DNA of 21,864 nt from a virus. Of this stretch, positions 1-21,864 are shown piece after piece. The notes under the pieces are model-generated. The model had not been told where the DNA came from. It did not search any database and saw only the letters and a list, made by a program, of their open reading frames with translations. Both the position numbers and the translations under genes were made by a program. The stretch lies in IMG/VR virus record IMGVR_UViG_3300046009_012299, positions 1 through 21,864 of that record; one strand, 5' to 3'. Positions within the stretch are counted from its first letter, which is position 1. Each line of letters starts with the position of its first letter.

Positions 1-141
1 AGAATCTAGCCTATCACCTACGTTAGTAACAACGTATACATCAGATGATAATAATGGAATTTCAGGATAGAAAGTACTTCTATAGTACGGTCTATTTGTA
101 AATTCAGTTTTTAATATAGATATGTTCTCGTAGCGATTCAT
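1..141 (-). CDS. Baseplate wedge protein, gp53-like (partial, runs off left edge)
   Basis: Only the first 47 residues lie in the window; the gene continues past base 1. The start is the ATG at 141-139, preceded by an A/T-rich leader without Shine-Dalgarno. The visible protein begins MNRYENISILKTEF and contains YYRSTFYPEIPL and DVYVVTNVGDRLD. T4-like gp53 wedge proteins have the same N-terminal pattern: an aromatic-rich strand, a YP.IP motif, then a LysM-like GDRLD turn. In T4, gp53 joins adjacent baseplate wedges. Its place directly after another baseplate gene, 17 bases away, fits. A different LysM-type tail protein cannot be excluded because the rest is missing. Confidence 0.68.
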   Translation of the reverse strand, partial: MNRYENISILKTEFTNRPYYRSTFYPEIPLLSSDVYVVTNVGDRLDS

Positions 142-158
142 TTTATATATTTAATTCT

Positions 159-2153
159 TTATCCACCGAATACATATAAATTTTCTTCTTGAAATTTTAA
201 AAGTTCATCACTTGGTGGTTTGGTTGGTATAGCATTACCAACCGCTGATGTTGGTTCTGGTGGTCCTACAGAAGATATTGCAGCCCCTAATATACTTCCT
301 GATATATATTTAGGGGTATCAGATTCACCATCTGCTGCTTGAGCAATATTAGAAATGGTAAAATATTTTTGTGAAGGTCTATTAACTCCATTAGTTTGAG
401 AACCAATAGGAGTAAAGGTCATTTGTACTTCTACTATATGAGGTAAAACCATTTGATTTAATGAATCTGTTATGTTAACTTCCCAAGGAGATTCTTGAGG
501 TACTGTATATGATAATGAATTTAATATTCCATCTTGTCCATTAACCCAATTTCCAACTGTCATTTTTACTAGAGGTCCTCTCATTAAATTATTATCATAA
601 TCAGGCATTAAATTACTCATTAAATAATTTAATTTTTGATACATTGGTTTCATTTCTTGTGCTGATAATGCTGCTACTTTAAATCCAATATTTATTTTTC
701 TAATAAATCCATTGTATATATAAAAATCTTCTCCTCTACCAGCATATTTAGTATTATTCCAAGTAGCATCTACACTATCTGATAATTGAGTTAAATAGGC
801 TCTAAAAACCATCCATTTATTGTCAGAAGGATTAGTTCCATCTATAGCTCTAATTTGAAAATTTACTAGATCGTTAATATCAACAATTTTATCATCTATA
901 TTAATCCATCCATTAGTTGGAGCGTTTTTGTTATTTAATTCAAATATAGGAACTAAATTTAACTTATCTTGCCTTCCACTTCCTATTCTTTCTTCTCTAG
1001 ATGCGCGTTGCCAAGTAGGATATTTTTTAGTGTCTATTACTACTACCTCATCATATCCGTTTCTGTATGGTGATCGTGATAAGTCGTCGTATAAACTAAA
1101 ATTAGAATTTTGAAAAGAAACAGGTTCTTCTTTATTATTTCTACTTTTTCCTGAAAGATTTTTTGATTGAGCAAATGATTCTTTTATTTTTATAGTATCC
1201 TTACTATCATAATATTTTCTAATTATAGTAGGTCCTATTCCATAAACAGACCCTGGTCCACCTATGAGATCTATTTTTATATAGTTATTTTGGAATGGAT
1301 TTATTTTATTATCTTGTGGGAAAGCTGTAGCTAAAGTTTTACTCCTTTTTTCTGTATTAGATAAGGTAAATTGATTATTATTTGAAGTATTAGTAATGGT
1401 ATTAGAAGGAAGAGAAGGTGCTGGTAGGAAAGTAGAAATTCTATTTGCATTAGTGTATCCAGCTCTAAATTTCTTTTTTAGAGATGCTAATCTATTTCCA
1501 ATATTTCTAAAGTTTGTATTATCATAGTCTCCTAATTCATTATTAAAAGTAACTATTTTTTCATACGAGCTATTTCTATCACTATTGCTTTGGATTGGGG
1601 ATAAACCATGTCTTATAAAATGACCTCCAAAAGCATTAGTACCAACTTGAGCTAAAGTATTAATACCTAAATTATATATACGAGTTGGTTGTAATACACC
1701 TCCTGTTATTCTACCTATAAAACCACCTATTCCAGTAAGAAGTGTAGGTCCTTTTCTAGTTTCTAATATTGGATTTGATAATTGTAAACCTACTTGTTTA
1801 GCTAAAAATATAGGACCTTTAGGTAAAGAAGCAAGAAATGCACTAATACGAAATACATCATTAATAGATGCTTGAAGAGATCCTATACCTCCTCCTCTAA
1901 TAAAATCATCTCCATTTACTGCATCAAGTATAAATTGTCCTATTTTTTTCCTACCCAAAAGAGTAGTAAAGTTAGGAACTGCAGGAATAGAACTTACTCC
2001 AACAAGAGCAAGAGGATTTCTAGCTGAGGTATTTACTTCAATGTCCCCATTAGAGTATGAAATTATAAAAGGTTGTCCACTATCACTACCGCCAGGGCGA
2101 TCATGACCATATCTGCACGATGTTAAATCACTTTTTAAATTAATTAAGGGCAT
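159..2153 (-). CDS. Baseplate / tail-tube-initiator-like structural protein (664 aa)
   Basis: The C-terminal third (about residues 430-595) looks like a baseplate tube-initiation protein. It has a run containing YAGRGEDFYIYNGFIRK, then a helix with MYQKLNYLMSN, then VKMTVGNWVNGQDGILNSLS, VPQESPWEV and a strand ending MTFTPIG. Patterns of this kind occur in gp48/gp54-type proteins that start the tail tube on the baseplate. The first ~290 residues are Gly/Asn/Ser-rich with short hydrophobic stretches (about 105-155) and match nothing I recognise, so the protein is far longer than T4 gp48 (about 364 residues). The C-terminus is Pro-rich. It lies between the 99-aa gene and gp53, in the baseplate block. 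Role in the tube/baseplate junction is inference; a hub or wedge component is the alternative. Confidence 0.55.
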   Translation of the reverse strand: MPLINLKSDLTSCRYGHDRPGGSDSGQPFIISYSNGDIEVNTSARNPLALVGVSSIPAVPNFTTLLGRKKIGQFILDAVNGDDFIRGGGIGSLQASINDVFRISAFLASLPKGPIFLAKQVGLQLSNPILETRKGPTLLTGIGGFIGRITGGVLQPTRIYNLGINTLAQVGTNAFGGHFIRHGLSPIQSNSDRNSSYEKIVTFNNELGDYDNTNFRNIGNRLASLKKKFRAGYTNANRISTFLPAPSLPSNTITNTSNNNQFTLSNTEKRSKTLATAFPQDNKINPFQNNYIKIDLIGGPGSVYGIGPTIIRKYYDSKDTIKIKESFAQSKNLSGKSRNNKEEPVSFQNSNFSLYDDLSRSPYRNGYDEVVVIDTKKYPTWQRASREERIGSGRQDKLNLVPIFELNNKNAPTNGWINIDDKIVDINDLVNFQIRAIDGTNPSDNKWMVFRAYLTQLSDSVDATWNNTKYAGRGEDFYIYNGFIRKINIGFKVAALSAQEMKPMYQKLNYLMSNLMPDYDNNLMRGPLVKMTVGNWVNGQDGILNSLSYTVPQESPWEVNITDSLNQMVLPHIVEVQMTFTPIGSQTNGVNRPSQKYFTISNIAQAADGESDTPKYISGSILGAAISSVGPPEPTSAVGNAIPTKPPSDELLKFQEENLYVFGG

Positions 2154-2163
2154 TTATTTAATA

Positions 2164-2463
2164 TTAGTAGCGTCCTCCTTCTGGTCCTAGATCTGAATAT
2201 GTGCGGCCTGTTTTGGATTTATATACTTGTGTTACAACTCCAGTTACTTGAAGATTTGGAGCAATAGAATCCAATTCATCCATTGTTGATGGTAATGGTT
2301 TGAATCCAGAGCCATTACTTGGCCTCCAGGCTACATCGGGGTTGCCATCAACAGAATATAAATCATGTAATGAATTTGGTGGGATTGGATTTACGCCAAA
2401 ATTTTGTGGTTTTTGTCCTTTTAATCCTAAAATGCTATTTGGTAATTTTTTTTCTAAGCTCAT
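2164..2463 (-). CDS. Small conserved-looking structural-region protein (99 aa), function unknown
   Basis: A 99-residue soluble protein beginning MSLEKKLPNSILGLKG, followed by a Pro/Asn-rich stretch with PNSLHDLYSVDG. The central part has a LPSTMDELDS motif, and the end reads VVTQVYKSKTGRTYSDLGPE. There is no signal peptide or membrane segment. It is probably an extended, ligand-like structural peptide, because Pro, Gly and Asn are common and long helices are absent. The gene sits 30 bases after the tape measure gene with the ATATTTAT octamer in the gap, and ends 10 bases before the next baseplate gene. Position suggests a small tail or baseplate component. I do not recognise a named family. 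Confidence 0.72.
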   Translation of the reverse strand: MSLEKKLPNSILGLKGQKPQNFGVNPIPPNSLHDLYSVDGNPDVAWRPSNGSGFKPLPSTMDELDSIAPNLQVTGVVTQVYKSKTGRTYSDLGPEGGRY

Positions 2464-2478
2464 GGTTTAATGTTTAGT

Positions 2479-2486
2479 ATAAATAT
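2479..2486 (-). promoter_or_regulatory. ATATTTAT octamer before the 99-aa gene
   Basis: On the coding strand the context is TTAAATATTTATACT, in the 30-base gap between the tape measure stop and the 99-residue gene. It ends 15 bases before the ATG. Candidate late promoter for the unit 99-aa, 664-aa, gp53-like. Confidence 0.45.
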
Positions 2487-2493
2487 TTAATGG

Positions 2494-4857
2494 TTATGAT
2501 GTTCTGGTAGCACTTTTCTCCATTTTAGTGATTATTTCTGTACCATCTACATATAATTTTATAGGGCGATTTGATATTCCTGTTATAGCTGTTTTAACTT
2601 CATTAAGTGCCGTTATCATTGGAGTTAAATCAACATCTCCGGATAAATTAAGTGCACCTTTAGGGAATGATGTAACATCATCACCTTTAAATAGATTAGT
2701 ACCCGCTATTACAGTATCTTGATTATTTAATGCTATGGGTCCTTTTGGTGTAATAAGTGTTCTGGCTCCATATCCAACCATATCATCAGAAAGTAGTGCT
2801 GCTCCTCCACCTAGTAATCCACCAGCAATAGCTCCGATAGCAGTTCCTATTACAGGAAAAGCACTACCTAGCATTGCTCCTGATGCTGCTCCGCCTAATA
2901 TTCCAGCACTAACATTTAATCCTTTAGCTAAATCTTCATTACCAGCTTCAGATGCTTCTGAAGCAGCATATCCAAGACCTAAAGAAGCTAATATACCAGC
3001 AATACCCCCTTTTGTTACCATTCCTTTTCCTATTCCTCCTTTTGGAGCTTTAGTAAATCTACCTGTTTTAGGATCTCTGTATCTATTTGCTTTAGAGTCA
3101 AATACGGGACCACCTTTTTTACTTCCTCCTCCACCCCCAAAAAAACCTCCACCTCCTCCTCCACCACCAGCAACAGAAAAATCTTTAGTAATCATTGGAT
3201 TAATGTAGGTACCTTTAAGAAGTGATTTACCTATAACATATACTAAAGCACCTACTGTTGCTAGAGATGCTGCTCCTCCTAGTGCTGAGCTTGCGTTTTC
3301 TCCTAGTATTTTTTTAAATCCTTCCCCTATTTTTCCAACAAACCCAAACATTTTTCCTATAATATCTAATCCTTTACTTAATGATTCTATAAAGGCACTC
3401 ATAGGACCAGTTACTAAATTACCAACAAGATCTTGTAATTTAAGAATAGCTTGGTTAAATTTATCTTGTATATCTTGTCTTTTTTGGGCTTCGTCTGCTT
3501 CTTCTTTAGTTATTTGTGCTAAAGATTTACCTTGTTCTTGAGCAATTTTTTGTTTTCTTAACTGATCAGCTAATTCATCAGCTGTTAATCCAACAGCTTC
3601 AGCAATAGCTTTCTTTTGTAGAACATTCATTCTATCAAATTCAGCTAAACTACCTACTTGAGAAAATAGTTCTTGTGCTGCTGTAACTTGATCACCTGCT
3701 AAAGCAGCTGCTCTAGCTCTTTCTAGATTAAGTTGTTTACCAGTTAATAACTCTGCTTTTAATTCATTCTCAATTGATGTTTCAAAATTAAGAAGTGCTT
3801 CTCCTTGCTTTGATGTTTGTTCTAAAGAAGTACCTAATGCTTTAGTAGCAACTACTGCTTTAACTATAGCAGGAGGACTATTTTGTAAATTAGAGGCTAA
3901 AATACCAGATACTTTAGCTGCTTCAGCCATTGTTGCTCTAAATGGAACCGCCTTTCCAAGTTGGTTTCTTGCAGCAACAAAAGCACCAACCATTTCATCA
4001 TTAACTTTTTCTGATGATTTTCCTGTTAATAATGATAATTTATATATTCCTGCTGCTTCTTCACCTGTTAACTTAAATTGCTTAGTTAACATTATCTGGG
4101 TCTCTAGAGCATCTTTTGAATATTCAGATACAAATCCAGTAGCAGCATTTAATTCATTTGTTGCATCAGCTGCGTTTTGTAAAGTAAAATTAAGATTATC
4201 TGATGTTTGGGCAGCAGCAACTAATTCTTTAGTGTATCTGTTGGCGTTATCAACACCATATCCTAAATTTTTACCTAGATCAACTGATACTTTATTAAAG
4301 CGTAATCCAGAGTCAATAATTGCTTTAAATAAACCTGCTATACTAAATAACTTTGATGCAGATTCGTAGATATTTTTAAACTCGTGATCTAGATATCCAA
4401 GTAGGGTTCGTTGTTTCTTTCTTTCTTCATTATTTTTCTTTTCGGTTTCTGCTACATTAGAAAGAGTTCTTAGATAATCTAATAGTGATTCATTTAATTG
4501 CTGTTGTAATAAATTATCTTGTAATTGAAGAGTAAGTGAATCTTTTTGGGCTTTTAATTTAGCATCATATTTTTTATTAAGTTGTTGATTAATATCTAAT
4601 AACTTATATTGTAATTTATTTTGGTCAAGACCTAATCTTCTATTTTCTGTTTGGGCTTTTCTAAGAGCAGCTGATGTTTTTTTAGTAACATCTTCACCTT
4701 TTTCAAGGCTACCTATTATACCATTAATTTCAGTACTAGTTACAGCAAGCTGCTTATTTAGATTATTTTGAATCTGTTTAGAAATATCATCTATAACTTC
4801 CTCAAGATTATCTAAATCTTCACTAAGTTTTTTAATTATTTGTGGATCAGTAGCCAT
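2494..4857 (-). CDS. Tail tape measure protein (787 aa)
   Basis: Tape measure proteins set tail length and pass through the tube at DNA ejection. The first ~160 residues are strongly coiled-coil (many Gln, Lys, Glu, Leu). A long Ala-rich helical region follows to about 480. A hydrophobic segment lies near 520-545 (ASSALGGAASLATVGALVYV), then a poly-Gly stretch (nine Gly in a row, then FF and five more), a basic NRYRDPKTGRFTK motif, and Gly/Ala hydrophobic segments around 605-690. The C-terminal part has MVGYGARTLITPKGPIALNN and DTVIAGTNLFKG, typical of tape measures in similar phages. It follows the gp26-like and chaperone-like frames, the usual order. At about 1.5 angstrom per residue the tail would be roughly 115-120 nm, which is an estimate. 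It has its own hairpin and ATATTTAT octamer upstream. Confidence 0.85.
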   Translation of the reverse strand: MATDPQIIKKLSEDLDNLEEVIDDISKQIQNNLNKQLAVTSTEINGIIGSLEKGEDVTKKTSAALRKAQTENRRLGLDQNKLQYKLLDINQQLNKKYDAKLKAQKDSLTLQLQDNLLQQQLNESLLDYLRTLSNVAETEKKNNEERKKQRTLLGYLDHEFKNIYESASKLFSIAGLFKAIIDSGLRFNKVSVDLGKNLGYGVDNANRYTKELVAAAQTSDNLNFTLQNAADATNELNAATGFVSEYSKDALETQIMLTKQFKLTGEEAAGIYKLSLLTGKSSEKVNDEMVGAFVAARNQLGKAVPFRATMAEAAKVSGILASNLQNSPPAIVKAVVATKALGTSLEQTSKQGEALLNFETSIENELKAELLTGKQLNLERARAAALAGDQVTAAQELFSQVGSLAEFDRMNVLQKKAIAEAVGLTADELADQLRKQKIAQEQGKSLAQITKEEADEAQKRQDIQDKFNQAILKLQDLVGNLVTGPMSAFIESLSKGLDIIGKMFGFVGKIGEGFKKILGENASSALGGAASLATVGALVYVIGKSLLKGTYINPMITKDFSVAGGGGGGGGFFGGGGGSKKGGPVFDSKANRYRDPKTGRFTKAPKGGIGKGMVTKGGIAGILASLGLGYAASEASEAGNEDLAKGLNVSAGILGGAASGAMLGSAFPVIGTAIGAIAGGLLGGGAALLSDDMVGYGARTLITPKGPIALNNQDTVIAGTNLFKGDDVTSFPKGALNLSGDVDLTPMITALNEVKTAITGISNRPIKLYVDGTEIITKMEKSATRTS

Positions 4858-4875
4858 AATATAATGTTACATCAT

Positions 4876-4883
4876 ATAAATAT
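4876..4883 (-). promoter_or_regulatory. ATATTTAT octamer before the tape measure gene
   Basis: Coding-strand context TTTTAATATTTATATGA, starting at the U-tract of the hairpin at 4885-4911 and ending 18 bases before the tape measure ATG. The terminator-then-octamer order is what a promoter for a new transcription unit would show. Confidence 0.5.
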
Positions 4884-4884
4884 T

Positions 4885-4911
4885 AAAAGCGCCTATTTTT
4901 TAGGCGCCTTT
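4885..4911 (-). terminator. Intrinsic terminator-like hairpin between chaperone frame and tape measure
   Basis: On the coding strand the arms are AAAGGCGCCTA and TAGGCGCTTTT around a loop of five A, pairing over 11 positions with one mismatch and followed by TTTTAATATT. The stop codon TAG of the upstream frame lies in the second arm. A GC-rich stem plus a T tail in an otherwise AT-rich region is typical of a Rho-independent terminator; it may also insulate or attenuate tape measure expression. Confidence 0.65.
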
Positions 4912-5081
4912 ACTGTGTATGTCGGTTGTTTTGTAGGAGCTATGTCCGGCTTTTTTACATCTTTACCAGACTTATTTTTTAACATGTTTTGTTGTTTTTC
5001 TGCTTCTTCACGTTGTTTATCAAAATGTTCTTTTAATAAATTATAAGTGAAAAGACGCAACCATACAGGCATATTGTACAC
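4893..5081 (-). CDS. Tail assembly chaperone-like protein, probably expressed by frameshift from the gp26-like gene
   Basis: The shortest reading is a 62-residue ORF from a GTG at 5081, with MPVWLRLFTYNLLKEHFDK and then a Lys/Gln-rich charged tail. The same frame, however, is open upstream to 5195 and there reads PDYRIYLFRQIHEIVFNG and GGYDWDTVYNMP, a coherent aromatic/helical sequence with no ATG. The GTG therefore falls inside what looks like one domain. The frame overlaps the end of the gp26-like gene in the +1 frame, and the tape measure gene follows. That geometry matches tail assembly chaperone pairs such as lambda G/GT, where the second frame is made only as a fusion. A +1 shift would give a 332-residue fusion. 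Non-ATG initiation or a sequencing indel in the T7 run are alternatives. The stop codon lies in a terminator-like hairpin. Confidence 0.7.
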   Translation of the reverse strand: MYNMPVWLRLFTYNLLKEHFDKQREEAEKQQNMLKNKSGKDVKKPDIAPTKQPTYTVKAPKK

Positions 5082-5195
5082 GGTGTCCCAGTCGTACCCA
5101 CCATTACCATTAAATACTATTTCGTGAATTTGTCTAAATAAATAAATTCTATAATCAGGCGTCAGGCCAAAAAAAGTTAAGAGATACTGGTATTG
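5082..5195 (-). other. Candidate +1 frameshift region between gp26-like gene and downstream chaperone frame
   Basis: The downstream frame is open from 5195 (directly after a TAG at 5198-5196) and overlaps the gp26-like gene to its TGA at 5157-5155. Two shift sites are plausible. One is a run of seven T on the coding strand (5175-5169, codons TTT TTT TGG), where P-site tRNA-Phe could slip +1 to TTT GGC. The other is the slow stop context GCC TGA T at 5160-5154. Both give a fusion of 332 residues, because the total depends only on the frame change. A -2 slip on the T run is also formally possible. No ATG exists in the downstream frame before 5074. Confidence 0.55.
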
Positions 5196-5892
5196 CTATA
5201 CCCTCCCCTGTATAATCTTCATCCTGCGGCACATATGTCAAATTAATATCTGGGGAGATTTGATTGTAGTATTCGCGTAATGATCTAGCATCTCTAGCCA
5301 TTAAATAATTATCTACGAAGTCACGAATATCTTTTTGATCGCGTTTGCCTTCAACAGATGTAATCATATGCTTTAAACGTGTAGTAGAATCTACAGTTAC
5401 GTTTGGATTTACTTTTTGCATACCTTTAACTTCAGCCTCAATCTTTTGCTCATCCCCATGTGTAAATAACTTAAATGTAACGTTATTTTTTGAATGAGGT
5501 AAAGTAAAACTAAATTCATTTACACCACGTTTAAATAACGATGTGTCTACTACTTTATCTTCTAACGTAGACAAATCAGCAGTGTATTCTTTATCATTAA
5601 AATCAAACTTATAATCTTTACCGTATCCTAAAATACGAGCAGCAACTAATACTGCATTTTTATCACCAATTAGTAATTCATTATAATCAATTGGTGTGAT
5701 GATTAATGCTTGTAATAACTTATCAATTACAGTACCTTGACGAATGAAGTTGGTATTGGTAAGGATATCTTCTTCCTTAGCCGTCATGTACTTCATTTCA
5801 ATTTCTCCTTTAGCTAGTGGAGATGTCTCAGGATACAGTAAACCTTTCGATGGAAGCGAAACAATCTCTGTTGGAACTTTTAATTCAGCCAT
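5155..5892 (-). CDS. T4 gp26-like baseplate hub / tail assembly protein (245 aa)
   Basis: The N-terminus reads MAELKVPTEIVSLPSKG with GLLYP, then EIEMKYMTAKEEDILTNTNF, which is the hallmark of the T4-like gp26 baseplate family (T4_baseplate). After it come IDKLLQALI, a LLIGDKNAVLVAARILGYG segment, a beta-rich middle and a helical part with KDIRDFVDNYLMARDARSLR. It ends with SLNFFWPDA. The length of 245 is normal for the family. In T4, gp26 is assigned to baseplate hub assembly. Its place immediately before an overlapping out-of-frame ORF and the tape measure suggests a tail assembly chaperone role instead of, or as well as, a structural one. The start has an A/T-rich leader and an ATATTTAT octamer 22 bases upstream. 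Confidence 0.82.
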   Translation of the reverse strand: MAELKVPTEIVSLPSKGLLYPETSPLAKGEIEMKYMTAKEEDILTNTNFIRQGTVIDKLLQALIITPIDYNELLIGDKNAVLVAARILGYGKDYKFDFNDKEYTADLSTLEDKVVDTSLFKRGVNEFSFTLPHSKNNVTFKLFTHGDEQKIEAEVKGMQKVNPNVTVDSTTRLKHMITSVEGKRDQKDIRDFVDNYLMARDARSLREYYNQISPDINLTYVPQDEDYTGEGIAIPVSLNFFWPDA

Positions 5893-5914
5893 AAACTATT
5901 TTATTTGTGTATAT

Positions 5915-5922
5915 ATAAATAT
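5915..5922 (-). promoter_or_regulatory. ATATTTAT octamer before the gp26-like gene
   Basis: Coding-strand context CGTATATTTATATATAC, 22 bases before the ATG at 5892, in the 58-base gap after the 681-residue gene. A polypyrimidine run (TCTTTCTCTTTC) lies directly upstream; no -35-like element is evident. Confidence 0.45.
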
Positions 5923-5950
5923 ACGAAAGAGAAAGATAATTACCACTCTA

Positions 5951-7996
5951 CTATATAAAGTTTTGTATATATTCTAAATATGTAGGCTTTCTACTCGATA
6001 ACCCAACTCTTCTATCATCTGGTTTAGCAGGTGGGTCGTAAGGCTCAGCATATTTAGTTGCGCCGCGTCCAGTAACAACATTATATCCTTTTACACTTCC
6101 TACTTTTAATGAAGTTACTGGGTATATTGTTGGGTCAGTTTCATCTGGTTTGTATGGGATTCCTCCTGTTATTCCATCATATATAAAGCCACTGCGTCCT
6201 TCTAGGATATATTTTCCAACAAGTGGACTTTCTCTATCAAGCCTAGTAAAATCATAGGCATCATACTTAATAATTTTTTGATTATTATCATTATTAGTTA
6301 AAATAAGATGCAATAAATTACTATTTTTTCTGTATGGTGGAGCAACAGTAAGAGAATCAACAAATGTACTATATTTAAATGCGCTAGAATTTCTATTATT
6401 TGAACTTCTTACATTATCTAATTCTGTTTTATCAAGTACTTTTGGATCAGAATTTAAACCAGGAATACTCCCTTCACTTAGTTTACTCTCTATAGTTTTA
6501 ATTGGATTTTTTGATAGATATGTATTTTCAGGATTATATACTTGATTAAATTTTGCAAATGGTCCAGGTACACCATTATTAAGTGGGGTACCTGTTGCTA
6601 GTGTATTTTTAGGTGCTGTTGGATCCTTATCTTGTTTATAAGGAATACCACCATTAGGGAATTCATTTTCAACATCTAAATTAGTACTGTCAAATGTAAG
6701 ATCTAATATTCCCTCTCCTACATTATCTAAATATTCTTTTTGTGGATTATATTCCTGATAGAATTTTTCAGGAGCTCCAGGATTAAAATCTGCATTAGGG
6801 GTACCAGTTACTCGTTTTGGATACCTTGTAGGATCTTTATCTTGTTTGTAAGGAATACCACCATTAGGAAGTTTATTTTCAACATCTAGATTAGTATTAG
6901 CTACAGTAGATATTAATTTACCTTCACTATTGTTTGAAATTTCATCTAGATATGTATTTTGTGGTTCGTAACTATGTTTAAATTTACTAAATGGACCTGG
7001 ATTAGATCTAGTAGTAGGAGTTCCTGTAACTGTTTCTGGGTATAATGTTGGGTCTTTATCTTCTTTATAAGGAATACCTCCATCTACTCTAGAGTTTTCA
7101 ACATCTAAATTAGTATTAGCAACTGTACTTCTTAATCGGCCTCTTCCTCTAATAGGATTATTTATTAAATAAACATTTTCAGGATTAAATGTTTGTTTAA
7201 ATTTATTAAAGGGACCTGGATTGGATTTAGTAGTAGGAGTACCAGTTATATACTGGGGGTATGATGTTGGGTCTTGAAAAGAAAGAAGAGATTCAATGTT
7301 AGAAAGATCAAATATGTTTTCTATCTTACTATATCCTGCGATTCTTGTATATGCTTCTAAATAGGTACTATTAGGAATAAAATCTTGAGAAAAGTTACGA
7401 GCAGGACCAGGATTAATAGGAATAGAATTACCTTCGCCAGGAAGTACTTTTAATACTGGTGCCCCTGTAACTAGAGGACCATATTGTGTAATAGTATCTG
7501 ATCTGCGAAAATTATTTCCTGGTAGTGGGTTTTCTAGATCAAGATATGAAGAATCAAATCCAACACGTAATAAAGAATATTCTTTATTTTGATGTGTTTT
7601 TAAATAAGTACTATCAGGAAAGAATTTAGGTACATATTGTTTAGGAGCTCCTGGATTAGCATCTTTATTAGGAGTTCCAGTATTTGTTTCAGGATATGAT
7701 GTTATAGTTCCAGGAAAAGTAGAAAGAGATTCAAAGTTAGAAAGTTCAAATACTTTTTCTATCTTACTATATCCTACAGTTCTTTTATATGTTTCTAAGT
7801 AAGTATTAGTAGAAATAAAATCTTGAAAAAAGTTACGAGCCGGACCTGGATTAATAGAGGTAGTTCCATTAGCGGTTGGTGTTCCTGTAACTAGAGGGCC
7901 ATACTGTGTAATAGTATCTAACCTAAACAATCCAGTAGGGTCGGAATTTTCTAGGTCTAGATTTGTTATTTTAAATGAATTTAATAAATCTCCCAT
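5951..7996 (-). CDS. Tandem-repeat structural protein of unknown function (681 aa, seven ~72-residue units)
   Basis: I do not recognise a family. Residues ~11-495 consist of seven diverged copies of a unit that carries, in order, an (N/Y)LD(V/L)EN motif, GGIPYK.DKDPT (in later copies), TGTP, NPGP or NPGA, then F..Y.P..TYL. The TGTP motifs start at residues 37, 106, 177 (TGAP), 251, 324, 397 and 468, a period of 69-74. Units 1 and 3 share an extra segment (DTITQYGPLVTG and GYSKIE with FELSN/FDLSN), so a pair of units was duplicated once. Residues ~525-620 form a non-repeat domain with LLHLILTNNDNNQK. A decayed GGIPYK unit lies near 611, and the end is PTYLEYIQNFI. No signal peptide or membrane segment. 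It sits between tail tube and gp26-like genes as its own unit, with terminator and octamer upstream, so a tail or baseplate role is likely but inferred. Confidence 0.85.
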   Translation of the reverse strand: MGDLLNSFKITNLDLENSDPTGLFRLDTITQYGPLVTGTPTANGTTSINPGPARNFFQDFISTNTYLETYKRTVGYSKIEKVFELSNFESLSTFPGTITSYPETNTGTPNKDANPGAPKQYVPKFFPDSTYLKTHQNKEYSLLRVGFDSSYLDLENPLPGNNFRRSDTITQYGPLVTGAPVLKVLPGEGNSIPINPGPARNFSQDFIPNSTYLEAYTRIAGYSKIENIFDLSNIESLLSFQDPTSYPQYITGTPTTKSNPGPFNKFKQTFNPENVYLINNPIRGRGRLRSTVANTNLDVENSRVDGGIPYKEDKDPTLYPETVTGTPTTRSNPGPFSKFKHSYEPQNTYLDEISNNSEGKLISTVANTNLDVENKLPNGGIPYKQDKDPTRYPKRVTGTPNADFNPGAPEKFYQEYNPQKEYLDNVGEGILDLTFDSTNLDVENEFPNGGIPYKQDKDPTAPKNTLATGTPLNNGVPGPFAKFNQVYNPENTYLSKNPIKTIESKLSEGSIPGLNSDPKVLDKTELDNVRSSNNRNSSAFKYSTFVDSLTVAPPYRKNSNLLHLILTNNDNNQKIIKYDAYDFTRLDRESPLVGKYILEGRSGFIYDGITGGIPYKPDETDPTIYPVTSLKVGSVKGYNVVTGRGATKYAEPYDPPAKPDDRRVGLSSRKPTYLEYIQNFI
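6512..7966 (-). repeat. Seven ~216-bp diverged tandem repeats in the 681-aa gene
   Basis: This is the DNA region coding residues ~11-495. Units have a period of 69-74 codons, marked by TGTP and NPGP motifs. Units 4-7 are most alike; units 1 and 3 are a longer matched pair. Divergence at DNA level indicates an old expansion. Confidence 0.85.
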
Positions 7997-8000
7997 ACCT

Positions 8001-8008
8001 ATAAATAT
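8001..8008 (-). promoter_or_regulatory. ATATTTAT octamer before the 681-aa repeat gene
   Basis: Coding-strand context TTTTAATATTTATAGGTATG: the octamer ends only 4 bases before the start codon and directly follows the U-tract of the terminator at 8016-8043. If it is a -10-type element, the transcript would be leaderless or nearly so. Confidence 0.48.
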
Positions 8009-8015
8009 TAAAAGA

Positions 8016-8043
8016 AAAGACGCTTGCTAAAGCAAACGTCTTT
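8016..8043 (-). terminator. Intrinsic terminator after the tail tube gene
   Basis: Coding strand: AAAGACGTTTGC, loop TTTA, GCAAGCGTCTTT; eleven pairs with one internal mismatch, then TCTTTTAA. It lies 24 bases after the tube stop codon and ends just before the octamer and start of the 681-aa gene. This is the strongest terminator in the window. Confidence 0.75.
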
Positions 8044-8067
8044 AAAATAAAAAATATAAATAAGAAA

Positions 8068-8553
8068 TTAGAAGTTGAGGATACAATAATCCATCGCAAT
8101 GTTTACAGTTAAATTAATTGCTGCTTCGTTTGCCCAATCGTATTCACCGAAAGTAGATGATTTTACATAGGCACCTTTAATAATCCATTCACTTACGATA
8201 TCACCTACTGGGCCTAAAATGTCTAATGTTAAATCTTTCTTATAAAAGTCAGAATAACCATCTCTACCCGTTACTGATTCGTGTGATAAACGTACCCATT
8301 CCATTACTGCTTGTGCACCAGATGGAGTTACTGGATCGTATAGGCTTAGCTGCATGTCATTCCATCTAACTTTACCTTTTACTTTACGGTAAACGTTAAT
8401 ATGGTCTAAAACAATATCACTAGCTTCGAATCCAGGAGCAGCAGCTGCTTTAATCAAATATGCTGGGATACCGTCAATATACATTATAAAGCGATTCTGA
8501 ACTTTAGGTTCAAACGCTGTAAACATTATTTCATTTGCCGAAATTGTTGCCAT
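8068..8553 (-). CDS. Tail tube protein, T4 gp19-like (161 aa)
   Basis: The tube protein stacks as hexameric rings inside the contractile sheath and forms the DNA channel. The 161-residue length matches T4 gp19 (163). Family features seen are an N-terminal NRFIMYIDGIPAYLIK strand, a middle with KVKGKVRWNDMQLSLYDPV, the AQAVMEWVRLSHE helix, DLTLDILGPVGDIVSEW, and a C-terminal NEAAINLTVNIAMDYCIL strand. It follows the sheath gene as in T4. An unusually strong hairpin and an ATATTTAT octamer lie between them, so it may be transcribed separately at high level, as expected for a tube protein needed in over a hundred copies. Start ATG at 8553 has an A-rich leader without Shine-Dalgarno. Confidence 0.93.
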   Translation of the reverse strand: MATISANEIMFTAFEPKVQNRFIMYIDGIPAYLIKAAAAPGFEASDIVLDHINVYRKVKGKVRWNDMQLSLYDPVTPSGAQAVMEWVRLSHESVTGRDGYSDFYKKDLTLDILGPVGDIVSEWIIKGAYVKSSTFGEYDWANEAAINLTVNIAMDYCILNF

Positions 8554-8580
8554 TTTTATCTTGTTGTTTAGTTGCTATTA

Positions 8581-8588
8581 ATAAATAT
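8581..8588 (-). promoter_or_regulatory. ATATTTAT octamer before the tail tube gene
   Basis: Coding-strand context TTATTAATATTTATTAATAG, 6 bases after the perfect hairpin at 8595-8621 and 27 bases before the tube ATG. Sheath and tube thus appear to be separately transcribed. Confidence 0.48.
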
Positions 8589-8594
8589 TAATAA

Positions 8595-8621
8595 CTACAT
8601 TCCCCTATGCAGGGAATGTAG
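8595..8621 (-). terminator. Perfect 10-bp hairpin at the end of the tail sheath gene
   Basis: The arms CTACATTCCC and GGGAATGTAG pair perfectly around a 7-base loop (TGCATAG on the coding strand) that contains the sheath's TAG stop codon. The T tail is poor (TTATTAA), so it may act as an mRNA-stabilising or processing hairpin rather than a true terminator. The octamer for the tube gene follows 6 bases later. Confidence 0.55.
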
Positions 8622-10326
8622 CGCCGGTTGGTTGTACGTTGAAGTTCAAGATAATGAATTCAGCAGTCTTAGTTGGTTGAATATAAATCTGACCTACTAA
8701 TTGATTGCGATCAATTACATCAGGTGTGTTATTTGATTCATCCATTACTACTCTATAAGCATATAAACCTTGACGTTGTACTACTGAATCAAGATATGGA
8801 TTAACTTGAGATAAGAATCTATTACGAGTTACCTGAGTATTTTGTTCAAATACTAAAGTATTACCTACTTGACCAATATAATCTTTCAATGCAATCAATA
8901 AACGACGAACGTTTACACGATCAAGTGCTGTTGATTTTTTCTGCAATGTTTTCTGACCAAATACTACAACACCTTCTCCAGGGAATGTAGCTAATGGATT
9001 AACATTACCTAAATATAATGCATCACGATCTGATTGAGTTAATTTTCTTTCAGCACGTAATACTGAAGGAACACCACCGCGGTTTAAACCTGCAGGAGCA
9101 AACCATTCAGCACCTATTTGGTCGTTAAATGCTAATACACCACCCATTATTGTTGATGGAGGACACCATACATTCTGACCTAATGCTGTTGAGAATAATT
9201 GAATCCAAGGCCAATATGTTGCAGCGTAATTGCTTGATTGACCTGAAGCAGCAGCAGCTGCACTTGATACTACAGCACCATATACTTTACAATCAACCAT
9301 TGCGATTGCATCACCACGCTCTTCACAAATAGAAATCATTCTTGAAGAAGCAGCATTATCTAAACCAACACCTGGGGCTAACAATACATTGAATCTATAT
9401 TCATCTTTATTAGCTAATAGGTTAAATGCTGTGTTATAATCAGCAGGTGCAAATCCTTGAACATTAGTTGTTGAAACATTTTCATTAAATAATGATGGAG
9501 ATGCAGCACCGTTAGTTAATCCACCTGCAAAAGCACCAGCAAGTGAACCACTTCCTACAGCTGGTAACCCAGCAGCATATGATCCTGTTTTGTAATTGCC
9601 GTTGTTGTCAATAGAATCTGGTTGAGGAGCAAGTACTGATTTAACTCTAACATAGAGAGAAGCATTAGTATAAGAACCAGTAGAGTCAATATATGGATTA
9701 AAATCAGTATCTAAACGATAAACAGGTCTAATATCACCAATTACACGAGAAATATAGTTTGGTAATCCTGGATCTAATGATAAATTAGACCAAGTTTCTA
9801 AATAGTTAGGTTGAGCAGTGTTATCATTACCGGCACGAATAGCTAAAGTAAATGTACCACTACCTGTATTTACTTGTGTAACTTCCCAACGAACATTAGT
9901 TGAACTACCACTAGCTAAAGCGCCAGCGTTAATAGGACTAACGTTATTCATTACATCACCCCAAGCTAATGTTTCAAGTTGGAATGAAGCACTATTATTA
10001 CTTGAAGAAACACTAGCAGAAGCATAAGTACTAAGACCAGTACTACCACTAATAACTCTAGTAACTAATAATGTCTGTCCGCCATTTTGAAAGAAATCTT
10101 TAGCGGCTAATGATGTAAAGTATTCGTAATAGTAACTACCACTTTTAAATGATTCTCCAAATTTTTGTGCAAATTCACTGTAAGAAGTAACGTAAGTAGG
10201 AACATATGGTTGACCCAACACAGTTGGACCAACAATAGCCGTTGCTGAACCTACAATACCCCTTTGAACTAACGATTGGTCAGATTCATTTTGGAATACG
10301 CCAGGAGATAAAATTTTTTCTGCCAT
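8605..10326 (-). CDS. Contractile tail sheath protein, T4 gp18-like (573 aa)
   Basis: The sheath surrounds the tube and contracts at infection. The N-terminus (LSPGVFQNESDQSLVQRG, then TAIVGPTVLGQPYVPTYVTS, then YSEFAQKFGES) and the C-terminal domain (about 455-573: LDRVNVRRLLIALKDYIGQV, FEQNTQVTRNRFLSQVNPYL, QRQGLYAYRVVMDESNN, QIYIQPTKTAEFIILNF) are typical of the sheath family. These termini exchange strands between neighbouring subunits in solved sheaths. The central part (~100-300) is Ser/Ala/Gly-rich and probably forms the variable surface domains. At 573 residues it is somewhat shorter than T4 gp18 (659). The stop codon is inside a perfect 10-bp hairpin. The octamer lies 42 bases upstream of the start. 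Confidence 0.96.
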   Translation of the reverse strand: MAEKILSPGVFQNESDQSLVQRGIVGSATAIVGPTVLGQPYVPTYVTSYSEFAQKFGESFKSGSYYYEYFTSLAAKDFFQNGGQTLLVTRVISGSTGLSTYASASVSSSNNSASFQLETLAWGDVMNNVSPINAGALASGSSTNVRWEVTQVNTGSGTFTLAIRAGNDNTAQPNYLETWSNLSLDPGLPNYISRVIGDIRPVYRLDTDFNPYIDSTGSYTNASLYVRVKSVLAPQPDSIDNNGNYKTGSYAAGLPAVGSGSLAGAFAGGLTNGAASPSLFNENVSTTNVQGFAPADYNTAFNLLANKDEYRFNVLLAPGVGLDNAASSRMISICEERGDAIAMVDCKVYGAVVSSAAAAASGQSSNYAATYWPWIQLFSTALGQNVWCPPSTIMGGVLAFNDQIGAEWFAPAGLNRGGVPSVLRAERKLTQSDRDALYLGNVNPLATFPGEGVVVFGQKTLQKKSTALDRVNVRRLLIALKDYIGQVGNTLVFEQNTQVTRNRFLSQVNPYLDSVVQRQGLYAYRVVMDESNNTPDVIDRNQLVGQIYIQPTKTAEFIILNFNVQPTGATFPA

Positions 10327-10368
10327 TTTGTATAATTGTTTTTGAAATTTAATAGGATTGACCTATCG

Positions 10369-10376
10369 ATAAATAT
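10369..10376 (-). promoter_or_regulatory. ATATTTAT octamer before the tail sheath gene
   Basis: Coding-strand context TTTTGATATTTATCGATAGG, 42 bases before the sheath ATG in a 77-base gap. A small inverted repeat (ATAGG/CCTAT) lies just downstream in the presumed leader. Confidence 0.45.
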
Positions 10377-10403
10377 CAAAAAATCATTACAAAACGCGGA
10401 ATA

Positions 10404-10670
10404 TTATTGGACAGGCATTACTTCCCCAGTCTCTGGATTGATTGAGCCAGTGCCGTACTTTTCCTGGAGGGATTTAGCTAAATCATTTTCTTTTTGTTCG
10501 ATTGTAGTTAAATCACCTAATAATACTTTTTTATTAGATTCAAGTTTTTCAACCTGTTCTAATAATGATAGACGTTGTGCTTCTGCTACACCAATTTCAA
10601 ATAATGTTTGGTTGTACTTTGACTGTAAATCTCTAACTGATTGTAATTCTTCTTGTGTTAATTGTGCCAT
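10404..10670 (-). CDS. Small coiled-coil protein (88 aa), function unknown
   Basis: From the ATG at 10670 the protein begins MAQLTQEELQSVRDLQSKYN and is almost wholly helical. Heptad-like Leu/Glu/Lys continue through LLEQVEKLESNKKVLLGDL to about residue 75, and the end is a short Gly/Pro tail (NPETGEVMPVQ). I chose this start over the in-frame ATG at 10691 because the latter overlaps the preceding gene and adds only MGKIKNV. It is the last gene of a four-gene cluster upstream of the sheath gene. Proteins of this shape are common in late regions of T4-like phages, but I know no assigned role; a virion-associated oligomer or assembly factor is possible. Confidence 0.75.
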   Translation of the reverse strand: MAQLTQEELQSVRDLQSKYNQTLFEIGVAEAQRLSLLEQVEKLESNKKVLLGDLTTIEQKENDLAKSLQEKYGTGSINPETGEVMPVQ

Positions 10671-10678
10671 AACGTTTT

Positions 10679-10909
10679 TTATTTTTCCCATTTAGCTAAT
10701 GGGCAAGCTTCAGGACCTCTAGGGCTAAATACTTTTTTATTTAGTGGACATCCACATTCGCTACATATTAATATATTAAGTGCAGGAACATGAGTTTTTT
10801 TATCACATGAATCACAAATACTAGATCTATATTCAGCTAGTGCTTGTTCTTCAGGTGTTGGGTTAGCTGCTGCTACCCACGCTTGAAATATTTCTGAAAT
10901 TTTATTCAC
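10679..10909 (-). CDS. Zinc-ribbon protein (76 aa)
   Basis: The protein has a short helical N-terminus, then a cysteine cluster: CDSCDK near residue 33, CSECGCPL near residue 53 and a further Cys in GPEACPLAKW near residue 69. Two CxxC pairs are the signature of a structural zinc ribbon, and the CPxxKW-type ending is common among small phage proteins of this kind. The start is a GTG at 10909 that overlaps the last 8 bases of the upstream coiled-coil gene, implying coupled translation. Role unknown: nucleic-acid binding or protein-protein contact could both be served by the ribbon. Confidence 0.78.
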   Translation of the reverse strand: MNKISEIFQAWVAAANPTPEEQALAEYRSSICDSCDKKTHVPALNILICSECGCPLNKKVFSPRGPEACPLAKWEK

Positions 10910-11363
10910 CTACTTTAACTAATTTAAAGAAAGTATTATATACTCCTTCACTTTCAACATTTTCAAATTCTTCTAATTTGAATGGATGATATTCTAATTC
11001 ACGTTCTTCTTGAAGAAGAGAATTAAAATCGTTTTGGAAGCTAATAAAGTCTGGATTGATTTCACGTGATACTAGTTCCTTAGTTTCATCATCAACTACT
11101 TCGTTGATGTAGACAGGAATATTAATACGGCCGTTTTCTTCTTTTCCGTACTTTTTAATTAATTCTTCCTTAAGTTTTTCTACTGATTCTTTTTCAGTTG
11201 ATACTTTTTTGGATAAATCGTGTAGCCAGTACTTTGTAGTTAGTTTAATTTTTTCACTTAATAAACCTTTAGCTACAACTTCACCAGTTTGATTATTAAC
11301 TACTCCATTTAATTCACTTTCTAAAGAATAAAATTCTTGTAATTTTAACGTAACTTTTTCCAT
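10902..11363 (-). CDS. Coiled-coil protein, possibly DUF1617-like (153 aa)
   Basis: The protein starts MEKVTLKLQEFYSLESELNG and contains NNQTGEVVAKGLLSEKIK. A charged helical segment follows (KESVEKLKEELIKKYGKEE), then a short beta stretch (GRINIPVYINEV) and a C-terminal helix/strand with LLQEERELEYHPFKLEEFE. The pattern 'helix, KYG, acidic turn, FKLEEFE' resembles small phage proteins grouped as DUF1617, whose job is unknown; I hold this only loosely. It lies 5 bases after the membrane-anchored protein and overlaps the zinc-ribbon gene, so the cluster 11644-10404 is very likely one operon. Confidence 0.72.
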   Translation of the reverse strand: MEKVTLKLQEFYSLESELNGVVNNQTGEVVAKGLLSEKIKLTTKYWLHDLSKKVSTEKESVEKLKEELIKKYGKEENGRINIPVYINEVVDDETKELVSREINPDFISFQNDFNSLLQEERELEYHPFKLEEFENVESEGVYNTFFKLVKVGE

Positions 11364-11368
11364 ACTAC

Positions 11369-11644
11369 TTACTTAGTTTTTTTAACAACTGTTTTTTTAG
11401 CAGCAGTTTTTTTAGCGGCTCCTTGTTTAGCAGCATTTGCTTTTCTTTCTGCTTTTTGCTCAGGAGTAGCAATTGGTTCTTCTACTACTGGGACAAATAC
11501 TGTTGGATCAGGAGTTGCATTTTCAACTACAATTGGATTAACAGGGCTAGATGTTTTTACATCATCATGAGATGATTTTTTCCTAAGAGAAAAAGCAACG
11601 AATGCCGCTACGGCTAAAACAAGAACAATAATAACTTGTAACAT
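11369..11644 (-). CDS. Membrane-anchored Lys/Ala-rich protein (91 aa)
   Basis: From the ATG at 11644 the N-terminus is one hydrophobic helix (LQVIIVLVLAVAAFVAFSL) followed by RKK. It therefore reads as a single-pass inner-membrane anchor with the rest in the cytoplasm by the positive-inside rule. The remainder is a Pro/Val/Thr-rich linker and a basic AAKKTAAKKTVVKKTK tail of histone-like composition. An in-frame ATG at 11722 would add 26 residues, but that stretch overlaps the ATATTTAT octamer and the previous gene, so I prefer 11644. It heads a four-gene cluster. The function is unknown; a membrane-bound basic tail could tether DNA or capsid/tail parts, but that is speculation. Confidence 0.75.
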   Translation of the reverse strand: MLQVIIVLVLAVAAFVAFSLRKKSSHDDVKTSSPVNPIVVENATPDPTVFVPVVEEPIATPEQKAERKANAAKQGAAKKTAAKKTVVKKTK

Positions 11645-11669
11645 AAAATTTATTTTTTGGTTTACGTAT

Positions 11670-11677
11670 ATAAATAT
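11670..11677 (-). promoter_or_regulatory. ATATTTAT octamer before the membrane-anchored protein gene
   Basis: Coding-strand context TTTATATATTTATATACG, 25 bases before the chosen ATG at 11644. It is flanked by an inverted repeat (TTGGTTT at 11698-11692, AAACCAA at 11664-11658 on the coding strand). Its position helps to reject the longer start at 11722. Confidence 0.45.
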
Positions 11678-11712
11678 ATAAAGAAAGTAGAAACCAACCA
11701 AATTTATTTTTA

Positions 11713-12090
11713 TTAAGGACAAGGAGAAGCAAGTGTATCTACTGTAGTAGCAACATTTCTACTAACACCAGAAGTAGTAGTAATTAAAGCAGTACATCCT
11801 GCTCCAGCAGCAGGACACGTAGTAGAATCAAGTGCTCTGGATATAGGATAAGAATTAGCTCCATCCCACCCTCTTACACTAACACCAGGTCCTGCTGTAA
11901 CCTCAATTGATGCTCTTAAATCACAAGAAGTGCTATCAAAACTACTTCCAGCATTTTCCCAATTGGTTCCTCCATCTGTTGAATACTGGAGTGTAATTGG
12001 CAACCCAGTAGTAGTTAATTTACCATATAAATTTATTGTGAAAGGACCAGCATATGTGTATCTAACCCATATTTTTAATGAAGGAGGCAT
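11713..12090 (-). CDS. Small beta-rich tail-fibre-region protein (125 aa)
   Basis: No recognised family. The sequence is Thr/Ser/Gly-rich with alternating hydrophobic residues, suggesting a beta sandwich: IWVRYTYAGPFTINLYGK, LQYSTDGGTNWENAG and LRASIEVTAGPGVSVRGW. It ends in a Cys-containing region (TTCPAAGAGCTALIT and a final SPCP). Five cysteines in 125 residues is notable for a phage fibre protein. It follows the 217-residue protein by 24 bases and precedes the unit headed at 11644. It is probably a fibre tip, adaptor or decoration protein belonging to the adhesin block; evidence is context and composition only. Confidence 0.68.
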   Translation of the reverse strand: MPPSLKIWVRYTYAGPFTINLYGKLTTTGLPITLQYSTDGGTNWENAGSSFDSTSCDLRASIEVTAGPGVSVRGWDGANSYPISRALDSTTCPAAGAGCTALITTTSGVSRNVATTVDTLASPCP

Positions 12091-12114
12091 AAGTTTTTAT
12101 TTTAATATTTTAGA

Positions 12115-12768
12115 TTAACATTGGGATGGATCACAGTAACACCCAGTAGTATTACGAACTACTACATAATATACATAACTTCCTGAGGCAAAATTATATG
12201 TGTAATTATATGTTATTGTTCTATTAACATCATTTCTTATAGATGCACTTGCTATAAGAATAGCCCCCCCTGAGTATACAAAGCCTGAGCAGTCAGATAT
12301 ATTAGCATTAGAACTTCCATCAACATTCCATGGTGTTCCATAAAATATCATCCAACATCCTGTATCTCCACTACTTTCTGTAATAGGACTACCTGATATA
12401 TTAAGACTTAAAGTTGCATTTGTTATACCAACATCAATGGGTATCATAGATGTATATGTGCTACAATTAATATTACCACCCCAATGACTATACAAACTAG
12501 CTGTTGTAGAAGCACTGATAGCAGCAGTGTGGTTATATGAATACCATTGAGACATAGAAATAGGAGGAGCATATGCTGCATTCACTGTATATCTAGATCC
12601 CGAAGATATTAGATTAATAGGGGCATAATTAGCATTAGGGCCAGCACCAATACACCCAGAATTATATCCAGACGCCCACCCACTAAATCTATAAGTAGTA
12701 AATACACTTTGAGACATTTCTACTCTTACATCGCTAAAATCTATTAATCCGCTACTTGGTAATGGCAT
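12115..12768 (-). CDS. Tail fibre-associated protein with short 'DFSDVR / SMSQWY' motifs (217 aa)
   Basis: The N-terminus, LPSSGLIDFSDVRVEM, and a second motif near residue 89, PPISMSQWYSYN, match a short repeated pattern (G-x-I-x-x-S-D/Q-hydrophobic) found at the start of many phage tail-fibre or tail-tip proteins. The rest is Ser/Thr/Asn-rich beta sequence with eight cysteines, including the C-terminal CYCDPSQC. No membrane segment or signal peptide is seen. It lies 10 bases after the 105-residue gene and 24 bases before the 125-residue gene, in the S74 fibre unit. It probably joins or caps a fibre; the beta domain may bind a cell-surface glycan, which is inference. Confidence 0.68.
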   Translation of the reverse strand: MPLPSSGLIDFSDVRVEMSQSVFTTYRFSGWASGYNSGCIGAGPNANYAPINLISSGSRYTVNAAYAPPISMSQWYSYNHTAAISASTTASLYSHWGGNINCSTYTSMIPIDVGITNATLSLNISGSPITESSGDTGCWMIFYGTPWNVDGSSNANISDCSGFVYSGGAILIASASIRNDVNRTITYNYTYNFASGSYVYYVVVRNTTGCYCDPSQC

Positions 12769-12778
12769 AATTTAAACT

Positions 12779-13096
12779 TTATAGCCAAGGGGCTTGTTGA
12801 ATTAATACGGGTGGGTTAATTTGATTTTCAATTTGCTGTGCTATATTTTCTTCCACTGCATTAATATCCATAGAACTACTTACCCAATTATATACTGTTT
12901 GGTATGTTAATTCTTCAAATGGTACAAATACAGAACCAGTATCATAAGATACTGTTTGAGTTCCAATTGAAGATCCTTGATATGAGCCAGTAGCACCATA
13001 TGCTTGCCAATGCACTAAGAATACTACATCTGTTTGTCCTGATGCTGTAGGATATGATTCTAGTGGATTAAAATTCCAATTGTAAGTTATTGCCAT
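12779..13096 (-). CDS. Small conserved phage protein next to fibre gene (105 aa)
   Basis: Starts MAITYNWNFNPLESYPTASG, continues with DVVFLVHWQAYGA and FVPFEELTYQTVYNWV, and ends NPPVLIQQAPWL. The order 'ITY.W, V..V.W, F.P.E.LT...V..W, then a C-terminal helix and P-PW end' is a pattern I associate with small proteins that accompany tail-fibre genes in T4-like phages. Their function is unassigned (possibly fibre assembly or attachment). The gene starts one base after the stop of the S74 fibre gene. An ATATTTAT octamer overlaps the fibre's last codons just upstream, so it may also be transcribed independently. Confidence 0.75.
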   Translation of the reverse strand: MAITYNWNFNPLESYPTASGQTDVVFLVHWQAYGATGSYQGSSIGTQTVSYDTGSVFVPFEELTYQTVYNWVSSSMDINAVEENIAQQIENQINPPVLIQQAPWL

Positions 13097-13097
13097 A

Positions 13098-15395
13098 TTA
13101 TTTGCTTTGTAATAAATATTTTAATTCGTTTATCTGATTTTGTTGTTCTTTAATTGCTTCAATAAGTACGCCTACTATATTACCATACGCTACACTATAA
13201 TTTCCTTTATTATCTTGTTGTACTACTTCAGGTAATATATTAAGTACTTCTTGGGCAATCACACCTACTTTACGAGATTTATCTTCAATATCATTACGAT
13301 TGTAATAAACACCACGAAGAGAAGTTACTTTATCTAAGGCATTAGTAATTGTTTCTACATTATCTTTAACACGAGCATCTGAGAAGGCGATTACATCTGA
13401 TGTAGCTCGGATATCTCCTGTTACATCTAAAGCGTATGCTGGTGAAGTTGTGCCTATACCAACACTACCTCCTCCAAGTATTGTTACTCTAGTACCACCA
13501 TTTGTAACTAATTTTAATGAAGCATTATTAGCTTGATCAATAAAAAATTCATTACTTGCAGCGGGTACATAAATTCTACCTCCATTATTATTAGCTGAGT
13601 CTCCAAAATAGGCAGCATAACTATTATTTACTTTTATATTGCCTCCTACTACATGGAGTCTTTCTGTAGGAGCTGTAGTACCTATACCAATACTACCTCC
13701 TGCAGGTTGTAAATTTAAAGCGTTTGTATTATAAATATATTTTAATAAGTTATTACCGGCCGTACCATAGAAATTTATAGTATCTGCGGAATCATATCTT
13801 GATTCAATATCAAAATAATAAGTGGCTGGTGATGTTGCTGTAGATAATCTAAGTTTTACACCATTTCCTTGTACGTCTAATTTTGTAGCTGGGGAAGTAG
13901 TGTTTATACCTACATTTCCATTAGTATTAATATTTGCATATGTAGTACCACCACCTCTGCTTCTAAAATAATGATTTGTGTTATCATAGTAGTTACCAGG
14001 ATCTGAAGCATTTCCTATATACATGGCAACGTTACCTGCTGGTTCGTATATTCTATTATAGAGAGAATCTCTATCCGCAAATAGAGAGCTAGCTGAGCTA
14101 GAAGCAAATCCTAAACTTCCAGAAATTTGTAATCTATATTGTGGGTTAGAAGTACCTACACCTAAGTTAGTTCCATCAAATATTAAATTAGCTTCAGCAT
14201 TTATCGTTGATGCATTAACAGATGTAATAACTCTATTATCACCTGAGTTTGTATATGAAGTAATACCTGCGCTTGCTCCTGTAGTTCCTTGGGCTCCAGT
14301 AGCACCTTGTGTACCGGTTCCCGTAGCACCAGTTGCGCCTTGGGCTCCAGTAGCACCTTGAGTTCCAGTACCAGTTGCACCAGTTGCGCCTTGAGCACCT
14401 GTTCCTCCAGTAGCACCTTGAGCACCTGTTCCTCCAGTAGCACCTTGAGCACCCGTTCCTCCAGTAGCACCTTGAGCACCTGTTCCTCCAGTAGCACCTT
14501 GAGCACCCGTTCCTCCGGTTGCGCCTTGAGCACCAGTAGCTCCTTGCAGACTTAAATTTGATCTATATCTAATATTTCCACTAGCATCAGCAACAACAAC
14601 ATTAGTTTCTGTTGATCCTACTGGGATGTTTGAAAAAGCTAATGAACCTGTTATACTTACGGATCCAGTAAACTGGTGAGTATTAGCTATAAGACTTCCA
14701 AAACGAGTAGAACCAGTTATAAAGCTTTGAGATGAAGTTATTGTTTGGGCTACAATTGTAGTTACCGTTAGTGTATTTCTTACATTAAAATTATCTGCTG
14801 AAGATGCTGTATTTGCGAATGTAGCATATGATGCTGAGGTAGCGTTTGCTGCTAATGTAGCAAATGAAGCTGTATTAGCATTTAATGCACGTGATGCCGT
14901 TACTGCATTTGCAGCAATTGATGCTGAGGTAGCGTTTGCTGCTGATGTAGCAAATGAAGCAGAAGTTGCACTAGCAGCAGATGTAGCGAATGAAGCAGAA
15001 GTTGCACTTGCCGCTAATGTAGCAAATGACGCGGTATTGGCATTTAAAGCGCGAGAAGCAGTTACTGCGTTATCTGAAATTGAAGCAGTAATAGCAAATG
15101 AAGCAAATGATGCGGTATTGGCATTAAGTGCCCGAGATGCAGTTACTGCATTTGTTGCAATTGAAGCTGAAGTAGCTGAAGCTGCACTTGTTGCAAATGA
15201 AGCAGAAGTGGCATTAGCAGCAGATGTAGCAAATGAAGCAGATATAACATTATTAGCCCAACTCGCAGTACCAAACAAAGAACCAGTAAATCCTTGTGTA
15301 ACTACTAATGATCCAGTAATCACTGCATTTCCTGTTTGTGTATAGGAACCACTTATTCTCAACGAACTTGTAATAAATCCACTATCTATTAACAT
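13098..15395 (-). CDS. Tail fibre/spike with Ala-Ser repeats, collagen-like stretch and C-terminal S74 chaperone domain (765 aa)
   Basis: Domains in order. Residues 1-50 are a head domain with [15 protein letters not shown]. Residues 51-200 are Ala/Ser/Thr repeats ([25 protein letters not shown]). Residues 285-374 are collagen-like Gly-X-Y, including five exact GATGGTGAQ units (291-335). Residues 400-660 are beta-helical with four copies of a GIGTTSP...LDVxG motif (near 412, 496, 570, 646). Residues 668-765 are a peptidase S74 intramolecular chaperone. In that family a Ser and a Lys five residues later release the chaperone after trimerisation; here FSDARVK gives Ser672 and Lys677, so it should be active. 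[16 protein letters not shown] and a terminal coiled coil complete the domain. The mature protein is probably a trimeric receptor-binding fibre. It heads the unit 15395-11713, with an octamer 21 bases upstream. Confidence 0.9.
13112..13119 (-). promoter_or_regulatory. ATATTTAT octamer overlapping the end of the S74 fibre gene
   Basis: Coding-strand context AAAATATTTATTACA; it encodes KYLL near the fibre's C-terminus and ends 15 bases before the 105-aa gene's ATG. It could be coding coincidence, but the spacing equals that at other gene starts. Confidence 0.3.
14391..14525 (-). repeat. Five tandem 27-bp repeats coding GATGGTGAQ in the collagen-like stretch
   Basis: Five contiguous 27-base units within the S74 fibre gene encode residues 291-335; third-position variation is small (acctgtt versus acccgtt). 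Imperfect units continue to 14274, with two GTGTQ interruptions of the Gly-X-Y phase. In-frame units of 27 bases allow length change by slippage without breaking the gene. Confidence 0.9.
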
Positions 15396-15416
15396 ATTGT
15401 ATTGTGATTATCTGGT

Positions 15417-15424
15417 ATAAATAT
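15417..15424 (-). promoter_or_regulatory. ATATTTAT octamer before the S74 fibre gene
   Basis: Coding-strand context TTTAAAATATTTATACCAG in the 44-base gap after the 91-aa gene, 21 bases before the ATG at 15395. Confidence 0.45.
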
Positions 15425-15439
15425 TTTAAAATTATATTA

Positions 15440-15715
15440 CTAATAACCATTAGTATCAATCCACTCTTGTAATGGTTGATGGTCTCCATTGTATAATTCT
15501 CTTCTGTTATCATGTTCTAAACCTTGTTCATAAGTTGGCATTTCCCCATTTGTTAATGGTTCATCATGTCTTTGTCCTCTTATAAATTGAATAATATTTT
15601 CAAAACATATAACATAGTAAAGAAAATTCATGTATTCAAAAGTAACAATCTTAGTAGATTCTTCTTCTGTTAATTCTGTACTAATGTAAATAAAATCATT
15701 TGTAGTGTAACTCAT
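15440..15715 (-). CDS. Small acidic protein (91 aa), function unknown
   Basis: The sequence starts MSYTTNDFIYISTELTEEES, has a hydrophobic helix-like middle (FEYMNFLYYVICFENIIQFI) and an acidic, Asn/His-rich C-terminal half ending HQPLQEWIDTNGY. It has no signal peptide. The middle is too polar for a confident membrane segment. It follows the three-domain protein by 12 bases and precedes the S74 fibre unit. I recognise no family. By position it could be a fibre chaperone or adaptor. Confidence 0.68.
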   Translation of the reverse strand: MSYTTNDFIYISTELTEEESTKIVTFEYMNFLYYVICFENIIQFIRGQRHDEPLTNGEMPTYEQGLEHDNRRELYNGDHQPLQEWIDTNGY

Positions 15716-15727
15716 ATTGTTATATTT

Positions 15728-17020
15728 TTAAATTATAAACGGATGCCCAATACTTTGAATTCTTGGATACATTTGATCACCGAAAGCTAAATAACCATGA
15801 AACTCAGATGCTACACCACCAGCTGTATCAACAATAATCTGAAATTGGTTTAAATTAAACGCATTTATATCATAAGTTGCTTGAACACCGCCACCAGTAC
15901 TCGGAAAAGATAGAACAGAACTATATTGTAAAATTGTATTAATTGATGTGGGGTCTTGACCGTTTCTATCTAAAACTCCTGCAGAATTCCTTGAAGTAGT
16001 TAACCTCCCACTTCCAAAACCAATTCTATCTTGAGCTGTTGAAGTTCCTGCAGTATCTTGTGCAGTCATTCTACCAATAAGTGATATACCTCTTAAGAAA
16101 AAAGGTAAGTTTGAAACTGTGGTAGTTGAACTTAATGTGTCTCCAGCAATTGTATATGAAGATGCCTGCCAACTTCCACCTTTTATTGCTAAAAAAATAT
16201 TTCTTCTATTTGTAGTTGCTCTATTAGTCCAGTTAAGAGTAAATTGGTTTGTTCCCCACGCTGAAAGGTTTGCCCTTGCATTTGGATTACCACCTGCAAT
16301 AACAATTTGTGCCAAACATTCTCCTTGCTGACAATATCCGTCAGTATCAGATGGGTCAGAACCTACGTCTGAGTTTCCGACTACAACAACATTATTTGTA
16401 GATAAAGTGGAAGTTGCAAAACCAACACATAAACCAGAATCTTGATTCTGACCTGTATTAAGAGCATTTACCGATTGTACTCCAGCAAACATAACACATT
16501 GATTCAGTCCGTCACTCGTAAAACCAGCTACAGTATAGTTTTGTGTTCCTGTAGCTGCAGGTTCTGCAATATCTCCTACCACAGCTGCTATAATATCTTG
16601 ACCTCCCCATGCTTCATAAAATACTGTAATGTTTGCTGGTGTTACATCATCTACAATTAATGTAAATCCGTCGGTATCAAAACTATTTATATCTAATCTT
16701 CCGTCTACAGCACCCGCTTGGCTAACTGTAACACAAACACAGTCATCATTGGCAACTGAACCACACATAGCACCACCATTATCATTATCTACTGAAAAGG
16801 TACCAACAGCTCTTCTACTTGCAGCACTTACTGCAAATCCAACACCTCTTCTTTCATTTACTGCGCCTGAAGCAGCATCCGTTGGTGATGCTGACTGTAA
16901 ACCAACCCAATAAAACCTTAATGCTTTAGGAGTAAATCCTAATCCTGTTACAACTTTAGTTGCATTTAATATATCTGTTGTTAACCATTCAACTGAACCA
17001 TGTGCAAAATTTAATGGCAT
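15728..17020 (-). CDS. Putative tail adhesin made of three related beta domains (430 aa)
   Basis: The protein splits into three units of about 130-145 residues. Each unit opens with a hydrophobic strand after 'G.T/F' (LGFTPKALRFYWVGL; DGLNQCVMFAGVQS; LPFFLRGISLIGR), carries an 'R.GFG/VGFA' strand, and closes with a Phe-rich strand and a Gly/Asp end (FDTDGFTLIVDD and EAWGG; WGTNQFTLNWTN and AIKGG; FNLNQFQIIVDT and LAFGD). Eight or so cysteines lie mainly in the first two units (AMCGSVANDDCVCV; GYCQQGECLAQ). No recognised family. Location between two large fibres suggests a surface-exposed adhesin or virion decoration protein. It starts 3 bases after the upstream fibre's stop, so the two are probably co-translated. 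Confidence 0.75.
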   Translation of the reverse strand: MPLNFAHGSVEWLTTDILNATKVVTGLGFTPKALRFYWVGLQSASPTDAASGAVNERRGVGFAVSAASRRAVGTFSVDNDNGGAMCGSVANDDCVCVTVSQAGAVDGRLDINSFDTDGFTLIVDDVTPANITVFYEAWGGQDIIAAVVGDIAEPAATGTQNYTVAGFTSDGLNQCVMFAGVQSVNALNTGQNQDSGLCVGFATSTLSTNNVVVVGNSDVGSDPSDTDGYCQQGECLAQIVIAGGNPNARANLSAWGTNQFTLNWTNRATTNRRNIFLAIKGGSWQASSYTIAGDTLSSTTTVSNLPFFLRGISLIGRMTAQDTAGTSTAQDRIGFGSGRLTTSRNSAGVLDRNGQDPTSINTILQYSSVLSFPSTGGGVQATYDINAFNLNQFQIIVDTAGGVASEFHGYLAFGDQMYPRIQSIGHPFII

Positions 17021-17023
17021 ATT

Positions 17024-18961
17024 TTAAGCTCTTGTATATGTTATTCTTATCGATAAAAGTTCTGCAGTTGCCGCTAAAGTATCAGCAGCATCCGCTGGGT
17101 TTCTAAAAGCTCTAAATTGTACGAAGTTACCTCCTGCAGGTGTACCTCCAATTGTAATTGCTGAAGTTGCTGCTGATATATTAACGTCATCATTCGCTTG
17201 GTTTGCATCTGTTACTTCTTGTGCGGTACCAAATGCTTGGTCTAATAAATCACTATCAGCGTATGCCCGCGCCGCTAATCCCCAACGTACACTGTTTGTT
17301 GATGCACTACCTGCTGCCCAATAGAATACTGCAGTTATAGTACCGCCATTATAATCAGATGGCATTGGCATTGCCCAGTTTGCAAATGTTTGACTGCCGT
17401 CTGGAAATCCTATATAATAAAAGTTAACTCTATTAGTTGGTGTTTCTGCTATTATTGGTGGATTAGATCCTGATGTAATGGAGGGCCATCCACCACCTGC
17501 TGTTAATATAATTTGACCTGTTACAGTACCACCCCCACCACCACCTGCATTTAAAGCAAAAGAAGCAGTTAAGGCATATGACGCTGAAGCTGCATTTTGG
17601 ATATATGATGCAGTATTAGAATTTAATGCTCGTGAAGCAGAAACTGCATTAAATGCAACTGAAGAACTCATTGCATATGATGCTGAAAGAGCATAAGAGG
17701 CAGATGTTATGCTTCCTAAAAGTACAGAAGCCGTTGCTGCATATGATGCTGAGACTGTAGGACCACCCCCTCCAGCATTTAAAGCGTGAGATGCGGTTAA
17801 AGCATATGAAGAGGAAGCAGCTAGTTGAACATATGAGGCCGTATTAGCGTTTAATGCCCTTGATGCAGTTACTGCATTTGCTGCTATTGAAGCTGAAGTA
17901 GCATTGGCGGCATTAGTAGTAAATGAAGCACTAACAGCATTTGATGCGTTTAATGCGTATGAAGCAGAAACTGCATTAAATGCAACTGAAGAACTCATTG
18001 CATATGATGCTGAAAGAGCATAAGAGGCAGAAACCACAGATCCTAATAATATTGAAGCAGTGGCAGCATATGATGCTGAAGAAGCATTACCTGATTGAGC
18101 AGTATAAGAAGCACTAAAGGCATAAGATGATGTTGTAGCGAAAGAGGCTGAAGTAGTAGTTCCTGGGGCTACAGTAAGTACATTACCGGCACTATCAACT
18201 GCTAAGTTAGCAGCTACCGTTCCTGTAAATGCACCGGAGCCTGAGTATCTATTAAATATAAATTGCCCAGAATGAAGATTAATATTAAAAATCTCAGCAT
18301 TACTACTAGCATTAGTTCCTCTTAATATTCTGAATCTATTCTGGAAAGTATCAAGCATTGAAGCTGAGGTGTATAATCCTCCACTTGCTTGTAATAATAT
18401 TTGTCCACCCTCACCATTATTATCTGCACTAAGTGTTCCTACAATTAATGTGCTTTCAGTAGATCCTATTGATGAGGTAGCTACTGCTAATATATCTGTT
18501 ATTACTACTCTTTGGTTAAGTGTATTAACAAATGATGATGTTTGAGCATTTGAAGCACTTAAAGCATATGAAGCAGAAGCTGCATTTTGGACATACGAAG
18601 CAGTATTAGCATTTAGTGCTCTTGAGGCAGTTACTGCGTTATCAGCAATTGAAGAAGTTATAGCAAAGGTAGCGTATGATGATGTGTTTGCATTTAATGC
18701 CCTAGAAGCAGTAACTGCATTAGCAGCTATTGATGCTGAAGTAGCATTTGCTGCTGATGTAGAGAATGAAGCAGAAGTAGCGCTTGCTGCTGATGTAGCA
18801 AATGAAGCAGAAGTAGCGCTTGCCGCTGATGTTGCGAATGAAGCAGAAGTTGCATTTCCGGAGAAAGAACTAGTTACACCGTTAGTAACAGTTAAAGAAC
18901 CAGTAATTATAACATTATTAAGAGCAATAAGGCCATTACGGGCCACAAATTCGTTTGGCAT
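17024..18961 (-). CDS. Long tail fibre with Ala/Ser-rich heptad-like repeats and distinct C-terminal domain (645 aa)
   Basis: Residues 1-35 carry a GSLTVTNGVTSSFSG head similar to that of the S74 fibre. Residues 36-150, 270-400 and 402-475 are Ala/Ser/Thr/Asn repeats ([39 protein letters not shown]), likely an extended trimeric shaft. Residues 150-265 form a beta-rich island with GQILLQASGG. Two poly-Gly breaks lie at 397-400 and 473-478. The last ~165 residues are a different domain, with WAMPMPSDYNGGTITAVFYW, RWGLAARAYADSD and a final LLSIRITYTRA strand, as seen at the tips of fibres in environmental phages. It lacks an S74 domain. It heads a unit with an octamer 42 bases upstream, and shares repeat modules with the S74 fibre gene. 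Confidence 0.85.
   Translation of the reverse strand: MPNEFVARNGLIALNNVIITGSLTVTNGVTSSFSGNATSASFATSAASATSASFATSAASATSASFSTSAANATSASIAANAVTASRALNANTSSYATFAITSSIADNAVTASRALNANTASYVQNAASASYALSASNAQTSSFVNTLNQRVVITDILAVATSSIGSTESTLIVGTLSADNNGEGGQILLQASGGLYTSASMLDTFQNRFRILRGTNASSNAEIFNINLHSGQFIFNRYSGSGAFTGTVAANLAVDSAGNVLTVAPGTTTSASFATTSSYAFSASYTAQSGNASSASYAATASILLGSVVSASYALSASYAMSSSVAFNAVSASYALNASNAVSASFTTNAANATSASIAANAVTASRALNANTASYVQLAASSSYALTASHALNAGGGGPTVSASYAATASVLLGSITSASYALSASYAMSSSVAFNAVSASRALNSNTASYIQNAASASYALTASFALNAGGGGGGTVTGQIILTAGGGWPSITSGSNPPIIAETPTNRVNFYYIGFPDGSQTFANWAMPMPSDYNGGTITAVFYWAAGSASTNSVRWGLAARAYADSDLLDQAFGTAQEVTDANQANDDVNISAATSAITIGGTPAGGNFVQFRAFRNPADAADTLAATAELLSIRITYTRA
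17633..17704. repeat. 72-bp exact direct repeat in the 645-aa fibre gene, copy A
   Basis: Identical base for base to 17960-18031, 327 bases away and in the same codon phase. It encodes part of the SASYALSASYAMSSSVAFNA shaft module. Confidence 0.9.
17960..18031. repeat. 72-bp exact direct repeat in the 645-aa fibre gene, copy B
   Basis: Second copy of the exact repeat at 17633-17704. The 327-base spacing is 109 codons, so recombination between copies would delete or add a whole shaft segment in frame. Confidence 0.9.
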
Positions 18962-19002
18962 ATTATATTATTTCAGTTCACTTTCCCTGAAATGGGTTAC
19001 GT

Positions 19003-19010
19003 ATAAATAT
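19003..19010 (-). promoter_or_regulatory. ATATTTAT octamer before the 645-aa fibre gene
   Basis: Coding-strand context CCTTAATATTTATACGTAAC. It starts within the stop codon of the 87-aa gene and ends 41 bases before the fibre's ATG. A weak inverted repeat (TTTCAG/CTGAAA) lies between octamer and start. Confidence 0.45.
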
Positions 19011-19273
19011 TAAGGCATCATACTACCTGATGGATCTGTCCATTCTGGTGTTGCGAGGATGTCTAATATTTCGTTGTAGGTGTATGGTCCTTCTTTAGTG
19101 GTTAATGAGTCTACTGATGATGGAATTGTTGTTCCGTCCCATTTTACAAATGTTTTTGTTTCATCTACTGATTTTCTAACTGTATCAATAGATGTTTCTA
19201 ATACTTGAGTAAAATCAATTTGTGGTAATTCTGATACATTGAAGATCATGAATTCTCTGTTTTCGTATGACAT
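19010..19273 (-). CDS. Small conserved-looking phage protein (87 aa), function unknown
   Basis: Starts MSYENREFMIFNVSELPQID, then a helix TSIDTVRKSVDETKTFVKW, then GTTIPSSVDSLTTKEGPYTY and a C-terminal helix EILDILATPEWTDP. The 'EFMIFNVSEL ... TFVKW.G ... KEGPYT..EIL.IL..PEW' pattern seems to recur in late regions of environmental T4-like phages, but I know no function. It lies 3 bases after the LamG gene at 19277, and its stop codon overlaps the octamer preceding the 645-residue fibre, so it is the last gene of the LamG unit. Confidence 0.75.
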   Translation of the reverse strand: MSYENREFMIFNVSELPQIDFTQVLETSIDTVRKSVDETKTFVKWDGTTIPSSVDSLTTKEGPYTYNEILDILATPEWTDPSGSMMP

Positions 19274-19276
19274 AGT

Positions 19277-19984
19277 TTATAAATTAAATCGTGATTTTTG
19301 TGCGTTGTAGTTTTGTAAAATTTCTGATGTTGAGAGAGTACGGTTATAAACTTGAATATTAGCTATGCTTCCATTAAGATATCTTCCACTACTAACCCTA
19401 GGATCACGACCTAATACTACTACAGAATTTGAATTATTTACAATTCCAGTACTTATTCCTGTACTAGTACCATACAAAGTTCCATTTATATACATTATTA
19501 TATTAGATGTATTAATAGTTCCTGCTAGAAAATACCAAGTATTATTATCTAAAATAGAAGATGCTATATTTTTCCAAGCTCCATTATCATTAACGTAAAA
19601 AGTTACTGTATTATTAGTATTACCATGCATTAACCAAACATTAGATGTCATGTCATCTAGAGAAAGAGTTGATTGGCCACAACCAGCACCTGTTAATAAA
19701 TCTCCATTTCTTTTTATCCACCAACAAACTGATAGTTGGTTTGTGTATTGGTAAAATGCTTGACCTGCTGTTGTTGTTGTATAATCATCAACGCCATCAA
19801 ACACAATACTTCCTCCATTAGCACTGTTGAAAGTAGGACTATTAGTTAAAGTACTATTACTATTATTCCCAGACATATCTCTCCAAGCAGTTCCACTACC
19901 AGGATAAGAATTTTTATCAGCAGCATCTAATGCTAATACTAATCCATTTGTTACTATTTTACCAAATGCATATTGTGTTGCCAT
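19277..19984 (-). CDS. LamG/concanavalin A-like lectin-fold protein, copy 3 (235 aa)
   Basis: Layout shared with the next two genes: an N-terminal GLVLALDAADKNSYPGSGTA segment, a W..MSGN linker, then a LamG-type jelly-roll beginning GGSIVFDGVDDYTTT. That domain continues with strands LSVCWWIKRNGD, WYFLAGTINTSNIIMYINGT and LNGSIANIQVYNRTLS, and the protein ends SEILQNYNAQKSRFNL. The 'G.I..FDG.DDY' opening and 'G.I...++YNR.LS..EI..NY' ending are typical of the Laminin_G_3 superfamily, which binds sugars or proteins. It is probably a virion surface lectin that helps the phage grip host or environmental glycans. It lies 3 bases after copy 2 and 3 bases before the 87-residue gene. Confidence 0.82.
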   Translation of the reverse strand: MATQYAFGKIVTNGLVLALDAADKNSYPGSGTAWRDMSGNNSNSTLTNSPTFNSANGGSIVFDGVDDYTTTTAGQAFYQYTNQLSVCWWIKRNGDLLTGAGCGQSTLSLDDMTSNVWLMHGNTNNTVTFYVNDNGAWKNIASSILDNNTWYFLAGTINTSNIIMYINGTLYGTSTGISTGIVNNSNSVVVLGRDPRVSSGRYLNGSIANIQVYNRTLSTSEILQNYNAQKSRFNL

Positions 19985-19987
19985 AAC

Positions 19988-20659
19988 TTATAATCCAAAT
20001 CTTGTTTTAGTTGCGTTATAATTTTGTTTTATTTCTGATGCTGAGAGTGCTCTGTTATATATTTTTGTTAATGAACAATTATAGTTTTGAGCAGCAGAAT
20101 TACTTATTGCACCATTTATAAAAACTGAATTCGTAGTGATTCTAACTGCACCGCTTTTTGCAGTAGTAGCAACCTCATTAAGATTATAGTATACTCTTAC
20201 TATAGAATTATCGTATGTTCCTACAATGTATGCCCACTGATTTAGTGGGACTATAATATTTGCGTGGGTACTTTCCCATCCCCCAGTTCTTTGCATCCAA
20301 ACTCCTAAAAGATTAGTACCTTCGCCCCAGTAATGAGATAAAATATACGAACCTTCTTTTCTTATTATATGCCCATTTGTGGAATTATTAATAGGATAAA
20401 CCCAAGATTCTAAAGTAAAATTATTAACTTGTAAAGTAGAGCTATTTGATATTTCAACATAATCATCAACTCCATCAAAAACAATACTTCCATTATTAGC
20501 ACTACTAAAAGTAGGACCATTAGTTAATATTCCGTTGTTACTATTACCAGATAGATCTGTCCAAGCGGTTCCACTACCTAAATAAGAATTCCTATCAGCA
20601 GCATCTAATGCTAATACTAATCCGTCTTGAATCATATCTGGTCCACCTGATATTCCCAT
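19988..20659 (-). CDS. LamG/concanavalin A-like lectin-fold protein, copy 2 (223 aa)
   Basis: Same architecture as its neighbours: GLVLALDAADRNSYLGSGTA, then DLSGNSNNGILTNGPTFSS, then a jelly-roll opening GSIVFDGVDDYVEIS. It continues with LQVNNFTLESWVYPINN, WAYIVGTYDNSIVRVYYN and the ending TKIYNRALSASEIKQNYNAT. This copy has the most canonical LamG core (FTLESWV, W.yIvGTYD). The loops differ from the other two, as expected if binding specificity diverged while the frame was kept. It starts 2 bases after copy 1's stop. There is no enzymatic motif, so a carbohydrate- or protein-binding role on the virion is inferred. Confidence 0.84.
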   Translation of the reverse strand: MGISGGPDMIQDGLVLALDAADRNSYLGSGTAWTDLSGNSNNGILTNGPTFSSANNGSIVFDGVDDYVEISNSSTLQVNNFTLESWVYPINNSTNGHIIRKEGSYILSHYWGEGTNLLGVWMQRTGGWESTHANIIVPLNQWAYIVGTYDNSIVRVYYNLNEVATTAKSGAVRITTNSVFINGAISNSAAQNYNCSLTKIYNRALSASEIKQNYNATKTRFGL

Positions 20660-20661
20660 AG

Positions 20662-21336
20662 TTATAAGCCGAAGCGTGATTTTTGTGCGTTATAGTTTTG
20701 TAGGATTTCTGATGCTGGGAGAGGACGATTATAATAATATACTGAAGCTATAGAAGAAGAAACATATACATTCTGTGCTCGTCCAATATATTCAATACTA
20801 AAAGATCCATTTACAGATCCTGTAGGTGTACAAGCAACTCCATTATTGTATATAGTAGCAATTCCAAATCTATCTACAACAAAACAAAAATCATTATATT
20901 TTTGTTCTAAAGAAAATGCAGGAGATAAAGGAAATAAAAAGCTATATGCTGATAATGATGCAGAAGTATTCCATATTATAAAGCGATTATTCCATTCTAA
21001 ATACATAGAATTTTGTGTAGTTCCTGCTGAGATTTCAGATATTCTAAAATAATTAGTTGATGAAGCAGTTATATTGGATTTAAATATGTATCTTAAAGTA
21101 AAACTACTAGTTAAAGGAATTGATTGACTTAAACTAATATAATCATTTACTCCATCTAATACAATACTACCTCCACTTTCAGTACTAAAAGTAGGACCAT
21201 TAGTTAAACTACCTGTATTACTACCCGCTAAGTTCTGCCAAATAGTACCAGAACCAGAATAAGAATTCCTATCAGCGGCATCTAATGCTAATACCAATCC
21301 ATCAGTAACTATTCTAGGTCCATTCCCAAACGCCAT
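20662..21336 (-). CDS. LamG/concanavalin A-like lectin-fold protein, copy 1 (224 aa)
   Basis: First of three tandem paralogues. The N-terminus GNGPRIVTDGLVLALDAADR is near-identical in style to the others, followed by NLAGSNTGSLTNGPTFSTES and a jelly-roll opening GSIVLDGVNDYISLS. Later strands include FTLRYIFKSNITASS, YNDFCFVVDRFGIATIYNNG and IASVYYYNRPLPASEILQNY. The ends of the three genes (coding for NYNA.K.RFGL) are also close at DNA level. It starts one base after the stop of the 59-residue gene. Role as for the neighbours: a probable surface lectin or adhesin, not catalytic by any visible motif. Confidence 0.83.
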   Translation of the reverse strand: MAFGNGPRIVTDGLVLALDAADRNSYSGSGTIWQNLAGSNTGSLTNGPTFSTESGGSIVLDGVNDYISLSQSIPLTSSFTLRYIFKSNITASSTNYFRISEISAGTTQNSMYLEWNNRFIIWNTSASLSAYSFLFPLSPAFSLEQKYNDFCFVVDRFGIATIYNNGVACTPTGSVNGSFSIEYIGRAQNVYVSSSIASVYYYNRPLPASEILQNYNAQKSRFGL

Positions 21337-21337
21337 A

Positions 21338-21517
21338 TTAAGCTATTTGTTGTACCCTGTATTTTCTTCCTGTTAGGTCAGCTGCTTGTAATTCATCAGC
21401 TTTAGTTTGTGCTTCAGACTCATTATCGTATTCGTAAATTGGATCTTCAGGATTAAGGTGAGCTACCCAAATTGAATCGTTGCCTGGAATGAATTGCATT
21501 TGTACTTGATAAATCAT
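21338..21517 (-). CDS. Small protein (59 aa), function unknown
   Basis: A short ORF with an ATG at 21517 and TAA at 21340-21338, fitting exactly between the fibre end (stop at 21530) and the first LamG gene. The protein reads MIYQVQMQFIPGNDSIWVAH, then an acidic stretch NPEDPIYEYDNESEAQTKAD, and ends TGRKYRVQQIA. It looks like a small alpha/beta domain: a strand, a helix (SEAQTKADELQAA) and a final strand. Tight packing with both neighbours and the coherent alpha/beta pattern support a real gene. I do not recognise a family. Confidence 0.7.
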   Translation of the reverse strand: MIYQVQMQFIPGNDSIWVAHLNPEDPIYEYDNESEAQTKADELQAADLTGRKYRVQQIA

Positions 21518-21529
21518 AAATTATTATTT

Positions 21530-21864
21530 TTAAATATATGTTATTATTGATTTAATATTCCAACCTGAAGTATTAGTTTGTATATTAAATTGAAGATTAT
21601 TAGTTACTATTGTAGCAGAAGCAGTTACTGCAGTTGTAGTTCCTACATCCACAGTTGAAAAATCAGTAAATTGAGTTGTGCCTCCATTCCATACAGCAAT
21701 TACTTCACCTGCTCTAGCATTTGATGCACTTGCAGCTGTATATTTAATAAAGGCAGAAGTATAAGAGCCTGTTGCTTGAGTAAATAGGTTATTTGATCCT
21801 GCAATTGATGAAGGTACAGATGCATAATCTGTTAATGTTTCATCAAACACAAATGTACTACCAA
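21530..21864 (-). CDS. Fibre-like protein, C-terminal part (start beyond right edge)
   Basis: The frame is open to the right edge of the window, so the 111 visible residues are only the C-terminal end; the GTG at 21850 is internal. The sequence is Thr/Ala/Ser-rich beta type: STFVFDETLTDYASVPSSIA, TQATGSYTSAFIKYTAA, RAGEVIAVWNGGTTQFTDF and a last strand LQFNIQTNTSGWNIKSIITY. Endings of this kind occur in trimeric tail-fibre or virion-surface proteins of environmental phages. It is followed 12 bases later by the 59-residue gene. Confidence 0.68.
   Translation of the reverse strand, partial: GSTFVFDETLTDYASVPSSIAGSNNLFTQATGSYTSAFIKYTAASASNARAGEVIAVWNGGTTQFTDFSTVDVGTTTAVTASATIVTNNLQFNIQTNTSGWNIKSIITYI

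Follow-up and report, generated by a model that had tools for sequence, protein, structure and literature searches.

How the second of two overlapping reading frames comes to be translated, when it opens inside a gp26-like gene and offers no credible start of its own, is the question raised by this locus. It lies in a window of 21,864 nucleotides (the whole stretch of DNA analysed, IMG/VR virus record IMGVR_UViG_3300046009_012299), in which the gene order is sheath, tube, a 681-aa ORF, the gp26-like gene, the second frame, and a 787-aa ORF. The features on which the argument turns are these:

5155..5892, minus strand: gp26-like gene in the 0 frame, putative short chaperone form of 245 aa, stop TGA at 5157-5155
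4893..5171, minus strand: second frame as entered by the proposed +1 shift, with a gp51-like domain plus a basic tail, terminated by TAG at 4895-4893
5195-4893, minus strand: whole +1 open frame, 100 codons
5196..5198, minus strand: TAG closing the +1 frame upstream of the site, as seen in the reading frames
5164..5176, minus strand: proposed shift site C UUU UUU UGG CCU, near-invariant in 141 main-clade representatives
5175-5173 (or 5172-5170), minus strand: proposed P-site codon UUU, part of the shift site
5175-5169, minus strand: run of seven T (T7), read from the sequence
4893..5892, minus strand: predicted fusion protein of 332 aa, read through the shift
5201..5208, minus strand: purine-rich GGGGAGGG, codon-biased in the window clade
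5070..5081, minus strand: GTG 5081 and ATG 5072-5070, inside the conserved VYNMPVWLR block and not credible as starts
2494..4857, minus strand: probable tape measure protein, 787 aa, assigned by its position

The overlapping pair of ORFs is located between the tail tube and tape measure genes, as expected for a pair of the G/GT type. A tape measure protein is annotated at the equivalent place in Flavobacterium phage immuto, Listeria phage LIS04, and Bacillus phage SP-15, and the 787-aa ORF of the window gave no family match of its own. We consider that the pair is most probably made by a programmed +1 ribosomal frameshift yielding two tail assembly chaperones, with a probability of roughly 0.9; all the evidence for it comes from comparative sequence analysis and structure prediction, without peptide, ribosome-profile, or reporter data.

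The first-pass annotation of the window had described a +1 frame open from within the gp26-like gene (5195 to 4893) and a fusion of 332 residues; the reading-frame check bore out the former, and read-through of the shift gave the same length for the latter, as a prediction only. It had also reported no start ahead of GTG 5081 and an ATG at 5074. No start indeed precedes these two codons, which are the sole conventional ones in the second frame of the window, but the ATG is located at 5072-5070. Its objection that a start at GTG 5081 would split a conserved block was sound, with both codons falling inside VYNMPVWLR and the first helix encoded upstream of them.

Other genes of the window were recorded in passing. 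The 681-aa protein (5951-7996, minus strand), encoded between the tail tube and gp26 genes, is built of repeated units (TNLDVEN..GGIPYK..DKDPT.YP..VTGTP..NPGPF) and had no family match. Fibre-like proteins with collagen-like GATGAQ and TASFATSAA repeats are encoded at 13098-15395 and 17024-18961 (minus strand), the C-terminal end of the first one resembling, by eye, an S74 chaperone domain. Finally, three tandem paralogues of 223-235 aa each, with a LamG/concanavalin-type look by eye, occupy 19277-21336 (minus strand).

Conservation of the frame relation and the shift site

For the comparative analysis, 243 loci were clustered at 85% into 146 representatives, 141 of them in the main clade; aquatic metagenomes are over-represented in the collections, and many of the contigs are closely related. 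The first-pass annotation had proposed homologues as the test of the frame change and its site, and both were observed to be kept in all 146 representatives. Past the site, the +1 frame stays open for at least 67 codons in every one of them (median 90), against a median of only 3 codons for the -1 frame. The arrangement was kept in 80 IMG/VR loci at 73-100% identity, in 80 further loci reached with an alignment, mostly at 55-76% identity, and in loci seeded from a Microcystis phage at 43-61% identity, a set from which contigs cut at the junction were left out. Among isolates, it was found in Flavobacterium phage immuto, Microcystis phage Mel-JY01, Rhodothermus phage RM378, Streptococcus phage GXN1, Listeria phage LIS04, and Bacillus phage SP-15, whose hosts span several bacterial phyla, and a 484-kb uncultured phage carries it too. 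A search of genome contigs from immuto gp26 returned one metagenome-assembled genome with an identical site. When the second frame alone was used as seed, 72 loci were recovered, all 72 with the T7 site and all but one with the frame relation, the exception being a contig that ends 58 bases upstream. In the existing annotations of the isolates, the second frame is missed in LIS04 and started late in immuto and SP-15.

In one locus (L018, 765-3431), the second frame continues in frame into the tape measure gene, giving a fusion of ~890 aa, whereas the same second frame in locus L016 has a stop; either a real fusion or an assembly indel could account for this.

The four-codon form TTT TTT TGG CCT was present in 120 of the 146 representatives. 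The remaining forms included TTT CTT TGG, CTT TTT TGG, TTT TTT TAC, TTT CTT TAC, TTT TTT TTC, TTT CTA TTC (locus L084), TTC TTT CGT, TTT TTT CGT, TTT TTT CAC, and TTT TTT AGT, with CTT as second codon in immuto and others. What they all share is UUU (rarely CUU) with U or C as the next base, which would let the tRNA in the P site re-pair one base forward on UUU or UUC, and every observed variant conforms to a +1 site of the UUU_Y type (YUU, then U or C, with UUY in the +1 frame). The first-pass annotation had offered two slippery elements, the T7 run and the stop context GCC TGA T. The former agrees with the place of slippage favoured here, but the run itself is not needed, the conserved element being UUU (rarely CUU) plus U or C; the latter had to be abandoned, as most relatives have sense codons there and their stop a few codons later.

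The frame change is kept in variants without the seven-base run (TTTCTTT, CTTTTTT, TTTCTAT), which excludes a homopolymer artefact and answers the concern, also raised at first pass, that the number of T might be wrong (TTT CTT TGG, for example, keeps the frame relation). Homopolymer runs are error-prone, so a sequencing error or a broken gene had to be considered. The probability of either is negligible, given that hundreds of independent contigs and separately sequenced isolates share the frame relation, that it persists in non-homopolymer variants, and that both frames are under purifying selection. The same variants bear on slippage of the RNA polymerase along the T run, which would give a mixture of mRNAs. 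Most loci do have a T7 run, but the interrupted or shorter ones retain the frame change, and seven bases are few for slippage by the bacterial enzyme; we regard this explanation as very improbable. A shift of -2, with tRNA-Phe sliding back two bases from the second UUU, is the mode used by the tail chaperone pair of phage Mu (PMC3498833); T7 would permit it, and for the T7 form it cannot be fully excluded. However, a second codon CTT (immuto and others) or the sequence TTT CTA TTC of L084 would re-pair poorly backwards, while all variants fit re-pairing in +1. The direction of the shift is thus an inference, with -2 retaining only a slim chance.

The identity of the slipping codon is also inferred. 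The third base of the first Phe codon was T in 141 of 141 main-clade representatives, compared to 20% TTC among Phe codons elsewhere in the same genes, which favours the first codon as the one that slips, with the reservation that related sequences are not independent counts. The strongest bias in synonymous choice among all gp26 columns was found in the codon before the site and in the codons after it. For the latter (CCT, GAC, GCC), the bias is explained by double coding, an explanation that does not serve for the preceding codon, which ends in C in 112 of 141 representatives (the base at 5176 of the window and its equivalents) in AT-rich genes with 12% C at third positions. T almost never precedes TTT TTT, the base in that place being C, G, or A. 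A T there would create a -1 heptamer, so one reading is that a non-T base blocks -1 slippage, although this does not explain the preference for C over A. The site is not a canonical -1 heptamer (X_XXY_YYZ), and its product is in the +1 frame.

Two candidate stimulators were rejected. No conserved RNA structure was detected at the site (mean z -0.5 to -0.85, no consensus fold), which rules out such a structure as the main stimulator. Likewise, no Shine-Dalgarno-like sequence was found at the spacing of prfB, and stimulation of that kind was discarded: the purine-rich GGGGAGGG lies ~25 nt upstream, and its codon choice is conserved only in the clade of the window.

Selection and start codons in the second frame

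Codons 8-30 of the second frame, located past the 0-frame stop and before the internal Met, showed a pN/pS of 0.215 in the +1 frame, against 2.39 in the 0 frame and 1.17 in the -1 frame, and this block is, judging from these ratios, under purifying selection in the +1 frame. Across the invariant TTTTTTTGGCCT block, per-base variability moved from third positions of the 0 frame to third positions of the +1 frame. Several relatives have Leu, Phe, or Trp in place of the internal Met of NMP, and in the model of the second domain a first helix (residues 4-20), predicted with high confidence, precedes that Met.

The second ORF could also be a separate gene started within the overlap, at TTG, ATG, or another codon, perhaps by means of the purine-rich GGGGAGGG or through coupled termination and reinitiation. 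An ATG, GTG, or TTG is indeed available to the second frame in 83 of the 141 main-clade representatives, counting from the last stop of the +1 frame to ten codons beyond the site, the commonest candidate being a TTG at -11 (38 loci), and the homologous gp51 has an ATG in cyanophages, Rhizobium phage RL38J1, and Pseudomonas phage Cygsa01. In contrast, the other 58 representatives have none of the three codons in that interval, and no start position is conserved, which agrees with what the first-pass annotation had expected of homologues. Moreover, 25 main-clade representatives have a +1-frame stop at most 26 nt ahead of the 0-frame stop; in 22 of them the interval that remains contains no ATG, GTG, or TTG, which pins the frame change to about 20-26 nt. 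A separate gene would, in addition, leave the near-invariance of the shift site without a reason, and we hold it to be very unlikely. On comparative evidence alone, the second ORF thus appears to lack a usable start and to depend on the conserved site, as a +1 frameshift requires.

Relation to gp26 and gp51 of T4 and the cyanophages

The 0-frame protein of the window matched phrog_150 ('baseplate hub') with E=2.3e-8, and distant members did so with E down to 2.4e-25 (GXN1), whereas its score against PF12322 (T4_baseplate) was 21 bits, under the cut-off of 24.5. Sequence searches of the PDB gave nothing convincing, and NCBIfam returned no name. The gp26 part and the second domain were folded apart, as plain translations. 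The AF2 model of the former (pLDDT 93) retrieved phage baseplate hub models from BFVD, including the SP-15 baseplate hub subunit (E 3.6e-16), and its first match in the PDB by Foldseek was the HK97 tail assembly chaperone (2ob9), a weak one (E 0.54). With VIA-align over 350,542 chains, the best match was YqbN (Z 6.4, rmsd 4.0, 87 residues), which we take to be a tail chaperone of the XkdN type, followed by the HK97 tail assembly chaperone (Z 5.3, rmsd 4.3, 76 residues), the next chain reaching only Z 2.2. Values of 5-6 belong to a middling range in which common arrangements also occur. That two tail chaperones should top a search with a predicted model is notable, but a shared fold is no proof of function, and the chaperone role remains an inference; the phrog_150 and BFVD matches place the 0-frame protein in the T4 gp26/gp51 family.

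The second domain was modelled as three helices (pLDDT >90 over about residues 11-60). Its alignment to cyanophage gp51 by hhalign gave E values of 4.5e-7 and 1.3e-6 (probability 91-93%) over only about 45 residues, with a score of 38 against a maximum of 16 among 101 column-shuffled or reversed nulls, and 5 of 54 second-frame members matched phrog_634, the profile for the gp51 C-terminal domain, directly (best 1.3e-3). By these profile comparisons, the second frame is a homologue of cyanophage gp51. Foldseek and VIA searches with the second-domain model gave nothing convincing. Homology to the C-terminal extension of T4 gp51 is probable; with the single T4 gp51 sequence, hhalign did not align the second frame to its C terminus, so the link to T4 runs through phrog_150, phrog_634, and cyanophage gp51.

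Apart from this, Pfam DUF6760, of unknown function, was matched by 17 of 54 second-frame members (best E 7.6e-6) and may be the same second chaperone domain elsewhere.

PF12322 covers almost the full length of both gp26 and gp51 of T4 (E 8.8e-64 and 3.9e-52, respectively); the two proteins match phrog_150 as well, and on these matches they are paralogues. Of the 282 positions of the phrog_150 profile, gp51 reaches 280 and gp26 stops at 235; the stand-alone gp51 of cyanophages matches positions 241-278, that is, the end absent from gp26. Sullivan et al. had noted that the ~200 N-terminal residues of T4 gp51 are missing from the cyanophage protein (PMC3037559). Both T4 proteins have been reviewed as hub assembly chaperones, gp51 being required but absent from the particle (PMC3004832), and in Acinetobacter phage Stupor the T4-type gp26 and gp51 are annotated as 'tape measure protein assembly chaperone'.

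T4 thus has two separate genes where the window clade would have one gene and a frameshift. Cyanophages share with the window the gene order and a homologous second domain, but their second ORF is in the -1 frame and has its own ATG 5 nt past the stop. Their gp26 ends in NNT TTT TTC (a U_UUU_UUC heptamer) in 52 of 52 distinct tails, and the -1 frame is open from gp26 into gp51 (loci L253 and L258-L337). A -1 frameshift at this junction is likely from these sequences, and less certain than the +1 shift because a start codon is present.

Similar observations were made in three other phages. In Rhizobium phage IC12 (L254), gp51-like sequence extends upstream of the annotated ATG. IC12, Agrobacterium phage Atu_ph07 (L413), and Xanthomonas phage XacN1 (L088) have U_UUU_UUC or U_UUU_UUU near the end of gp26 and a chaperone-like ORF in the -1 frame.

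The simplest synthesis, by inference, is that gp26 is the short form and T4 gp51 a duplicated gene fixed as the long form. Extended to the whole T4 superfamily, gp26 and gp51 would be a single G/GT chaperone system whose long form is obtained in different ways: in the window clade and the Firmicutes/Rhodothermus relatives by a +1 shift at UUU_Y; in cyanophages and in phages of Rhizobium and Agrobacterium by a -1 shift at U_UUU_UUC, whether or not reinitiation contributes; in Cygsa01-like phages by translational coupling alone; and in T4 by duplication of the gene, with gp26 as the short form and gp51 as the long one. We lean towards this generalisation, with much less assurance than towards the +1 shift itself; if true, it would explain the apparent exception of T4 and give a job to gp51, the long-unexplained 'catalyst'.

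Proposed mechanism and comparison with known systems

In the proposed mechanism, most ribosomes would finish gp26 at TGA 5157 and release the short form. On AAC UUU UUU UGG CCU, some of them, with tRNA-Phe in the P site on UUU, would undergo a +1 movement of the mRNA, the tRNA re-pairing on the overlapping triplet, which is UUU here and UUC in some relatives, and translation in the +1 frame would then go on to 4893. This would yield a protein of 332 aa in which gp26 is followed by the three-helix gp51-like domain. If the analogy with lambda- and HK97-type chaperones holds, the short form would serve to coat the tape measure protein, and the long form, the rarer of the two, to recruit tube subunits or hub parts. 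The efficiency of the shift, the production of both forms with the long one rare, binding to the tape measure, and absence from virions are all inferred, with no proteomics or binding data. Sites of UUU followed by a pyrimidine are shift-prone in Escherichia coli, as found in older work.

Very probably, then, UUU-U close to the end of gp26 is a place of +1 slippage for a fraction of ribosomes in a large set of phages related to T4. The +1 shift inferred at first pass to join the gp26-like protein to a tail-chaperone-type domain is supported as the best explanation, without the fusion having been demonstrated, and the analogy with G/GT drawn there has gained a tie to T4 genes through the homology to cyanophage gp51. 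We found no earlier report of a gp26 frameshift in the literature searched; one cannot be excluded, since subscription papers were mostly outside its scope. For annotation, the consequence is that very many genomes have a missing or truncated second chaperone. For T4 gp51, which is essential, absent from virions, and of unknown function, a testable role is suggested, that of the long form of gp26.

Regarding known systems, the G-T frameshift is widely conserved in long-tailed phages 'except T4' (Atkins et al., 2016 review, PMC5009743), yet a very abundant aquatic group related to this exception of the reviews seems to have one, in the less usual +1 direction. The same review cites the G/T pair of the haloarchaeal myovirus HSTV-2 as very likely +1, a tail chaperone pair joined by the same kind of shift, although no sequence comparison was made. 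As in lambda gpG/gpGT and HK97-type phages (Xu et al. 2004; PMC5009743), two overlapping ORFs lie ahead of the tape measure gene, the second of them lacks a start, and the shift would take place late in the first; the N-terminal domain of the short form of the window also resembles the HK97 chaperone structure (2ob9), with a Z in the middling range. Unlike in those phages, the shift here would be +1 instead of -1, without an X_XXY_YYZ heptamer, and in a sequence of the gp26 family. At the level of the site, the closest parallels are influenza A PA-X (UCC_UUU_CGU), where UUU_C in the P site was established as a +1 site by mass spectrometry and mutants (PMC3498833), and bacterial prfB (CUU_UGA), in both of which the P-site tRNA slips from YUU to the overlapping UUY; the UUU_CGU of Streptococcus phage GXN1 is identical to that of PA-X. 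The gene, host, and product are different, and the A site of the phage sequences has no conserved stop or rare codon. UUU_Y, occurring naturally across phages of several phyla, would provide a clean +1 system without stop codon or obvious stimulator. Altogether, the pair looks like the T4-superfamily version of lambda G/GT, made by +1 here, by a probable -1 shift in cyanophages, and from two genes in T4.

Follow-up and report, generated by a model that had tools for sequence, protein, structure and literature searches.

This locus raises the question of what a long repeat protein does among the tail genes of an uncultured phage, and whether the number of its repeats follows from the dimensions or symmetry of the tail. 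The window, meaning the whole stretch of DNA analysed, corresponds to a linear virus record 21,864 bases long, with a GC content of 34%. In order of transcription, its tail genes encode the sheath, the tube, the repeat protein (REP), gp26L, small58, a probable tape measure, s99 and bp664:

8605..10326, minus strand: tail sheath protein, 573 aa (phrog_23, E 4.8e-78)
8068..8553, minus strand: tail tube protein, 161 aa (phrog_4542, E 9.9e-20)
5951..7996, minus strand: REP, repeat protein, 681 aa, with an ATG start, no Cys, no Trp and one Met
5155..5892, minus strand: gp26L, baseplate-hub-like protein, 245 aa (phrog_150, E 2.3e-8; PF12322, E 3e-4, below its cut-off)
4893..5081, minus strand: small58, conserved small protein, 62 aa (blastp to a protein of locus L017)
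2494..4857, minus strand: probable tape measure, 787 aa (from its position and from how the gene at the equal place in phage immuto is annotated, see below)
2164..2463, minus strand: s99, small extended-looking protein, 99 residues, in the slot between tape measure and bp664
159..2153, minus strand: bp664, conserved baseplate-module protein of no known family, 664 residues

REP is rich in prolines, glycines, threonines and asparagines. The preliminary description of this DNA had placed TGTP or TGAP motifs at residues 37, 106, 177 (TGAP), 251, 324, 397 and 468, and these positions are exact. Their spacings are 69, 71, 74, 73, 73 and 71 residues (mean about 72), and shuffled sequences of the same composition contained a mean of 0.06 and a maximum of 2 TG[TA]P motifs in 3000 trials, against seven in REP. 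NPG[PA] and then [TVE]YL follow every TG[TA]P, with VPGP in place of NPG[PA] after the last of the seven, and GGIPYK occurs at residues 306, 379, 449 and 611. A hidden Markov model (HMM) of the unit delimits eight units:

7793..7966, minus strand: unit 1, residues 11-68, orthologous to the first units elsewhere in the family
7598..7708, minus strand: unit 2, residues 97-133, partial match
7355..7543, minus strand: unit 3, residues 152-214, duplication pair of unit 1
7166..7276, minus strand: unit 4, residues 241-277
6938..7114, minus strand: unit 5, residues 295-353, with GGIPYK.DKDPT
6719..6895, minus strand: unit 6, residues 368-426
6512..6685, minus strand: unit 7, residues 438-495
6032..6175, minus strand: terminal unit, residues 608-655 matched, with two small insertions

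What had been taken for a unique C-terminal domain followed by a decayed eighth unit is mostly the conserved last unit of the family (TRLDRESP...GGIPYK..ETDPTIYP...TYLEYIQNFI), which in the window comes with a long linker as well; only residues 505-555 or so are unique, with a counterpart solely in the closest relative, L004. The proposed duplication of two units left clear traces in the DNA, as copies of 144 nt (86% identical, spacing 438) and of 48 nt (88% identical, spacing 420), and in the protein, where 50 of 79 aligned residues of the copies are identical.

Profile scans of IMG/VR contigs yielded 37 and later 54 loci (numbered here with an L), and an iterated unit HMM, applied to all open reading frames (ORFs) of at least 50 residues in these loci, found 83 ORFs. 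They comprise 46 distinct sequences, two of which run off a contig, L023 being truncated at its start and L083 at its end. Two units are by far the commonest state (35 ORFs), next to single cases of one and of eight units, two cases each of three, four and five, and three of six; the window REP, with eight units including the terminal one, is the longest member. When clustered at 80% identity, the ORFs form 27 groups, 17 of which have two units only. The unit motifs are T.LD.E..P, GGIPYK..DPT.YP and TGTP....NPG...F.Q.Y.P..TYL, and among 32 two-unit members TGTP, NPG, F, TYL, T.LD, GG and DPT.YP vary little or not at all.

REP belongs to no known family. Profile searches of Pfam, PHROG and the PDB gave no significant match, tblastn with five family members gave none among 50,697 phage records of isolates, one profile scan of bacterial and archaeal genome contigs found none, and a literature search found nothing describing the protein. 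REP is a conserved yet unnamed protein family without known relatives, encoded within the tail module of one group of aquatic phages. The gene is constrained, with a dN/dS between window and L004 of 0.15, compared with 0.16 for the tube and 0.28 for the sheath, indicating purifying selection. Some members are clearly acidic in net charge and others basic, which argues against a single conserved electrostatic partner. In one member, L042 (8882-10240, net charge -42), about ten extra repeats of about 30 residues ('.T.LDLPNP..Y.G'), recognized by reading the sequence, precede two standard units.

Members retain the first and the last unit, except that the one-unit protein of L010 retains the last. 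In the members compared, these end units match the equal position elsewhere, and internal units often resemble one another or the internal units of relatives. This pattern makes it likely that a two-unit protein was the ancestral form and that the interior expands. The REP of L004 is identical to that of the window at 501 of 541 residues, and window residues 27-166 are cleanly absent from it. Synonymous divergence (dS) is 0.38 between the duplication copies in the window and 0.27 between the window and L004 orthologues, so the duplication seems older than the split of the two phages, and L004 has probably lost two units by recombination between repeats, which is likelier than a recent gain in the window. 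A change of the same kind separates other close relatives, L031 having four units and L025 and L032 five each.

REP was found in the tail module only, wherever its neighbours are in view, and there it uses two slots, which flank the cassette of hub-like, small58 and tape-measure genes. One lies between tube and hub-like gene, as in the window and most loci, and the other between tape measure and bp664, beside s99 (L012/L013/L034, L027/L054, L033/L036, L075/L076/L078/L083 and L152). Two loci fit neither slot, L042 with REP downstream of bp664 and L080 with no neighbour visible.

A search with the tube protein, of which the best 80 of at least 598 relatives were examined, showed how the first slot is filled in general. 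In the 69 readable loci (11 were not), the tube gene is followed directly by the hub-like gene in 53, by the hub-like gene after a longer stretch in 15 and by REP in one; since most contigs already found through REP were not listed again (L139 is an exception), 1 of 69 is not a frequency. Both slots are visible, with no REP beside the tube, in 34 loci of the same best 80 of 598, and two of these, L152 and L139 (the L075 contig under another number), have REP in the second slot. The closest tube without REP among the matches listed, that of L084, is 92% identical to the window tube, its sheath only 68%. Over whole records, all 10 chosen positive ones contained REP, as a single gene in each, and none of the 10 chosen negative ones did. 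The negative records include the isolates immuto (Flavobacterium phage vB_FspM_immuto, NC_055915) and Mel-JY01 (PP395634, Microcystis); judged by sheath, the closest isolates are phages of Flavobacterium and Microcystis. Both have the order sheath, tube, hub-like, tape measure and bp664-like as in the window, with sheaths about 50% identical to the window sheath, but REP is absent from the entire record.

As most relatives found by their tube (best 80 of 598) are without REP, it is an accessory protein and not a required linker of tube and baseplate. A tube-to-baseplate link, one of the roles suggested earlier, is not supported as a requirement, given the direct tube-to-hub junction in 53 of the 69 readable loci of this sample and the subgroup in which REP lies between tape measure and the next baseplate gene. 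The order in T4, in which the portal gene comes after the tube gene, is irrelevant to the function of REP, because phages of this group normally have the hub gene after the tube gene.

In relatives, the stretch from tube to hub-like gene holds other genes, which by their sequences are HNH-type endonuclease-like genes and genes of small membrane proteins, and it is an insertion hotspot in the tail module. The position of REP is thus no evidence of a physical link between tube and baseplate. Unrelated genes occupy the slot in L123, L124, L125, L131, L132, L136, L140, L141, L143, L149, L153, L155 and L159. Homing or HNH-type endonuclease-like genes, recognized by eye, also lie inside the tail modules of L007 (10475-11080) and L010 (14332-14871), where they precede the tape measure and a hub-type gene.

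REP appears to be inserted together with its own regulatory element, a short motif that recurs in the window:

8010..8043, minus strand: terminator-like hairpin 3' of the tube gene, upstream of the REP cassette, inferred by reading the sequence
8000..8008, minus strand: promoter-like element ATATTTATA, its end 3 nt upstream of the REP start codon
5914..5922, minus strand: promoter-like element ATATTTATA of the hub-like gene
4875-4883, 2478-2486, 15416-15424 and 19002-19010, minus strand: further copies of ATATTTATA

The window contains eight copies, all on the coding strand, a number reached in 0 of 100 shuffles, and 6 of 21 genes examined, REP and the hub-like gene included, have one within 60 bases upstream. 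Among 43 distinct REP upstream stretches, 32 carry the motif somewhere from 130 bases upstream of the ORF start to 60 bases downstream of it. In the relatives without REP that were inspected, the tube hairpin is followed by a single element of this type. This layout suggests that REP is a promoter-plus-gene cassette set between the tube hairpin and the element of the hub-like gene. To judge by its appearance, the motif is a late-promoter element of this group of phages. Upstream of REP in several relatives, no more than 3-4 nt separate its end from the start codon, which would imply a leaderless mRNA if it is a -10 element.

The neighbour of REP in the second slot, s99, is present in nearly all relatives and gave no match to a known family. 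It is itself repetitive in some of them, with a tandem array of five 25-residue units ('[ST].LDL.G..P..Y') in L062 and L063. Genes for s99 in relatives are:

L062, 9249-9716: s99
L063, 6240-6707: s99
L145, 12430-12771: s99
L151, 12485-12808: s99

Like REP, s99 is a small Pro/Gly-rich protein of the same module, starting with MGLL.. in many members and forming a tandem array in some. Common ancestry of the two was an attractive idea in view of slots, start and repeats, but profile comparison gave probabilities of only 6% and 2%, and the HMM of the s99 repeat scored REP at a median of -0.9 bits against -0.4 for shuffled sequences (43 sequences reported of 46); it was rejected as a demonstrated homology. 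An s99-like protein of L148 (5285-5515) sits in the tube-hub slot used by REP elsewhere.

Other genes of the window encode candidate fibres. Three adjoining genes on the minus strand (19277-19984, 19988-20659 and 20662-21336) share the start DGLVLALDAADRNSY or one near it, and the middle one matches Laminin_G_3 (E 1.2e-20); they are, to judge from these features, tandem lectin-like paralogues. The gene at 13098-15395 (minus strand) encodes a fibre-type protein with collagen-like GAT/GGT repeats, among them a 27-nt tandem array (14380-14534), and an S74 chaperone domain at its C terminus.

The picture of an extended, repetitive tail-module protein, drawn in the preliminary description, holds in that REP is repetitive and probably extended; AlphaFold2 found no fold. 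A two-unit member modelled from 32 sequences reached a mean pLDDT of 52 and a pTM of 0.15, with one C-terminal helix, and the full window REP, from 14 sequences, 36 and 0.18, although such low confidence with 14-32 sequences may equally reflect too little data. The models show mainly short terminal helices and were too poor for fold searches. The abundance of Pro, Gly, Thr and Asn, the lack of Cys and Trp and the invariant motifs are most simply read as those of a chain that is shaped by its partner.

A comparison of unit number with tail length had been proposed, and a sixfold partner suggested. Tape measure proteins are long and helical, occur once per phage, and their length follows that of the tail. 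REP differs from them in having a separate tape-measure-like gene alongside, in showing no length correlation and in yielding no predicted helical array. With tape-measure length as a proxy for tail length, unit number gave a Spearman coefficient of -0.14 (p 0.49, n=26) over rows that are not independent, that include L083 (a cut REP with the tape-measure length of L075 repeated) and L016 (tape measure possibly broken), and that leave out L042, whose tape measure is cut by the locus end; the 18 rows with REP between tube and hub gave -0.05. Control by tail length is not supported by these values. Sixfold symmetry is not supported either, as proteins with 4, 5 and 8 units exist and the counts do not follow the divisors of six. 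A fixed unit number, which had been held to speak against a structural role, was not found, since the number varies among members.

The reading that we favour, tentatively and as a fair possibility short of a probable one, is that REP is an optional, extended and multivalent tail or baseplate string that docks on a repeated partner through its own repeated motifs. REP would be an accessory component of the contractile tail structure, most likely at the baseplate end, and an extended chain that does not fold by itself, in which units of about 72 residues each carry equal linear motifs. Each unit would dock on one copy of an identical partner surface, a single chain thereby holding several subunits together, and internal units would be gained and lost through recombination between repeats from a two-unit ancestor. 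The data show the family with its conserved motifs and two end units, the varying number of units, purifying selection, the accessory status and the place in the tail module, whereas we infer that REP is in the virion, that it docks and that its partner is the baseplate. Against this string counts the fact that most relatives, complete isolates included, do without REP (best 80 of 598, and the whole records). A search for PF09215, the connector of the T4 gp8 type, in 20 records gave no match, and the controls likewise gave none.

Parallels exist in described baseplates. In phage A511 an extended BW3 chain passes across connector dimers set in a row, in beads-on-a-string fashion, and in Milano proline-rich motifs of the tailspike dock on proline-rich regions of wedge proteins (PMC10811340); in another paper (PMC11406892) A511 gp105 goes by a different name, BW3. 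REP may work like the A511 wedge chain or the Milano docking, with no claim of membership. BW3 is an extended chain, as REP probably is, and REP likewise would bind several partner copies in a row; the two differ in that REP stands alone as an accessory gene whose unit number varies.

A role in assembly is unlikely, although it is not far-fetched: REP would be a chaperone or scaffold outside the virion, holding tape-measure or hub subunits until the tail is built and then leaving. The two REP slots do border the hub-like, small58 and tape-measure cassette at both sides, and no fold is predicted. The siphophage tail assembly chaperones gpG/gpGT are encoded between tube and tape measure, involve a programmed ribosomal frameshift and are required for assembly. 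REP shares their position in the tube-hub slot only, the subgroup having it behind the tape measure, and it is absent from most relatives (best 80 of 598) and dispensable across the phage group. The genes for gp26L and small58, moreover, are present with or without REP and occupy what we take to be the place expected for tail chaperones.

It is rather improbable that REP is a surface decoration or adhesive strand, touching the host or environmental polymers and tuning reach or avidity through its units. An accessory gene whose unit number varies between close relatives, in a phage that has fibre-type proteins with collagen-like, S74 and lectin-like domains, would suit such a role. The strongly conserved motifs and a dN/dS as low as that of the tube do not suggest a fast-evolving adhesin, and REP contains no lectin or fibre domain and lies outside the fibre cluster.

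Packing of REP in the tail lumen or hub and its ejection into the host before the DNA is very doubtful; an unfolded chain, nearly free of Cys and Trp and encoded next to the tape-measure cassette, would fit, but unit number is independent of tape-measure length and net charge is not conserved. Hardly any credit is left for a non-functional or selfish repeat expansion, a passenger gene that brings its own promoter-like element into a slot hosting endonuclease-like or membrane protein genes in other relatives, given a dN/dS of 0.15, motifs invariant over 32 members, a single gene in each of the 10 positive records and no occurrence outside the tail module where neighbours are visible.

In an extension of the multivalent string that we regard as speculative and on balance improbable, REP would be the first seen of a class of variable-valency tail strings, in which the number of tail or baseplate subunit copies threaded or stapled together would equal the number of units, tuned by recombination and independent of tail length. 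With REP, the tail module of a group of uncultured Immutovirus relatives gains a conserved unnamed family, and the unit number of REP can vary eightfold with no matching change in tape-measure length. If REP is present in virions, its members would provide a natural series (1, 2, 3, 4, 5, 6 and 8 units) for the effects of a multivalent chain in a contractile tail.
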